Source: Vicinamibacterales bacterium (lineage in GTDB: Bacteria; Acidobacteriota; Vicinamibacteria; Vicinamibacterales; Fen-181). Taken from it: DNA of 64,000 bases. Below the pieces are notes generated by a model. That model was not told where the DNA came from and searched no databases. It was given only the letters and a program-made list of their open reading frames with translations. The first letter of the stretch is position 1, and each line of letters starts with the position of its first letter. A program made the position numbers and the translations under genes. Shown piece after piece: positions 1 through 64,000 of this stretch. The stretch lies in assembly GCA_036504215.1 (NCBI GenBank), contig DASXVO010000028.1, forward strand, positions 124,001 to 188,000. The letters run 5' to 3'.

Positions 1-2
1 CA

Positions 3-986
3 GTAGCGGCCGTAGGCCTGCCCCGCGGCGTCTTCACTGCCGTTCACGGCGAGAGCCATGAAGTCGGCCTGTCCCTGGTCAGGCACCCACTCGTTCGCGC
101 CGTCGCATTCACCGGTTCGCTTCGTGGGGGGCGAGCACTGTTCGACCTGGCGGCATCACGTCCCGACCCTATCTCGGTCTTCGCCGAGATGGGCAGCCTG
201 AACCCGGTGTTCCTGCTGGCTTCGGCGCTCGAAGGCCACGCCGAGGAACTGGCTGAGGCATTTGCCGCGTCCATGACACTCGGCGTCGGTCAATTCTGCA
301 CGAAGCCCGGCGTTGTCGTTGCCGTGCGGGGCCCGGCGTTCGAGCGATTCGCGCAACGTCTCGCGGACGAGATCTCATCAGTGGCGCCCGGCCGGATGCT
401 CTCCCCCGCCTTGGCCTCGAGCTATCGCGCGGCGGTCGACCGTGTGCGCGCGCGGTGCGACGTGCTGGTCGCCGGTCGGTCGAGTGGTACTGGCGCGACT
501 TCCGAGGGCCACGCGGTTGTCCTCCGGACCACGATGACCCGGTTCGTCGAGGACGAGTGCTTGCGAAGCGAGATGTTCGGACCAGCGGCGCTCGTGGTCG
601 AGGCGGAGGACGATGGAGAACTCGAAGAACTCGCGCTGGCGTTACCCGGGCAACTCACCGCGACAATCCACGCCAGCGATCAGGAACTGGCAGCCAAATC
701 GGCGTTGGTGAGCACGCTCCAGCAGAAGGCTGGGCGCCTGGTGTTCAACGGTTTCCCAACCGGCCTCGAGGTGTGTCCATCGACAGAGCACGGGGGACCG
801 TATCCTGCGACCACCGACGCGCGATCGACCTCGGTCGGCACCGACGCGATCCTCCGGTTCGCCCGGCCGGTCTGCTACCAGTCGTTCCCGCAAGCGGTGC
901 TGCCGGTCGAACTGCGCGACAGGAACTACCGAGGGATTTGGCGGACCTTGAACGGCGCGCTGACGCGTGCCGACGTGGAGCGGTGA
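3..986 (+). CDS. Aldehyde dehydrogenase, 2,5-dioxovalerate type (5' end outside window)
   Basis: The reading frame is open from the first complete codon of the window, so the N-terminal part lies outside and only about 327 C-terminal residues are seen. The active-site segments of the aldehyde dehydrogenase superfamily are present: a glutamate in FAEMGSLNPVF and the nucleophilic cysteine in GQFCTKPG. The context FNGFPTGLEV and STEHGGPYPAT is typical of alpha-ketoglutarate semialdehyde (2,5-dioxovalerate) dehydrogenases, which oxidise the semialdehyde to 2-oxoglutarate in pentose and uronate breakdown. Another semialdehyde substrate cannot be excluded. No neighbouring sugar-catabolic gene is visible. 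The gene ends about 75 bp before tRNA-Phe. Confidence 0.85.
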   Translation, partial: VAAVGLPRGVFTAVHGESHEVGLSLVRHPLVRAVAFTGSLRGGRALFDLAASRPDPISVFAEMGSLNPVFLLASALEGHAEELAEAFAASMTLGVGQFCTKPGVVVAVRGPAFERFAQRLADEISSVAPGRMLSPALASSYRAAVDRVRARCDVLVAGRSSGTGATSEGHAVVLRTTMTRFVEDECLRSEMFGPAALVVEAEDDGELEELALALPGQLTATIHASDQELAAKSALVSTLQQKAGRLVFNGFPTGLEVCPSTEHGGPYPATTDARSTSVGTDAILRFARPVCYQSFPQAVLPVELRDRNYRGIWRTLNGALTRADVER

Positions 987-996
987 GCCAGGACGC

Positions 997-1026
997 TCGA
1001 CTTTGGACTCTCGAGTTCGGTATAAT
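997..1026 (+). promoter_or_regulatory. Probable promoter of tRNA-Phe
   Basis: A perfect TATAAT (1021-1026) lies 35 bp before the tRNA. A 4/6 match to the -35 element, TCGACT (997-1002), precedes it with an 18-bp spacer. Seen directly; assignment to the tRNA is by position. Confidence 0.55.
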
Positions 1027-1060
1027 CTCGGTTCCGCTGAGCGTTGCTCTTCCTCTCCGT

Positions 1061-1136
1061 GGCGAGGTAGCTCAGTTGGTAGAGCATACGACTGAAAATC
1101 GTAGTGTCGCCAGTTCGATTCTGGCCCTCGCCACCA
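1061..1136 (+). tRNA. tRNA-Phe (GAA)
   Basis: A complete cloverleaf can be drawn. The acceptor stem is GGCGAGG with CCTCGCC. The anticodon stem TACGA/TCGTA holds the loop CTGAAAA, giving anticodon GAA at 1094-1096. The T arm is GCCAG-TTCGATT-CTGGC. The discriminator is A and the CCA end is encoded at 1134-1136. Confidence 0.97.
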
Positions 1137-1145
1137 CCTTCCTCC

Positions 1146-1173
1146 TTCCTCCTTCATCCTTCCTCCTTCATCC
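1146..1173. repeat. Short polypyrimidine tandem repeat
   Basis: Two perfect 14-bp copies of TTCCTCCTTCATCC sit in a longer CCTTCC-type tract (about 1136-1176) between the tRNA 3' end and the end of the convergent gene. The last codons and stop of that gene are built from the repeat. Confidence 0.7.
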
Positions 1174-2265
1174 TTCGTATTTGGTGCTGCTCGGCGCCTG
1201 GTTCTCCCAGAGCGCGCGCCACAACGGGAGTAGACCCGTGATGACGCGGTCAATCGTGCGGACGAGCTCCACGGGATCGGCGAGGACAGCGGCATCCTCC
1301 GGTTGATCGGGCGTCAGCCACTTGCCAAAGAAGATCAACTCGCCACAGCCGGGGTCGGCATGCAGGAGCGCCTCGACTCCCTGCGGTACATCCTTGGGGT
1401 CTGGTCGCGGGCTGCCGTCGAGGCCCTGGAGACGGCCCTCCTCCTTGATCATCCAGCCGGAGTACAGGCTCCCACGGGGCGACGACAACAGCGATTGAAA
1501 ATGGCGGAAGTGCGCGCGCACGCGCACCAGACCTGCCGCGCGGTCGGCATCGTGGCCGCGGTCGTTCAGGTTGAAGCCAACGCCAACGCGAAGCCAATCA
1601 TCGCCGTGCCGGCTCCCGCCGAACATCCCGATATTGAACTGCGGCTCCCATCGTCCCCCATGGCTGAACGCGAACCAGTGGCCATGTTGCGCGTGCACAT
1701 CGCTGCGACTCACGCGGAACAACTGCTTGTGTCCCGCCTCGCGCACCGACGCCGCCTCGACGGCGGAGCCCAGGGTATTCACGCGTCGGAGCAGGTCCTG
1801 CACGCGAGGGCCGAAGCGCGCCGCGATGTCGCCCCGGGCGCAGAGGCACAACTCGGTGAAGGCTCGCTTCTCGAAGCCGGCGAAGCTCAGAGGAACTGGC
1901 TCGGCCGGCGCTGCCGCCGGGGCGGTCGCGGCTCGCACCGGCCGCGGCTCCGTGTCTTTAGCCACGCGCGGCGCACGCCGCACGCGCGTCGGCGTCACCT
2001 CCACCTGCATCGGGTGGCGCAGCCGTTCGACGGCCGCCAATCCGCCACCCGCGATGAGGTGGCGCGGGTCACGGCGGAGCACCTCCCGGTACTCGGTTTC
2101 GCTCTCGTCGAGGCGACCGGCCTCGAGCAGGCATCGGGCCAGCCGTGTACGCGAACCCGTGTCGTCCGGGTTCTCTGCCACGAGTTGGCGGTTCAATTCC
2201 AGCGACTCAGGGCCGAAATCTTGTGCAATTGCCAGGGCGCGCGCGCGTTCTTGTGTCGACGGCAT
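1168..2265 (-). CDS. TPR-containing protein of unknown function
   Basis: About 365 residues if started at the ATG giving MPSTQERARAL; a longer frame upstream lacks support. Residues about 10-85 form at least two tetratricopeptide helical pairs (LNRQLVAENPDDTGSRTRLA, then an EAGRLDESETEYREVLRRDP unit). A basic, Ala/Pro-rich linker of roughly 60 residues follows. The C-terminal half (HWFAFSHGGRWEPQFNIGMF, DWLRVGVGFNLNDRG) is a conserved-looking globular domain that I do not recognise. There is no signal peptide or membrane segment. It stands alone and is divergent from the histidine kinase gene. Existence is well supported by codon use; function is unknown. Confidence 0.7.
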   Translation of the reverse strand: MPSTQERARALAIAQDFGPESLELNRQLVAENPDDTGSRTRLARCLLEAGRLDESETEYREVLRRDPRHLIAGGGLAAVERLRHPMQVEVTPTRVRRAPRVAKDTEPRPVRAATAPAAAPAEPVPLSFAGFEKRAFTELCLCARGDIAARFGPRVQDLLRRVNTLGSAVEAASVREAGHKQLFRVSRSDVHAQHGHWFAFSHGGRWEPQFNIGMFGGSRHGDDWLRVGVGFNLNDRGHDADRAAGLVRVRAHFRHFQSLLSSPRGSLYSGWMIKEEGRLQGLDGSPRPDPKDVPQGVEALLHADPGCGELIFFGKWLTPDQPEDAAVLADPVELVRTIDRVITGLLPLWRALWENQAPSSTKYEG

Positions 2266-2427
2266 GCGCAAGCGTGTCACGCCAAGGGTGGCTGGTGCAA
2301 GCGCCGTCTGCGGTTCCAGTCGCAAACCCAGCAATTCGGTCTATACTGTGGCTCGCCCATCGCTCCTTCCGGGCGCCACGTCTCCTAAACTCCCGTGCTG
2401 ACGTCGTTGCCAGCGTGTGAGGCCTGA

Positions 2428-5400
2428 ATGGCAGACACACGTTCGACCCGACCGCCCCATCGCGCCGTGCGCAACTCAGCACGGACCGCATTCATCGGGC
2501 TGGCCCTCGCGGCGGCTGCCGTTGTCGCCGAGCCGGCCCAGCAGAAGTTTGTCCCGCCTCGGACGCTCGACCCGTACATCCGCTTCGAGCGCATGCCGAT
2601 CCCACGCGCGATCGTGTTCGAGATGATCCAGGATCGCCGTGGGTTCATCTGGTTCGCGACTGACAGCGGGTTGTACCGCTTCGACGGCTACCGTGCCCGG
2701 CTCTACCGACCGGAGCCGATAGCTTCCGGACTCCCCGCCTCGGTCTACAGCACGCAACTCGCTGAGGACGCGTCGGGCGCGATCTGGGTCTCGACCGACA
2801 ATGGCTTGGGCCGGGTCGATCCGATCACGGGCCGCTTTGTCGTCTATCGGAATCGCCCGGGCGATCCAGGGAGCATCGCCCGCAACGTGGTCAATGGCCT
2901 CCGGGTTGACCGCGCCGGCATCGTCTGGGCCGGCACGGTCGGACTCGATCGCATCGATCCGAAGACCGGGACGGTCACGCACTTCGTCAACCGCCGCGAC
3001 GACCCGACCACGATCAGCAGCAACGCGATCCACGACATCTGCGAGGATACGGACGGTACACTGTGGCTCGCCACCAACGCAGGTCTCGACGCGTTCGATA
3101 AGAGGACCGGGCGCGCGGTCCGCTTCGACCCGGCGCCAGCTGTCCGTGGGGCTGCCGCTCCGGTGCTGGTCAATCTCGTGAGATTGGCTGAAGGCAACCG
3201 GTTGCTCGTTGGCACCGAGTCAGGCGCGGTGTGGTTCGATCGGGCCTCGCATCGGTTCGCCCCGTTGTTGAACGAGAAGGGGCAGGTGGCCCCGGAGTTG
3301 CTCAGCTATATCAGGGCCGTCGGTTACAGCAGGGATGGCCGCTATTACTGGTTCGGCACCAGCGACGGCGTTGTTCGATACGAGCTGGCCACTGGGACGA
3401 CACAGCGCATCGTCGGGGTCCCGGGGGTCCCGGGCGCATTTGCGACGAATCAGATCCGATCCCTCCTCGTCGACGACGCCGGCGGCATCTGGGCGGCTCC
3501 GCAGGGTGACGCGGTCTACCGGTACGACCCCGGAGCATCGCCCGTTGCGTCCCTCCGGAGTGTCCCTGGCGCCGCCGACAGCCTCGCCCGCAACAACATG
3601 TTCGGCGTGGCCGAGGATGCAGCGGGCGCGCTCTGGGTGGGGACCGACGGCGCTGGAGTGGACCGGGTCGACCCGACGACGGGCCAGGCGCGGCACTTCG
3701 CCTATCAACCCGGAGATCCCAATAGCCTGCCCGACAACTTTGTTCGAAGCGTCGCGGTCGGTGGCGACGGCGCAATCTGGGTCGCCACGGTCCGGGGCGG
3801 CGTGGCACGGATCGATCCCGACACGAACAGGGTCACCCGATTTCAGCACGACCCGCAGCGTCCCGATGGTCTCGACTCGAACAACGTCCGCACCGTGTAT
3901 CGAGATCGCCAGGACCGGATCTGGATCGGCACGACCGAGGGCTCGCTCCACCGATACGACGCCGCCACCAAGACCATTCACCGCGTGCCGCTGGTGATCG
4001 ACGGGAACCGACTCTACGGCGTGCTCGACTTCCTGGTGGGCGCTGACGGCAGCTACTGGATCGCCACGTACGGCCACGGTCTGGCTCGAGTGAAGCCGGA
4101 CGGAACGATGAGCGTGTTCCGCACCAACCCTTCTGATCCCGCCTCCCTCAGCGGAGACAGCGCCTGGACGATCTGCGAGGACCAGCAGGGCACCATCTGG
4201 GTGGGAACCAGTTCCGGCCTGGATGCGATCGACCCGCGGACGTCGAGTGTCCGCCGCTACAGCGAAGCCGATCGTCTCGCGAGCAACGCCGTGCGGGCCA
4301 TCGTCGAGGACCGTGACCGTGCGCTCTGGGTCGCCACGGACCGGGGACTGTCGCGACGGGATCCGGTCACCGGCGAGTTCAGGACGTACACGGCCGAGGA
4401 CGGTTTCGTGAGTTCGTCCTTCTCCTACAAGACGGCGCTGCGCCTGCGCGACGGTCGCCTCTGTTTCGGCGGGGCCGACGGACTGATCCTCTTCGACCCG
4501 TCCAGACTGACCGAGAACCGCCTCGCGCCGCGCGTCGTGTTGACGGCCCTGATGCTCGGCAGCACGGTCGTGGACGTTGGGGCACCGGGCTCGCCGCTCG
4601 TGCGGGATATCGATCGGACGGATCCGCTTGTCCTTGGACCGCAGCACCGCTCGTTCGCCATTGAGTTCTCCGCGCTCAATTATCGTTTTCCCGCTAAGAA
4701 CCAGTTCCGGTACAGGCTCGATGGATTCGATCCGTCGCCCAACTGGAATCTGGTGGACAGTACCCACCGCGAGGCACGCTACACGGGGCTTCCACCGGGC
4801 GAGTACGTGCTCAGGGTCACTGGATCGAACAACGAGGGGATCTGGAACCGCACGCCTCGCGCAATCCGGATCATCATCGAGCCACCGTGGTGGCGAACGA
4901 GGACGGCTCAGCTGTCCTACTGGATGGTCGGCGCGGGCCTCGTGATTGGCTTCGTGCAGCTCCGGACACGCGCACACCGACGGGAACTGGCCCGCCAGCG
5001 GGCCATCAACGAGGCGCTGCAACGGCTTGGCGATGAGCGCCAGGACACACTGCGGCAGCTCGAGGCCTCACAGGCAGCGCTGCAACAGTTGAACGCCGAT
5101 CTGGAGCGGCGGGTCCAGAGCCGTACCGCGCAACTCGAGGCCGCCAACCAGGAACTCGAAGCGTTCTCCTATTCCGTTTCGCACGATCTCCGCACGCCGC
5201 TGCGCGCGATTGACGGCTTCTCCAAGCTGGCGCTCACAGAACAGGGAGAGTCGTTCCATCCGAAGACCGTTCGCTACCTCGGCCTCGTGCGCGAGAGCAC
5301 CGCGCAGATGGCGAGGTTGATCGACGACCTCCTGGCGTTTTCGCGCCTTGGCCGCCAGCCGCTCACCCGGCGAGAGGTGGACATGCGGGACCTCGTCGAG

Positions 5401-5874
5401 CGCGTGCTAATCGCACTCGCGGCGGAACGGGGCGAGCGGGCGATCACGATCTCGATAGGCGATCTTCCCGTGTGCGACGGCGATCGGGCGCTGCTGAAAC
5501 AGGTCTGGCTGAACCTGCTGGGCAACGCCCTCAAGTTCACCCGCGGGTTCGACCCAGCGCGGATCGAGGTCGGGAGCGAGGTCGTCGACGGCGTCGTGTC
5601 GTACTTCGTCAGGGACACGGGAGCTGGCTTCGACATGACGTACGCCAGCAAGCTGTTCGGCGTATTCCAGCGGCTCCACACCGCGGAACAGTACGACGGA
5701 ACCGGTGTGGGTCTAGCCATCGTACAGCGAATCGTGCATCGTCACGGCGGGCGCGTGTGGGCGCATGGTGTGCCAAATCAGGGCGCCACATTCTGGTTCA
5801 CCATTGGCCGTGACGGTCCGGCGACCCAAGATGGACAAGGTGAGGGAGGCGGTGATGAGCGGCGCCCCTGTTGA
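2428..5874 (+). CDS. Two-component-propeller sensor histidine kinase
   Basis: A 1148-residue membrane sensor. A signal-like segment (residues about 20-36) precedes a periplasmic region of many Reg_prop repeats of the pattern G-x-(I/L)-W-(V/I)-(A/G)-T-x-x-G-(L/V), expected to form one or two beta-propellers. A Y_Y_Y-type beta domain follows (about 700-815). One membrane helix (YWMVGAGLVIGFVQL) and a coiled coil link it to the HisKA domain, with phospho-accepting His919 in SHDLRTPLR. The ATPase domain has the N box (LLGNALKFT), G1 (DTGAGFD) and G2 (GTGVGLAI). Unlike many hybrid members it has no fused receiver; the next gene supplies one and overlaps its end by 20 bp. The ligand is unknown; such propellers often sense glycans. 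Confidence 0.92.
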   Translation: MADTRSTRPPHRAVRNSARTAFIGLALAAAAVVAEPAQQKFVPPRTLDPYIRFERMPIPRAIVFEMIQDRRGFIWFATDSGLYRFDGYRARLYRPEPIASGLPASVYSTQLAEDASGAIWVSTDNGLGRVDPITGRFVVYRNRPGDPGSIARNVVNGLRVDRAGIVWAGTVGLDRIDPKTGTVTHFVNRRDDPTTISSNAIHDICEDTDGTLWLATNAGLDAFDKRTGRAVRFDPAPAVRGAAAPVLVNLVRLAEGNRLLVGTESGAVWFDRASHRFAPLLNEKGQVAPELLSYIRAVGYSRDGRYYWFGTSDGVVRYELATGTTQRIVGVPGVPGAFATNQIRSLLVDDAGGIWAAPQGDAVYRYDPGASPVASLRSVPGAADSLARNNMFGVAEDAAGALWVGTDGAGVDRVDPTTGQARHFAYQPGDPNSLPDNFVRSVAVGGDGAIWVATVRGGVARIDPDTNRVTRFQHDPQRPDGLDSNNVRTVYRDRQDRIWIGTTEGSLHRYDAATKTIHRVPLVIDGNRLYGVLDFLVGADGSYWIATYGHGLARVKPDGTMSVFRTNPSDPASLSGDSAWTICEDQQGTIWVGTSSGLDAIDPRTSSVRRYSEADRLASNAVRAIVEDRDRALWVATDRGLSRRDPVTGEFRTYTAEDGFVSSSFSYKTALRLRDGRLCFGGADGLILFDPSRLTENRLAPRVVLTALMLGSTVVDVGAPGSPLVRDIDRTDPLVLGPQHRSFAIEFSALNYRFPAKNQFRYRLDGFDPSPNWNLVDSTHREARYTGLPPGEYVLRVTGSNNEGIWNRTPRAIRIIIEPPWWRTRTAQLSYWMVGAGLVIGFVQLRTRAHRRELARQRAINEALQRLGDERQDTLRQLEASQAALQQLNADLERRVQSRTAQLEAANQELEAFSYSVSHDLRTPLRAIDGFSKLALTEQGESFHPKTVRYLGLVRESTAQMARLIDDLLAFSRLGRQPLTRREVDMRDLVERVLIALAAERGERAITISIGDLPVCDGDRALLKQVWLNLLGNALKFTRGFDPARIEVGSEVVDGVVSYFVRDTGAGFDMTYASKLFGVFQRLHTAEQYDGTGVGLAIVQRIVHRHGGRVWAHGVPNQGATFWFTIGRDGPATQDGQGEGGGDERRPC

Positions 5875-6322
5875 GATCCTCCTCGTCGAGGACAACGAGA
5901 ACGACGCCGAGCTGGCGTTGTACGGCCTGCGCGAGCACCGTCTCGCCAACGAGATTGCCGTGGTCAGGGACGGCGTCGAGGCGCTCGACTTTCTATTCAG
6001 CACCGGCGCCTACGCAGCTCGGTCCACGGAGGCTCCCCCTCGCCTGATCCTGCTGGACCTCAAGCTCCCGAAACTCGATGGCCTCGACGTCCTTCGACGC
6101 GTGAAGACCGATCCCCGGACCCGCACGATCCCGGTGGTGATGCTGACGTCGTCGCGGGAGGAACGGGATCTCATCGAGAGCTACCGCCTGGGCGTCAATA
6201 GCTACATCGTCAAACCGGTCGATTTCGAGCAGTTCACGCAGGCGGTCGCGCAACTTGGACTGTACTGGCTGCTGCTCAACCAGCCCCCACCGCCACTGCG
6301 CGTCACACCCGAGGTCGGGTGA
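5855..6322 (+). CDS. Single-domain response regulator (Rcp1/CheY-like)
   Basis: The start is set by a GGGAGG ribosome-binding site just upstream of the ATG giving MSGAPVEILLVEDNEN, inside the end of the kinase gene. The 155-residue protein is only a receiver domain. The acidic pair is in VEDNEND, the phospho-acceptor is Asp68 in LLDLKLP, the switch Thr/Ser is in MLTSS and the Lys in YIVKPVDF. No DNA-binding output domain is present, as in the Rcp1 class that pairs with bacteriophytochrome-type and related kinases. The overlap with the kinase gene implies translational coupling and a cognate pair. The output target is unknown. Confidence 0.9.
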   Translation: MSGAPVEILLVEDNENDAELALYGLREHRLANEIAVVRDGVEALDFLFSTGAYAARSTEAPPRLILLDLKLPKLDGLDVLRRVKTDPRTRTIPVVMLTSSREERDLIESYRLGVNSYIVKPVDFEQFTQAVAQLGLYWLLLNQPPPPLRVTPEVG

Positions 6323-7095
6323 CCGTGCCTGGCACGGCATCGCGGCTCCGAAGACGACACCGTCTCCGCCCCCGGACGATCGTCGGAGCGTTGGTCCTCC
6401 TGACGTTCGTCGCCTGCTCGCTTCATCTCACCCTCTACTCGGCCGGTCGATTCCTGCTGATCCCGTTCACGACCCTGACGACGTCTGGAAATCGCCTCTA
6501 CGCCGACCCGGCGATTCCTGCGGACGTCCGGGTCACGCTCGAACGGGAGACAGTCCGTGCGCGCCAACGCGTCAAGGCTCTCTTCGGTGACGTGCGCTCG
6601 CGCCCGCTGATTGTGGCAGTCAGCAGCCCGCGCTATGCCCGCTTGTTCGGCGGGAGCCTGACCGGAACCGGACTGACGCACCTCTCGGTAGTCGGCTCGT
6701 GGATCCTCCTCTCGCCACGCGGCTTCAATGCCGACGTGATCGCGCACGAGTGGACCCACGCCGAGATGCGCGCCCGCGTCCGAACAGTGCGTTACGAAGC
6801 GATCATTCCTCTGTGGTTCAACGAGGGCGTGGCGATGCAGAACGACTGGCGGCCGGAGTATTCGCGCCGCGCCTTCGACCGGCGCCTCCAGAGTGACGCA
6901 CCGATCCGGTTGTCCGACATCGCGACCCCGGAGGGCTTTCGCGAGCACCGGGCGCTGGCGTACATGACCGCCAAGTTCGAGATCGAGCGCTGGATCTCCA
7001 TCACCCACCAGAAGGGCCTCGTTGCGCTGCTCGACGGCCTCTCGAGCCGCGAGGAGTTCGAAACCCGCTACGCGACACCGCCCTCCGGGTCCTGA
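6319..7095 (+). CDS. Membrane-anchored putative gluzincin-type metallopeptidase
   Basis: A 258-residue protein starting at a GTG that overlaps the response-regulator stop (GTGA). Residues about 20-45 form a single N-terminal membrane segment after a basic leader. The external part has a zinc motif HEWTH (His143-Glu144-His147) and a downstream WFNEG whose Glu169 is placed as the third zinc ligand of gluzincin peptidases. I do not recognise a named family. Coupling to a sensor kinase and regulator suggests that it is part of the same response or acts on its signal, but this is inference. Confidence 0.7.
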   Translation: MTVPGTASRLRRRHRLRPRTIVGALVLLTFVACSLHLTLYSAGRFLLIPFTTLTTSGNRLYADPAIPADVRVTLERETVRARQRVKALFGDVRSRPLIVAVSSPRYARLFGGSLTGTGLTHLSVVGSWILLSPRGFNADVIAHEWTHAEMRARVRTVRYEAIIPLWFNEGVAMQNDWRPEYSRRAFDRRLQSDAPIRLSDIATPEGFREHRALAYMTAKFEIERWISITHQKGLVALLDGLSSREEFETRYATPPSGS

Positions 7096-7131
7096 CTCCT
7101 GTACAATTCCCCTGCTCCTCAAGGAGGGCTC

Positions 7132-9570
7132 ATGGCACTCATCGGACGGTTGGTCAGGTCTGGTCTCCCTCTCATCTTCCTCACGCTCGTCGGCGGAGCG
7201 CTTCCGACGATGCTCACGGCCCGAGCTGCGCAGGATCCTCAGCGCGTCACGTCCACGGATCCGGCGCTCCGCTTGAACGGCTTCAAGCAGCACGAGACGA
7301 TGGCACAGGCCTCACCGTTCAAGGATGTCAAGTGGCAATGGGTCGGGCCGCGGAACGTCAGCGGTCGCTGCGTCGACATCGCGGTTGCCGCGCCGCGCGG
7401 CAAGTACTATGCAATCTACGTCGCCACCGCAACCGGCGGCCTGTGGAAGACGGAGAATGAGGCAACCACCTGGCAGCCCGTCTTTCAGAACGGCCCGGCC
7501 ACGACCATCGGGGACGTCACCATCGCCCCGTCGAACCCCGCCATCGTGTGGATGGGAACCGGCGAGGCCAACATCTTCCGAAGCTCGCAGGCAGGGATCG
7601 GGGTGTACAAGTCGGTGGACGCGGGCAAGACCTGGCAGCACATGGGCCTGGCCGACACCTACACAATTCCGCGAATCGTCATTCACCCCACGAACCCGGA
7701 CATCGTCTACGTGGCCGCCTCCGGCCACGAGTGGACCACGAACGCCGAGCGTGGCATCTACAAGACGGCGGACGGCGGAAGGACCTGGCAGAAGGTCCTG
7801 TTCGTCGACGCGACGACGGGGGCGATCGACCTCGTGATGGATCCATCCGACCCGAACACGCTCTACGCGGCCACCTGGCAGCGGACCCGGCTCAAGTGGA
7901 ATGACCCACGGAATTTCGCGGACTACTCGGGAAGCGGCATCCAGAAGACCACTGACGGCGGCAAGACGTGGAGGGCCATCAACGCCGGCCTGCCCGCTCC
8001 GAAGCATCGCGGCCGGATCGGTCTCGATGTCTGTCTGACGCGGTCGAACACCCTGTACGCGCTGGTGGACAACTACGAAGTCGCGCGCGAGCCGACCGAA
8101 GAAGAGAAGACCGATCCCTACGGCATTCCATCGAGCGGGTACATCAAGGGCGCGACGGTCTATCGCTCGGATGACAAGGGCGAGCACTGGACCCAGGTGA
8201 GCGGCATGGCGAGTCCGGAGCAGAAGAAGTTCATGGAGCGCAGTTCCAACACCTACGGGTGGGTGTTCGGACAGATCCGCGTCGATCCAAACGACGTGAA
8301 TACTGTTTACACCATGGGCCTTGGCCTCAACGTATCGAATGACGGGGGGAAGACGTTCCGAAGCCTCGACACACCCGGCGGCGACCATCACGGCCTGTGG
8401 ATCGATCCCGCCAATTCGAACTACCTCGTCAACGTGTTCGACCAGGGTCTTGCGATCTCGTACGACCGCGGCAAGACGTGGAAGCACGCCCTTGGCGGGC
8501 CCCGCGTGATGGGGGCGGCCGAGGCCTATCAGCAGAATCTCCCGGTCACGCAGTTCTTCAACGTCGCCTTCGACATGGCCACGCCATTCCACGTCTATGG
8601 CTCGTCGCAGGACCACGGCAGCTTCCGTGGCATCGTCGACCTGTCGGCTGGCCGAGACAAGATTCCGGCGATCGACTTCGAGGAAACTCCCGGAGGTGAG
8701 GGCTCGACCCACGCGATCGACCCGTCCAATCCGAACATCGTCTACTCGTCGGGTTTCTACGGGACCCTCTCTCGCACCGACCTGAGCATCTCGGGGAGGA
8801 ACCGGAGCAAGGACCTCCTCCCGGCGCGCTACCCTGACGAATCGTCGTTCCGCGGCGAATGGCTCGCGCCGACCATCCTGTCGCCGCACAGCGGCAGCAT
8901 CCTCTACCACGGCATGCAGTACGTGTTGATGTCGCGCGACCACGGCGACACGTGGGAGGTCATCAGCCCCGACCTGACCCGTGGCGCCGCGACGGAGAAG
9001 GGCGACATCCCGTATCACACAATCTTCGCCTTGTCCGAGTCACCCCTCCGGCCCGGTCTGCTCTATGCCGGCACGGACGACGGGCGGGTGCACGTGACGA
9101 AGGATGGCGGAAAGACCTGGGCGGAGATTTCTGCCGGGGCGGCACCTCGACGGTGGGTTTCGCGGCTCATCGCGTCGGCCTACAGCCTGGGTACCGTCTA
9201 CATGACTCAGAACGGCAAGCGTGATGACGACTTCACACCCTACGTCTGGAAGTCGATCGACTTCGGCAAGACGTGGACGAGCATTGCGTCTGGCATCCCG
9301 CTTGGGCCCGTCAACGTGATCCGAGAAGACCCGGTGGACAAGCAGATCCTGTACGTCGGGACGGATACTGGCGTCTACGTGACGACCGACGGAGGAAAGA
9401 GCTGGTCGGTCCTGGGCGGCGGCCTCCCGACCACTTACGTGCACGACCTGGTCATCCATCCGCGCGACAACGTGATCGTCATCGCCACGCACGGCCGCGG
9501 CATGTGGGCACTCGACGCCAACGCGATCAACAAGAAGGCGGAACGAAGACAGCGGTTCGAGGGACAGTGA
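7132..9570 (+). CDS. Secreted BNR/Asp-box repeat (sortilin/VPS10-like) protein
   Basis: An 812-residue exported protein with a signal peptide ending near AAQDPQ and a strong ribosome-binding site (AAGGAGG). About ten Asp-box motifs of the pattern S/T-x-D-x-G-x-T-W are spread along it (for example KTADGGRTWQK, VTKDGGKTWAE, VTTDGGKSWSV), giving a large beta-propeller of the sortilin/BNR type. Such proteins are often annotated as glycosyl hydrolases because sialidases share Asp boxes, but no sialidase arginine triad is evident, so enzymatic activity is not claimed. Many copies are typical of Acidobacteriota. It may be co-transcribed with the three upstream genes (36-bp gap). Confidence 0.85.
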   Translation: MALIGRLVRSGLPLIFLTLVGGALPTMLTARAAQDPQRVTSTDPALRLNGFKQHETMAQASPFKDVKWQWVGPRNVSGRCVDIAVAAPRGKYYAIYVATATGGLWKTENEATTWQPVFQNGPATTIGDVTIAPSNPAIVWMGTGEANIFRSSQAGIGVYKSVDAGKTWQHMGLADTYTIPRIVIHPTNPDIVYVAASGHEWTTNAERGIYKTADGGRTWQKVLFVDATTGAIDLVMDPSDPNTLYAATWQRTRLKWNDPRNFADYSGSGIQKTTDGGKTWRAINAGLPAPKHRGRIGLDVCLTRSNTLYALVDNYEVAREPTEEEKTDPYGIPSSGYIKGATVYRSDDKGEHWTQVSGMASPEQKKFMERSSNTYGWVFGQIRVDPNDVNTVYTMGLGLNVSNDGGKTFRSLDTPGGDHHGLWIDPANSNYLVNVFDQGLAISYDRGKTWKHALGGPRVMGAAEAYQQNLPVTQFFNVAFDMATPFHVYGSSQDHGSFRGIVDLSAGRDKIPAIDFEETPGGEGSTHAIDPSNPNIVYSSGFYGTLSRTDLSISGRNRSKDLLPARYPDESSFRGEWLAPTILSPHSGSILYHGMQYVLMSRDHGDTWEVISPDLTRGAATEKGDIPYHTIFALSESPLRPGLLYAGTDDGRVHVTKDGGKTWAEISAGAAPRRWVSRLIASAYSLGTVYMTQNGKRDDDFTPYVWKSIDFGKTWTSIASGIPLGPVNVIREDPVDKQILYVGTDTGVYVTTDGGKSWSVLGGGLPTTYVHDLVIHPRDNVIVIATHGRGMWALDANAINKKAERRQRFEGQ

Positions 9571-9607
9571 ACCCGCGTCCGGGCGAACGCGCGGGGACGA
9601 CGAGAAT

Positions 9608-9637
9608 CCCGGCCGCCAGCGGGTGCTGACGGCCGGG
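9608..9637. terminator. Bidirectional terminator-like hairpin
   Basis: A perfect 8-bp stem CCCGGCCG/CGGCCGGG with a 14-nt loop lies between the convergent BNR and peroxiredoxin genes. No T-tract follows on either side. Confidence 0.5.
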
Positions 9638-9648
9638 TCGGTGTGGGT

Positions 9649-10275
9649 CTACTGGTTGAGCGCCTCGTGCACCTTCCCGACCATCTTGGCGCCGGGATTC
9701 ACGAGCGTCTTGTCGCCCTCTTCCTTCCATTTCGACGGGCAGACCTCGTTCGTCTTCCGTCCCAGGTACACGTTCGCCTTGAACTTGCGCATCAGCTCGT
9801 CGATGTTCCGGCCAAGGTTGTAGAAATTGACTTCGCTGTTGAGCAGCACGCCTTCGGGATTGATCACAAAGGTGCCGCGAAGCGCCAGTCCGGTTGCCTC
9901 GTCGTAGACACCGAACATCCTCGAGAGCCTCCCCGTCGGGTCGGCCCCCATCGGGTATTTCACGGCCGCGAGTTCCTTCTCGTTCTTCTTCCAGGCCAGG
10001 TGCACGAACTGCGTGTCGGTGCTGACCGTGACCACGTCACATCCCATCTTCGCGAACCGATCCTGCTGCTCTGCCAGAGCAGCGAATTCGGTCGCTCAAA
10101 CGAATGTGAAGTCGGCTGGGTAGAAGAACAGGATTGTCCAACGCTTGTTGGCGATCTGCCCGGCCAGGGAGAAGCTCCCGAAGTCGTCCTTGATCGGATC
10201 GTACGTCGTCAGCTCGAAGTCGGGCACCTTCTGCCCGAGCTTGAGCCCCGTCTGGGTCACAGCGCTTTCGGCCAC
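9649..10275 (-). CDS. AhpC-type peroxiredoxin with in-frame UGA (predicted selenocysteine)
   Basis: A 2-Cys peroxiredoxin of 208 residues that reduces H2O2 and organic peroxides. The frame is continuous except for one TGA at 10096-10098 (residue 60). That codon falls exactly where the family has its peroxidatic cysteine: FFYPADFTFV-(UGA)-ATEFAALAEQQ corresponds to the usual PADFTFVCPTE. Conserved coding continues on both sides, and the resolving cysteine (Cys179, NEVCPSKW) is intact. A SECIS-like hairpin follows the UGA. The start is the GTG preceded by AGGAGG; a longer frame upstream lacks a binding site. Reading the UGA as a stop would give two useless halves. Selenocysteine peroxiredoxins are known in other bacteria; Sec machinery is not in this window. 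Confidence 0.85.
10065..10083 (-). promoter_or_regulatory. Bacterial SECIS-like hairpin
   Basis: Downstream of the UGA in the mRNA, GCUGCUC and GAGCAGC form a perfect 7-bp stem with apical loop UGGCA. The loop's GG begins 20 nt after the UGA, inside the distance range known for bacterial SECIS elements, which present a guanine in a small apical loop to SelB. The hairpin is seen directly; SelB binding is inferred. Confidence 0.75.
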
Positions 10276-10370
10276 AGGCCCTCCTGGAAACACGATGGAC
10301 CGACCGACGGACGGCTGAGTCCGTCTCGCGTAGAATACCATCATCTGCTCTTGGTCCGAGGAGCGCGTGC

Positions 10371-11034
10371 ATGCCGTCTGCGCTGTCGGCCGTTATGTCG
10401 AAGCTGCCGGAGGTTGGCGTCACCATCTTCACAGTGATGACGCGGCAGGCGGTCGAGCACGGCGCCATCAACCTCGCGCAGGGCTTCCCCGACTTCGACT
10501 GCGACCCCGCGCTGGTGGCGGCCGTTCACGCGCACATGAAGCAGGGCAACAACCAGTACGCACCCATGCAGGGTGTCCTTGCGCTCAGGGAGGCCATCGC
10601 CGGGAAGATCGCCGCCCAGTACGGCGCGACGTACGACCCGGCCACCGAAATCACCATCACCTCAGGAGCGACAGAAGCGCTCTTCTGCGCCATCGCAACT
10701 CGCCTATGCCGAGTTCGTGCGCGCACGAACCAGCTACGAGGACCTCGCGACCTTCTATCAGGGCAAGCGCGACCGCTTCCTCGCGCTGATCGCCGGCTCG
10801 CGGTTCAAGCCCATCCCGTGCCGTGGCACCTACTTCCAACTCCTCGACCACGCGGCCACCACCCGTGAGCCCGACCGCGGATTCGCCATGAGGCTGCTCC
10901 GCGAGCATCGGGTTGCGTCGATCCCCACGTCGGCATTCCTGCACAACAGCGAGGCGCCGCCCGTCCTTCGATTCTGTTTTGCCAAGAAGGACGGGACGCT
11001 GGAGCAAGCTGCCGCGAGACTCTGCCGGGTCTGA
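10371..11034 (+). pseudogene. Class I/II aminotransferase (methionine/kynurenine aminotransferase-like), internally deleted
   Basis: The first 109 codons encode the N-terminus of a YbdL-like PLP aminotransferase (KLPEVGVTIFTVMT, INLAQGFPDF, NQYAPMQG, TSGATEALFCAIA). Around 10694-10700 the sequence jumps, in another frame, to the family's C-terminus (QLAYAEFVRA, FYQGKRDRFL, PCRGTYFQLLD, LRFCFAKKDGTL). About 160 residues (roughly 490 bp) are missing, including the domain with the PLP-binding lysine, and the two halves are out of frame. The product would be inactive. A GGAG ribosome-binding site still precedes the ATG. Decay by deletion and a mis-assembly joining two reads are both possible. Confidence 0.85.
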
Positions 11035-11089
11035 CGCCCACTCGATTTTCGTTGCGCCGGATTCCAAAAAACTGCGACGATAAGAGGTT

Positions 11090-11935
11090 ATGACTTCATC
11101 ACTCTCAAAGTGTTCACTCGTCGTATTCGTGCTCGTGTCTGCATGCGCGCTCTGCTTCCCCCACGCGGTGCTGGCGCAGCAGCCGGCCGCCGCGTCGCAG
11201 TCGCCGGCCGTCACCGCGGCGGATGTCGTGACTCCGCCCGCCGATGCTCAGAAGACCGCGTCCGGGCTCGCCTTCAAGGTGGTGACCCCCGGCAGCGGTT
11301 CGGTCAAGCCGACCGACACCGATCTGGTCAAGGTCGCGTTCAATGGCTGGACGAAGGACGGCAAGTCGTTCAGCGGGCCGCCGCCCGTCCGACCGATGCA
11401 GATGAGCCAAATCATCCTGCCCGGACTCTCTGAAGGCCTGAAGCTGATGACGACCGGCCAGAAGACCAAGCTGTGGTTGCCGGAGAAGCTGGCATTTGGC
11501 GGCGCGGCCGGCAAGCCGGCGGGTCCGATCCTGCTCGAGGTCGTTCTGCTCGACATCGTCGCGGCACCGGCGACGCCCGCAGACGTGGCAACGCCGCCGG
11601 CCGATGCGCAGAAGACCAAGTCGGGCCTGACCTACAAGACGCTCAAGGCTGGCAACGGCAACGACCACCCCGCGAAGAGCAGCACCGTCACCGTGCACTA
11701 CTCGGGCTGGACGACAGACGGCAAGATGTTCGACAGCTCGGTCGTCAAGGGTGCGCCGTCGAAGTTCCCGCTGGACAAGGTCATCGCCGGTTGGACGGAA
11801 GGCGTGCAACTCATGGTGCCCGGCCAGGCTTGCCGATTCTGGGTCCCGGAGAAGCTGGCGTACCAGGGCCAGGAAGGCCGCCCGAAGGGGATGCTCGTGT
11901 TCGACGTCGAGCTCATCTCCATCGACGCCAAGTAG
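11090..11935 (+). CDS. Secreted tandem FKBP-type peptidyl-prolyl isomerase
   Basis: A 281-residue exported protein with a signal peptide ending at VLAQQ. Two FKBP domains follow, each introduced by the same linker (TPPADAQKT-SGL). The second (about 178-281) has the canonical features VTVHYSGWTTDGKMFDSS, FPLDKVIAGWTEGVQLM and GQACRFWVPEKLAY. The first (about 58-160) is diverged: the FDSS segment is replaced by SFSGPPPVR and the aromatic pocket residues are only partly kept, so it may bind rather than isomerise. Expected role: periplasmic protein folding. It stands alone, with a GC-rich hairpin after its stop. Confidence 0.88.
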   Translation: MTSSLSKCSLVVFVLVSACALCFPHAVLAQQPAAASQSPAVTAADVVTPPADAQKTASGLAFKVVTPGSGSVKPTDTDLVKVAFNGWTKDGKSFSGPPPVRPMQMSQIILPGLSEGLKLMTTGQKTKLWLPEKLAFGGAAGKPAGPILLEVVLLDIVAAPATPADVATPPADAQKTKSGLTYKTLKAGNGNDHPAKSSTVTVHYSGWTTDGKMFDSSVVKGAPSKFPLDKVIAGWTEGVQLMVPGQACRFWVPEKLAYQGQEGRPKGMLVFDVELISIDAK

Positions 11936-11943
11936 AAATCGCA

Positions 11944-11993
11944 GGGACGCGGCAGCAACCGGCGCGGTTGGAGCCCGTGCCGCCCCGCGTCCC
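11944..11993. terminator. Terminator-like nested hairpin
   Basis: An outer 9-bp stem GGGACGCGG/CCGCGTCCC encloses an inner CAACC/GGTTG hairpin. It lies between two convergent genes. No T-tract. Confidence 0.45.
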
Positions 11994-12048
11994 TTCATCC
12001 TCCCCACGGTCACGCGTTCCGCCAATCCGCCTTTCTCCCAGTCCGCCG

Positions 12049-12417
12049 TCATTCTCGCTCTTTGGCGGCACCGCAGTTCCAGCACACCTCGAACTGCCCC
12101 TCCACGTGTTCCTGGCACCGTGAGCACTTCCACGGGGCCATTGCCATCTCGATCGTGGGTGCGGGCCCCTCGTCGCGAAGACCCGCCTGACCGCCGAAGT
12201 CCCGGACGACCTGCTCGGCGCGCTGCAGGTCGGTGCGGGATACGACGACCTTCACCGCGTCCAATCCCGCGGCAGACAGCGCGGGCGCCTCGAGCCACCC
12301 CATCTGTTCGTCCTTGAGGAACGCCAGGATGCCAGCGTTCTCGAGCAGTTCCTGGATCTGGCCCGCCTGCCATGACGCCCCGGCGTACACCTCGACGGCA
12401 TCGTCTTGTGGGTCCAT
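12049..12417 (-). CDS. DUF2007 protein fused to a C-terminal zinc ribbon
   Basis: A 122-residue soluble protein. The N-terminal half (VEVYAGASWQAGQIQELLENAGI, VKVVVSRTDLQRAEQVV) matches the DUF2007 'putative signal transducing protein' fold. The C-terminus carries a four-cysteine ribbon, WKCSRCQEHVEGQFEVCWNCG. The start at MDPQDDAVEV is chosen because conservation begins there. There is no ribosome-binding site, but TACAAT lies 7 bp before the ATG, consistent with a leaderless mRNA. Function is unknown; ribbons of this kind bind zinc and mediate protein or RNA contacts. Confidence 0.75.
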   Translation of the reverse strand: MDPQDDAVEVYAGASWQAGQIQELLENAGILAFLKDEQMGWLEAPALSAAGLDAVKVVVSRTDLQRAEQVVRDFGGQAGLRDEGPAPTIEMAMAPWKCSRCQEHVEGQFEVCWNCGAAKERE

Positions 12418-12529
12418 GGCCGCTATTGTAATGCCGGCACCGGATCCTCGGCGACGTGCCGGGAGTCCGGGATGTCGGGCCGCAAGGGCCGCGGATGGCG
12501 CGTTGATTTCCGCGGGAAACGGAGACATG

Positions 12530-13633
12530 ATGATTCGCTATCCTGCTGGCACCGCGCTTGCTCAAAGAAAGGTCAGCGGCCCATCGCCCGAACGTCCTGT
12601 CAGCCGATGGGGGCCGGCTGGCGGGATCAACGGCGATGGGCTCTTGTCGTCTATGGTGATCTCGTCTCCCGTTTCGGACGCCGTCCACTCCGCACAGGTC
12701 GTTGCAACCATCGGACCTGCCTCCCGTTCGTCGGTGCGTTCGCTGGCCGACGCGGGCGCCACCAGGTTCCGCATCAACGCGTCGCACCTCGACGGTGCCG
12801 AACTTGCCAGCCTCCTGAGCCTTGCGCACGATGCCTGCCCCGAGGTTCCCCTCGTTGTGGATCTGCAGGGCGCGAAGATGCGGCTCGGCCTGCGTGTCGC
12901 TCGCCGGGTCACCGCGGGCGAACGCGTGCGTTTCTCATCGAAGGCCGACGCGGAGGTCCCACTTCCCCATCCCGAGATCTACGGACAGGTGGCACAAGGC
13001 GACACGCTGACGGTCGATGACGGGAGGATGCGCTTCGAGGTCATCGAGGCGGGGCAGGAGTGGCTGGACGCTCGTGCCCTGTGCGATGGTCAACTCCTGC
13101 CGAGAAAGGGCGTCAACGTCGAGCAGCACCCCATCAGGCTGCGCAGGCTGAGCGAGCGCGACCGCGACGCCTGCCGCGTCGCGAGCCAGCACGGCGTACG
13201 CGCGCTCGCGTTCTCGTTCATGCTGGACGGAAGCGAGAGCGAGTGGCTGCGACAGGCGGTGCCGGGTTGCCGCGTCATCGGGAAGATCGAGCGCGGCGAG
13301 GCGGCCAGGGACTCCGCGACGATCGCCGCGCGCGTGGATGAGATCTGGATCTGCCGAGGCGATCTCGGGGCTCAACTCGGGCCGGCGGCGCTCGCGTCGT
13401 TCGTGGGCGCACTGGATCCCCGTCAGTTGCCGGTGCCGGTGCTCATGGCCGGACAGGTGCTCGAACACCTCACGGAACATCGAGAGCCTACGCGCTCCGA
13501 GGTGTGCCACCTGTTCGATCTGGTCTCGCGAGGCTATGCCGGCATCGTCCTGTCGGATGAGACCGCGGTCGGCAACGATCCGGTTCACGCCGTCTCCACC
13601 GCCGCCGCGCTCCTTGATTCATTCCGCCCCTGA
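12530..13633 (+). CDS. Pyruvate kinase-like protein lacking the C-terminal domain
   Basis: The frame holds the barrel and a short B domain of pyruvate kinase (SAQVVATIGPAS, RGDLGAQLG, PTRSEVCHLFDLVSRG, LSDETAVGNDPVHAV) but stops before the C-terminal regulatory domain. Catalytic Lys and metal ligands Glu/Asp are kept in IGKIERGEA and ICRGDLG, and Arg/Asn of the ATP/K+ site in FRINASH. However the DTKG motif is DLQG, and the threonine of ATQMLE is glycine (AGQVLE). It may be a monomeric, altered or non-catalytic kinase. The start is uncertain: the ATG at 12530 has GGAG 5 nt upstream (367 aa), while the ATG at 12653 would give 326 aa starting just before conservation. Confidence 0.75.
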   Translation: MIRYPAGTALAQRKVSGPSPERPVSRWGPAGGINGDGLLSSMVISSPVSDAVHSAQVVATIGPASRSSVRSLADAGATRFRINASHLDGAELASLLSLAHDACPEVPLVVDLQGAKMRLGLRVARRVTAGERVRFSSKADAEVPLPHPEIYGQVAQGDTLTVDDGRMRFEVIEAGQEWLDARALCDGQLLPRKGVNVEQHPIRLRRLSERDRDACRVASQHGVRALAFSFMLDGSESEWLRQAVPGCRVIGKIERGEAARDSATIAARVDEIWICRGDLGAQLGPAALASFVGALDPRQLPVPVLMAGQVLEHLTEHREPTRSEVCHLFDLVSRGYAGIVLSDETAVGNDPVHAVSTAAALLDSFRP

Positions 13634-13655
13634 CGCGACGTCCACCGTTTGTAGA

Positions 13656-13713
13656 CGGCACATCTCCAAGACAGAGTTCGCCCGGGCTCGCGAGCCCAGC
13701 GAACCCTGTGCCG
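13656..13713. terminator. Nested palindrome between convergent genes
   Basis: Three concentric arms: CGGCACA/TGTGCCG, then GTTCGC/GCGAAC, then GGGCTCG/CGAGCCC with essentially no loop. It separates two convergent genes and would terminate or stabilise both transcripts. No T-tract. Confidence 0.55.
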
Positions 13714-13727
13714 GAGTGCTTCGAGTG

Positions 13728-15311
13728 CTACCGAGAACGCGGGCCGGCCGGGGCCGCTGCCGGGAGCGGCTTGCGCGGCAGCAACTGCTCGCGGTTGGCC
13801 GCCTGGTATACGAACGACGCCACGATGACCGCATTCCGCATCATGTCGGTCGACTCAATCCGTTCGTAGGTATCCATGTTCGTGTGATAGGTGCGACCGT
13901 ACTGCACAGGGTCCTGGATGAACTGGAACCCTGGCAGCCCCACCGCATCGAACGACAAGTGATCCGTGCCGCCCGTGTTTCGGATCGCCAGCGTTGTCAT
14001 TCCCATGTTTCGGAACGGCTCCATCCACTGGGCGAAGATGGGCGCCACCGCCTCGTTGCCCTGGAGATACACGCCACGCGCGGTGCCCGTACCGTTGTCG
14101 ATGTTGAAGTAGGCCGCGAACTTCCCATGCTCCGGCTTGAGCGCCATCGTCTCGCGGTCCGCGAAGTGATCCTTCACGTAGGCGCGCGATCCGAGCAGCC
14201 CCTGCTCCTCCCCGTCCCAGAGCGCGATGCGCACGGTCCGCCGCAGCTTCACGCCCGTCGCCTTCAGGATCCGGACCGCCTCCATCATCGTGACGAATCC
14301 GGCCGCGTTGTCGGCTGCGCCCGTCCCGCCGTGCCAGGAATCCCAGTGCCCACCGAGCATCACAACCTCAGTCGCCTTGTCCGTTCCAGGAATCTCCGCG
14401 ACGATGTTGAGAGCCTGCGCGTCGTCGTGGAACGTGTTCTGCACGTTCATCTCGATCGTGACCGGGATCTTCTTCTCCAAGGTCCGGTAGATCCGGTTGT
14501 AGTGTTCCGGGGTCAGCGACACCTGGCAGGCCACCGGCGCAGCCTTCGGATCCTGGGATCCGCCGCTGCCGACACCGACCGTGCCGGCTTCCCCGCGGCT
14601 CGCATCGAGAACGGCAACAGCGCCCTCTTCGAGGTAGAACGTGGCCAGCTTCTGGCGGAACTCGCGGTTCCCTGCTGGACCACCGCCCGGCCGGCGTCCA
14701 TCCTGACGAGGATCCGGCTGCATCGATACGTTGGCCAGATCGGTATCGGTGAGGCGCTTGGCGATCGGCTCGAACGGTGTCGTCAAATCACGCTTCGGCA
14801 TCGACAGCACGAACTTCCCTTTGAGCTGCCCCTTGAACTTCGCCATGTCCTGCTCGTTCTCGATCACGGCGATGACGGCTTCAGCCGTCACCGCACCGTT
14901 CGTGCCCGGCGTCCAGGCCTTCGGCTGGCCGATGAGCACGTACGGCTGACCGGAGACGACGTGCGCCGAAAAACGCTCGTTGCTCCACCCTCGGCCGAAG
15001 TTCGGCACCGGTTCTGTGTGGAAGTTCACCAGCCCCCATCCGGTGAACGTCTTCTGGGCCCAGTCCACGAACGCCTTCCGATACGGCGACCCCGTCAGCC
15101 GCGGGCCGTAGACGTCGGTTGCGTAGCTCATCAGGTCCATGACCTGGGAACGCTGCAGGCCCTCGTCCTTGATGCGGTAGACGGCATCGTAGTCCACGCG
15201 CTCCGGACTCACGGCCATCTGAGCCGCGACGGGCACAACCAGGACGACAACGAGCGCGAGCAACATCAGCAGCCGGCGGGACGGACGCCCGCTCGGAACC
15301 AGTCGGTTCAT
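13728..15311 (-). CDS. Secreted M28 family metallopeptidase with PA domain
   Basis: A 527-residue exported zinc peptidase with a signal peptide (LLALVVVLVVPVAAQ). A PA-like insert (about 100-290) precedes the catalytic domain. The di-zinc ligands can be placed: His in GGHWDSWHGG, bridging Asp in GAADNAAG, the catalytic EE in DGEEQGLLGS, Asp in NIDNGTG and His in TYHTNMDTYER. This layout is that of the aminopeptidase/carboxypeptidase Q-like branch. AGGAG lies 5 nt before the ATG. Expected role: degradation of external peptides. No operon partner. Confidence 0.93.
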   Translation of the reverse strand: MNRLVPSGRPSRRLLMLLALVVVLVVPVAAQMAVSPERVDYDAVYRIKDEGLQRSQVMDLMSYATDVYGPRLTGSPYRKAFVDWAQKTFTGWGLVNFHTEPVPNFGRGWSNERFSAHVVSGQPYVLIGQPKAWTPGTNGAVTAEAVIAVIENEQDMAKFKGQLKGKFVLSMPKRDLTTPFEPIAKRLTDTDLANVSMQPDPRQDGRRPGGGPAGNREFRQKLATFYLEEGAVAVLDASRGEAGTVGVGSGGSQDPKAAPVACQVSLTPEHYNRIYRTLEKKIPVTIEMNVQNTFHDDAQALNIVAEIPGTDKATEVVMLGGHWDSWHGGTGAADNAAGFVTMMEAVRILKATGVKLRRTVRIALWDGEEQGLLGSRAYVKDHFADRETMALKPEHGKFAAYFNIDNGTGTARGVYLQGNEAVAPIFAQWMEPFRNMGMTTLAIRNTGGTDHLSFDAVGLPGFQFIQDPVQYGRTYHTNMDTYERIESTDMMRNAVIVASFVYQAANREQLLPRKPLPAAAPAGPRSR

Positions 15312-15433
15312 GGCGACTCCTGGAAATGTGAACGAAAAAGGGAGACCGAGGGCATCCTCTATTACGACGGACCCGCCGCCCGCATTTACCGGACCGGAGA
15401 GGCGAAGTCAAGGCGCCGCACGCGCAGATGGAT

Positions 15434-15453
15434 GCCCGCTCCTCTTGGCGGGC
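15434..15453 (-). terminator. Terminator-like hairpin after the FlhB-tail gene
   Basis: A 6-bp GCCCGC/GCGGGC stem begins 4 nt past the stop codon. No U-tract. Confidence 0.4.
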
Positions 15454-15457
15454 GCAC

Positions 15458-15775
15458 TTACCGCGCGGCCGATGGGGAGTTCGAGGCAGGCGCAGGTGCA
15501 CCGCCCGCAGCAGCCTGGGCCCGGTAGATGAAGGCGAGGACTTCCGCAACCACGAGGTACAACTCAGGAGGAATGTACTGGTCGACGTCGAGCCGCGAGA
15601 GCACGTCCACGAGCGCCGGGTCCTTGTGCACCGGAATGCCGTGCTCCGCCGCGATCGCCAGGATCGTATCGGCGATGAGGCCCTGCCCCTTCGCCACCAC
15701 GCGCGGCGCGAGATCCTCGCCGCGCTCGTACCGCAGCGCGGCGGCGCGGTTCCGGCGCTTACGATCATCGGTCAT
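15458..15775 (-). CDS. FlhB C-terminal-domain-like protein (YlqH type)
   Basis: A 105-residue protein equal to only the cytoplasmic tail of the flagellar export switch FlhB: basic N-terminus, ALRYERGEDLAPRVVAKG, AIAAEHGIPVHKDPALVDVL and YIPPELYLVVAEVLAFIYR. The NPTH autocleavage motif of full-length FlhB is not present; the chain starts after it. It follows the FliK-like gene by 12 bp. In B. subtilis the paired homologues YlqG-YlqH have the same order. No other flagellar gene is in the window, so the role may not be flagellar. Confidence 0.85.
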   Translation of the reverse strand: MTDDRKRRNRAAALRYERGEDLAPRVVAKGQGLIADTILAIAAEHGIPVHKDPALVDVLSRLDVDQYIPPELYLVVAEVLAFIYRAQAAAGGAPAPASNSPSAAR

Positions 15776-15787
15776 ACTGGCTCGTCC

Positions 15788-16945
15788 TCACACCCGGATG
15801 TTCACCACGGAGCCTCCCGGCAGCGGCCTCGGCTCGATGGCAGATCCGCCGGCACGATGCACCCGCGCGACATCGACGCACACGTCGAGCGACACCGACT
15901 TGAACAGCGCCCCCAGCTTCATCGCCAGGCCGTCGAGCCCGCCGAGCAGTACCGTACGGGTCGAATCGCGTTCGACGAAGAACACCCCGTCGAGAGTCCC
16001 CGCCTGCCATCTGGCATTTGCCTCGATTGGCCCCAGGGTTTCGGACGGCACCAGGACGCTGATGCTGACCGGCGCTGCCTGGCCCGGAGTGCCCTCCGCA
16101 TCGCGGTCCCGGTGCACGAACACCCTGGCACGGGCTTCCTCGCCCGGGAGCTGGATCGGGACTTCGAACGACGCCGCACCTTCGGTGATCCAGCGATAGG
16201 CGAACGCCACCTGCTGTGCCAGCAGGCTGCCGGCGAGCGCTTCGTTCGCCGGCCCGGCCAACTGCGCAGCCGCCTGGCCGCCCTGACTCTCGCTCGTCGC
16301 GATGGCAGTGGAGAGCTTGCCGAGCAGCACCTTCAGATCGTCCTGCAGTGCGGCCAGTGCCTGCTCAGCGGGCAATGGCGGAGTTCCAGTCAGCGCCGAC
16401 CAGAGATGCGACTCGAACAGAACTCCGCTGTTCTGCAGCCACACCCGAAGCGCCGCGACGATCGTCTCCCGGTCGCCCAACGGAAACACGGGTTGAGCCA
16501 GGCGAGCGAGCGCATCGGCCAGTTGCGGCTGCAAGGCCGGGTTTCCGGCCTCTGTCATCGCGGCGAGCGCGCGCAGGAGTCCGACCACGTCCGGGGTGGG
16601 AGTCCTCAGCCCCCGCGACGATATCGCGTTCAGCAGCGCCGCCAGCCCATAGCTCTCTCCGCCTTTCTGAGACGCTGGCTGCTGCAGTAGTTGTTGTTCG
16701 AGGCGCAGTTCGATTGAGTCGCCGGTCTTCATGACCTCGACCGAGATGTCCTGTCCCGGCGATAGCGGCAGTTTGGCGTCCGCAATCACCCGGCGGTTGC
16801 CGAACGCCAGCAAGAACCGATTGTCGGCCAACGCCTGCAACACCTGGCCGGTCAGATGCTGCCCGACGACGAACGCGTCCGACAGCGTCGTCGTGTCGGC
16901 CAGCAGAGCCCGGAGCAGCGTCGGGTCGATTCGGCTGATTTCCAT
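15788..16945 (-). CDS. FliK-like (YlqG-type) protein
   Basis: A 385-residue soluble protein. The start at the ATG of MEISRIDPTLLRALL is preferred over an upstream TTG. The N-terminal third resembles the repeat-like beta segment of YlqG/FliK-type proteins (VGQHLTGQVLQALADNRFLLAFGNRRV, a conserved stretch seen here in pieces). The middle is Ala/Leu-rich and helical. The C-terminal part (FVHRDRDAEG, VSISVLVPSETLGPIEANARW, VFFVERDSTRTVL) resembles the hook-length-control domain that contacts FlhB. Its immediate neighbour encodes an FlhB tail, supporting a working pair. Sequence similarity is weak, so the family call rests partly on context. Confidence 0.65.
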   Translation of the reverse strand: MEISRIDPTLLRALLADTTTLSDAFVVGQHLTGQVLQALADNRFLLAFGNRRVIADAKLPLSPGQDISVEVMKTGDSIELRLEQQLLQQPASQKGGESYGLAALLNAISSRGLRTPTPDVVGLLRALAAMTEAGNPALQPQLADALARLAQPVFPLGDRETIVAALRVWLQNSGVLFESHLWSALTGTPPLPAEQALAALQDDLKVLLGKLSTAIATSESQGGQAAAQLAGPANEALAGSLLAQQVAFAYRWITEGAASFEVPIQLPGEEARARVFVHRDRDAEGTPGQAAPVSISVLVPSETLGPIEANARWQAGTLDGVFFVERDSTRTVLLGGLDGLAMKLGALFKSVSLDVCVDVARVHRAGGSAIEPRPLPGGSVVNIRV

Positions 16946-16975
16946 GGTCACCGCGGCAGGGTCCAACGACCCGCG

Positions 16976-17662
16976 CTACAACTGCACCTCTCCCAGCCAG
17001 CGCGGCAATTCCTCGAGCGTCCTGAGCCTGATCGTCGCACCAGAGAAATCCTGCCCGGCGGTCGAACCACAGGGCACGACGACGCACGGCATGCCAGCCG
17101 CCGATGCCGCGCAGAGCCCGTTGAAGGAATCCTCGATGACCAGGCAGTCGGCAGGCGCAAGGCCGAGGCGCCGGGCCGCCTCCAGGAAGATGTCGGGAGC
17201 CGGTTTCCCGCAAGCTACGTCATGGCCCGACACGATCAACTCGAACGACGCCTTCAATCCCAACTGGTCCAGCGTGGTCGCGATGATCGCGGGTGCCGAC
17301 GATGACGCGAGTGCCAGGCGAATCCCCTTTTGACGGAGAGTCCGCAACACATCAGGCACGCCTGTCATCGGCCCGAGTCGTCCGGGCAAAAGGGCCACGA
17401 CACGGTCAATCCAGGCGCGGGCCAGATCGCCCTCGCTCGCAGCCAACCCGTAGCGCGCCTTCAGAATACGGAACACCTCGCGATCCGTGCATCCGTAGAA
17501 GTTCTCCTCGTGCTGCAGCGGATAGTCGACGCCGTGATCGGCCAACAGGCAACGGACGGCCTCGAGATGGACGGGCTCGGAATCGACCAGCACCCCGTCC
17601 ATGTCGAAGATGATCGCCGCCGGTCGAGTCACCGGCGGCTGGAATCGGGATGGAATCGTCAT
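16976..17662 (-). CDS. HAD-superfamily phosphatase (beta-phosphoglucomutase/phosphatase-like)
   Basis: A 228-residue subclass I HAD enzyme. Motif I is FDMDGVLVDSEP (nucleophile and acid Asp), motif II is LALASSSAP, motif III Lys is in CGKPAPDIFL, and motif IV is VIEDSFNGLCAA. The cap lies between motifs I and II. The substrate cannot be told; relatives hydrolyse or isomerise sugar phosphates. The start ATG lies 1 bp after the stop of the DUF3810 gene, showing coupling; a longer upstream frame runs into that gene and is rejected. Confidence 0.88.
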   Translation of the reverse strand: MTIPSRFQPPVTRPAAIIFDMDGVLVDSEPVHLEAVRCLLADHGVDYPLQHEENFYGCTDREVFRILKARYGLAASEGDLARAWIDRVVALLPGRLGPMTGVPDVLRTLRQKGIRLALASSSAPAIIATTLDQLGLKASFELIVSGHDVACGKPAPDIFLEAARRLGLAPADCLVIEDSFNGLCAASAAGMPCVVVPCGSTAGQDFSGATIRLRTLEELPRWLGEVQL

Positions 17663-17663
17663 G

Positions 17664-18752
17664 TCAGCTCGCTCCCGCGCCGGAGCGTCCTGTCGCGTGC
17701 TGGGGCACCCAGCCACTTGCGTACCGAGTCCCAAGGAAGAGTTCGAGTGCCGCGCCATAGCTCCGCACGCCCTGTTCCACGTGGTTGGCGAGCAGATACC
17801 GGTCGTAGAGCCACCACGCAGGACGCTGGAGTAGCGGCCAGATCCGCGCCTCTCGTCTGCCCATCGCCCGCACGTCGTCGCGTGGGCCCTTCTCCAGCGT
17901 TTGCACGAGCGCGGTCCGTTCTGCGGGTGTGACGGCCCCGAGCAGGTGCAGCAGCAGGACCAGGTCTCCGCTGTACTCCGCGGCCGGCGGCCCCTGGAGA
18001 CAGGTCAGCCAGCCAACGAAGTTTGCCTCCGATTCGTCCGCATAGCCTGCCAGGTGCGCCCACTCGTGCGCCGCCACAAAGGCACGCTCGAACGGCAACA
18101 ACGACTGATCGACGACGACTTCGAGCGCGAACGGGTTGGTGACGCCCGAGACGCCGGCCCGCTCCAGATACAGCGTCAGGACCGAACGCTTCGGTACTCC
18201 AGGTACTGCGGGGTCTACGGCCGCCAGTTGCCGCTGGACACGCCCAAACGCGGGACCGAGCACCGTCGGCAACGCATCCCATTGGGCAGCCGCGCCACCC
18301 CGAGCGGCGTGGTACAGCGCGTTGACACGGGAGAGCACCTGTTCGGCCATCGCGCGCGCCGACACCGGGGTGACGCGCTGCCTCGAGAAGTCGAGGCGAG
18401 TCCGGAGCGGTTCGCGTCGGTAGTTGAGGCCCCAGAACCCGATGAACACGAGATAGACCACCGACAGAACCGGAAGCACGCGGACGACCAGGCGCCACAT
18501 CGCCTGCAGGGTGCCCACTTCTCTGCGGTCACGAATCATCCAGACGCCCGTCGTCACCAGTCCAGCGACGAGCACCAGCAACAGGGCGTCGGTCACGGCA
18601 AACGGACAGGCGTTGGACCAGGAGGTGAGGGCGTGCTGAATCGACAGGTAGATCCGCTCGGAGTAGCCGAACTCGACCCAGGACGCGGGCCACGGTACGA
18701 GCGCCACCGCGAGCGCCATCAGAACGAGACCGGCGCGGAGAGTCCGCAACAT
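17664..18752 (-). CDS. DUF3810 family membrane protein with HExxH motif
   Basis: 362 residues. Three N-terminal membrane segments (about 7-25, 55-75 and 90-110) lead into a soluble domain with a zinc-protease signature, AAHEWAHLAGYADESEAN, where HEWAH and the downstream Glu of DESEAN could bind zinc. The family is uncharacterised but looks like an integral-membrane metallopeptidase. It starts 18 bp after the Tex gene and is followed directly by the HAD gene, so the three appear co-transcribed. Confidence 0.8.
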   Translation of the reverse strand: MLRTLRAGLVLMALAVALVPWPASWVEFGYSERIYLSIQHALTSWSNACPFAVTDALLLVLVAGLVTTGVWMIRDRREVGTLQAMWRLVVRVLPVLSVVYLVFIGFWGLNYRREPLRTRLDFSRQRVTPVSARAMAEQVLSRVNALYHAARGGAAAQWDALPTVLGPAFGRVQRQLAAVDPAVPGVPKRSVLTLYLERAGVSGVTNPFALEVVVDQSLLPFERAFVAAHEWAHLAGYADESEANFVGWLTCLQGPPAAEYSGDLVLLLHLLGAVTPAERTALVQTLEKGPRDDVRAMGRREARIWPLLQRPAWWLYDRYLLANHVEQGVRSYGAALELFLGTRYASGWVPQHATGRSGAGAS

Positions 18753-18770
18753 GGGCGGCCGCCCCTCCGC

Positions 18771-21380
18771 CTAGGACCTTCGCAACAACTTGGAGAACGC
18801 CGCCGACATCGCGGTCTCGGCCGCCGGGCTCTTCGGCGCGGGTTGCTGGTACTGAGCGGGCGCCGGCCTGCGCCTCGGGCCGGCCTTCTGGGCATTCGCG
18901 CCGGGCTCGCGCGGCGCTCGCGGTCCCTGCGGTCGCACGAAGGGCGCCGGCTTCTTCTCGAATCGCATCGTGAGCGCGATCCGTTTTCGCTCCATGTCCA
19001 CTTCGAGCACCTTGACGCGGACGATATCGCCGGCCTTCACGACCTCGTGGGGATCCTTGACGAAGCGGTCCGCCAGGCGTGACACGTGCACGAGGCCATC
19101 CTGGTGCACGCCGATATCCACGAACGCGCCGAACGTGGCCACGTTGGTGACGACTCCCTCGAGCACCATGCCCGGAGTCAGATCGGCAATGTCGTCAACG
19201 CCCTCCTTGAACGACGCGATGCGGAACGGCGGCCGCGGATCCTGTGCCGGCGCACGTAGTTCGGACAGGATGTCGCTGATCGTCGGAAGGCCCACGCAGT
19301 CGTCGGTGTACGCTTCGGGTACGACCGCCTGGAGCGCCTCGTCGTTGCCGATCAACTCGACGACGGGCCGCGCAACGGCCTGCGCCATCCGTTCGACGAT
19401 CGAATACGCCTCGGGATGGATGCGCGTCGTGTCGAGTACCTGGTCGCCGGCCGCGATGCGGACGAATCCGGCCGCCTGCTCGAAGATGCGCTCGGTGACT
19501 CCCGGCACACGGCGCAGTTCCTCGCGCGTCCGGAAGGGGCCGCCCGTTGCGCGCACGGCTACGATGTTGTCGGCGAGGCGATGGTTGAGCCCCGGCACGC
19601 GACCGAGCAGCGCCGGGCTTGCGGTATTGAGATCGATGCCAACCTCGCTCACGCAGTCCTCGACGACGGCGATCAGCGCGCCGGACAGATGGGCCTGGTT
19701 GACATCGTGCTGATACTGCCCGACACCGATTGTCCGCGGCTCGATCTTCGCGAGTTCGGCGAGCGGATCCTGCAGTCGATGGGCGACGCTCACCGCGGCG
19801 CGCAACGACACCTCCACCGTCGCCACCTCGCGGGACGCCAGGCGCGACGAGGCGTACGCCGAGGCGCCGGCCTCGGACACAATGACCTTGTTGAACTTCA
19901 GTTCGGGTCGCCGCTTCGCGACGTCGGAGAGCAGCCGGTCGGTTTCGCGCGATCCGGTGCCGTTCCCGATGCCAACGAGCTCGACCGCGTACTTCTCCAT
20001 CAGGCCAATCAGCGCGTCGGCAGACTGGTCCCACTCGTTCTTCGGCTGATGGGGAAAGAGCGTCGCCGTCTCGAGCACGACGCCCGCAGGATCGGCGACC
20101 GCCACTTTCACGCCAGTCCTGAGTCCCGGGTCGAGCCCCATCACCACGCGAGGCCCGGCCGGCGCCGCCATCAGAAGGTCACGCAGACTGCGCGCGTAGA
20201 GGTGAATAGCCTCACGCTCGGCCTGGTCGCGCAGCCAACCTTCGATCTCGACCTGCACATACGGGAAGATCTTCATCTTCCACGCGCGCCGAATCGCGTC
20301 GACGAGCCATGCATCTCCGGGATGCCCCTCGGCGTGGACGCCGAACCGCTCCGCGATCATCTGCTCCGGCACACCAGGCGGCTCACGCACCGGTTCGTGG
20401 CGCGGTGCGACCTGCGCCGGCTCGCCGGCATCTCCGGCATCTCCAGCCGGCTCGACTCGGTCGGCTACCGGCTCGACGCCGTCGCTTGCCGGTTCGACTC
20501 GGTCGGCTACCGGCTCGACGCCGTCGGCCGCCGGTTCGTCGACCGGTGCCGCGGCGCCTTCGGAAACCAGGGTCGGCACGTCGTCTCCGACCGCCGGCAT
20601 CTCTGTCGTCGGCGCTGTCCGCGCCGCCTCCGCTGGGACGGCAGTCGCTCCCGGAGGCGGCGCCAGCAGCAGTGACAGGCGGAGCACGCCTTCCTTGCGT
20701 CCGCGGAACAGCGCAAGCACACGGTTGGACGGCAGGCTCTTCGCGGGCTCGTTGAAGGCGAAGTACTCGGCGAACTTCGCGCCCTTTTCTTGTTTGCCCT
20801 CGACGACCTTCGATTGCAGCGTGGCATGGTCGAGCACGTACCGCCGGATGGCGTCGAGCAGTTGCGGATCTTCAGAGAAGCGCTCGAGGAGGATCCACCG
20901 GGCGCCGTCGAGTGCCACAAGCCGGTCGCCAACACCCCTCTCGGCGTTGATGAACCGCTCCGCTTCCTGATCGGGTGACAGATCGTGCCGGCTGAGCAGT
21001 AGATCGGCCAGCGGCTCCAGCCCCGCCTCGCGCGCCTGATTTGCGCGGCTCTTCCTCTTCTGCTTGAACGGCAGGTAGAGATCCTCGAGGCGCGCCCGGC
21101 TGTCGGCGACGGCAATCGCCGTCTGCAACTCGGGGGTCAGCTTCCCCTGGTCCCCGATCGCCTTCAGAATGAATGCGCGCCGTTCGTCCAGTTCTCGAAC
21201 CTGGTGGACGCGATCCTCGATCGTCCGAAGGCGGGCCAGATCGAGCCCCCCCGTCGCCTCCTTGCGGTACCGGGCCAGGAACGGCGTCGTGCCCCCCTCG
21301 CCCAGCAGACGCAGTACGGCCTCGACCTGCTCTTCGTGCACCCCAAGTTCCCCGGCAATCCGTCGAACGGTCGTCTCCAT
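18771..21380 (-). CDS. tex: Tex, RNA-binding transcriptional accessory protein
   Basis: 869 residues with the full Tex layout: N-terminal helical region (PFLARYRKEATGGLDLARLRTIEDR), YqgF-like RNase fold (VMGLDPGLRTGVKVAVAD), two helix-hairpin-helix units (LGRVPGLNHRLADNIVA, LRRVPGVTERIFEQ) and a C-terminal S1 domain (PGMVLEGVVTNVATFGAFVD). Compared with about 785 residues in Pseudomonas Tex, it has an acidic, Pro/Ala/Glu-rich insert of about 100 residues (about 240-340), which includes a tandem repeat, and a basic tail of about 50 residues. Tex binds nucleic acids and is linked to transcription and stress tolerance. First gene of the Tex-DUF3810-HAD run. Confidence 0.93.
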   Translation of the reverse strand: METTVRRIAGELGVHEEQVEAVLRLLGEGGTTPFLARYRKEATGGLDLARLRTIEDRVHQVRELDERRAFILKAIGDQGKLTPELQTAIAVADSRARLEDLYLPFKQKRKSRANQAREAGLEPLADLLLSRHDLSPDQEAERFINAERGVGDRLVALDGARWILLERFSEDPQLLDAIRRYVLDHATLQSKVVEGKQEKGAKFAEYFAFNEPAKSLPSNRVLALFRGRKEGVLRLSLLLAPPPGATAVPAEAARTAPTTEMPAVGDDVPTLVSEGAAAPVDEPAADGVEPVADRVEPASDGVEPVADRVEPAGDAGDAGEPAQVAPRHEPVREPPGVPEQMIAERFGVHAEGHPGDAWLVDAIRRAWKMKIFPYVQVEIEGWLRDQAEREAIHLYARSLRDLLMAAPAGPRVVMGLDPGLRTGVKVAVADPAGVVLETATLFPHQPKNEWDQSADALIGLMEKYAVELVGIGNGTGSRETDRLLSDVAKRRPELKFNKVIVSEAGASAYASSRLASREVATVEVSLRAAVSVAHRLQDPLAELAKIEPRTIGVGQYQHDVNQAHLSGALIAVVEDCVSEVGIDLNTASPALLGRVPGLNHRLADNIVAVRATGGPFRTREELRRVPGVTERIFEQAAGFVRIAAGDQVLDTTRIHPEAYSIVERMAQAVARPVVELIGNDEALQAVVPEAYTDDCVGLPTISDILSELRAPAQDPRPPFRIASFKEGVDDIADLTPGMVLEGVVTNVATFGAFVDIGVHQDGLVHVSRLADRFVKDPHEVVKAGDIVRVKVLEVDMERKRIALTMRFEKKPAPFVRPQGPRAPREPGANAQKAGPRRRPAPAQYQQPAPKSPAAETAMSAAFSKLLRRS
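20447..20530. repeat. 42-bp tandem repeat inside tex
   Basis: Two nearly identical 42-bp units encode the 14-residue repeat DGVEPVADRVEPA(S/G) in the acidic insert of Tex. One base differs near the start of the unit. Confidence 0.8.
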
Positions 21381-21445
21381 AGAACAACAATCCTCGCCAC
21401 GCGACCCTACATCCTAACAAACTTCCGGCGTTTGAATGGCGTTTT

Positions 21446-22786
21446 TCACCCGAGCTGATTCCGCACGGCCAGAAAGTAGACCACGAGCAGCGCGGCCATC
21501 ACGTACGACAACCACCGCACGTCGCGCGCACGGCCGCTGAGCAGCTTGACGACCGGGTAGCTGACAAAGCCCAGCGCCAGGCCGTCGGCAATCGAATAGC
21601 ACAACGGGATGCCGACGATCGTCAGGAAGACCGGGACCGCCTCGGACATGTCGTCCCAGTCGATCTTCCGCGCGTTCTGGATCATCAGCGTTCCCACCAA
21701 TACCAGGGCCGGCGCGGTGATCGGCGGGTAGCTGCCGATCATCCGCACCAGCGGCCCGACCAGCAACGCGCCGATGAACAGCAGGCCGGTGACGATGGCG
21801 GTCAACCCGGTTCGGCCGCCGGCGGCGACGCCGGCCGCGCTCTCGATGTAGCACGTCATCGTGCTGGTCCCCAGGCACGCGCCCGCCGTGATGCCCGTCG
21901 CATCAACGAGCAGCGCGCGGTTCGCCCTCGGCAACCGGTTCTGCTCGAGCAACCCGGCTTGTTCAGCGACCCCGACGAGGGTACCGACGGTGTCGAACAG
22001 GCCCATGAAGACGAACACGATGATGAACGGGACCAGCGCGGGTTGCAGCGCAGAGCGCACGTCCATCGCCAAGAAGGCCGTTTGCTGAACGGCCGGCAAT
22101 CCGAAGACGCCGTTGAATTGGATCCGGCCCAGGGCAAACGCCAGCCCGGCCCCTGCCAGGATTCCCCACAACAGCCCGCCTCTCACCCGGCGCGCCAGCA
22201 GGACCGCGGAGACCACGAGGCCCAATCCGAACACCGCAACATCGGGTGAGCCCATCTGCGGGTTGAGGCCCACGAGCGTCCCCGGCTTCCCCACCACCAG
22301 ACTGCCGTTTCGGAGTCCGATGAATGCGATGAACAGCCCGATCCCCACGGCAATGCCGTTGCGCATGCTCGGACTGATCGCGTCGATCACGGCCTCCCGC
22401 AACCGCACCAGCGTCAGCAGGATGAACACCAGCCCGGAGAGGAACACTATGCCGAGCGCGGTCTGCCAGGGGTGTGGCAGACCCAGGTGGGCCAGGCTCA
22501 TCACCACCGTGACGAAGAAGAAGTTCTCCCCCATTCCGGGTGCGAGCGCGATTGGATAGTCGGCCACCAGGCCCATCAGAACCGACGCGAGCGCGGACGC
22601 CAGACATGTCGCGACGAGCACCGCGCCGAAATCGAGACCCGTGGGCTTTCCGCTGAGATCGACCGACAACACGGCCGGCTGCACGAAGACGATGTATGCC
22701 ATCGTCAGGAACGTCGTGACGCCGGCGAGGACTTCCGTACGCACGTTGGTGCCGCGCGCGGACAGGCGAAAGAGACGGTCGAGCAC
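21446..22786 (-). CDS. NCS2/AzgA-type purine permease
   Basis: About 446 residues and 12-13 membrane helices. Family signatures include TEVLAGVTTFLTMAYI near the N-terminus, LAPGMGENFFFV in helix 3, and the TSTMTCYIESAAGVAAGGRTGL segment in the second half. Homologues transport adenine, guanine or hypoxanthine with protons. The start is the second of two nearby GTG codons because AAGGAG then lies 5 nt upstream; the first GTG overlaps the binding site. No purine riboswitch is visible upstream and no purine gene is adjacent. Confidence 0.88.
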   Translation of the reverse strand: MLDRLFRLSARGTNVRTEVLAGVTTFLTMAYIVFVQPAVLSVDLSGKPTGLDFGAVLVATCLASALASVLMGLVADYPIALAPGMGENFFFVTVVMSLAHLGLPHPWQTALGIVFLSGLVFILLTLVRLREAVIDAISPSMRNGIAVGIGLFIAFIGLRNGSLVVGKPGTLVGLNPQMGSPDVAVFGLGLVVSAVLLARRVRGGLLWGILAGAGLAFALGRIQFNGVFGLPAVQQTAFLAMDVRSALQPALVPFIIVFVFMGLFDTVGTLVGVAEQAGLLEQNRLPRANRALLVDATGITAGACLGTSTMTCYIESAAGVAAGGRTGLTAIVTGLLFIGALLVGPLVRMIGSYPPITAPALVLVGTLMIQNARKIDWDDMSEAVPVFLTIVGIPLCYSIADGLALGFVSYPVVKLLSGRARDVRWLSYVMAALLVVYFLAVRNQLG

Positions 22787-23115
22787 GGGCACTCCTTGAG
22801 AGAACGGCCGATCGCCGACGAGGACGTGCCCATTCTGTGCCGGCAGCGACGCAGAGGCAAGACACGGGGCGGAGTGAGGGAGTTTTCACTTTGCGCGACG
22901 AGCAGCGTCTGCTAGGCTAAAGGAGAGTGCACATCTCCATGCCAGCTCGTTCAGCGCCACGAGTCGATCGAACCCGCCAGTTCATTCGCTCCCTCGCAGA
23001 CGTGACAGTCTGAGCAGCCAAGAGTTGAGCCTCATCACCACTCGTTCCAACTGGATGACCGGCCGTACGGACGCGAGGGCCGGCACGCGCGTCAGCGAGA
23101 CAAGGAGCAACGGAC
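22787..23115. other. Divergent intergenic region, permease and RRM genes
   Basis: This 329-bp gap holds the starts of two divergent transcripts. Seen: a CCGGCC/GGCCGG hairpin with 13-nt loop (23059-23083) just before the RRM gene's AAGGAG, a small GGAGA/TCTCC hairpin near 22922-22938, and a weak promoter-like pair TTGCGC (22891) and TAGGCT (22913). A 24-codon frame beginning with the ATG near 22938 is possible but unsupported. Confidence 0.4.
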
Positions 23116-23451
23116 ATGGGTCGGAAGCTGTACGTTGGGAACCTGCCGTACCAGATTGGGGAAGCAGAGCTGCAGGAACTGTTCGGCCAGGCGGGCTCGG
23201 TCGACTCTGTGCGTGTGATGCGCGACATGGCCACGGGCCAGGCGCGCGGTTTCGCATTCGTCGAGATGGCCACTGACGAAGAGGCCCAGAAGGCGGCGAC
23301 GCAGCTCAACGGACACTCCCTGGGCGGGCGGGCGCTGACGGTCAACGAGGCGCGACCCAAGCCTGAGCGGACCGGAGGGTTCGGTGGCCCCGGCGGCGAC
23401 CGTGGCGGATTCGGCGGCGGCGATGGCGGCCGTCGCGAACCTCGTTGGTAG
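23116..23451 (+). CDS. Glycine-rich RRM RNA-binding protein
   Basis: A 111-residue RNA-binding protein. A single RRM domain occupies residues 1-82, with RNP2 (KLYVGNLPY) and RNP1 (ARGFAFVEM) intact. It ends in a short Gly/Arg-rich tail (FGGPGGDRGGFGGGDGG). These small RRM proteins of cyanobacteria and other bacteria act as RNA chaperones and are often cold-induced. AAGGAG precedes the ATG by 8 nt. The structured leader upstream would fit post-transcriptional control, but this is not shown. Confidence 0.93.
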   Translation: MGRKLYVGNLPYQIGEAELQELFGQAGSVDSVRVMRDMATGQARGFAFVEMATDEEAQKAATQLNGHSLGGRALTVNEARPKPERTGGFGGPGGDRGGFGGGDGGRREPRW

Positions 23452-23543
23452 ATCTCTTCCGACCTGGCTCGATCAACCAAGGCCACGCGGTACCCGCGGG
23501 TGCCTCGGCCCGTTTCTCCGTTTCTTGCTCAACAGAGGTACTA

Positions 23544-24620
23544 GTGAACACTCGCATCGCCATTCTCTTGCTGGCGCTCACGGCAGTTGCGGCCTGTCAG
23601 AAAGCCACGCCGAAGGCCTCGACGCCAGGAGCGACGACCGCACAGACGCCCGCCGCGGCCGCCGGCCAGGCGCCACCTGCTGTCGCGGGAGCCCCCGGTG
23701 GCCCGGCAGCACCCGCCGTGAAGCCCGTGCCGGCGCAGCTCCCTGACGTGCTCGCGCGCGTCAATGGCGAGACGATCAGCAAGCCCGAGTTCGAGCGCGC
23801 GTTGAGGAACCTCGAGGCGCAGGCCGGAGGGCCCGTGCCCCCGGAGCGCCGCGACGCCATCCTCCGTCAGTTGCTCGATCAGATCGTCGCGCTCAAGCTG
23901 CTTGCGCAGGAATCAACCGCTCGGAAGGTGGCGGTTGCCGATACCGAGGTGGATGCGCGGGTCAACCAGGTGAAGGGCCAGTTCCCCAACGAGCCGGCCT
24001 TCACAGCGGCATTGGCCGAGCGGCAGATGACGCCTGAGAAGCTGAAGGCCGACATACGCCAGCAGATGCAGGCCATGAAACTCGTCGACACCGAGGTCGC
24101 ACCGACCGTCACGGTGGGCGATGCGGACATCGCGACCTTCTACCAGCAGAACCCCGACAAGTTCCAGCAGCCAGAAGCCGTGCATGCAGCGCACATCCTG
24201 ATTCGGCTTCCAGAAAAGGCCGACGACGCGGCCAAGAAGAAGGCCCGGGCAGATGCCGACAAGGTTCTGGCGCAGGCGAAGAAGGCGGCCGATTTCGCGG
24301 CGCTGGCCAAGCAGTACTCGCAGGACTCGGGCAGCGCCGTCAACGGCGGCGACCTCGGGTTCGTCGCCAAGGGCCAGACCGTCCCGGCGTTCGAGCAGGC
24401 GGCCTTCGGCCTCAAGCCCGGTCAACTCAGCGGCATCGTGGAGACGCCGTTCGGCTTCCACATCATCAAGTCGTTCGAGCACCGCTCCGCGCGTACGATC
24501 CCACTGCAGGAAGCAAAGGCCGACGTCACCCAGTTTCTGAAGCAGCAACAGATGCAGGAAAAGACCAACGCCTTCATCGAGAAGCTGAAGGCCAAGGCGA
24601 AGGTGCAGATCCTGATCTAG
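23544..24620 (+). CDS. Parvulin-type peptidyl-prolyl isomerase lipoprotein (SurA/PrsA-like)
   Basis: 358 residues starting at a GTG with AGAGG 5 nt upstream. The signal peptide ends in a lipobox, LTAVAAC, so it should be lipid-anchored. A Pro/Ala/Thr spacer of about 50 residues precedes a SurA-N-like helical domain (INGET-like ARVNGETISKPEFERAL, then RQLLDQIVALKLL). The rotamase domain (about 210-310) has VHAAHILIRLP, SGSAVNGGDLGFVAKG, VPAFEQAAFGL and TPFGFHIIK. Role: folding of exported and outer-membrane proteins. A Gln-rich coiled C-terminal helix follows. Confidence 0.93.
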   Translation: MNTRIAILLLALTAVAACQKATPKASTPGATTAQTPAAAAGQAPPAVAGAPGGPAAPAVKPVPAQLPDVLARVNGETISKPEFERALRNLEAQAGGPVPPERRDAILRQLLDQIVALKLLAQESTARKVAVADTEVDARVNQVKGQFPNEPAFTAALAERQMTPEKLKADIRQQMQAMKLVDTEVAPTVTVGDADIATFYQQNPDKFQQPEAVHAAHILIRLPEKADDAAKKKARADADKVLAQAKKAADFAALAKQYSQDSGSAVNGGDLGFVAKGQTVPAFEQAAFGLKPGQLSGIVETPFGFHIIKSFEHRSARTIPLQEAKADVTQFLKQQQMQEKTNAFIEKLKAKAKVQILI

Positions 24621-24650
24621 TCAGAATTGAGAATTGAGGCTGCCCAGTCC

Positions 24651-25133
24651 CTACCTCTTGTAGCCAATCTTCCGCAGGAACTCCCGCCGCCACGTTCGGT
24701 CGGACTCGGATTCCACCCCTCTCGGTGACGAGCCGTCGATCACCCCCACAATTCCCCGTCCCTGGGGAGTCTCCGCAACCACCACTTCCAGCGGATTGGC
24801 CGTTGCACAGAAGATGCGACAGACCTCCGGACAGTCCTTGATGCGGCTCAGCACGTTGATCGGATACGCCTTCCGGAGGAACAGCACGAACATGTGTCCG
24901 GCCCCAATCGCCTGGGCCGTCTCGATGGCCAACGACTGCAGCGACTGGTCGTTGCCGTCCGCACGGATGAGACACGGCCCGGAGGCCTCGTTGAAAGCGA
25001 GTCCGAACTCGGCCCCCGGCACGGTCGTGACCATGATCTCGTACAGGTCCTCGACCGTCTTGATGAAATGGGTCTGCCCGAGGATCACGTTCGTATCCTG
25101 CGGAATAGCCACTGCGACGCTCTTCAGCTCCAT
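24651..25133 (-). CDS. Adenosine-specific kinase (PF04008 family)
   Basis: A 160-residue protein matching the small 'adenosine-specific kinase' family described from archaea and bacteria: MELKSVAVAIPQDTNVILGQ, HFIKTVEDLYEIM, PGAEFGLAFNEASGPCLIR, GAGHMFVLFLRKAYPINVL and TANPLEVVVAETPQGRGIVGV. The family binds adenosine/nucleotides; physiological role is unclear. GGAGGT precedes the ATG by 5 nt, and TATAAG, a possible -10, lies about 40 bp upstream. It is convergent with the parvulin gene. Confidence 0.9.
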   Translation of the reverse strand: MELKSVAVAIPQDTNVILGQTHFIKTVEDLYEIMVTTVPGAEFGLAFNEASGPCLIRADGNDQSLQSLAIETAQAIGAGHMFVLFLRKAYPINVLSRIKDCPEVCRIFCATANPLEVVVAETPQGRGIVGVIDGSSPRGVESESDRTWRREFLRKIGYKR

Positions 25134-25259
25134 GCGTCACCTCCGTCGGCGATTCAGCTGTCGCCTGCGCACTGATCTTATACCCGGCGTTCGACTGCGC
25201 GGACGATGGGGCCGCGCGTCGGCCTCCCGGCCCGCGTGTCGATCCGATTCGGCTCCGGA

Positions 25260-26636
25260 CTACGGCTGGACGAGGCGATCGACCTGCCTGGCCCACGTCG
25301 GCACGGAGGTGTGGATGGCGCGCCCGGCGAACGACGCACGGACCCGAGCGAGTTCAGGGACCTTCCGCTGGGCGATCGCGTAGTGGCGGTACCGCTGTTC
25401 GGACTGCAGCACGTCATCACTCAGGTAGACCGGCTCGCGACGGAAGTTGAGGGCCAGGAGCCCGCGGTTGATGACACCGACGGCGGCCTCGAGCGACGAG
25501 GCCGACAATCGATCGGCGGTCGGCGACGCGGCCCCGCCCGAGTCCATGGCCAGACGGAATGCGTAGGTCGCGCGTCCACCGCTGGAAGTCGCCTCCCATG
25601 CCAGGTGCGAGGCACGCACAGAGCCGGCCGTCGCGATCGGGAAGAAGAACCAGTAGAGCACTTCGAGGCCATCGCCGAGATCGATGATCGCGTCGGCTGG
25701 ATGACCATCCACATCGCTCGCCGCGCTTTCGGCTGATCCCTCCTCGGCATCCGGTGGGCAGTCTTCGTTCGCCGTCACGTCGGATTCCTCCCCACGGGGA
25801 TCCCTCCGGACGATCTTGAAGCCGGCAAACCAGCCCTCGCCGGCGCTCCGTTTCGCCAGCGCATGCAGATAGGGCCGCAGCTTCGAGTCCACCACCTTCT
25901 CGAGCAGCACCGATTCGGTGAGCAGATGGATGGCGCGGAGCCGCTCGATGGGCGCGCTGTGTCCCTCTCGCATCACCGTGGACAGCCGGCGAAACTGGTC
26001 GGGCGTGAGGAACGGGAAGAGCGCGCGCAGCGTTCGCGCGCTGCGCTCGTTCAGAACCGTCACCCGATTCCGAATCCGGTCCGCAAGCTCGCCGGTGCGC
26101 TTGGCCAACCGGCCGATCGTGAGGCGCTCGTCACCGCAAGTCACCACAACCGCGTAGTCGCGCCCGTTGAACTCCACCGCATCAACGTCGGCCAGCCGCC
26201 ACTGCAGGCCGACCGCCGCGTCAGGAAGCACCGCGAGGTTGCTCTCGTAGAGCCGAACCTGGGCGGGTCCGCCGCACTCGCGCGACTGCGACTCGAGATG
26301 TACCTGCCCATCGAACCGCGCGACCTCGTTGAGGTCGCTCACGAGAAGACACTGCACCAGGCGATCGCGATACGCCGCGAGCATCTGGCGTTCCAGATCC
26401 TGGAAGGCCTTCGCGAAGTGCGTGAGCCTGAGCTCGGTGCCGGTGTAGAGCGACAACCGCAACTCGTAGTCCGCCGTCGTGAATCGGTCGATGTCACCGA
26501 GGTCGAAGGCGGTCGACGGACCGGCACCCGGCACGAGGGTCAGCGTGCTCTCATCGAAGGAGACCTGGCAGGGGCCGTCCTGCACGGCTCCCTGGCCAGG
26601 GACGAGATACGCGAATCGACCGGAGAAGGACGGCAT
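25260..26636 (-). CDS. Conserved hypothetical protein, two beta-rich domains
   Basis: 458 residues, soluble, not recognised. Residues 1-100 and about 105-195 look like two copies of a similar PH-like beta domain: each has a short strand ending in a xxFDLGDIDRFTTADYEL or LADVDAVEFNGRDYAV motif followed by a helix (FAKAFQDLERQML; LAKRTGELADRIRNRV). A helical stretch (DQFRRLSTVMREGHSAPIER), an acidic linker (about 295-325) and a C-terminal region (EVLYWFFFPI, ALNFRREPVYLSDD) follow. It starts 21 bp after the zinc-ribbon gene, so the two form a unit. Confidence 0.7.
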   Translation of the reverse strand: MPSFSGRFAYLVPGQGAVQDGPCQVSFDESTLTLVPGAGPSTAFDLGDIDRFTTADYELRLSLYTGTELRLTHFAKAFQDLERQMLAAYRDRLVQCLLVSDLNEVARFDGQVHLESQSRECGGPAQVRLYESNLAVLPDAAVGLQWRLADVDAVEFNGRDYAVVVTCGDERLTIGRLAKRTGELADRIRNRVTVLNERSARTLRALFPFLTPDQFRRLSTVMREGHSAPIERLRAIHLLTESVLLEKVVDSKLRPYLHALAKRSAGEGWFAGFKIVRRDPRGEESDVTANEDCPPDAEEGSAESAASDVDGHPADAIIDLGDGLEVLYWFFFPIATAGSVRASHLAWEATSSGGRATYAFRLAMDSGGAASPTADRLSASSLEAAVGVINRGLLALNFRREPVYLSDDVLQSEQRYRHYAIAQRKVPELARVRASFAGRAIHTSVPTWARQVDRLVQP

Positions 26637-26657
26637 GACAGGCGTCCGCGACCGGAA

Positions 26658-27290
26658 CTAGCCGGCCTTCTGTCCGCACTCGGGACAGAATCGCGCCCTG
26701 GCTTCCATCTTCGTCCCGCAGCGCGGGCACTCGTTCTTCGGGCGCAAGGCCTTGCCGCATTCGGGGCAGAACTTCGCGCCTTCCGTACGTGCGCCGCAGG
26801 CCGGACACAAGGCGGACGCATCGCTCGTGAGGTCGAGGTCCTTGGTGAGGTCCTGCTGCGCGACCTTCTCGCGGATCTGCTGCGCAGTCGACTGGGCCTG
26901 CGCGGCGGCGATCTCGGTCTCCACGTCGGGCGCGCACTCGTAGCACAGGTTCCGCGCTTCGTTCCAGCAGGTGGCCTTGCACACCCAGTGGGCGCACTTC
27001 GGGCACTGCCGGAAATGTGGCTTCGTCTCCTCGACCGAGTCACGGAACGCCTTGTCGTGCGCCGGGCCCTGGATCGCCCGCTCGATTTCGTAACTGCCCG
27101 CGCTCGCCGAGCCGAAGACGCCGCCGAAGACGTCCCCGGCCGCGCGGAGAAAGCTCGTCGCGTAGCCCGCCGCCGACGGCTTGAATTCCGACATGAATCC
27201 GTTGCCGCAGCGGTCGCAGAAGAACTCGAACTGGTAGCCCTTGTCGGTGGAATGATCGGTGTGGTTGCGTGTGAACTGAATCAGGCTCAT
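26658..27290 (-). CDS. Multi-zinc-ribbon protein
   Basis: A 210-residue cytoplasmic protein with five Cys pairs or clusters. Two near the N-terminus and middle (FFCDRCG; QCPKCAHWVCKATCW with LCYECAP) and two C-terminal double ribbons (LCPACG with FCPECG; ECPRCG with FCPECG). A Gly/Ala-rich central helix pair (AAGDVFGGVFGSASAG) resembles a short amphipathic or glycine-zipper segment. Function unknown. It has a strong GGGGAG binding site and is followed 21 bp later by the two-domain hypothetical gene; a shared role is likely. Confidence 0.75.
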   Translation of the reverse strand: MSLIQFTRNHTDHSTDKGYQFEFFCDRCGNGFMSEFKPSAAGYATSFLRAAGDVFGGVFGSASAGSYEIERAIQGPAHDKAFRDSVEETKPHFRQCPKCAHWVCKATCWNEARNLCYECAPDVETEIAAAQAQSTAQQIREKVAQQDLTKDLDLTSDASALCPACGARTEGAKFCPECGKALRPKNECPRCGTKMEARARFCPECGQKAG

Positions 27291-27385
27291 GTCTACTCCC
27301 CGTCCGGACGAACGCAGGTCGGCACGTCGAGCCGAGTCTGCGATTCTATGACAAGAGGGTCACTCCATCAACGTCCGCGGTCCCA

Positions 27386-28648
27386 TCACTCGGAGTGCAG
27401 GGCTTCGACGGGGTCGAGGCGGGCGGCCTTGATGGCGGGGTAGACACCGAAGACGAGACCGACCGACACGGACACGAGAAACGCGAGCAGGATCGAGCCG
27501 AGCGTGACGATGGTGGACCAGCCGGCGAGCCAGGCAATGAGGCGCGACATCCCCACACCGAACAGAATCCCCAGCACCCCGCCCACGAACGAAATCAGAA
27601 TCGTCTCGACCAGGAACTGACGGACGATGTCACCGCGTCGCGCGCCGACGGCGCGGCGAGTCCCGATTTCGCGGGTCCGCTCGAGGATCGTCGCGAGCAT
27701 GATGTTCATGATTCCGATCCCGCCGACGAGCAGGGAGATGGAAGCAAGCGCGACCATCACCATGTCGAAGACCCGCTGCGTGCGCCGTTGCTGGGCGAGC
27801 AACTCCGCCGGCACGATGACCGAGAAGTCATCGGCCTGTCCGTGGGCGACGCTCAGGATGCCACGGACGACGGTCGCCGTCGCGACGGGATCGGCCGTCG
27901 GCTGCATCTGCATGTAGATGCCGTCAATCTCGTCTCGCAAGTACGAATAGGAATCCTCCGTGCGGAGCACCGCCGCTGCCAGCGGTACATAGACCAGGTT
28001 GTTGCGGTCCTGCGCCGGTACGCCGGCCACATCGGTCTGTGCGCTGACTTGGGGCTCGACGACCCCAATCACGCGATACCACTGCTCATTGGCCTTCAGA
28101 TACTCACCGACCGCCTCGCCTGCCCCGAACAGGCTCACGCGCACCGACTGCCCCAGCACGCACACCGCCGCCGCGCGGTCCATGTCGGTGGCGTCGAAAA
28201 ACCGCCCTTCGGTCAGTCGAAGCCTGGCGATCTCCTGATAGCGGGCGTCCACGCCGTACACCGTCGGCATCTCGCCTTGCGGCCTCGGCAGCATCTTCGA
28301 CGGCGCGAACTTCTTTCGCGCCGTGGAGGCCGCGATCTGATCGACATTGGCGCGGATCACGCGCAGGTCCTGGAACGACAGGCCTGCCGACCGCTTCCGC
28401 ACCCGGTCGAGCGCCTGCCGGTCACCCGCTTCGCGCGCCTCCACAATCAGGTTCCGGACTCCGAGGTCCTCGATGAACGCCATCACCTGCTGCTGCGCAC
28501 CTGCACCAATCGACAACATCGAGACGACGGCGGCCACACCGAAGATCATGCCAAGCATCGTCAGCAACGAGCGAAGCTTGTGAAGCAGCAGGCTCTCGAG
28601 GCCGAGTTTCAGATCCGGCGCCGCGTGGAACAATCGGGCGGCCGTCAT
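27386..28648 (-). CDS. MacB/FtsX-type ABC transporter permease
   Basis: 420 residues with the MacB permease plan: an N-terminal helix (LRSLLTMLGMIFGVAAVVSMLSIG), a large periplasmic MacB-PCD domain and three C-terminal helices (MVMVALASISLLVGGIGIMNIML, then ILISFVGGVLGILFGVGMSRLI, then a final one before YPAIKAARLDPVEAL). REIGTRRAVGAR is the cytosolic coupling loop. It has no ATPase domain and no separate ATPase gene is next to it. The ATG overlaps the stop of the preceding adaptor gene (ATGA). Role: tripartite efflux or export of an unknown substrate. Confidence 0.92.
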   Translation of the reverse strand: MTAARLFHAAPDLKLGLESLLLHKLRSLLTMLGMIFGVAAVVSMLSIGAGAQQQVMAFIEDLGVRNLIVEAREAGDRQALDRVRKRSAGLSFQDLRVIRANVDQIAASTARKKFAPSKMLPRPQGEMPTVYGVDARYQEIARLRLTEGRFFDATDMDRAAAVCVLGQSVRVSLFGAGEAVGEYLKANEQWYRVIGVVEPQVSAQTDVAGVPAQDRNNLVYVPLAAAVLRTEDSYSYLRDEIDGIYMQMQPTADPVATATVVRGILSVAHGQADDFSVIVPAELLAQQRRTQRVFDMVMVALASISLLVGGIGIMNIMLATILERTREIGTRRAVGARRGDIVRQFLVETILISFVGGVLGILFGVGMSRLIAWLAGWSTIVTLGSILLAFLVSVSVGLVFGVYPAIKAARLDPVEALHSE

Positions 28649-29946
28649 CGACGCCCCCCCTGCGCCGCCGGAACCGGCGCCGCGGCAGCCTTGCCCGCGG
28701 TCTTCGCCCGGGCTTCGGGATCGATGAGCGCCACTTCGGTTCCCTGTGCCAGGCCTTCGACGACCGCCCGACTCTCCGTCCGGAACGCAATCTTCACCGT
28801 CCGAGGCTCGAACCCGTGCGCCCCGCGGGCATAGACCACGGGTTTGCCGCCCTTCTCGTACAACGCCTGACGCGGCACGTACAGGGCGCCCTTCAGTTGC
28901 TGACCACTGATCACGATCTCCGCCGACAGTCCGGGCCGTAGGCGCGGATCGCGCCCGGTGAGGACGAGCGTCGCGTCGAACTTGCGTCGCACGTCGTTGT
29001 CGAAGAAGAACCCGCGGACTGCCATGCCGCTGATCGTCCTGATGGTGGCCGGAAACGTCCCCCCCGGCAGACCGTCCACGCGCACTTCGGCCTTCTGCCC
29101 GGGCGACAGATTCGCCCGATCGGCCTCGTTGATCTTCGTCTGGAGTTCGAGCGTTCCGGTGTCGTGGACATCCGCGATGCTCCGGCCCGACCACACCATG
29201 TCGCCGGCGCGGTATTCCGGCAGCGACATTCCCGAGTAGAACATGCCGCCGGACGCGTCCATGTTCTGCCGGAGCACGACCACACCGTCGAGTGGGGCGC
29301 GAAGCGTCATGTTCTCGATATTCTGGCGCGCCTGCCCCATCGAGACCCGCGCCTTGTCACGCTTGGCTTCCAGCACGGCCGCGGCCGCCCGACTGCTCGA
29401 CGTCTTCGACTGAACATCCTGCTCCAGTTGAGCGAGCCGTCGCCTGGCCTCTTCGAGGGTGAGTTCGTCCTTCCGCAGTTCAATCGCGCCAAGCAGGTCA
29501 CGCGCCCCGAGGTCGAGTTCCGCGCGCCTGACTGCAAACCGCGCCTTCAGCGCGGCTACCCGGTCCTGCGCGGCCTGGACGGCCGCCTCCGCCCTGAGCC
29601 GGACGAGTTCCTGCTCGGCCTGCTCCAACTCCGATCGACTCTGATCCTGATTGAACTCCTGCTCACTCGGGTCGAACTCCACCAGCACGTCGCCCGCCTT
29701 CACCGCGCTTCCCGACGGCACGAGTCGGACGATTTGCAGCGTCCCCGCCACCGCCGGGGCAACGACCATCGCGCTACGCCCCGGCCGAAGTTCCCCGGTG
29801 CAGTGTACGCTGAGGTCCAGATCACCCCGGGTGACCTTCACCGTCGGCACCTCATCGGCGGTGAGTCGAAGTTGCCGGACACCCACGCCCCCTGCGAGCG
29901 CGAGGACGCTGAGGACGAGGCCGGTCAGCCACCAGCGGCGCTTCAC
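28645..29946 (-). CDS. HlyD/MacA-type periplasmic adaptor (copy 1)
   Basis: 433 residues. One N-terminal membrane anchor, then the lipoyl and alpha-hairpin regions (about 70-220, a long coiled coil rich in Glu, Arg and Gln) and beta-barrel (NIENMTLRAPLDGVVVLRQNM; LSPGQKAEVRVDGLPG; LRPGLSAEIVI). The C-terminus is a disordered Ala/Pro tail. The GTG start overlaps the stop of the next adaptor upstream (GTGA). It is the adaptor directly preceding the permease. Confidence 0.9.
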   Translation of the reverse strand: MKRRWWLTGLVLSVLALAGGVGVRQLRLTADEVPTVKVTRGDLDLSVHCTGELRPGRSAMVVAPAVAGTLQIVRLVPSGSAVKAGDVLVEFDPSEQEFNQDQSRSELEQAEQELVRLRAEAAVQAAQDRVAALKARFAVRRAELDLGARDLLGAIELRKDELTLEEARRRLAQLEQDVQSKTSSSRAAAAVLEAKRDKARVSMGQARQNIENMTLRAPLDGVVVLRQNMDASGGMFYSGMSLPEYRAGDMVWSGRSIADVHDTGTLELQTKINEADRANLSPGQKAEVRVDGLPGGTFPATIRTISGMAVRGFFFDNDVRRKFDATLVLTGRDPRLRPGLSAEIVISGQQLKGALYVPRQALYEKGGKPVVYARGAHGFEPRTVKIAFRTESRAVVEGLAQGTEVALIDPEARAKTAGKAAAAPVPAAQGGRR

Positions 29947-31205
29947 CGTGTCCCCCCTTCTACTGGCAACGTTGGGTCGCGCAGGGCCACGCGATCCCCC
30001 TCCGCAACGCCCCCCGTGACAACCACCTGCTCGACATTCCGCCGGTTGACGGTCACAAACCGTTCCTGCCAGCTTCGGCCGGCCCTCACGTACGCCACGG
30101 CGCGTCCGCCCTTCTGAAACACCGCCTTCGTGGGTATCACGAGCACCGCCTCCAGTCGCTCGACCGCCACGCGCGCGGTGGCGCTCATCCCGCTTCGAAG
30201 ACGCGCGTCCGGTTGCACGAGGCGAAGCCGCATTTCGAACTGTTTGGTCGGCGGCCAGCCCTCGAACACCACCTTCGCCAACGTGCTGATGGCGAGGACC
30301 GTGGCTTGGAGCTCGCGGTCTGGCAGTGCGTCCACCCGCACGACGGCGGATTGCCCTTCACCGAGCCGGCTGCGATCCGCCTCATCTACCTTGACGACGA
30401 CTTCGACCGTTGACAGGTCTGGCACTTCGGCGATGCCGGCCCCGGACCATGCCCGATCGCCCTCGCGGAATTCCCGCGTTCCACCCATCATCGGACCACC
30501 GGCGCGCCAGTTGTCGAGCAGCGTCACGGTGCCGTCGTCGGGCGCGCGCAGCGTCAACACCAACAGGTCCGATTCGGCCTTCGCGACCTCTGCGGCCGCC
30601 TTGTCGCGTTTCTGCCGGCGACTGTCGAGATCCGCCGCGGCTCCTCGACGATTGGCCCCCAGCCGGCTATCGATCTCCTTCAGCCGCCGTTCGGCGTCAG
30701 CCAGATCGAGACGGAACTTGTCCGCCTCCACCCGCGAGATGAGGTCTTCGGTCGAGACATCCAACCGAGCGCGCTCAACGTCGTACCGCGCCTTGGTCAG
30801 ATCGGTGGCGTCCTGCTCTTCCCGCAACCGGGTCTCTCCCCGGACTTTGTCGATCTCCCCCTCGGCCTGCCTGAGCTCCGATCGTTTCTCCTCCAACGTA
30901 CGCTGCAATGTTGCGGGATCGAACTGCGCGATTACGTCGCCCCGTCGGACGCTCGACCCGTTCTTCACCAGGCTGACGATGCGGAGGTCGCCCGCCAGCG
31001 CCGGGGCGGTGGCCACACGCGAACGCAGGGGCCGCACCTCGCCGCGCAGCGTGACTTCGTCGACGAAGGCGCCACGCGCGACCGACGCGGCAGGCACGGA
31101 CGCCGCCGCACGGTACTGCTGGATCCCGGACCACGCCGCGGCGCCCAGCGTCGTCAGCAACACCAGCCCTACCACGCGCCATCGTCGTCGCGGGTGTCCG
31201 TTCAC
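29943..31205 (-). CDS. HlyD/MacA-type periplasmic adaptor (copy 2)
   Basis: 420 residues, same plan as copy 1: N-terminal anchor (VVGLVLLTTLGAAAWSGIQ), hairpin region with heptads (about 90-215) and barrel (LVLTLRAPDDGTVTLLDNW, LGEGQSAVVRVDALPD, LRSGMSATARVAVERL). The start is a GTG overlapping the stop of copy 3 (GTGA) and preceded by GAGGTG. It differs from copy 1 by about half its residues, so the duplication is old. Confidence 0.9.
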   Translation of the reverse strand: MNGHPRRRWRVVGLVLLTTLGAAAWSGIQQYRAAASVPAASVARGAFVDEVTLRGEVRPLRSRVATAPALAGDLRIVSLVKNGSSVRRGDVIAQFDPATLQRTLEEKRSELRQAEGEIDKVRGETRLREEQDATDLTKARYDVERARLDVSTEDLISRVEADKFRLDLADAERRLKEIDSRLGANRRGAAADLDSRRQKRDKAAAEVAKAESDLLVLTLRAPDDGTVTLLDNWRAGGPMMGGTREFREGDRAWSGAGIAEVPDLSTVEVVVKVDEADRSRLGEGQSAVVRVDALPDRELQATVLAISTLAKVVFEGWPPTKQFEMRLRLVQPDARLRSGMSATARVAVERLEAVLVIPTKAVFQKGGRAVAYVRAGRSWQERFVTVNRRNVEQVVVTGGVAEGDRVALRDPTLPVEGGTR

Positions 31206-32572
31206 GACGCACCTCGTCCCGCAGCAAGTGTCCCGTAACAGTGGTTCGTTGCCGAAGTCCCGGCGCGCGGCGCCCGGCCGGCAAGGCGCGACGACCGGGA
31301 ATTCGGTGACAGACTACTGCTACGGGACACTGGCTGCCGCCTGATGCGGGCCCCTTCTTCAAGGCCGGACCGCACGACGGCCTCGACGTCGTTCCACGTG
31401 CTCACGTCGACCTGCCGCCTCGCTCCACCCGCCTCGGTGACGAACCAGTGCGCGCCGTCCTTTACCAGGGCGTCTCTCGGCACGACCAGCACGCGATTGA
31501 CCCGCGCCACCTCGATGTCCACCCCCGCCGACAGGTCCGGCATGAGGCGGGGGTCGTCACCGGACACAGACACGAGGCCGACCATGACCCGCACCCGAGG
31601 CGACATGTCGCTGGCGCCGGCCACTGGCGTCAACTGTTCGAGCCGGCCCGGCAGCGAGAAGCCCGCGTACGCGTCGAGCCCGACGCGCGCGGGCATTCCC
31701 ACCTGCAGCCGGTGCGCGTCCGCCTGGTTGATGCGCGCCCGGACCTGCATTCCCGCACGGCTCACGACCTCGAGGATGGGCACGCCCGGCCGGACCTCTT
31801 CGCCTTCCTGCACTTCGCCCATGCGACCGCTTTTCCAGGTGGTCTTCAGCACGACCAGGCCATCGATAGGCGACACGATCGACATCTTCATCGCGTTCGA
31901 CTCGGCGTGACGAGCCGACGCGAGCGCCCGGTCACGCTGGATCTCGAGGATGCGCAACTCGGCCTTCGCCGCCTGCCGTTTGAGTGCGAACGTGGCGCGC
32001 AGCTGTTCGAGTGTGGCGGTCGCCTCCTGGAGCGCCTGTTCGTTCTTCTCCGCCGCGATTCGCGACAGCATCTCGTTCCGCAGGATCTCGAGCCGGGCGC
32101 GTTCGACATCGTGCTCTGCCTGCACCAACTCGGTGTCATCCTTTGCGCGCGCCACGTCCTGTTCCGCCTGCTTCTTGCGGATCTGGGCGATGAGGTCGAG
32201 GTGGTCCGAGCGACGGTCCTGGGCTGCCTTGAGCTGCGCCTGACGATCGAACTCGACCAGCCGGTCGCCCCGTTTGACCTGGGTGCCGGGCGTGACGAGT
32301 TTGGTGACGACCAGCGGGCCTGCGCCGGATCCAGCCATTCGCGGCGCCGAGACGACCCAGGATCGGACGGCCTCCACCGTGCCATGGACCCGAATCGTGG
32401 TCACGAAGTCCTTCCGCTGGACCAGCACGCTGCTGGTTGCGCGTGCCCGAGTCTGCGACGGAGCGCGGTCGCAGGCCGACGCGGAAAGCAGGAACAGGAC
32501 GGACGCAGTCGGAATGAGGGAGGTTACGGGCAGAGAGCCGGCAAATCGGCGCAGTGTGAACACGTCGCTCAT
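31202..32572 (-). CDS. HlyD-type adaptor, likely lipoprotein (copy 3)
   Basis: 456 residues starting at MSDVFTLRRF; an upstream in-frame ATG lacks support. The signal sequence (TSLIPTASVLFLLSASAC) ends in a cysteine, suggesting a lipid anchor rather than a membrane helix. Lipoyl and coiled-coil parts (about 60-235) and barrel (NAMKMSIVSPIDGLVVLKTTW, RVNRVLVVPRDALVKDG) are complete by residue 410. The last 40-odd residues (Ser/Arg/Pro-rich, ending NHCYGTLAAGRGAS) are encoded by the 117-bp palindrome and look unlike any adaptor tail. First gene of the four-gene operon. Confidence 0.88.
   Translation of the reverse strand: MSDVFTLRRFAGSLPVTSLIPTASVLFLLSASACDRAPSQTRARATSSVLVQRKDFVTTIRVHGTVEAVRSWVVSAPRMAGSGAGPLVVTKLVTPGTQVKRGDRLVEFDRQAQLKAAQDRRSDHLDLIAQIRKKQAEQDVARAKDDTELVQAEHDVERARLEILRNEMLSRIAAEKNEQALQEATATLEQLRATFALKRQAAKAELRILEIQRDRALASARHAESNAMKMSIVSPIDGLVVLKTTWKSGRMGEVQEGEEVRPGVPILEVVSRAGMQVRARINQADAHRLQVGMPARVGLDAYAGFSLPGRLEQLTPVAGASDMSPRVRVMVGLVSVSGDDPRLMPDLSAGVDIEVARVNRVLVVPRDALVKDGAHWFVTEAGGARRQVDVSTWNDVEAVVRSGLEEGARIRRQPVSRSSSLSPNSRSSRLAGRAPRAGTSATNHCYGTLAAGRGAS
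31221..31337. repeat. 117-bp imperfect palindrome (MITE/REP-like)
   Basis: The outer 24 bp at each end (31221-31244 and 31314-31337) are inverted copies with 21/24 matches, sharing AGTGTCCCGTA and CAGT. The next 16 bp inside (GTTGCCGAAGTCCCGG versus its partner) match 13/16, so nearly the whole element can fold into one long hairpin. Its length is a multiple of three and it lies in frame at the end of adaptor copy 3, ending 16 bp before the start of copy 2. No transposase is encoded. Confidence 0.75.
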
Positions 32573-32608
32573 TATTGACGTGCCGCATGACGAATTGGTT
32601 GGCCCAAC

Positions 32609-32644
32609 CGCCGGGTGCCGCGAGAAATCGTGCAACACCCGGCG
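32609..32644 (-). terminator. Terminator-like hairpin after the lyase gene
   Basis: A perfect 9-bp stem CGCCGGGTG/CACCCGGCG with an 18-nt loop starts 19 nt past the stop codon. No U-tract. Confidence 0.45.
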
Positions 32645-32662
32645 TGGCCGGTGCCAGCCGCC

Positions 32663-34033
32663 CTACAACGGTTCGAACTGGGCCGTGAAGTGGCGCAGGA
32701 ACTTCGGTGCCGAGGTGATACGGTACCCCCGCAACGTTTCTTTCAGACGTGCGACTTCGAGAACGCCCTCGGCGACGTAGTCAATGTGCGACTGCGTGTA
32801 GACGCGGCGCGGAATGGCCAGACGGACCAGATCCATGGCGCCAGGGCTCTCGGTCCCGTCCGGATGCAGGCCGAACATCACCGTCCCGATCTCGACGCCG
32901 CGGACTCCGGCCTCGACGTACAACGCGTTGGCCAGCGCGATGCCCGGATACTGCAGGGGCGGAATGTGCGGGAGCAACGCCCGCGCATCGAGATAGATCG
33001 CGTGGCCGCCGGACGGACGGATCGCGGGCACACCAGCGGCTGTCAGCTTGTCCCCCAGGTATTCGGTGGAGCGGATGCGATACCGCAGGTACGGCTCCTC
33101 CACCACCTCCTCCAGCCCGCGCGCGATGGCTTCCAGGTCGTACCCGGCCAGACCGCCGTACGTCGGGAACCCTTCGGTGAGGATGAGCAGGTTCCTGGCC
33201 GCCTCGGCCCAGCGGTCGTCGTTCATCGCGAGGAAGCCGCCGATATTCGCCAGACCGTCCTTCTTCGCCGACATGGTGCAGCCGTCGGCGAGCGAGAACA
33301 TCTCCTGAGCAATGGCCTTCGGCGTCCGGTCGGCCTGACCCGCTTCACGCAGCTTGATGAAGTAGGCGTTCTCCGCGAACCGGCAGGCATCGAGAAAGAA
33401 GGGCTTCTTGTATCGATCGCAGAGCGCGCGGACGCCGCGGAGGTTCTCGAGCGACACCGGTTGGCCACCGCCGGAGTTGTTCGTCACCGTCACCATCACG
33501 AGCGGAATCCGGTCGCCGTCCTCGCGAAGGGCCCGCTCCAGCGCAATGAGGTCGATGTTCCCCTTGAAGGGGTGCACGAGCGCCGGCACGCGTCCCTCGG
33601 CGATGACGAGATCGCGCGCTTCACACTGCTCCACCTCGATGTTGGCGCGCGTCGTGTCGAAATGGTTGTTGTTCACGACCACCTGACCGGCCTGCAGCAT
33701 CGTGTGGAACAGGATGTGCTCGGCCGCACGGCCCTGGTGTGTCGGGATCACGTGCTTGAACCCTGTCAAATCACGTACAACCGCCTCGAACCGGTAGAAC
33801 GACCGGCTCCCGGCGTACGACTCGTCGCCCTGCATCAGGGCGCCCCACTGCGCGGCCGACATCGCGCCCGTCCCTGAGTCGGTGAGCAGATCGATCAGGA
33901 CGTCCTCGGCCCGAAGCCGGAACACGTTGTACCCCGCGGCGGCGAGGGCAGCCGCACGGTCGTCACGATTGGTGAACTTGATGCCTTCGACCGACTTGAT
34001 ACGAAACGGTTCGATGATCGTGCGGAAATTCAT
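32663..34033 (-). CDS. tnaA: Tryptophanase/tyrosine phenol-lyase family beta-eliminating lyase
   Basis: 456 residues, a PLP enzyme that splits an aromatic amino acid to pyruvate, ammonia and indole or phenol. Family landmarks: PFRIKSVE, YNVFRLRAEDVLIDLLTDSGTGAMS, PTHQGRAAEHILF, PFFLDACRFAENAYFIK and the PLP lysine in TMSAKKDGLANIGG. The segment aligned to the tyrosine phenol-lyase substrate arginine reads VRGVEIGTVMFG, like VEIGS of E. coli TnaA, whereas tyrosine phenol-lyase has MERG. This favours tryptophanase. No tnaC leader or permease gene is adjacent, and the gene appears to be almost leaderless. Confidence 0.85.
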   Translation of the reverse strand: MNFRTIIEPFRIKSVEGIKFTNRDDRAAALAAAGYNVFRLRAEDVLIDLLTDSGTGAMSAAQWGALMQGDESYAGSRSFYRFEAVVRDLTGFKHVIPTHQGRAAEHILFHTMLQAGQVVVNNNHFDTTRANIEVEQCEARDLVIAEGRVPALVHPFKGNIDLIALERALREDGDRIPLVMVTVTNNSGGGQPVSLENLRGVRALCDRYKKPFFLDACRFAENAYFIKLREAGQADRTPKAIAQEMFSLADGCTMSAKKDGLANIGGFLAMNDDRWAEAARNLLILTEGFPTYGGLAGYDLEAIARGLEEVVEEPYLRYRIRSTEYLGDKLTAAGVPAIRPSGGHAIYLDARALLPHIPPLQYPGIALANALYVEAGVRGVEIGTVMFGLHPDGTESPGAMDLVRLAIPRRVYTQSHIDYVAEGVLEVARLKETLRGYRITSAPKFLRHFTAQFEPL

Positions 34034-34044
34034 AGGACTGGCAC

Positions 34045-34072
34045 TTTATCGTCGGGGTGGAAGGGGTGTCAA
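34045..34072 (-). promoter_or_regulatory. Promoter of the tryptophanase-like gene
   Basis: TTGACA (34067-34072) and GATAAA (34045-34050) are 16 bp apart. Transcription should begin about 34038, leaving about 5 nt before the ATG. Confidence 0.6.
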
Positions 34073-34108
34073 GGACGGGACGGACTACGGGACGGATGAG
34101 ACGGAGGA

Positions 34109-34249
34109 CAGGTGCCGGAGGTGCTGAGGGTGCTGACGGTGCTGAGGGTGCGGTGCCGAGAGTGCCACAAGTGCTGAGGGTGCGGTGCTCAGGGTGCGGT
34201 GCTGAGGGTGCCACAAGTGCTGAGGGTGCTGGCCGGCACCCTCAGCACC
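34109..34249. repeat. GTGCTGAGG-type degenerate tandem repeat
   Basis: About 140 bp built from 9-bp GTGCTGAGG-like units with variants (GTGCCGAGA, GTGCGGTGC, GTGCTCAGG) and a repeated GTGCCACAAGTGCTGAGG block. It lies between metK and the tryptophanase-like gene, both on the minus strand. No coding potential. Confidence 0.8.
34217..34248 (-). terminator. metK terminator-like hairpin
   Basis: A perfect 13-bp stem GTGCTGAGGGTGC/GCACCCTCAGCAC with a 6-nt loop starts 7 nt past the metK stop. One arm is a unit of the adjoining tandem repeat. No U-tract. Confidence 0.6.
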
Positions 34250-34255
34250 TGATGC

Positions 34256-35368
34256 TTACTGTTCCCACGGCAACCCCGCCTTGCCGAAGTGCCCGTAGTT
34301 CGTCGTCGTCCTATAGATCGGCTGCAGCAGGTTCAGTTGCTCGATGATCGCAGCCGGACGGAAGTCGATCTTGTCGAGGAACGCGCGGGCAGCCCGCTCG
34401 TCGCCGGTTCCGTAGGTCTCGACCTTGGTGGACACCGGTTGCGCCTTGCCGATGGCGTACGCGACCTGCACCTCGGCTCGCTTGGCGATGCCGGCCTTCA
34501 CGATCTGCCGCGCCACATGACGGCCGAAGTAGGCGCCGCTGCGGTCCACCTTCGACGGGTCCTTGCCGCTGAACGCCCCACCGCCGTGATGCGCCGCGCC
34601 GCCGTACGTGTCCACGATGATCTTGCGCCCGGTCACGCCGCAATCGGCCGACGGTCCGCCGATGGCGAAGCAGCCGGTCGGATTCACCAGCACGTCCACT
34701 TTCGGCGAGAACCAGTTGCCCAGCACGCGCGGGGCCAGTTCTGTGGCCACGTAGTCGAAGATCGTCTTGTGGTCGGTCTCCGCGGCATGCTGCGTGGATA
34801 CGAGCACGCACGTTACGCCGACCGGGGTGCCGTTCTCGTACTCCACCGACACCTGCGATTTGGCATCCGGCCGGAGCCACGGGTAGTTGCCACTCCGGCG
34901 ATCGTCAGCGAGTCCGCGCGTCAGGCGATGCGCCAGCAGGATCGGCAGAGGCATCAACTCGGGCGTCTCGTTCGTCGCGTAGCCGAACATCATGCCCTGG
35001 TCGCCCGCGCCCTGCTCCTTGTCGAGCCCGCGACCTTCATCCACACCCTGTGAGATGTTGTCCGATTGCTTCGACAGGAACTGGAGCACCTTGACGCGGT
35101 CCGCATGGAACGCCTCGCCGTCATGGAGGTAGCCGATCTCGCGAATGGCCTGCCGCGCGATCGCTTCGTGGTCCACCTTCGCCCTCGACGAGATCTCCCC
35201 AGCCAGCACGACCTTGTCGTCCTTGCACATGACCTCGCACGCCACACGGCTGCGCGGATCACCAGCGAGATAGGCGTCGAGGATCGAGTCGGCGATGTAA
35301 TCGCACACCTTGTCGGGATGACCCTCGGATACGGATTCGGATGTGAGCGTGTGCCTCAGATTCTGCAT
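34256..35368 (-). CDS. metK: S-adenosylmethionine synthetase
   Basis: 370 residues. It makes S-adenosylmethionine from methionine and ATP in the cytosol. Signatures: SEGHPDKVCDYIADSILDAYL at the N-terminus (ATP/Mg site), GAGDQGMMFGYATNET (the conserved GAGDQG hexapeptide), and GRKIIVDTYGGAAHHGGGAFSGKDPSKVDRS in the C-terminal domain with the phosphate-binding GGGAFSGKD. GAGGAA precedes the ATG by 6 nt. The long leader carries a predicted SAM-sensing pseudoknot and an intrinsic terminator, so expression is probably shut down by its own product. Confidence 0.97.
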   Translation of the reverse strand: MQNLRHTLTSESVSEGHPDKVCDYIADSILDAYLAGDPRSRVACEVMCKDDKVVLAGEISSRAKVDHEAIARQAIREIGYLHDGEAFHADRVKVLQFLSKQSDNISQGVDEGRGLDKEQGAGDQGMMFGYATNETPELMPLPILLAHRLTRGLADDRRSGNYPWLRPDAKSQVSVEYENGTPVGVTCVLVSTQHAAETDHKTIFDYVATELAPRVLGNWFSPKVDVLVNPTGCFAIGGPSADCGVTGRKIIVDTYGGAAHHGGGAFSGKDPSKVDRSGAYFGRHVARQIVKAGIAKRAEVQVAYAIGKAQPVSTKVETYGTGDERAARAFLDKIDFRPAAIIEQLNLLQPIYRTTTNYGHFGKAGLPWEQ

Positions 35369-35651
35369 GGTGCTTCCTCAATAGGTGAATAGAAAACCCA
35401 GGCGCGCGGGCTCATCGCCCGAACGCGCCGGGCTGCACGTGACCAGGCACAGTCATGCGGACTCGTCATGCCCTTTCGAGATCGCGGTCAGTCTCGCTCG
35501 CGCATGGCTCCAGGCCACCGAGGCCTGGCCGGCTGGGCCACCGTGCGCTCCAGAGGCTGGAGCCGGACGACGGTGTGGCGTACGGGTCATCGAGCCGGGA
35601 CTCTCGCCGTACTCTTCATGCCGGCAGCCCGAGACAGAGCTGCCAGGCGGC
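35369..35651 (-). other. Distal part of the metK leader, non-coding
   Basis: About 280 nt between the leader terminator and the metK start. No convincing open frame on either strand. It holds further hairpins, for example GGCAGC/GCTGCC at 35623-35644 directly after the U-tract and CCAGGCC/GGCCTGG at 35510-35528. I see no second promoter that can be defended. Confidence 0.5.
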
Positions 35652-35687
35652 AAAACAAAAGGGCCTCGCGACCGAATCGCGGGCCCT
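35652..35687 (-). terminator. Intrinsic terminator in the metK leader
   Basis: On the minus strand AGGGCCCGCGA pairs with TCGCGAGGCCCT (11 bp, one bulged A, UUCGG loop), followed directly by TTTTGTTTT. This is the only hairpin in the window with a clear U-tract. TCGCGG (35690-35695) could instead pair with CCGCGA (35677-35682), an antiterminator that uses part of the terminator's 5' arm. Confidence 0.85.
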
Positions 35688-35694
35688 GGCCGCG

Positions 35695-35765
35695 ACTTAG
35701 ATGGTCAACGTATCCCGTCCAGCCGAAGCTGGTGCGTGGCCCATCAAGTCACGAAATCGCCACGC
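35695..35765 (-). promoter_or_regulatory. Predicted SAM-II-class riboswitch upstream of metK
   Basis: An H-type pseudoknot can be drawn. P1 is GCGUGGC (35759-35765) with GCCACGC (35734-35740). The P1 loop starts GAUUU and ends ACUUGAUGG, which pairs with CCAUCUAAGU (35695-35704): 9 bp interrupted by a single bulged U. P1 and the pseudoknot helix abut, as in SAM-II, and the UUG/CUAA pairing with a bulged U mirrors the SAM-II core, where that U contacts the ligand's adenine. A CCAGC-UUCG-GCUGG hairpin is inserted in the connecting loop. Pairings are seen; class assignment relies on recalled SAM-II structure and the metK context. Confidence 0.65.
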
Positions 35766-35774
35766 TCTTCTGAC

Positions 35775-35804
35775 ACTATGGCGCCCATGCGACGTCCCTG
35801 TCAA
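35775..35804 (-). promoter_or_regulatory. metK promoter
   Basis: TTGACA (35799-35804), an 18-bp spacer and CATAGT (35775-35780). The start point would lie a few nt before the predicted riboswitch, giving a leader of about 400 nt. Confidence 0.7.
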
Positions 35805-35823
35805 GGCGCCAACAGAGCACGCC

Positions 35824-37542
35824 CTACCTCGGCAGCTCCCGCCACACCGCGCGAAGTTCGTCCACGGTCGCGAATCGCGCGGCCGGTTCACGGTCCAGCG
35901 CGCGCTGCAGACACGCGGAGGCCTCGTCGGGCACCGTCGCGCACGCATCCGTGGGACGCGGTGCGCGGCCGCCCAGCATGGCGCCGAGCAATTCCGGCAG
36001 CGTTCTCCCGGTGTACGGCAGCATCCCGGTCGCCATCTCGTAGAGCAGGACTCCAATCGTGAAGATGTCCGACCGGACGTCCGCCGCCCGCCCCGTCAGC
36101 ACCTCGGGCGCAATGTAGGGCATCTCATTGCCGGCCAGCGCGCCGCCCCGCACCGCCTCGTCGCTCAGTGACGCCAGCAACTCCTGCACCTGGCCGATCC
36201 CGCCCATCGAGATCATCAGCCGCTCCCCATCCTCATCGGTCGTCATGCGAATGATGCCGGGGTTGAGGCCACAGAGCAGCACGCGACGCTTGTGCAGCGC
36301 GGCGGCCGCGTCCATCACCTGCAGCCCGAGCCCATGCACCCGCGGCCACTCGAACGGAGCCTCGGCATCCAGCACCTGCAGCAGGCTCTCGCCCACAATC
36401 AGGTCGGTCACGAGATACAACGTACCGTCCTCTTCCCCGAAGTCACGGACCTGGATCACCGACGGATGCGATACCTGCAGTCCCCTCGCCTCTCTCAGGA
36501 ACCGTTCCCGAACGGCCTCCCAGTCCGGTCGCTGCCCGCGTCTCAGGATCCGGATTGCCACGGGCAGGCCAAGCGCCCGATGTGTCCCGGAGTGGACCTC
36601 GCTCCCCAGGCGTCCGCGGTTGATCACCGGTCCGATCTCGTACTTCGCCTCGAGAGCAGAGGGGGGGGGCGTCGACGATCCACCGACCGCCGCGTCCCGG
36701 CTCCCGGCCAGGGCCCTCGCGAAGTCCGACATCGTTTGGTGCCGGTCCGCGGGGTCTTTTGCGAGCGCCTCGAGGACCACAGCGTCCAGCCAGGCCGGCA
36801 CGGCCGGCTGAACCTGGCTTGGCACCGGTGGAGGCTCGCACAGGTGTTTCGTGATGAGGCCCATCGGATTGGCGGACTGGAACGGCGGACGCCCGGTCAG
36901 CATCTCGAATACCACCACGCCGAGGCTGTAGATGTCGCAGCGCCCATCCACGTCCAGTCCCTGCACCTGCTCTGGCGAGGCGTAGAGCAGGGTCCCGACG
37001 AATTGATCCATCCGCGTCATCCGCGTGTCACCGCCCGCGCGGATGTTGGCGAGACCGAAATCGATGATCTTGAAGACCCGCTGGTCGGAGCCGAACGTGT
37101 GCCCGACGATGTTGGCCGGCTTGAGGTCGCGATGCACGATGCCGCTGTCGTGGGCGAGTTGAAGGGCCCCGCACAGCGGTTCGACGATCTCCTGCACGGC
37201 AGCCGGGCTCATCGGGCCCAGCGCGGCCAGTTCGTCGGCCAAGCTGCGCCCGTTGAGGTACTCCATGACCAGATACGGCTGCCCGTCCTCGGCAATCGCG
37301 AAGTCGAGAATCGTGACGATGTTCGGATGCCGGAGTTGCGCGCACGTGCGGCTCTCGCGCATGAACCGGTCGCGAAGGTCGCCCGCGTCCTGTCCGCCCG
37401 CCCGAATCACCTTGATGACGACCTCGTCGCCCAGGAGGACCCGGCGGGCGCGATAGACCTCCCCCATGCCGCCGGCCGCCAGCAGCCCGGTGACCTCATA
37501 CCGGCCGTCGATGAGGGCGCCTTCGGTGAGCACCGCCGACAT
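35824..37542 (-). CDS. Ser/Thr protein kinase with tandem pseudokinase domain
   Basis: 572 residues, no membrane segment. Domain 1 (about 15-270) is a Hanks-type kinase with all key elements: LLAAGGMGEVY loop, Lys in VVIKVI, catalytic IVHRDLKPANI, metal-binding IIDFGLANI and YASPEQV. Domain 2 (about 300-570) has the same fold but has lost catalysis: VAIRIL has Arg for the Lys, HRDLKPxN is replaced by CGLNPGII, and DFG by MGG. APE and the SDIFTIGVLLYEMATG helix remain. The pseudokinase may regulate domain 1 or bind a partner. Start is ATG at MSAVLTEGALIDG; a GTG two codons upstream is possible. Confidence 0.88.
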   Translation of the reverse strand: MSAVLTEGALIDGRYEVTGLLAAGGMGEVYRARRVLLGDEVVIKVIRAGGQDAGDLRDRFMRESRTCAQLRHPNIVTILDFAIAEDGQPYLVMEYLNGRSLADELAALGPMSPAAVQEIVEPLCGALQLAHDSGIVHRDLKPANIVGHTFGSDQRVFKIIDFGLANIRAGGDTRMTRMDQFVGTLLYASPEQVQGLDVDGRCDIYSLGVVVFEMLTGRPPFQSANPMGLITKHLCEPPPVPSQVQPAVPAWLDAVVLEALAKDPADRHQTMSDFARALAGSRDAAVGGSSTPPPSALEAKYEIGPVINRGRLGSEVHSGTHRALGLPVAIRILRRGQRPDWEAVRERFLREARGLQVSHPSVIQVRDFGEEDGTLYLVTDLIVGESLLQVLDAEAPFEWPRVHGLGLQVMDAAAALHKRRVLLCGLNPGIIRMTTDEDGERLMISMGGIGQVQELLASLSDEAVRGGALAGNEMPYIAPEVLTGRAADVRSDIFTIGVLLYEMATGMLPYTGRTLPELLGAMLGGRAPRPTDACATVPDEASACLQRALDREPAARFATVDELRAVWRELPR

Positions 37543-37607
37543 TGTCACACAGGTCGGCCGTGTTTGCGCCCCGCCCGGGGACGCGGCGCGTCAATCTCCC
37601 GAATCTC

Positions 37608-39632
37608 TCATTTCCCGCCGAGTAGGTCTCTGAGCTTCTGCCCGAGCGTTTCGATGAATCCGCCGATCGCCCGCTCCACTCGCTGCCTGATCGAGCCGGA
37701 GTGGACCGGACACAGACGCGTCGGCGTGTCGTCGCCAGGCTTGAAATACTCGGTGTAGGTCGGACAGCCCTCCACGGGCCGCAGGTACGAAACCCGGCAC
37801 AGCGCCACCTCTTCCAGGCCGGCTGGAGGATCGAAGGCACGAGGTTCGGGCAGGGCCTTCGCGCTCCGACGCATGAACTCGGCCCAGATGGGAAGCGCGA
37901 GTCTGCTGCCATAGGCGTCGGCGCCAATGGATGCCGGTTGATCGAAGCCCACCCAGACGCCAGCAACCACCGCGGTGGAGAACCCGACGAACCAGGCGTC
38001 CCGGAAGTCATCGGTCGTGCCGGTCTTCCCTGCCACCGGGAAACCGATCCCCGCCTGTCGGACGCCGGTCGCCGTGCCGCGCGCCACGACGTCCTGCAGC
38101 ATGGAGACCATCTGGAAGGCCACGTGCTCGGACAGCACGCGCTCCTGCTCGACCTTTGTCGCGAACACCTCGTCTCCCCGTCCATCGACCACCGAGACCA
38201 GGCTGCGCGGCTTCACCCGCAGGCCTCCGTTGGCGAACACGGCATACGCGGCGGTCAGGTCGAACGGAGACACGAGGCCCGTTCCGAGCGCCAGCGATGG
38301 CACGTCGGGTTGGTCGGGAATCCCCGCGGCCTTCGCGAGCCGGATGATTGGCGTCGACCCGATCTTCTGCTGGAGCGCCACCGCGGCGCGGTTGTTCGAC
38401 TCGATGAGGGCCGCACGCAGCGACAGTTCATCGGCGCTCTCGAGATGCGCGTTGTGCGGCGCCCATTCCTCGCGCCCGATGGGCGCCATCGCCGCGAGTC
38501 CGGTCAGCATCGAGACCGGAGAGGTTCCCTGCGTGAGCGCCGCGGCATAGACGAACGGTTTGAACGCCGAGCCCGGTTGCCGCCGGCTTCGCGTTGCCCG
38601 ATTGAACGGCGCCTCGCTGAAGCTCCGCCCGCCCACCATCGCGAGCACGTTGCCCGTGCGCGGGTCGATGGCCACGAGCGCCGCTTCGAGATCGTTCGTG
38701 CCCAGGCGCCGCAACCCGGCGTCCATCGCCCGCTCGGCGGCATCCTGCACGGACCGAACGACCGTCGTCTGAACGCGCCAGTCAGGCGGGTGATCGCCGC
38801 CGAACTGATTGCGGAACTGCTGGCGCAGATAGTCCCGGACGTATCCGGACTGCGCCTGCGCGGCGGGCGAGTAAGGCTGGAACGTCGGGCGGGCGCGCAG
38901 CGCCGCCTCCGCGTCAGCCGCCGAGATCATGCCTTCCTCTCGCATCCGCTGCAGCACGGTATGACTGCGGCGAATCGCGCCTTCCGGATTCGACCACGGG
39001 GAGAGCGCTGAGGGCGCACGAATGACTCCAGCGATGACGGCCGACTCGGCCAGCGACAGGTCGCGCGCCCGCTTTCCGTACAGCCGCTTCGCGATCGGCT
39101 CCACCCCGTAGACACCGCCGCTCAGGTAAATCCGGTTGAGATACAACTCGAGAATCTGATCCTTCGAGAGCTGCTCTTCGATCAGGAGGGCGAGCACTGC
39201 CTCCTTGGCCTTCCGACCCCAGGTCCGGTTGTTGGAGAGATAGAGCGTTCTCGCAAGCTGTTGCGTGAGCGTGCTGCCGCCCTCGACGAGTTGCTGGTCA
39301 CGCACGTCGTGCGACGCCGCGCGAACGAGGCCAACCGGATCGATGCCGAGATGATGGTAGAAGCGATGGTCCTCGACCGCGACGACGGCCTGGCGCAACG
39401 ACGGGGCAATGGCCGAGAGCGGCACCGGCTCGTGCTGCTCGTCCATCCTGAACCACTGCTGGCCGTCCGCCCACAAGAAAACCGTGTCCCCCGCGCCACG
39501 ACGCAGTCCATGGATCGCCAGCGCATATCGCACGACCCACACGGACGTCACGGCGGCAGACGCACCGAGCAGAAGGATCAGTCCGAGGGCGAGTCCTTTC
39601 CACCACGTCAACGGACGCAGCCAGCGGAACAC
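37608..39632 (-). CDS. Class A penicillin-binding protein (PBP1A-type)
   Basis: 674 residues; polymerises and cross-links peptidoglycan at the inner membrane. One N-terminal anchor (GLALGLILLLGASAAVTSVWVV). The GT51 glycosyltransferase (about 70-245) has AVEDHRFYHHLGID, EGGSTLTQQLARTLYLS and ELYLNRIYLSGGVYGVEPIAK. The transpeptidase has SxxK (GSAFKPF), SxN (ESNNRA) and KTG (AGKTGTT). The C-terminal extension has a Cys pair (VALCRVSY, VEGCPTYT; RLCPVH). Its ATG lies 3 bp after the TerC stop, so the two are co-transcribed. Confidence 0.95.
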   Translation of the reverse strand: MFRWLRPLTWWKGLALGLILLLGASAAVTSVWVVRYALAIHGLRRGAGDTVFLWADGQQWFRMDEQHEPVPLSAIAPSLRQAVVAVEDHRFYHHLGIDPVGLVRAASHDVRDQQLVEGGSTLTQQLARTLYLSNNRTWGRKAKEAVLALLIEEQLSKDQILELYLNRIYLSGGVYGVEPIAKRLYGKRARDLSLAESAVIAGVIRAPSALSPWSNPEGAIRRSHTVLQRMREEGMISAADAEAALRARPTFQPYSPAAQAQSGYVRDYLRQQFRNQFGGDHPPDWRVQTTVVRSVQDAAERAMDAGLRRLGTNDLEAALVAIDPRTGNVLAMVGGRSFSEAPFNRATRSRRQPGSAFKPFVYAAALTQGTSPVSMLTGLAAMAPIGREEWAPHNAHLESADELSLRAALIESNNRAAVALQQKIGSTPIIRLAKAAGIPDQPDVPSLALGTGLVSPFDLTAAYAVFANGGLRVKPRSLVSVVDGRGDEVFATKVEQERVLSEHVAFQMVSMLQDVVARGTATGVRQAGIGFPVAGKTGTTDDFRDAWFVGFSTAVVAGVWVGFDQPASIGADAYGSRLALPIWAEFMRRSAKALPEPRAFDPPAGLEEVALCRVSYLRPVEGCPTYTEYFKPGDDTPTRLCPVHSGSIRQRVERAIGGFIETLGQKLRDLLGGK

Positions 39633-39635
39633 CGC

Positions 39636-40409
39636 CTACCCGTCCTTTCGCCTCGCCCGGCGCCGCTCGTCCCTCCACGCCCAGCCGAGCGCAGCGGCGA
39701 AGATGACGACGATCAGGCTGAATCCGATCGCTTCGGGAATCTCCCACCCGATGATCCCGGTTTGATGAAGGTACTGGACGACAAGCCGGAAGCCGACCCA
39801 CGCGATGATGACGAAGGCCCCGTCCACCAGCACGGGATAGCGCTCGACCATCGACAGGAGCTGCCCGACGACCAGACGAATGGCGATGATCCCGAGGACG
39901 CCTCCCGTCAGCACCACCCAGAGCTTGGGCGACATCCCGACGGCCACGACAATCGAATCCACGGCAAAGACGATGTCGCTCAACTCCACCCGCACGACGG
40001 TTGCCCAGAACGCCGAGAGGCCGAGCCAGGACCGCGCCGGGGGCACTTCTCCCCGATCGTGCATCTCCGATTCACCGAAGAAATGCCGGAACGGCAGGTA
40101 GAGCAGGTAGAGTCCGCCGGCCAGCTTCACCAGGCTCAGGCGGATCATGTAGAGCCCGAAGACGAGCGCGAGCGATCGAAAGGCGAATGCCCCGAAGATG
40201 CCGTAGCGCAGCGCTTTCTTTCGCTGGTGCTTGGGCAGACCGAGCGCGAGCACGGCGAGCACCATCGCATTGTCGGCGCTCAGCAAGCCCTCGAGGAGGA
40301 CGAGCAGGAGGATGGTGAGGAAGTCCGACGCTTGGATCGTCACGGGCAGATGGAACTCATGATGGGCTGACGGACGCGACCGGCGAGGTGACGGCGGCGA
40401 CGCGGACAC
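39636..40409 (-). CDS. TerC-family integral membrane protein
   Basis: 257 residues and seven predicted helices. The conserved acidic membrane motifs are LEGLLSADNAMVLAVLA (helix 1) and VELSDIVFAVDSIVVAVGM (helix 5), each with the Asp residues typical of TerC. The family includes manganese exporters that serve secreted metalloproteins, so a Mn role is possible. The GTG start gives a 20-residue Ser/Pro-rich leader; an internal GTG at VTIQASDFLTILLL is an equally possible start. It is divergent from the hspR-like gene; the palindromic operator lies between them. Confidence 0.88.
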   Translation of the reverse strand: MSASPPSPRRSRPSAHHEFHLPVTIQASDFLTILLLVLLEGLLSADNAMVLAVLALGLPKHQRKKALRYGIFGAFAFRSLALVFGLYMIRLSLVKLAGGLYLLYLPFRHFFGESEMHDRGEVPPARSWLGLSAFWATVVRVELSDIVFAVDSIVVAVGMSPKLWVVLTGGVLGIIAIRLVVGQLLSMVERYPVLVDGAFVIIAWVGFRLVVQYLHQTGIIGWEIPEAIGFSLIVVIFAAALGWAWRDERRRARRKDG

Positions 40410-40458
40410 CCTCAGTATCGCCCGACTGGCGGAAAATGTCGAAGTGGCGAGGCGACGA

Positions 40459-40489
40459 CATTGACACGCGCTGTGTCAATGCCTATATT
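40459..40489 (+). promoter_or_regulatory. Promoter and HspR-type operator of the heat-shock cluster
   Basis: A consensus promoter, TTGACA (40461-40466), 17 bp, TATATT (40484-40489), is overlaid by a perfect inverted repeat CATTGACA-N7-TGTCAATG (40459-40481). The HAIR element bound by HspR has 7-bp arms with TTGA and an N7 spacer, as here. Binding would cover the -35 box and spacer and repress transcription. Confidence 0.8.
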
Positions 40490-40510
40490 CGATCTATAGC
40501 AAGATCGACC

Positions 40511-40876
40511 ATGAGGATAACCCGAGAGTTCTACTTCATCAGCACGGCGGCCCGCCTGCTGGGGATGCACCCCCAGACGCTCCGGAAGTACGAGCGTCTC
40601 GGCCTGGTGCAGCCGACCCGGACGGTGGGCAGCATGCGCATGTATTCGGTCGAGGAACTCGAGCGCCTGCGGTTGATCAAGCACTTGGTGGACGAACTCG
40701 GCATCAACCTGGCCGGCGTGCAGCGCCTGTTGTCGGTGGCGGAGGCGGCGCAGCGGATTCGTCAGTTGAGCGTCGAAGATGGCGGCCGGAATGACACCCG
40801 CCGTCGGCTCTGGCGCGAGATCGATCGCCTGTGCGAGATCATCGGTCTCGAGCGCGACGACGAAAGCGGTTCCTAG
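40511..40876 (+). CDS. hspR: HspR-like MerR-family heat-shock repressor
   Basis: 121 residues. The MerR-type winged helix is at the N-terminus (FYFISTAARLLGMHPQTLRKYERLGLVQPTRT, with the wing VGSMRMYSVEELERL), followed by a helical dimerisation part (IKHLVDELGINLAGVQRLLSV). It lacks effector-binding cysteines, as in HspR, whose co-repressor is DnaK. The start follows the promoter by about 20 bp. The operator overlapping its own promoter indicates autoregulation, and the next genes are chaperones. Confidence 0.87.
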   Translation: MRITREFYFISTAARLLGMHPQTLRKYERLGLVQPTRTVGSMRMYSVEELERLRLIKHLVDELGINLAGVQRLLSVAEAAQRIRQLSVEDGGRNDTRRRLWREIDRLCEIIGLERDDESGS

Positions 40877-40935
40877 AGGCGCGCCGCAGACCATTTCAGG
40901 GCCCGCCTCACTGGAACCAGAAACGCTGTTGGTTG

Positions 40936-41030
40936 GCCCCGCGAAACGCGGGGCGTCGACGTCTTGAACGGCCGGGCGGACGTCGAGGGAACCTCGCTCA
41001 TACGCGTCGGCTTTGGCCAGTCAAGACGTC
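40936..41030. other. Structured gap between hspR and cbpA
   Basis: A perfect 8-bp GCCCCGCG/CGCGGGGC hairpin with an AAA loop (40936-40954), no T-tract. It is followed by a 10-bp perfect inverted repeat GACGTCTTGA (40958-40967) and TCAAGACGTC (41021-41030), separated by 53 bp. Each arm contains a CTTGA/TCAAG half-site like HspR operators. Confidence 0.55.
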
Positions 41031-41045
41031 TAGCATCGGGCAGAT

Positions 41046-42010
41046 ATGGAATTCAAGGACTACTACCAGACGCTCGGCGTCGCGAAGACGGCTTCCGAGA
41101 AGGAAATCAAGCAGGCGTACCGGAAGCTCGCCCGCAAGTTCCACCCTGACGTGAATCCGGGCGACAAGGCCGCGGAGTCGCGCTTCAAGGAGATCAATGA
41201 GGCCTACGAGGTCCTCGGCGATCCGGAGAAGCGGAAGAAGTACGACGAGCTCGGCGCGAACTGGCGGCAGTACGAGCAGGCCGGGCAGAACCCCTTCGAC
41301 CGCACGCAGTGGTCCGGGGGCAGCGCGCCCGAAGGCGGGTATCGAACGATCAACGAAGAGGACCTTCGGGAGATGTTCGGCGGGGAGAACCCGTTCTCGG
41401 ACTTCTTCCAGGCGTTCTTCAGCGGCGGCGCACGTGCCGGTGGGCGGCGCACCCGGACGTCACGTACCACTCGGGCACGCGCCGGCCGCGACATCGAGGA
41501 GGAAATCGAGTTGACGCTCGAGGAGGCGATGCAAGGCGCCACGAGGCGGCTCTCGATCAAGCAGGAGGGACACACGCGGACGGTCGACGTGCGAATCCCG
41601 GCCGGCGTCAACGACGGATCGCGCGTTCGTGTCCCCGGCGAAGGCGAGCATGGTGCGGCGGGCGCGCGGGCGGGCGATTTGTACTTGCGAATCCGGCTGC
41701 GTCCCGACGCCAGGTTCGAGCGGCGCGGCCGTGATCTGCATACGCAGGTGACGGTGCCCGTGACCACGGCAGTGCTCGGCGGCGAGGCCGACGTGCCGGC
41801 GGTCGGCGAGCGCGCGCTGCGCCTGAAGATCCCGGCGACGACGCAGAATGGCCAGGTGTTTCGCCTGAAGGGACACGGCATGCCATCGGTCGGCAAGCCG
41901 GGCGACCGCGGTGACCTGTACGCGACGGTGAACGTGGTGCTTCCCCGCTCGCTCAGCCAGGAACAACGGGAGCACTACGAAGCTCTCGCCAAGCTGGAGG
42001 TCGGCACGTC

Positions 42011-42014
<4 letters not shown>
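41046..42014 (+). CDS. cbpA: CbpA/DnaJ-type co-chaperone
   Basis: 322 residues. An N-terminal J domain ([19 protein letters not shown], then HPD in KFHPDVNPG) activates DnaK's ATPase. A Gly/Phe-poor linker with [19 protein letters not shown] follows, then two C-terminal substrate-binding beta domains ([37 protein letters not shown]). The Cys-rich zinc domain of DnaJ proper is absent, so it is the CbpA class. The last 4 bp overlap the clpB start (ATGA). Confidence 0.93.
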
Positions 42015-44635
<2,621 letters not shown>

Positions 44636-44636
44636 G

Positions 44637-46535
44637 ATGCCATCCATCAAGAAGCCTCGCATGTCCGATACACGGGGAGGACGATCGGGCGACCGCCGGC
44701 CGCTCGGTCCCCGCCCAGTCTCGTCGCTGTGGTACGTCCTCGGGTTCTTCCTCCTGCTCGCGCTGGTGCAGGCCTACCTGTTCATCCCGTCCGGCCGGTC
44801 AATTCCATACAGCGAGTTCAAGGCGCTCGTCACCGCGGACAAGGTCGCCGAGGTCACCATCACCGACCAGACGATCCGGGGCCAGCTCAAGTCCGGCAAG
44901 GACGATCGGTCGAAGGTGTTCACCACCACGCGCGTCGAAGACCCGAAGCTCGTCGAGGAACTCGGTCAGCACGATGTGAGGTACACGGGCGAGGTGGCGA
45001 ACCACTGGCTTCCCGATTTGCTCGGCTGGGTTCTCCCGCTGTTATTCATCGTTGGCCTCTCGAGCTTCTTCTTCCGGCGCATGAGCGGCCAGGAGGGCGG
45101 GGTGATGTCGTTCGCCCGCAGCCGGGGGAAGATCTACGCGGAGGACGACGTCAAGGTCAGTTTCGCGGATGTCGCGGGCGTCGACGAAGCAGAGGACGAG
45201 CTCAAGGAAATCGTCGAGTTCCTCAAGACGCCGAAGAAGTACACGCAACTCGGCGGCCGGATTCCGAAAGGCGTGCTGCTCGTCGGCCCGCCAGGGACCG
45301 GCAAGACGCTGCTGGCGCGTGCGGTCGCTGGCGAGGCCAAGGTCCCGTTCTTCAGCCTCAGCGGGTCCGAATTCGTCGAGATGTTCGTCGGCGTCGGTGC
45401 CGCCCGCGTTCGCGACCTGTTCCAGCAGGCCGAAGCGAAAGCGCCGTGCATCGTGTTCATCGACGAACTCGACGCGCTCGGCAAGACGCGGGTCCAGAGT
45501 CCGCTCGGCAGCCACGAAGAACGGGAACAGACGCTCAACCAACTCCTCGCCGAGATGGACGGCTTCGACTCACGCAAGGGCGTCATCATCATGGGCGCGA
45601 CGAACCGGCCGGAGGTCCTCGACCCTGCCCTGCTCCGCCCGGGCCGGTTCGATCGTCAGGTCCTCGTGGACAAGCCCGATGTGCGTGGACGGGAGGAGAT
45701 CCTGCGGATTCATGCACGCGGCGTGAAGACAGCGCCGGAGGTGGACCTGAAGGTCGTCGCCGCCCGGACCGCAGGCTTCGCGGGGGCCGACCTGGCGAAT
45801 CTCGTGAACGAGTCGGCGCTGCTCGCCGCCCGCAAGAACAAGACCCACGTCGAGATGAGGGATTTCGAGGAGGCGATCGACCGGTTGATCGCGGGTCTCG
45901 AGAAACGCCGCGTCATGAGCGACCGCGAACGCGAGATCATCGCCTACCATGAGTCGGGCCACGCGATCGTCGCCACGATGATCCCGGGTCTCGACCCGGT
46001 GCACAAGATCTCAATCGTGCAGCGGGGGTTTGGCGCGCTCGGCTACACGATGCAACTGCCGCTCGAGGATCGATACCTCATGACCCGAACCGATCTGCAC
46101 AGCCAGTTGGCGGTGCTGCTGGCCGGCCGAACGGCCGAGGAGATCGCCCTCGGGGAGATCTCCACCGGCGCGCAGAACGACCTGCAGCGGGCGAGCGACC
46201 TCGCACGGGCGATGGTCACCGAGTACGGCATGAGCGAGACGATGGGGGCCGTCAGCTTCGACAGCCACGGCCGCAACCGGTTCCTCGACGTGCAGATGGG
46301 CACCGAGCGCGGGAACTTCGGGGAGGAGACCGCCCGACAGATCGACCTCGAAGTCCGTCGAATCGTCGGGGCTGCGCACGAACGCGCGCGGACCGTGTTG
46401 ACAGAACACCGCGACACACTCGACCGCGTGGCCAAGCGCCTGCTGGAAAAGGAAGTGATCGAGGGGGAGGAACTGCGCGGAATCGTGACCGGCCCGACGA
46501 GCGACGAGCCGCCGGTGCCGACGGCGCAGTCGTAA
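44637..46535 (+). CDS. ftsH: FtsH ATP-dependent zinc metalloprotease
   Basis: 632 residues. Two N-terminal membrane helices ([36 protein letters not shown]) flank a small periplasmic domain. The AAA module has Walker A ([13 protein letters not shown]), Walker B ([12 protein letters not shown]) and the second region of homology ([21 protein letters not shown]). The zinc protease site is HESGH in [10 protein letters not shown], and the third ligand lies in the [12 protein letters not shown] region. It degrades membrane and short-lived regulatory proteins. Genetic linkage to hspR, cbpA and clpB makes a proteostasis operon. Confidence 0.97.
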
Positions 46536-46537
46536 CA

Positions 46538-46592
46538 GGGACGGGCAGAACACCCGTCCCACGAGTCTCCGGCGGGTCCGAAGGCCCGCCGG
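46538..46592. terminator. Two GC-rich hairpins between ftsH and rho
   Basis: GGGACGGG/CCCGTCCC (46538-46560, 7-nt loop) and CCGGCGGG/CCCGCCGG (46569-46592, 8-nt loop) sit between the convergent ftsH and rho genes. No T-tract. Confidence 0.6.
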
Positions 46593-46607
46593 GCATCACC
46601 TGGTGTC

Positions 46608-47990
46608 CTACCCCATCTTCTGCATGGCGGCCAGGAACTCCGCGTTCGACTTCGTCTTCCCCATCTTGTCGAGCAAGAGTTCCATGGCCTCGACCGGCGA
46701 GAGCGGGGTGAGCACCTTGCGCAGCACCCACACGCGGTTGAGATCCTCGCGTGCGATCAGCAGTTCTTCCTTCCGGGTGCCGCTCTTCTGGATGTCGATG
46801 GCCGGGAACACGCGCTTGTCCACCAGCTTGCGGTCCAGGTGGATTTCCATGTTGCCCGTGCCCTTGAACTCCTCGAAGATGACGTCATCCATGCGCGAGC
46901 CGGTGTCCACCAGCGCCGTCGCGATGATCGTCAGCGAGCCGCCCTCCTCGATGTTGCGCGCGGCCCCGAAGAAGCGCTTCGGTTTCTGCAGCGCGTTCGA
47001 ATCGAGACCGCCCGACAGCACCTTGCCCGACGGCGGAATGACCGTGTTGTAGGCGCGGGCGAGACGGGTGATCGAGTCCAGCAGGATGAGCACGTCCTTC
47101 TTGTGCTCGACGAGGCGCTTCGCCTTCTCGATGACCATCTCGGCCACCTGCACGTGGCGCTGGGCCGGCTCGTCGAACGTCGAAGAGATGACCTCGCCAT
47201 CCACCGACCGCTGCATGTCGGTGACTTCCTCCGGCCGCTCGTCGATGAGCAGCACGATCAGGTACACCTCGGGGTGGTTCACGGCGACCGACTGCGCGAT
47301 GCTCTGGAGCAGCATCGTCTTGCCGGTCCGCGGCGGCGCGACGATCAGGCCGCGCTGGCCCTTGCCGATCGGCGTCATGAGATCCATGACGCGGCCCGAG
47401 AGGTTGTCCGGCTGCGTTTCGAGCTTGCACTGCTCCTGCGGATAGAGCGGCGTCAGGTTCTCGAAGAACAGCTTGTCGCGCGCCTGGTCCGGCGGCTCGA
47501 AATTGACCGCCTCCACCTTGATGAGGGCGAAGTAGCGCTCCCCTTCCTTCGGCGGCCGGATCTGTCCGGAGACGGTGTCGCCGGTCTGCAGATCGAACTT
47601 GCGAATCTGGGAGGGAGAAACGTAGATATCGTCGGGGCCGGGCAGGTAGTTGTAGTCGGGCGCCCGCAGGAATCCGAATCCGTCGGGCAGCACTTCGAGC
47701 ACGCCCTCCGAGAAGATGTATCCGCTCTGCTCGGTCTGTGCCTTCAGGATCTGGAAGATCAGTTCCTGCTTGCGCATCCCGGTCGCGCCGGCGACGTTGA
47801 GGTCCTTGGCGATCTGGGTGAGCTTCTGGATGCTCATGTCCTTCAGTTCGCCAATATTGAGTCCCTCACCAGGGCGCCGTGGCTGCGCCTTGGCAGGGTC
47901 CTGGGGTTCGACCGCCGGGGACTCAGCCGGCACCGTCTGGCCGTTGGACCCGCGCGCCGACATGGGTTGGCGCTTGTTGTTGCTTGGCAT
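46608..47990 (-). CDS. rho: Transcription termination factor Rho
   Basis: 460 residues. A short Gln/Pro-rich N-terminal extension, the Rho-N helical domain ([20 protein letters not shown]), the cold-shock RNA-binding fold ([27 protein letters not shown]), then the RecA-like motor: P-loop [15 protein letters not shown], Walker [17 protein letters not shown] and the R-loop region [17 protein letters not shown]. It forms a hexamer that unwinds RNA and ends transcription. Its presence fits the near lack of U-tract terminators here. Confidence 0.97.
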
Positions 47991-48096
47991 AATGTCTGTG
48001 GCTCTACTGAAAATTCAGGTAGGTTTGTAAAACTGGAAACTGGGGCGGATGGCCCCCCGTGGGCCGCCGATGACAGGAGGAGGCTTCGGTCCTTTT

Positions 48097-48125
48097 AGTA
48101 TAGGAGGCCGGTTCGGCTCTGTCAA
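48097..48125 (-). promoter_or_regulatory. rho promoter
   Basis: A near-consensus pair, TTGACA (48120-48125), 17-bp spacer and TATACT (48097-48102), sits about 107 bp before the rho ATG, giving a leader of about 100 nt. Confidence 0.8.
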
Positions 48126-48147
48126 CCCACGCGCTCTGGACGTCATC

Positions 48148-48519
48148 TCAATAGTCGCTCGGACGCTCACCGATGCCGACGATGCTGCACGCGACGACCG
48201 GCTCGATGTCGAGCGCCCGCGCTCGCGCCACCACCTCGACGCCGTCCGCTCCCGGGTTGAACCACACCTCGTGGATGCCCTTGGCGGCCATCTCGTCGAG
48301 CAACGTCAGGCCGACCGACGGTGAGACGTAGAAGGTCGCCATGTCGATCGCGCCCGGGACGTCCAAGACCGAGGCGTAGGTCTTCAGTCCCTCGACCTCT
48401 GGTTCCTTCGGGTTGATGGGCACGACCACGTATCCGCGGTTCAGGAAGGCACGCACCGCCTTGTTGCCGAACTTCCGCCGGTCCGACGACGCCCCGACCA
48501 CCGCGACGGTCTTTGGCAT
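48148..48519 (-). CDS. CoA-binding domain protein
   Basis: A 123-residue Rossmann-like protein equal to the CoA-binding domain of succinyl-CoA synthetase alpha: AVVGASSDRRKFGNKAVRAF, GYVVVPINPKEPEVEGLKTY, FYVSPSVGLTLLDEMAAKGI and EVWFNPGADGVEVVARARAL. There is no partner beta or ligase domain. Function of these stand-alone proteins is unknown. It lies between glcD and rho in the same orientation. Confidence 0.9.
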   Translation of the reverse strand: MPKTVAVVGASSDRRKFGNKAVRAFLNRGYVVVPINPKEPEVEGLKTYASVLDVPGAIDMATFYVSPSVGLTLLDEMAAKGIHEVWFNPGADGVEVVARARALDIEPVVACSIVGIGERPSDY

Positions 48520-48550
48520 CCTGTCAGTATAGCCCGTCTCCCCGACCGCC

Positions 48551-49939
48551 CTACTCGTCCGGCGGGAAGATCTTGCCCGGGTTCAGGATGCCGTGCGGGT
48601 CGAACGCCCGCTTCACACGCTTCATGAGCATGATCGACTCGCGCGAGAGTTCGATCCCGAGAAACGGCGACTTGGTGAAGCCGATCCCGTGCTCGCCGCT
48701 GATCGACCCCTCGCGGGCGACCACGCCCTCGAAGAGCCGGCGCTGCGCCCTCAGCGCACGAGCCACGGCAGCCTGATCGTCTCCATCCACCATGATGTTC
48801 ACGTGGATGTTGCCGTCACCGGCATGACCGAAGCACGGGATCGTCAGGTCGAACTCGCGGCGCAGCTCGCCGATCAGCTGAAACAGATCGGGTACCCGGC
48901 CCCTCGGCACGACGACGTCCTGGTTGATCTTCATCGTGGCGATGGTCTTGAGGGCCGGCGACAGCTCACGCCTGACGCGCCACAAGTGCTGCCGCTCGTC
49001 CTCGCTGGCCGCGCGAAGCACTTCGGTCGCCCCCGCCTCACGGCACGCGGCGGCGACCAGGCGGCTCTCCTCAGCGACCGATTCCGCCATCCCGTCCACT
49101 TCGAGCAAAAGGAGGGCACCGGTGCCTGGCGGCGCGAGCGACTCGCCGAGGTAGCGCGCGACGGCCACCAGGCATTCCCCGTCCACCAGTTCGAGCGTCG
49201 CGGGGACGACGCGTCGCTGGATCAGATCGTCGACCGCCCCGACCGCCGCCTCGATCGTGTCGAACGTCGCACGCAGCGTGGCGTGTGCCGGCGGCTTGGG
49301 TATCAGGCGGAGGACGGCCTGGGTGATGATTGCCAGCGTTCCTTCCGACCCGACGAGCAACTGCGTCAGGTCGTAGCCGACGACGTTCTTGACCGCCTTC
49401 GATCCCGTTCTGATGACCTGGCCCGTTGGCAGCACCGCTTCGAGCGCGAGGACGTACCGCTTGGTCGTGCCGTACTTGAAGGCGCGCGGCCCGCCCGCGC
49501 ACTCGGCGATGTTGCCGCCTATGACGGACTCGTCGAGGCTCGCGGGGTCCGGTGGATAGAAGAGCCCCACCTTCTCCACCTCGGCCTGCAGCCGGCCGGT
49601 GATGACGTTGGGCTCGGTCACGACGAGCAGATTGGGCTCGTCGATTTCGAGGATACGATCGAACCGCTCCATCGACAGCAGCACGCCGCCGCGCAGCGGG
49701 ACGGCGCCGCCGCTGTACCCCGTCCCGCCCCCGCGCACGTAGAGTGGCACGCGACGGGTGTCGCAGGCTTCCGCAATCGCGGCCACCTCGCTGGTCGAGC
49801 CCGGCAGGACGACGACGTCGGGCGGATGGATCCGCTTCAGTCCGTCCTGTCCGTACTCGGTGAGCGCCGCCTCGTCGGTTCGGACGAACGCGGCACCCAC
49901 GATCGGCTCGATTTCGCTGATGAAGGTTGATGGGAGCAT
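48551..49939 (-). CDS. glcD: FAD-linked oxidase, glycolate/D-lactate dehydrogenase subunit GlcD-like
   Basis: 462 residues. The N-terminal PCMH-type FAD domain has VVLPGSTSEVAAIAEACD, VRGGGTGYSGGAVPLRGGV and EPNVITGRLQAEVEKVGLFY; the C-terminal cap has CFGHAGDGNIHVNIM and the closing GEHGIGFTKSPFL. Oxidises a 2-hydroxy acid, either glycolate or D-lactate. GlcE and GlcF are not adjacent. 8 bp separate it from the aminotransferase gene upstream, so it is in the recG-to-glcD run. Confidence 0.9.
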   Translation of the reverse strand: MLPSTFISEIEPIVGAAFVRTDEAALTEYGQDGLKRIHPPDVVVLPGSTSEVAAIAEACDTRRVPLYVRGGGTGYSGGAVPLRGGVLLSMERFDRILEIDEPNLLVVTEPNVITGRLQAEVEKVGLFYPPDPASLDESVIGGNIAECAGGPRAFKYGTTKRYVLALEAVLPTGQVIRTGSKAVKNVVGYDLTQLLVGSEGTLAIITQAVLRLIPKPPAHATLRATFDTIEAAVGAVDDLIQRRVVPATLELVDGECLVAVARYLGESLAPPGTGALLLLEVDGMAESVAEESRLVAAACREAGATEVLRAASEDERQHLWRVRRELSPALKTIATMKINQDVVVPRGRVPDLFQLIGELRREFDLTIPCFGHAGDGNIHVNIMVDGDDQAAVARALRAQRRLFEGVVAREGSISGEHGIGFTKSPFLGIELSRESIMLMKRVKRAFDPHGILNPGKIFPPDE

Positions 49940-49947
49940 CTGTCGAG

Positions 49948-51180
49948 TTACAGCCAGTCCCGAACGACGGTCTTCTGGCCGATCGTCATCGCCTTGGGCG
50001 TCGTCTCATCGAGTGCCCAGCGGATCCGCCTGACGCCCTCGATGGCGTCGGCCGTGGTTCCCGCGTAACTCAGGCGGAGGTAGCCTTCCATGCCGAAGTC
50101 CCTGCCCGGAATCGTCACGACCCGGGCCTTCGACAGGAGGAACATCGCGAGCTCGAACGAGTCCTTCGCGATTCCGGGCTTGAAGCAGGCACTGAAATCC
50201 GGCAGGCAGTAGAACGTGCCGCTCGGCTTGATGACCGTGACGCCAGGCACCTTGGCCAACTCGTCGACAATGACGTCGCGGTTGTGCTGCATGCACTTCC
50301 GGAGTTCTTCGACCTCATCCTGCGGTCCGAGGATCGCCCCTTCGGCCGCAAGCTGGCACAGGCTCGACGTGCACGACGTCGTCTGCGACTGCAGCGTGCA
50401 CATCGCGGTGATGATCTCTCGATTCGCAATCGCCCAACCGATCCGGAACCCGGTCATGCCGTAGGTCTTGGCAATTCCGTTGATGACAATGAGATGGCTC
50501 GAGTCCGCGTCTCGCGTCGTGAACTCGTAGCAGGACGGCGCCGCGACGCCATCGAAGACGAGCTTGTGGTAGATGTCGTCCATGATGGCGTGGATGCCGC
50601 GATCCTCACAGAACCGGACGAGCCCGCCGACGAGTTCACGCGAGAACACCATCCCCGACGGATTGTTCGGGCTGTTGACGATGATGGCGCGCGTGCGGGG
50701 AGTGACCGCACGTTCGATGTCCGCGAGGGACGGTTCGAGCGTTCCGGCCTTCGGCGTGACGACCACCGGAACGGCGCGGCACATCTTCACCATTTCCGGG
50801 TAACTGACCCAGTAGGGCGCCAGCAGGATCACCTCGTCGCCCGCATCCAGAATCGACCAGAGCGCGTTGAAGATCGCCTGCTTGGCGCCGGAACACACGA
50901 TGATGTTGCGCGGGGCCACCGTGCGACCGTAGTTCACCTCGGTGTACTGAACGACGGCCTTCTTGAACGAGGGAATGCCGCTGGTCGGCGTGTATTTGAT
51001 CTTCCCGGCCGCGAGCGCTGCCGAGGCCTTGTCGATGGCCGACTGAGGCGCCGCATTCTGCGGCTCGCCGATGCCGAGGTGGACGACCGACTCGCCCTGC
51101 TCCCGCAGCACCCGCGCCTGTTCGTTCAGCGCCATCGTCGGCGACTCGGCAATCCCACGCGCGAACTGGCTGACACCCAT
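49948..51180 (-). CDS. Class I PLP aminotransferase (aspartate aminotransferase-like)
   Basis: 410 residues, fold type I. Landmarks: LGIGEPQNAAP, KYTPTSGIPSFKKAV, VCSGAKQAIFNALW, PNNPSGMVFSRE, and the PLP lysine in VINGIAKTYGMTGFRIGW (about residue 249), with phosphate-binding Arg in SYAG-linked EGYLRLSYA. It resembles thermophilic-type aspartate/prephenate aminotransferases of subgroup Ib, but substrate cannot be fixed. Between coaD and glcD in one direction. Confidence 0.9.
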   Translation of the reverse strand: MGVSQFARGIAESPTMALNEQARVLREQGESVVHLGIGEPQNAAPQSAIDKASAALAAGKIKYTPTSGIPSFKKAVVQYTEVNYGRTVAPRNIIVCSGAKQAIFNALWSILDAGDEVILLAPYWVSYPEMVKMCRAVPVVVTPKAGTLEPSLADIERAVTPRTRAIIVNSPNNPSGMVFSRELVGGLVRFCEDRGIHAIMDDIYHKLVFDGVAAPSCYEFTTRDADSSHLIVINGIAKTYGMTGFRIGWAIANREIITAMCTLQSQTTSCTSSLCQLAAEGAILGPQDEVEELRKCMQHNRDVIVDELAKVPGVTVIKPSGTFYCLPDFSACFKPGIAKDSFELAMFLLSKARVVTIPGRDFGMEGYLRLSYAGTTADAIEGVRRIRWALDETTPKAMTIGQKTVVRDWL

Positions 51181-51239
51181 GACATCCTCCAGAATGGCGG
51201 GCCATCAGGTCCGCCCGGTTGCGGGGGCGCGCAGCGTCC

Positions 51240-51725
51240 CTACCGTTGGCTGCGCATCCGGGCCTCGATCGCTTCCGGCACCAGACCCGTGATCGGGCCG
51301 CCGAGGGCAAAGACCTCTCGGATCAGCCGTGAACTGATATACGTGTACGACTCGGCCGGCATCATGAAGACGGTTTCCAGGTCTGGCACCAGCCGGCGGT
51401 TCATGAGCGCCATCTGGAACTCGTACTCGAAGTCCGAGATCGCTCGCAGCCCGCGAACGATGACATGCGCACCCCGGTCGCGCGCGAAGTCGACGAGCAG
51501 GCCGCCGAAGCTGTCCACCGTCACCTTCGGTTCGTCCTTGAACACTTCGCGCGCCATCTCCATCCGCTCCTGCACCGTGAAGAGCGGGTTCTTCTCGCTG
51601 TTGTGCAGGATGCCGATGATGATTCGATCGAAGATGCGGACGCCGCGAAGAATGATGTCGACGTGGCCGTTGGTGAGGGGATCGAACGAACCTGGGTAGA
51701 TGGCGAGACGTGCCGTGCCGGACAT
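51240..51725 (-). CDS. coaD: Phosphopantetheine adenylyltransferase
   Basis: 161 residues, the usual length. Catalyses the penultimate step of coenzyme A synthesis, from 4'-phosphopantetheine and ATP. The nucleotidyltransferase motif is YPGSFDPLTNGHVDII (TxxH variant GNGH-type), with IIIGILHNSEKNPLF, VIVRGLRAISDFEYEFQMA and the ISSRLIREVFALGG segment. The ATG is 1 bp past the rsmD stop; a longer frame within rsmD is rejected. Confidence 0.95.
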   Translation of the reverse strand: MSGTARLAIYPGSFDPLTNGHVDIILRGVRIFDRIIIGILHNSEKNPLFTVQERMEMAREVFKDEPKVTVDSFGGLLVDFARDRGAHVIVRGLRAISDFEYEFQMALMNRRLVPDLETVFMMPAESYTYISSRLIREVFALGGPITGLVPEAIEARMRSQR

Positions 51726-51726
51726 C

Positions 51727-52347
51727 TCAGTCGTCTTGCCCGTCTTCGTCTGCTTCATGGTCAACTCGGTGTCCGTCCGTGCCGGCTGGGAGCCGCTCCG
51801 CATCGTCGTGCCGGTAGAACGACAGAGCACTGTCGCCGGAGCGCACGGCCCGGACACATGTCAGGTCTCCGGCATGAACGGGGACTGTTCGACGCCGGGC
51901 GTGTTCGAGCACGAGCCATCCGTCTGGCGCCAGCCACCGGGCCGCGCGGGCCAGCAGGCACTCGACGTCCGGCGCTGCGTACGGCGGGTCGAGCAGGATC
52001 AGCCCGAATCGTCGCGAGCCCGCAGGCTCGTTCACCCGGCCAAGATCCGCGCGAATGATAGCATAGCCGTCCGACACTCCGCACCGCGCCAGATTCGCCG
52101 CGATGAGCGAGGCGGCGCGAGGGTCGCTCTCGACGAACACCACTTCGGACGCGCCTCGGCTGAGCGCCTCGATGCCGAGCGCCCCGGTTCCCGCACAGCC
52201 ATCGAGCACGAGCGCACCGTCGACACGTGCCGCCAGGATGTTGAACAGCGTCTCGCGCAGCCGGTCCGACGTCGGGCGCAACCCCTCCCATTCGGGCGAG
52301 TCAATCCTCCGCCCCTTCAACGACCCGGCGATGATCCGCAGCGACAC
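51727..52347 (-). CDS. rsmD: 16S rRNA (guanine-966-N2) methyltransferase
   Basis: 206 residues. Methylates G966 of 16S rRNA during 30S assembly using SAM. SLRIIAGSLKGRRI and RPTSDRLRETLFNIL are the family's N-terminal signature; the SAM site is VLDGCAGTGALGIEALSRGA and the catalytic motif IV is LLDPPYAAP. The GTG start is chosen at VSLRIIAG with AAGG upstream; an extra in-frame N-terminal stretch of about 53 codons (with ACAECRRE) is possible but unconserved. Ends 1 bp before coaD, the usual rsmD-coaD pairing. Confidence 0.93.
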   Translation of the reverse strand: MSLRIIAGSLKGRRIDSPEWEGLRPTSDRLRETLFNILAARVDGALVLDGCAGTGALGIEALSRGASEVVFVESDPRAASLIAANLARCGVSDGYAIIRADLGRVNEPAGSRRFGLILLDPPYAAPDVECLLARAARWLAPDGWLVLEHARRRTVPVHAGDLTCVRAVRSGDSALSFYRHDDAERLPAGTDGHRVDHEADEDGQDD

Positions 52348-52527
52348 GTGGATGCCTTCCTTCTCGCTCAGAGGGTGCGGAGACGGCAGAGAGTCAAGCC
52401 ACCTCTGCGTCATCCGGACTTCCCGACGGCACTCGGCGCACGCGGCCGGTGCTCCTCGCTCAGCACCGAGTCCCGAGGGCACGAATGCGTCGCCGTATCG
52501 GTGCATCGAAGGACTGAGCAGCCGATG

Positions 52528-54624
52528 CTATCCGACGTGCATGAGGCCGAACTGCCGGGGCCACCGGTCGCGGATGAACGTTCGGAGCGCCTCGTCGGCA
52601 GCCCCTCCGCCCGTCATCCAGGATGAGGCATCGCGCGCGGCCTGCTCCATCAGGTCTCGGTCTCGATCGAGATTCCCGACGCGCAGCGCAGGCATGCCCG
52701 CCTGCCGCGTGCCGGCGACGTCGCCGCTGCCGCGGAGCGCCAGGTCCTTCTCCGCGATGACGAATCCATCGTTCGTGTTCGCGATCGTCTCCAGACGAGC
52801 CTCGGCCTCTTCCGACAGCGGCTGCTGGTAGATCAACACGCAATACGCCTGCTGCCCGCCCCGGCCGACCCGTCCCCGTAGCTGGTGGAGTTGCGACAAT
52901 CCAAACCGTTCGGCATGTTCGACGACCATCACGGTTGCATTCGGCACATCGATGCCGACCTCGATCACGGTGGTCGCCACGAGCAGGTCGATCTCCCCAG
53001 CCGCGAAGTGCCGCATCACCGCATCCTTGGCCACCGGCGTGAGCCGGCCGTGCAGCAACCCGAGTCGGTAGCCGCGAAAGACGTCCTGCGCAAGGTGGTC
53101 GGCCATCACGGTCGCCGCGCGCAGGTCGACCTTCTCGGACTCCTCGACGAGCGGATAGACGATGCACGCCTGGCGGCCGGCGTCCATCTCCTGTTTGAGG
53201 AAGGCGTAGACCTCCTCGCGGCGGGCCTCCGGCCGGACGGTGGTCCTGACCGGCACGCGCCCGGGCGGCAGTCCCCGGATCACCGAGACATCGAGGCCGC
53301 CGTACACAGTCAGCTGCAGCGTGCGCGGAATGGGCGTGGCCGTCATCACGAGAACGTCAGGCCGCAGGCCCTTCTCCTGCAGGCGCGCACGCTGGATGAC
53401 ACCAAAGCGGTGCTGCTCGTCGATGATGACGAGCCCCAGACGATGGAACGACACCGCTTCTTCGATGAGCGCGTGCGTGCCGACGAGCAGGTGTACGGCG
53501 CCGGTTGCCACGTCGTGAAACAGATCCCGCCGGCGTGCGGCCGGCGTACTCCCTGTGAGCAGAGCCACCTTGAAGCGCGTGGCCGACAGCAGCGCGGCAA
53601 TCGTGTGGCAATGCTGCTCCGCCAGGATCTCCGTCGGCGCCATCACGGCCACCTGCGCGCCGTTCTCGATCGCCACCAGCCCGGCCACGAGCGCGACAAT
53701 CGTCTTTCCCGATCCGACGTCTCCCTGCAACAGCCTGTTCATCTGCCGGGGCCGCTGCATGTCGTCCACGATCTCCTTCAACGCACGGCGCTGCCCCTCG
53801 GTCAGCCGGAACGGCAGGATGCCACGCGCGCTCGCACGAACGCGATCGTCCACCACCGGAACGAAGGCTTTCGGCTCGCGGTCCGCGTCGCGCCGTCGCT
53901 CGAGCATCCCACACTGGAACAGGAAGAACTCCTCGAGAATCAGTCGGCGGTGCGCTGGCGACCGAAACGCATTCAGTTCCGCCATCGGGACGTCCGCCGA
54001 CGGGAAATGCACGTCGGTCAGGGCCGACCGGCGATCCGGCAGGTCGTGGCGGGCGCGGATCTCGGCCGGGAGGAGGTCCGTCACGGCCGCTGGCAACGCC
54101 CGCACGATGTCGTGCACCAGCGCCCGCTGCATGCGGCCCGTCACGGGCCCGGTCTTCTCGTAGATCGGCACGATCCGCTGGGCGTGGATCGTCTCGCCGT
54201 CCTCGACGTCGAGGATCTCCACCTCGGGGCTTCGCAGTTGCACCACGCCTCGGTAGCGGACGGCGACGCCGTGCAGGACGACGTGCTGATGTGCGTGCAG
54301 GGTGTTCTGGCGGAATGGCTGGTTGGGCCAGACCACCAACAGCGTTCCGGACTCGTCGCGGAGGAGCGCTTCGAATATCTTGAATCCGCGGCGGCCCGTC
54401 CACCGCAGCCGACAATTGAGCAGCTCCCCCGCTACCGTCACGCGCTGGCCCTCGACCACCCCCGCAACCGGCTGAAATGTGCTCCGGTCCTCGTACCGAA
54501 ACGGGAGACGCAACAGCAGATCCTCGACCGTCTCCAGCCCTGCACGGCGCAGGGCCTGTTCGCGCCGGGGGCCGATGCCCTTGAAGTGGCTCAGGGGGGT
54601 GTCGAAGAAGTCGGGGTCGGTCAC
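52528..54624 (-). CDS. recG: ATP-dependent DNA helicase RecG
   Basis: 698 residues. Regresses stalled replication forks and branch-migrates Holliday junctions. N-terminal helix-hairpin-helix ([17 protein letters not shown]), wedge OB domain ([13 protein letters not shown]), then SF2 helicase with Walker [20 protein letters not shown] box [23 protein letters not shown], and [16 protein letters not shown] as motif VI. Starts 4 bp from the end of the hypothetical gene before it. Confidence 0.97.
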
Positions 54625-54628
54625 GGCG

Positions 54629-55246
54629 TTACTGCACGACCACCGCTTCGCCGCGCCGCACGTCGATCTGCCGGATTCGTGCGGGCAGCGGGTAGGGATC
54701 GTCGATGTTCAGGCCGCGTGGGTTGTCGGCCGTCCGGGAGTAGAAACTCACCAGCTCCTGCACCACCATCTTGGGAATCGGCACGCCGCCAAGCCGCGCC
54801 GACTCGAGGTCGAACCGCGCATATCCGCCTGCCGCGTCGAGCGTGCCGCTGACAGCCACGGGGACGCGGCCGCCGAGATAGTTCAGGGGGTCGAGCCAAC
54901 CGCGGGATTTCCGCTGGTCACGGACGGCGTCGAGATCGACGACCGCCGTCCCTTCGAGGCGGCCGCTGCCCACAATCGTCACGTGTGGATCGGCGACGCC
55001 ACGTGGGATGGCATCGCGACCGTCAAACGCGAAATAGGCGTTGACCTCCCGCTCGGTCAGACGAGTGCTCAGTGGCGATGCGGTCGGCAGAGCCGCGTTG
55101 CGGGTGATCGCGTCGACCTTCGCGCGGAGCCGGACTGCGTCTTCCCGGCTGGCAGCCGGACCTTGCGCGTCGAGGACGAGCGAAAGTGCCGCGACCGCGA
55201 CGAGCAGACCCCACGGCAGCCGCCGGCCGTTGATGTTGTGCAGCAT
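54629..55246 (-). CDS. Secreted hypothetical protein
   Basis: 205 residues with an N-terminal signal peptide ([15 protein letters not shown]). The mature part ([69 protein letters not shown]) has alternating strands and a terminal helix, like lipid-binding TULIP/AsmA-type folds, but I do not recognise a family. Upstream of recG by 4 bp. A perfect hairpin ends 4 nt before its ATG, where the ribosome-binding site should be. Confidence 0.65.
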
Positions 55247-55250
55247 GGTG

Positions 55251-55285
55251 ACTCGAATCCCGCCTGAAACCCGCAGGATTCGAGT
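55251..55285 (-). promoter_or_regulatory. Perfect hairpin covering the translation start region
   Basis: ACTCGAATCC and GGATTCGAGT form a perfect 10-bp stem with 15-nt loop, 24 nt past one stop codon and 4 nt before the next start codon. It may be a terminator, a processing site or a translational block. Confidence 0.55.
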
Positions 55286-55309
55286 GTAGCACGAGGCGCG
55301 CGCGGTCGA

Positions 55310-55864
55310 TTATCGGGACGGTGACTCTGGCCGCGCCGCGCCGGCGGCCGCCCGACGGGCGCGCAGCAGGAGATCGATCTTCTTGCGCTCGACGGTCTCC
55401 TCGAAGATCCGGAAGCGTGCCTGCTGGGCGGGCTCGAGCACCTCGTCCACCGCGTCGTAGGCCCTGTGAAGTTCCTCGGCCGACCGCGCGTCGAGGTCGC
55501 GCAGTGCCTTCAGTCTCTCGCGTGTCTGCGCTTCGTCGAACTGCGGCGCCCGGAGCAACTGCCCGAGCGACGCGACCAGCTGACGCCGTGCCCGGAGGTT
55601 TCGCCGTCGTGTTTCCTGCAGCGCCTTGAGCCTGGTCAGGAAGTTCGGGAACTGCGCTTCGGTCAGCCTGAGCGTTTCCTGAGCCTGCAAGAGGGTGTAG
55701 GAGTCGAACAGGATTTCGAGGTCCTGCGGAGACAGCACGTCCCTGTTCGCCCTGCCGCCCGCTTCCGGAGGAGTGTTCTGGGCCTGGCCGGCGATCACCA
55801 TTCCCGCGCTGCCCAGCGTCAGCGCCAGCACACAACCGAGCGTCCACCCGATGGTTCGTTTCAT
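55310..55864 (-). CDS. Periplasmic helical protein (CpxP/LTXXQ-like)
   Basis: 184 residues, signal peptide (WTLGCVLALTLGSAGMVIAGQ) and an all-helical mature part rich in Arg, Glu and Leu. LRLTEAQFPNFLTRLKAL and LRDLDARSAEEL resemble LTxxQ-type motifs of CpxP/Spy chaperones and metal sensors. The start at MKRTIGW is chosen because GGAG is 8 nt upstream. It follows the anti-sigma gene in one operon, so envelope-stress feedback is plausible. Confidence 0.7.
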   Translation of the reverse strand: MKRTIGWTLGCVLALTLGSAGMVIAGQAQNTPPEAGGRANRDVLSPQDLEILFDSYTLLQAQETLRLTEAQFPNFLTRLKALQETRRRNLRARRQLVASLGQLLRAPQFDEAQTRERLKALRDLDARSAEELHRAYDAVDEVLEPAQQARFRIFEETVERKKIDLLLRARRAAAGAARPESPSR

Positions 55865-55896
55865 GGTCATGACTCCGTGGTCCAGGAGCCGGTGCG

Positions 55897-56484
55897 CTAC
55901 GGCCGGAGTTCGGCACGCAACAGCCGGTCGAGTTCCACGCGTTCCTGTTCCGACAGCTGCCACACCGCGGTGTCGGCGCTTCCGGGCGAGAGCGCAGCGC
56001 CGCTCTCGCTCACCGCCTCCAGATCGAATCCATCAGCCAGGTGTGTCAACGCGAGCCACTGCCCTTCGGCGGCCGCATCGGCCTCGGCCTGATCAGCACC
56101 GGCCATGGCTCCCGAAAGGGCGGGCGCGGGGACGACGGCCGTCTGCGCCCTGACGGGACTGCGCGGCATCGTCAGCGCGGCCACGAGCACCAGCGCAGAG
56201 ACCCCGGCCGCCAGCGGCACCCAGATCCGCCACGCACCAGTCGGCGACCACCGGGTGACCGCCGGTCGTCCAGCCTCCCCCACGGCCCCAGAGACGCGGG
56301 CGGAGAAGTGCTCCCAGAACAACGGCGATGGCTCGAGGACATCGACCTGCCGCACGTCGGCGAGCAGCGACCGCATCGCCGCGATGTCGCGGCCGCACGA
56401 CTCGCATTCCGCGAGGTGTGGATGCCGCGGCGGATCCGCCTGCTCAATGAGCGCCATCCGCTCGTCCGGGGTCAAATGCTTCAT
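55897..56484 (-). CDS. Anti-sigma factor with zf-HC2 motif
   Basis: 195 residues. The N-terminal zinc motif is HPHLAECESCGRDI (H-x3-C-x2-C arrangement), followed by one membrane helix (WVPLAAGVSALVLVAALTM) and a periplasmic Ala-rich domain. Such proteins bind and silence the ECF sigma factor encoded upstream and release it on an envelope signal. Its ATG overlaps the sigma-gene stop (ATGA). Confidence 0.85.
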   Translation of the reverse strand: MKHLTPDERMALIEQADPPRHPHLAECESCGRDIAAMRSLLADVRQVDVLEPSPLFWEHFSARVSGAVGEAGRPAVTRWSPTGAWRIWVPLAAGVSALVLVAALTMPRSPVRAQTAVVPAPALSGAMAGADQAEADAAAEGQWLALTHLADGFDLEAVSESGAALSPGSADTAVWQLSEQERVELDRLLRAELRP

Positions 56485-57125
56485 AAGGGCTCGCCCGCGA
56501 GCAATCGCCGGAGGTTGTTCAGGGCGTGAAAGAAATTCGCCTTGACCGCGCCCACCGAGATGCCCATTATCCTGGCAATCTCCAGGTGAGGCAGATCCTG
56601 GTATACGCGCAGGATCAGCGTCGCTCGTTGCCTGGGCGGCAGCCGCGCGACGGCGGCCCGCACCAAACCCGCCCGTTCTGCACTGAGCAACTGGCTCACC
56701 GCGTCGGGGTCGTGCGCCGGCAGCGGCTGCTGATCGTCGATCGACTCGGTCCTCAGGGCTCTGGCGCTGACCTTGTTCAGGCAGACGTTCACGGCGATGC
56801 GGTACAGCCAGGTCTTGACCGACGAGTCGCCCTTGAACCGTCCGAGGGCGCGGTACGCGCGCACGAACACGTCCTGCGCAAGATCGGTTGCGTCCTCGTG
56901 ATTTCCGACGAACCGGTAGCACACCAAGTACACGGCGCGCCGGTGACGCACCACCAGCACGTCGAAGGCCTCGGATCGGCCGCCGAGACACTCGCGGACG
57001 AGTTCACGCTCATCCGCGTTGTCCAGGTCGGGCACGCGGGGAACGTCCGACGCGGCCTTCGGGTCGTGTGGCGCCACCCTGATCGTCCACTCGGGCCACG
57101 TAAGGCCCGCCGAGGTGCTGCTCAT
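56481..57125 (-). CDS. ECF sigma factor (RpoE-like)
   Basis: 214 residues with regions sigma-2 (ELVRECLGGRSEAFDVLVVRH, TDLAQDVFVRAYRALGRF) and sigma-4 (RLPPRQRATLILRVYQDLPHLEIARIMGISVGAVKANFFHALNNL). The start at MSSTSAGL is chosen with GGAG upstream. It is followed by its anti-sigma factor in the overlap and by a helical periplasmic protein, so it likely directs an envelope-stress regulon; target promoters were not identified. Confidence 0.92.
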   Translation of the reverse strand: MSSTSAGLTWPEWTIRVAPHDPKAASDVPRVPDLDNADERELVRECLGGRSEAFDVLVVRHRRAVYLVCYRFVGNHEDATDLAQDVFVRAYRALGRFKGDSSVKTWLYRIAVNVCLNKVSARALRTESIDDQQPLPAHDPDAVSQLLSAERAGLVRAAVARLPPRQRATLILRVYQDLPHLEIARIMGISVGAVKANFFHALNNLRRLLAGEPL

Positions 57126-57208
57126 CGCAATCGCACTCCACTCTCGACGGGTTAGACCCGCGGTGGCGGTGCGAGGTTTACAGCACGCTATCACAATCGC
57201 CGAGCCGC

Positions 57209-57237
57209 TTGACTTTCGCCTTTCCTTTGCATAGAGT
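57209..57237 (+). promoter_or_regulatory. lexA promoter
   Basis: TTGACT (57209-57214), 17-bp spacer, TAGAGT (57232-57237). No classical CTGT-N8-ACAG box is visible between it and lexA, so the operator may be of a different type. Confidence 0.55.
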
Positions 57238-57301
57238 CTACCCGACTGGTGCAAGTACAGGCATCAGCTGCGCGAAGCCCGGCAAGCAGGAGGAGGATTG
57301 C

Positions 57302-57907
57302 GTGTTGCCCTTGACCAAGCGCCAGCGGGAAATCCTCGATTTTCTCAACGAGTTCATCCAGCAGCACGGCTACGCGCCGAGCCTCGAAGAGGTCGGCCGT
57401 CGCTTCGGCCTGTCTTCGCTCGCGACGGTGCACAAGCACCTCACGAACCTGCAGGAGAAAGGCTTCATCAAGCGCGCGTGGAATCGCAGCCGGTCGGTCG
57501 AACTCGTGCAGACGCGGCCCGGGGGCCGCGCTGTCGAGTTGCCGCTGCTCGGTTTCGTTGCAGCGGGCGCTCCCATCGAAGCCATCGCCACCGCCGAGTC
57601 GATTGCCGTTCCGGAGGATCTCGTCGGCAAGCGCGACACGTACGTGCTGCGCGTCCGCGGCGAGTCCATGATCGATGAGCAGATCCGCGACGGTGACTTC
57701 GTCATCGTCGAGGATCGGAAGACGGCCGAGAACGGCGAGATGGTGATTGCCCTGCTCGGCAGTTCCGACGTCACGCTCAAGAAGTTCTACCGCGAGAACG
57801 GCCACGTGCGCCTGCAGCCGGCGAATCCGGCCATGCAGCCAATCCTGATCCCGGCAGACCAGATCCAGGTGCAGGGCGTGGTCATCGGCGTGATGCGCAA
57901 GTACTGA
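57302..57907 (+). CDS. lexA: LexA repressor of the SOS response
   Basis: 201 residues. The winged-helix DNA-binding domain (LTKRQREILDFLNEFIQQHG, PSLEEVGRRFGLSSLATVHKHL) is followed by the autocleavage domain: Ala-Gly scissile bond in FVAAGAPIEA, catalytic Ser in RGESMID, and Lys in DVTLKKFYR. RecA-stimulated self-cleavage would release SOS genes. Start is the GTG with AGGAGGAGG 5 nt upstream. Confidence 0.96.
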   Translation: MLPLTKRQREILDFLNEFIQQHGYAPSLEEVGRRFGLSSLATVHKHLTNLQEKGFIKRAWNRSRSVELVQTRPGGRAVELPLLGFVAAGAPIEAIATAESIAVPEDLVGKRDTYVLRVRGESMIDEQIRDGDFVIVEDRKTAENGEMVIALLGSSDVTLKKFYRENGHVRLQPANPAMQPILIPADQIQVQGVVIGVMRKY

Positions 57908-57976
57908 CGGATTGCTGCGACACGCCTTTCGAACGGATCACGAGGAACGGTCGTTCCAGTGCTATCGTGGTACGCC

Positions 57977-58291
57977 ATGGAAGACGCCAAAGCCATCAAC
58001 TTCACCATCGTGCCGGCCGATCCCGAATCGTGCGCGCGGGTCTACGCCAACTTCTGCGCCATCGCACACACGCCGTTCGACCTCACTCTCACGTTCTGCG
58101 AGGTGCTCCCGCTCTCCGAGAAGAACCTGCGCGAGGCGGAGTCCGAGCACGTGGTCCGAGCGCCGGTCCGTGCGAACGTCGTCATCCCGATTCCGATGTT
58201 GCCGAACCTGATTTCGGCGCTGCAGGAGCACATGCGCGTGTTCGGCGATCAGACCCCGCAGCCGGGCTGGAACAAGAACCCGGTGCACTGA
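57977..58291 (+). CDS. DUF3467 family protein
   Basis: 104 residues. INFTIVPADPESCARVYANFCAIAHTPFDLTLTFCEV and VVIPIPMLPNLISALQEHM are the family's features. The domain is uncharacterised. Stop and nth start are 2 bp apart, so it is co-transcribed with nth. Confidence 0.85.
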   Translation: MEDAKAINFTIVPADPESCARVYANFCAIAHTPFDLTLTFCEVLPLSEKNLREAESEHVVRAPVRANVVIPIPMLPNLISALQEHMRVFGDQTPQPGWNKNPVH

Positions 58292-58293
58292 CC

Positions 58294-58989
58294 ATGAAGA
58301 CGACCGGCGACGCGCGTCGCATCTTTGCGAAGCTCGAACGGCAGCATCCGAATGCCGACACCGAGTTGCGCTACGCCAACGCGTTCGAATTGCTGGTGGC
58401 GACGATCCTCTCGGCGCAGACCACCGATGTGGGAGTGAACGAGGTCACGCCAACGCTGTTCGCCCGCTTCCCGGATGCGAGGGCGCTGGCGGCGGCTGAC
58501 ATCGCAGAACTCGAGAAGGCCGTCCAAAAGACGGGGTTCTTCCGGCAGAAGGCGCGCGCCATCGCCGGAATGGCCGCCGCACTGGTGTCCAAGCATGACG
58601 GCAAGGTGCCAGCAAGCATGGAGGCGCTGGTCGAGCTTCCCGGCGTCGGACGGAAGACGGCCAATGTCGTCCTCGGCCACGCGCTCGGCGTGCCAGGCTT
58701 GCCCGTCGATCGACACGTACTGCGGGTGTCCGGTCGGATCGGGCTGGTCGAGTCCGAGGATCCGGAAGTAGTCGAGCAGCAGTTGTGTCGGCTGCTCCCC
58801 CCGGCACGCTGGACGCTGACGTCGGACACGCTCATCCTCCACGGGCGCCGCGTCTGCAAGCCAAAGCCACTCTGCGACCGCTGCGTGGTCCGCGACGAGT
58901 GTACGTTCTACCGGAGCGGCGGTCTGATGGCCGCCGGGCGTGCCAGACCCGCCCGCAGCGCGGCCGGCCCCGTCAAGAAGAGGAAATGA
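58294..58989 (+). CDS. nth: Endonuclease III
   Basis: 231 residues; base-excision glycosylase/AP lyase for oxidised pyrimidines. The helix-hairpin-helix with catalytic Lys is LPGVGRKTANVVLG, and the catalytic Asp is in PVDRHVLRVSGR. A [4Fe-4S] cluster motif, CKPKPLC-DRC-VVRDEC, is present but the first spacing is 5 residues, one shorter than the usual six. It overlaps the next gene by 4 bp (ATGA). Confidence 0.93.
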   Translation: MKTTGDARRIFAKLERQHPNADTELRYANAFELLVATILSAQTTDVGVNEVTPTLFARFPDARALAAADIAELEKAVQKTGFFRQKARAIAGMAAALVSKHDGKVPASMEALVELPGVGRKTANVVLGHALGVPGLPVDRHVLRVSGRIGLVESEDPEVVEQQLCRLLPPARWTLTSDTLILHGRRVCKPKPLCDRCVVRDECTFYRSGGLMAAGRARPARSAAGPVKKRK

Positions 58990-59417
58990 CGCGCGAACGC
59001 TTCCGCGAACTCGTGGCCGAGGCCCTCGACACGATCCCACGGCGCTTTCGCGAGCGGCTCCGGAACGTTGCGGTGGTCGTCGAGGACGAGCCATCGCCCG
59101 CGCTGCTGGCTGAAATGGAAATCGATCCGCCCGACACACTGTTCGGCCTCTACCAGGGCACGCCGCTCACCGAACGCGGATGGGACTACGGCAACACGCT
59201 GCCCGACCGCATCACCATCTACCAGGGACCAATCGAGGACGTCTCGGAGACCGACGACGAGGTAGTGACCGAAATCGGCGAGACGGTGATCCACGAGGTC
59301 GGCCACTTCTTTGGTCTCAGCGAAGAGGAGATCGAAGACATCGAGGAACGATACTGGCAGCGGAGAACCGGCCGGGGTGGTCGGGATGTGGAGCCGGAGG
59401 ATTCCGACGAGGTATGA
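58986..59417 (+). CDS. Minimal zincin-like metallopeptidase
   Basis: 143 residues. The zinc motif HEVGHFFG fits the family of small (about 120-140 aa) zincin-like proteins (DUF1025/PF06262), with NTLPDRITIYQGPIE upstream. The C-terminal tail is acidic. Substrate unknown. Overlaps nth and rsmA by 4 bp each. Confidence 0.9.
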   Translation: MTRERFRELVAEALDTIPRRFRERLRNVAVVVEDEPSPALLAEMEIDPPDTLFGLYQGTPLTERGWDYGNTLPDRITIYQGPIEDVSETDDEVVTEIGETVIHEVGHFFGLSEEEIEDIEERYWQRRTGRGGRDVEPEDSDEV

Positions 59418-60223
59418 CCCACGCCCGCAAGCGTTTCGGTCAGCACTTTCTCGAGGCGGGATGGGCCGAGCGTGTCGTCGCCGCCATCGCCCCGTCCCCC
59501 CTCGATACGCTCATCGAGATCGGTCCGGGCCGGGGTGCCCTGACGTTCGCGCTCGCCAGGCGCGCGCGCCGCGTCATCGCCATCGAGATCGATCGCGACC
59601 TGGCGCCGAGGCTCGCCGAGAGGACGCCACCCAACGTCGAGATCGTGAACGCCGATGTCCTCGACACGGATCTCTCGGGCTACGTGTCCGACGGGGAGGT
59701 CGTGCGTGTCGTGGGCAACCTTCCGTACAACGTCGCCACCCCGATCCTGTTCAAGTTGCTGGTCGAGGCCGACGAGGGGCGCCGGATCCGTGACGCCACC
59801 GTCATGGTGCAACTCGAGGTCGCGGACCGACTCGCGGCGGAACCGGGGTCGAAGGCGTGGGGCGTGCTCTCGATCTGCCAGCAGCTCCGGGCACACATCG
59901 AGCGGCTTCTCGTGCTTCCGCCGAACGCGTTTCGCCCTGCGCCGAAGGTCCATTCCGCGATCGTGCGGCTGGCGTATCGCCCCTCGGCAGCCGCCCTGCT
60001 GCCGGGCGCCCCGATCGAGGCAATGGCCCGAAGCCTGTTCACCAAACGCCGTAAGGTGCTGAGCAACGCGCTGGCGCCATTTGCAGGCGACCGCGGCATC
60101 GACCCGGACGACATCCTGGCGCGCGCGGGCCTCGACCCGCGTCGGCGGCCGGAAACGCTCGATCTGGTGGAACTGGCGCGGCTTGCCGGCCTATTTGTCT
60201 CAGCCGGATCGGCTTCAGCCTAA
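59414..60223 (+). CDS. rsmA: 16S rRNA adenine dimethyltransferase (KsgA)
   Basis: 269 residues. KRFGQHFLEA is the family start; the SAM site is LIEIGPGRGALTFALA, acidic loop VIAIEIDRDL, catalytic NLPYNVATPILF. Dimethylates A1518 and A1519 of 16S rRNA. ATG overlaps the preceding gene's stop; a longer frame is rejected. Confidence 0.96.
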   Translation: MTHARKRFGQHFLEAGWAERVVAAIAPSPLDTLIEIGPGRGALTFALARRARRVIAIEIDRDLAPRLAERTPPNVEIVNADVLDTDLSGYVSDGEVVRVVGNLPYNVATPILFKLLVEADEGRRIRDATVMVQLEVADRLAAEPGSKAWGVLSICQQLRAHIERLLVLPPNAFRPAPKVHSAIVRLAYRPSAAALLPGAPIEAMARSLFTKRRKVLSNALAPFAGDRGIDPDDILARAGLDPRRRPETLDLVELARLAGLFVSAGSASA

Positions 60224-60504
60224 CCCTCATTTGTGCTATAGTTTCGCCAGCCTACCATTCGTCCGCGGCCCTCCCAGCGGCCACGGGTGCAGGGTCTCGC
60301 GTGGCGCCCGCCATCCACCCTGCCACGCAAGTGGATGCCGCCCTCCAGGTGGGGTGCGGTTGTATCCGGAGGTGGCCGCTCGGGCGCGGCCGCACAGAGC
60401 TGGGACCATTCCACGGAGATCGAACCGCAGGGGTTGGCTGCGTCGTCGCACGGCGTTTCAAGGGCCGGTGCACGGTCGGAAATCTGTTCCCGGAATCAAC
60501 GACT
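60224..60504 (+). promoter_or_regulatory. Structured leader of rnj
   Basis: 281 bp without an ORF. TATAGT (60237-60242) is a good -10 but its -35 is poor. In the RNA, GCGUGGC (60299-60305) and GCCACGC (60322-60328) form a stem whose loop contains CAUCCAC (60312-60318), the exact complement of GUGGAUG (60331-60337) two nt downstream: an H-type pseudoknot with 7-bp helices. A GGCC/GGCC mini-hairpin precedes it. Whether the two helices coexist or alternate cannot be told. Confidence 0.6.
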
Positions 60505-62199
60505 ATGACGTTCGCAGGGCCTCAGGAGCCGCGTCGGCCGGCACTCGAAGTGATCCCGCTCGGCGGGCTCGGCGAATTCGGCATGAACATGATGGCGATC
60601 TACTGGGGCGACACGCTGGTCCTGGTGGACGCGGGCGTCATGTTCCCGGATCCGGAATTGCTCGGCGTCGATCTCGTGATTCCGGACCTGACGTATCTCG
60701 AGCAGCGCGGCATCAAGGCGAGCGCCCTCGTGCTGACTCACGGCCACGAAGACCACATCGGCGCGGTGCCGCACGTGATGCGCCTGGTGGACGGCCCAAT
60801 CTACGCGACGCCCTTCACGCTGGCGCTGGTGCGGGCCAAATTGCAGGAGCACCGCATCGCGTTCGACGGGCGGCTCATCGCGGTGCGGCCCCGCGGAACG
60901 ATCGCCGTCGGCGAACTCGTGCTGGAATTCCTGCACGTCACGCACAGCATCCCGGACGCCATCGCGCTGGCCGTGCATTCGCCGGTTGGCACGATCATCC
61001 ACACGGGCGATTTCAAGATCGATCAAACGCCGCTCGATGGCGAGCACTTCGATTTTCACCGGTTTGCGGAGCTCGGGGCCCGGGGTGTGCTGGCGCTGTT
61101 TGCGGACAGCACGAACATCGAACGTCCCGGGTACACCGGATCGGAACTCGACATCGTGGAGGCGTTCGAGGAACTGTTCGCCAGTACGCGCGGCAAACTC
61201 GTCGTGACGTCGTTTGCGACGAGCATCTACCGCATGCAGATCCTGGCGAACCTGGCGCACGAGTTCGGCCGGAAGCTGGCGTTCGTGGGGCGAGGCATGA
61301 TCGAGCACTCGCAGATCGCGCAGGAACTGGGTCACCTGCAGATCCCCCCGGGCATCCTCATCCGGGAGTCGGACGTACGGAATCACCCGGCACGGCAGGT
61401 GCTGTGCATGACCACGGGCAGCCAGGGCGAGCCGATGGCGGCGCTCTCGCGTATCGCCGTCAACGACCATCGCCACGTCAGCATCGAACCTGGCGACCGC
61501 GTGGTCTTCTCGGCCCGTGCCATCCCGGGCAACGACCGGGCGATCGACCGCGTGATCAACCACCTGGCAAGGCGTGGCGCGGATGTGGTGACGGAAGCGA
61601 CCAAGCACGTCCACGTCTCGGGGCACGGGAGCGAGGAAGAGCTGAAGCTGATGCTCTCCATCGTCCGCCCGCGGTACTTCGTGCCGATCCACGGCGAGTA
61701 CCGACAGCGTTCACGCTACGCGCGGCTGGCTGAGCGCCTCGCGGGAGCGTCGCCGGCGCGCCTCGGCGTGCTGCTGATCGAGAACGGTGACGTCGTGCGA
61801 CTCGATGGCGAGACAGGACAGGTGGCCGCGCGCGTGCCGACGGGAAGGGTGCTCATCGACGGCCCCGGCATCGGCGAGGTTGCCGATGAGGTACTGCGCG
61901 ATCGCCGCCATCTCGCGGCGGACGGGCTGGTTGTGCCGGTGCTGGCCATCAACAAGCAAACGGGAGGCATCGAGGGCGTCCCCGACATCATCACGCGCGG
62001 GCTGGTGCTGGAGCCGAACGCCGACGAGCAACTGCGCGAGGCGGGACGGATCATCGTCGAGGTCCTGGACGCCATCAGCGCCGAGGAGCGCACAGACCGC
62101 GGGCTCGTGCAGGAGAAGATCCGCGTTGAACTTCGTCGGTTCTTTCGCAAACATTCCAACCGCCGGCCGCTCGTCCTGCCGGTGATCATGGAGATCTAG
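60505..62199 (+). CDS. rnj: Ribonuclease J
   Basis: 564 residues. The metallo-beta-lactamase core has LTHGHEDHIGAVPHVM (HxHxDH), HVTHSIPDAIALAV and HTGDFKID; the beta-CASP domain has ADSTNIERPGYTGSE, VTSFATSIYRMQ and SGHGSEEELKLML, and PIHGEYRQRSRYA completes the site. A C-terminal domain follows. Makes 5'-to-3' exonuclease/endonuclease cuts in RNA decay and maturation. The long structured leader suggests autoregulation. Confidence 0.95.
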   Translation: MTFAGPQEPRRPALEVIPLGGLGEFGMNMMAIYWGDTLVLVDAGVMFPDPELLGVDLVIPDLTYLEQRGIKASALVLTHGHEDHIGAVPHVMRLVDGPIYATPFTLALVRAKLQEHRIAFDGRLIAVRPRGTIAVGELVLEFLHVTHSIPDAIALAVHSPVGTIIHTGDFKIDQTPLDGEHFDFHRFAELGARGVLALFADSTNIERPGYTGSELDIVEAFEELFASTRGKLVVTSFATSIYRMQILANLAHEFGRKLAFVGRGMIEHSQIAQELGHLQIPPGILIRESDVRNHPARQVLCMTTGSQGEPMAALSRIAVNDHRHVSIEPGDRVVFSARAIPGNDRAIDRVINHLARRGADVVTEATKHVHVSGHGSEEELKLMLSIVRPRYFVPIHGEYRQRSRYARLAERLAGASPARLGVLLIENGDVVRLDGETGQVAARVPTGRVLIDGPGIGEVADEVLRDRRHLAADGLVVPVLAINKQTGGIEGVPDIITRGLVLEPNADEQLREAGRIIVEVLDAISAEERTDRGLVQEKIRVELRRFFRKHSNRRPLVLPVIMEI

Positions 62200-62202
62200 A
62201 CC

Positions 62203-64000
62203 TTGGCTGGTCCGAGCCTGTCCCGTCGCGTCAGCGAGTTCCTGGGCGTCGCACTGTTTGCGATCGCCCTCATCTGGCTGATCGCCCTCGTCACCTACGA
62301 GCCCGCGGATCCGGCATGGTTCTTCAACGCCGGCCCGAGCGGCGCCCCGGCGAACTTCATCGGGCGCGTCGGAGCGTTTCTCGCCGAACTCTCGTTCCAG
62401 CTGTTCGGCTTCGCGTCGTACCTCGTGCCGATCCTGCTCGGCGTGGCCGGCTGGACCCTTTTCTGGTGCCGCAGCCTCGATGCGATCTACACCAAGGCGA
62501 TCGGCACCGTGTTGCTCTTCGGTTGCTCGAGCGCACTTCTCGCCGTCGCTCTCGGCGCCGTCAATTTCTCCGGACGCGAACTGCGGGCGGGCGGCTACCT
62601 CGGCGAGTTCCTCTCGGCACGGCTCGCGCACGACTTCAATCGGACCGGCTCGATCATCGTCATCCTGACGCTGCTGGTGCTGTCGCTGATTCTCGCGACG
62701 CAGTTCTCCTTCGGACGGCTGTTCTCGTCGATCGTCCAGACCATCGCCGGCGCCTGGAGCCGGATGACCGGGCGCTGGCACGAACGGCGCGAGGCCAGAC
62801 GCAAGGAACGGCAGCGTCGCGAGGTCATCAAGAAGCACACGGCCCGGAACCTCGAGGACACCAAGACCGCGGTGGTCGAGAAGGCCCCGGCGGTGGCCGT
62901 GCACCCGGTGGTGTCCGACCCCTCGCCCGCGGAAACCACGCGCGTCACGCCGGCCATCGCCAAACCGAGCGCCGCCCCGCGCCGCGCCGCCGGGATACCC
63001 TCGCCTGCAACGGCGTCCGATTTCGAGTCGCGCACACCGATCGAAAAGAAGCGGGATGGCTTCACCCTGCCGCCGTTGGCACTGCTCGACGCTCCGAAGA
63101 GCGAGCAGAAGATCGACGAGCGTGAACTGATGGAAGCCGCACGCCTGCTCGAGGAGAAGTGCCACGAGTTCTCGGTGGCCGGCAGTGTCGTCCAGATCCA
63201 TCCGGGACCGGTGGTCACCACGTTCGAGTTCAAGCCCGACGCAGGCGTGAAGTACGCCAAGGTGACCGGGCTCGCCGACGATCTGTCGCTCGCCCTCAAG
63301 GCGGAATCGGTGCTCATCGAACGGATCCCGGGCAAGGCGACGGTCGGCATCCAGATCCCGAACACCAATCGCGAGGCCATCTCCCTGCGGGACATGCTCG
63401 AGTCCGACCTTTTTCGGCGCTCGGGCTCGAAGCTGACGCTGGCTCTCGGCAAGACGATCCATGGCGAGCCCTACGTCGCCGACCTCGCGACGATGCCCCA
63501 CCTGCTCGTCGCCGGCTCCACCGGCACCGGCAAGTCGGTGGCGATCAACAGCATGCTCACGAGCATCCTCTATCGGGCGACGCCCGACGAGGTGCGACTG
63601 ATCATGATCGACCCGAAGCGCCTCGAACTGGGGATGTACGAGGAGATTCCACACCTCTTGACGCCCGTGGTCGTCGACCCCAAGCAGGCGGCGAACGCGC
63701 TGGCGTGGGCCGTGCGCGAGATGGAGGAGCGCTACAAGACGCTGGCGGCCGAGGGCGTCCGGAACATCGAGCAGTACAACCGGAACATCCGCCAGGCGAT
63801 CGAGCAGAAGCGCGAGCCGGAGGAGGGTGAAGAGTTCAGGACGTTGCCCTACATCGTCGTCGTCATCGACGAACTCGCGGACCTGATGATGGTGGCGAGC
63901 AACGACGTCGAGGAGTCGATCTGCCGCCTGGCGCAGATGGCCCGCGCGGTCGGCATCCATCTGATTCTCGCCACGCAGCGCCCGTCGGTGGACGTTGTCA
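62203..64000 (+). CDS. ftsK: FtsK/SpoIIIE DNA translocase (3' end outside window)
   Basis: The frame starts at a TTG 3 bp after the rnj stop, with GGAG 9 nt upstream, and is open to the window end. Four membrane helices in residues about 10-170 (LGVALFAIALIWLIALV, LVPILLGVAGWTLF, TVLLFGCSSALLAVALGA, SIIVILTLLVLSLILATQ), a basic, Pro/Ala-rich linker, then the motor with Walker A LVAGSTGTGKSVAINSM and Walker B YIVVVIDELADLMMVA. The C-terminal gamma domain lies outside. Function: chromosome segregation at the septum. Confidence 0.95.
   Translation, partial: MAGPSLSRRVSEFLGVALFAIALIWLIALVTYEPADPAWFFNAGPSGAPANFIGRVGAFLAELSFQLFGFASYLVPILLGVAGWTLFWCRSLDAIYTKAIGTVLLFGCSSALLAVALGAVNFSGRELRAGGYLGEFLSARLAHDFNRTGSIIVILTLLVLSLILATQFSFGRLFSSIVQTIAGAWSRMTGRWHERREARRKERQRREVIKKHTARNLEDTKTAVVEKAPAVAVHPVVSDPSPAETTRVTPAIAKPSAAPRRAAGIPSPATASDFESRTPIEKKRDGFTLPPLALLDAPKSEQKIDERELMEAARLLEEKCHEFSVAGSVVQIHPGPVVTTFEFKPDAGVKYAKVTGLADDLSLALKAESVLIERIPGKATVGIQIPNTNREAISLRDMLESDLFRRSGSKLTLALGKTIHGEPYVADLATMPHLLVAGSTGTGKSVAINSMLTSILYRATPDEVRLIMIDPKRLELGMYEEIPHLLTPVVVDPKQAANALAWAVREMEERYKTLAAEGVRNIEQYNRNIRQAIEQKREPEEGEEFRTLPYIVVVIDELADLMMVASNDVEESICRLAQMARAVGIHLILATQRPSVDVV

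Follow-up and report, generated by a model that had tools for sequence, protein, structure and literature searches.

A Sec-containing peroxiredoxin, PrxU, has been known since 2001 (Sohling 2001, as cited in PMC13188914). In 2006 the count of Sec peroxiredoxins stood at 12, with 5 Cys-to-Sec events (PMC1794560); the Sargasso data yielded 43 sequences (PMC1088965), and another tally gives 91 Sec peroxiredoxins in 78 organisms (PMC5029168). For the Acidobacteria, the account in PMC1794560 lists 4 selenoproteins in 3 families, which are left unnamed there. An AhpC selenoprotein with UAG as its Sec codon has also been reported, in Blastococcus saxobsidens (PMC5330540).

Here we describe a minus-strand gene (10275-9649) in the window, by which we mean the whole stretch of 64,000 nucleotides from a Vicinamibacterales genome that was analysed, and which almost certainly encodes an AhpC/Prx1-type 2-Cys peroxiredoxin with Sec as the peroxidatic residue. 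PrxU of Eubacterium acidaminophilum, compared through loci that pass the PrxU model NF040737, is likewise of the AhpC/Prx1 type, with a PxxxTxxU motif, a peroxidatic Sec and an in-frame UGA with a hairpin, but differs from the window protein in model score, position in the tree and hairpin loop (see below). AhpC (TIGR03137) shares with it the nearest solved structures and a resolving Cys in CPxxW, whereas the window protein has predicted Sec in place of Cys and Ala in place of the Pro that follows. The B. saxobsidens protein, likened to ours by its description in PMC5330540, is also AhpC-named and equipped with a bSECIS, but its Sec codon is UAG and its tRNA-Sec has a CUA anticodon. In the open-access literature, a scope outside which most subscription papers lie, we found neither a description of the clade to which the window gene belongs nor a paper on an Acidobacteria AhpC selenoprotein. 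Sec peroxiredoxins are already known; the clade, its SECIS and its Sec-Ala pattern are new.

The peroxiredoxin gene and its in-frame UGA

Read from GTG (10275) to TAG (9651-9649) on the minus strand, the frame contains a single TGA (10098-10096), at which the list of open reading frames splits the gene into pieces of 82 and 132 aa. Read-through gives a product of 208 aa (PADFTFV-U-ATE ... VCPSKW, with resolving Cys179) that matches Pfam AhpC-TSA with 120.5 bits and has the attributes of a typical 2-Cys peroxiredoxin of the AhpC/Prx1 class, namely an AhpC-TSA domain, PxxxTxx(C/U) and a C-terminal resolving Cys. The original prediction held that conserved peroxiredoxin sequence continues in frame across the TGA, that the TGA occupies the codon of the catalytic (peroxidatic) Cys and that Cys179 is retained as the resolving residue; all three points were borne out, by the read-through product, by the comparison of genomes given below and by the conservation of the resolving motif (Table 1).

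Table 1. Features of the peroxiredoxin locus, in window positions
Feature	Position	Strand	Remark
Predicted Sec-containing AhpC-type peroxiredoxin gene, GTG start to TAG stop	9649..10275	-	208 aa, Sec60
In-frame TGA at the peroxidatic position (Sec60)	10096..10098	-	same codon in 27 clade loci
Putative bSECIS hairpin, 7 bp and UGGCA loop, intragenic (codons A-A-L-A-E-Q)	10065..10083	-	
Codon of resolving Cys179 (VCPSKW)	9739..9741	-	C-P-x-x-W in 26 of 27 clade loci, absent in L039
AGGAGG, Shine-Dalgarno-like, 4 nt 5' of the GTG start	10280..10285	-	direct sequence reading

A scan of 193 genomes of the class returned a match at E <= 1e-40 in six, the window's included, and all six carried one TGA. 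In a sample of 396 genomes of the phylum, 11 (again with the window's; L009, L030-L039) had a clade match whose site codon is TGA; the same sample held a Cys relative with 58% identity (L040) and a locus cut off before the site (L041). Among the best 80 of 591 loci from a scan of named genomes, 11 had TGA, these coming from Rokubacteria, Planctomycetota and Nitrospirota, 66 had Cys and 3 (L091, L109 and L120) were unread, the site motif not being found in them. This last scan under-finds Sec loci, because a Cys codon was built into one of the two peptide patterns used. A further 38 regions, picked from rows of the phylum scan for which no locus had been listed (all noticed rows with one TGA and some others), had TGA at the site in 24 cases and Cys in 2, with the motif unmatched in 12.

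The clade comprises 27 distinct loci with TGA at the aligned codon, in 27 genomes from the window's phylum, Planctomycetota, Nitrospirota and Rokubacteria; counts of 27 include L039, which has two further TAG stops, as well as L037 and L073, which run off their contigs. Three other clade members have Cys at the same column (TGT in L067, TGC in L074 and L075), as do 78 further Cys rows outside the clade. The Cys/UGA alternation that had been proposed as a check on the prediction is found at exactly this column.

Hairpin, decoding machinery and alternative readings

A 7-bp hairpin with a UGGCA loop had been predicted at 10065-10083, 20 nt downstream of the TGA. The hairpin was recovered exactly (10083-10065 on the minus strand, 19 nt), with an optional eighth U-A pair that would leave GGC; the distance had to be corrected, as the hairpin starts 12 nt past the TGA, with a gap of 19 nt from the TGA to the apical loop. 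The bSECIS model in the legend to Fig 2 of PMC13188914 has an apical loop of 3-9 nt and an upper stem of 4-16 bp, and the same source gives a G among the first two loop positions, 16-37 nt between UGA and loop, and an MFE of <= -7.5 kcal/mol. The fold check suggested along with the prediction places the window hairpin (5-nt loop, UGGCA; 7 bp; 19 nt; -14 kcal/mol) within these constraints. Hairpin stability by itself is not decisive: the 39-nt hairpin stretch is unremarkable (z = -1.38, with 21 of 200 shuffles equally or more stable), and it is the larger 71-nt region that stands out (z = -4.51, with none of 200 shuffles as stable).

The 13-nt hairpin core GCTCTGGCAGAGC is invariant in all 27 Sec loci, whose proteins are ~60-87% identical to that of the window, and the hairpin codons GCT-CTG-GCA-GAG are identical in every one of them; elsewhere in the peroxiredoxin gene of these loci, only 17 of 247 Ala codons are GCT. 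Synonymous sites in the six hairpin codons are frozen, with a mean codon identity of 0.97 as against 0.49 at 80 other conserved degenerate columns. It is the presence of the same TGA in 27 loci, together with the invariant core, that lifts the combination of hairpin and TGA beyond chance. Covariation support is thin. Five of the seven pairs never vary among Sec loci, and double changes affect only one pair, in 3 of the 25 distinct rows (U-A has become C-G in L039 and L073, and G-U in L066); the count of pairs with a double change was matched in 120 of 500 shuffles (not significant) and the count of cells with one was reached in 0 of 500 (significant). Pairing holds in 98.3% of hairpin cells, compared with at most 56% in slid controls, and none of the clade's three Cys members (L067, L074, L075) has the hairpin.

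The selA, selB, selD and tRNA-Sec genes that the prediction expected were searched for in the window's genome (5.92 Mb, 90 contigs), and all four are present above curated cut-offs: tRNA-Sec with anticodon TCA at 66.3 bits (cut-off 47), SelB at 359.5 (242.25), SelA at 526.4 (267.9) and SelD at 348.9 (125). The sel genes lie on contigs other than the window's. A second tRNA-Sec-like match (L002, 52.9 bits) was discarded, being tRNA-Ser according to ARAGORN. Occurrence of SelD as a selenoprotein is known, and the SelD of this genome is probably one itself; its gene (L021, G000:C47:5642-6571) has one in-frame TGA of its own.

Across the clade, selA is present in 26 of the 27 genomes bearing the Sec gene, a co-occurrence that adds little because much of the phylum has selA (252 of 396 genomes; 149 of 193 in the class). 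The gene was not found in the remaining Sec-bearing genome, G289, which is 91% complete, and its absence there probably reflects incompleteness; G289 holds both kinds of Sec peroxiredoxin (L033 and L155). Of the genomes that carry the Cys form, two (those of L074 and L075) have selA, which was not found in the third, that of L067.

A second candidate selenoprotein gene of the window's genome (L011:1366-1906, plus strand; second copy at G000:C70:100792-101298) encodes an AhpC/TSA redoxin, which we take to be PrxQ-like, with a TGA in AFTGG-U-TAEC. Most of its relatives listed in the class have one TGA; the TGA stands at the same place in 4 of 5 further loci, the fifth (L184) being unmatched by the motif. 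The redoxin is predicted to be another selenoprotein.

The idea that UGA is here read as a residue other than Sec, whether by a general reassignment or by a near-cognate tRNA, or that the ORF from ATG 10047 is a separate product, is very improbable. That a frame stays open once the code is altered does not prove Sec, and the 132-aa ORF does have an ATG of its own; yet the genome has the complete Sec machinery, the site alternates with Cys, the SECIS-like hairpin occurs in UGA forms only, and the downstream ORF alone would be without the catalytic residue. UGA is apparently not reassigned genome-wide, since a second gene of this genome (L011) appears to end in TGA. Slightly less credible again is a pseudogene created by a nonsense mutation in the catalytic Cys codon, a notion that the break into two ORF pieces would invite, but which is refuted by the same TGA in several phyla, by coding conservation (invariant columns) on both sides of it and by the frozen hairpin; silent and amino-acid codon differences between the window and L025 number 13 and 11 of 52 codons upstream, and 53 and 15 of 148 downstream. 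A one-base sequencing or assembly error, conceivable for a sequence known as an assembly without reads, has the smallest chance of all, given that TGA and hairpin are common to independent genomes. The selenoprotein reading draws its support from the machinery, the Cys/UGA alternation and the conserved hairpin; the genomes themselves directly display the in-frame UGA and its conservation, the hairpin, the decoding genes, the resolving Cys and the family.

Family placement and the Ala after Sec

The window protein falls below the cut-off of every NCBIfam model listed. Its best match is AhpC (TIGR03137), at 180.5 bits against an equivalog cut-off of 272, and filing it under that equivalog was rejected. 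PrxU (NF040737) gives 171 bits for the window protein (equivalog cut-off 270) and 174-195 bits for clade members L030, L038, L065 and L066, whereas L056, L139 and L141, with the motif LCFYPGDFTFVU, pass at 384-393 bits; identification as PrxU was set aside on this score and on the separate clade in the tree. That tree, built from 91 of 133 extracted proteins with Cys rows L081-L138 thinned to a quarter, joins the window's clade to Cys proteins of Aquificota, Desulfovibrionaceae, a Myxococcota-labelled genome and L040 (support 99/99), apart from the PrxU group. A single clade of all 52 Sec rows was rejected (AU p = 0.0199); the 27 Sec rows as one clade with the Cys members outside gave AU p = 0.436. 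The phylogeny suggests that the window's clade is a Cys-to-Sec conversion separate from PrxU, two separate Sec origins being likely rather than proven because long branches were flagged in the tree.

PrxU-type Sec peroxiredoxins are themselves common in the phylum, with 25 loci in which TGA was read (L056, L139-L159, L161-L163). Their hairpins differ from the UGGCA hairpin of the window, having mostly a GC-rich stem and a GGUC-type loop.

An Ala codon directly follows the Sec codon in the window (10095-10093, minus strand). All 27 clade loci have this U-A pair, as do 13 of the 25 PrxU-type loci; of the 78 Cys rows that fall outside the clade, 77 have C-P. We lean towards the view that the AhpC family acquired Sec on two or more occasions (in PrxU and in the window's clade), and that the change from Pro to Ala would be a convergent adjustment to the chemistry of Sec or to the context of its decoding. 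The C-A pair seen in the clade's three Cys members may be left over from an ancestor with Sec.

Proposed mechanism and biological meaning

We infer that selenium is inserted at residue 60 and that the protein is a peroxidase. The hairpin that starts 12 nt after the UGA of codon 60 would recruit SelB, bound to Sec-tRNA(UCA), to decode it; the Sec60 selenolate would reduce H2O2 or organic peroxides, and Cys179, probably that of the partner subunit, would resolve the selenenic acid. The selenenylsulfide would then be reduced, probably by thioredoxin/thioredoxin reductase, a reductant proposed because no AhpF scored above cut-off in the window's genome (best match 230 versus 502.9 bits, without the N-terminal part). 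An AlphaFold2 model from the clade alignment, of moderate quality (pLDDT 72.7), has AhpC structures as its best PDB matches (4ql7, TM 0.88 on target, 40% identity), and the nearest PDB sequences to the window protein are also AhpC. The predicted Sec60 stands at the place of the peroxidatic Cys and Cys179 at that of the resolving Cys.

Gene neighbourhoods were viewed at ten loci, with Pfam run on the neighbours of L063, L065, L068, L072 and L040. In Nitrospirota relatives, the Sec gene lies near Fur (L063), near desulfoferrodoxin, flavodiiron protein and rubrerythrin (L065), or near flavodiiron protein and desulfoferrodoxin (L068); such company (superoxide reductase, flavodiiron protein, rubrerythrin or Fur) fits a role in peroxide defence and oxidative stress. 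Peroxide-defence neighbours were seen in these relatives and not in the window, where the genes next to the peroxiredoxin encode a Sortilin/BNR protein, an aminotransferase that looks broken, and an FKBP. The aminotransferase-like gene (class I/II; 10371-11034, plus strand), its N-terminal part recognised by Pfam and the later part by eye, seems to lack its middle and to change frame, and is possibly a pseudogene or an assembly fault. An Rfam scan of the window returned tRNA-Phe only.

The clade is covered by no NCBIfam equivalog at cut-off, and annotation probably splits the gene or labels it a pseudogene across several phyla. Natural Sec/Cys pairs within one clade offer a means of measuring the contribution of selenium to a peroxiredoxin, and the repeated change from U-P to U-A can be tested for an effect on catalysis or on UGA decoding.
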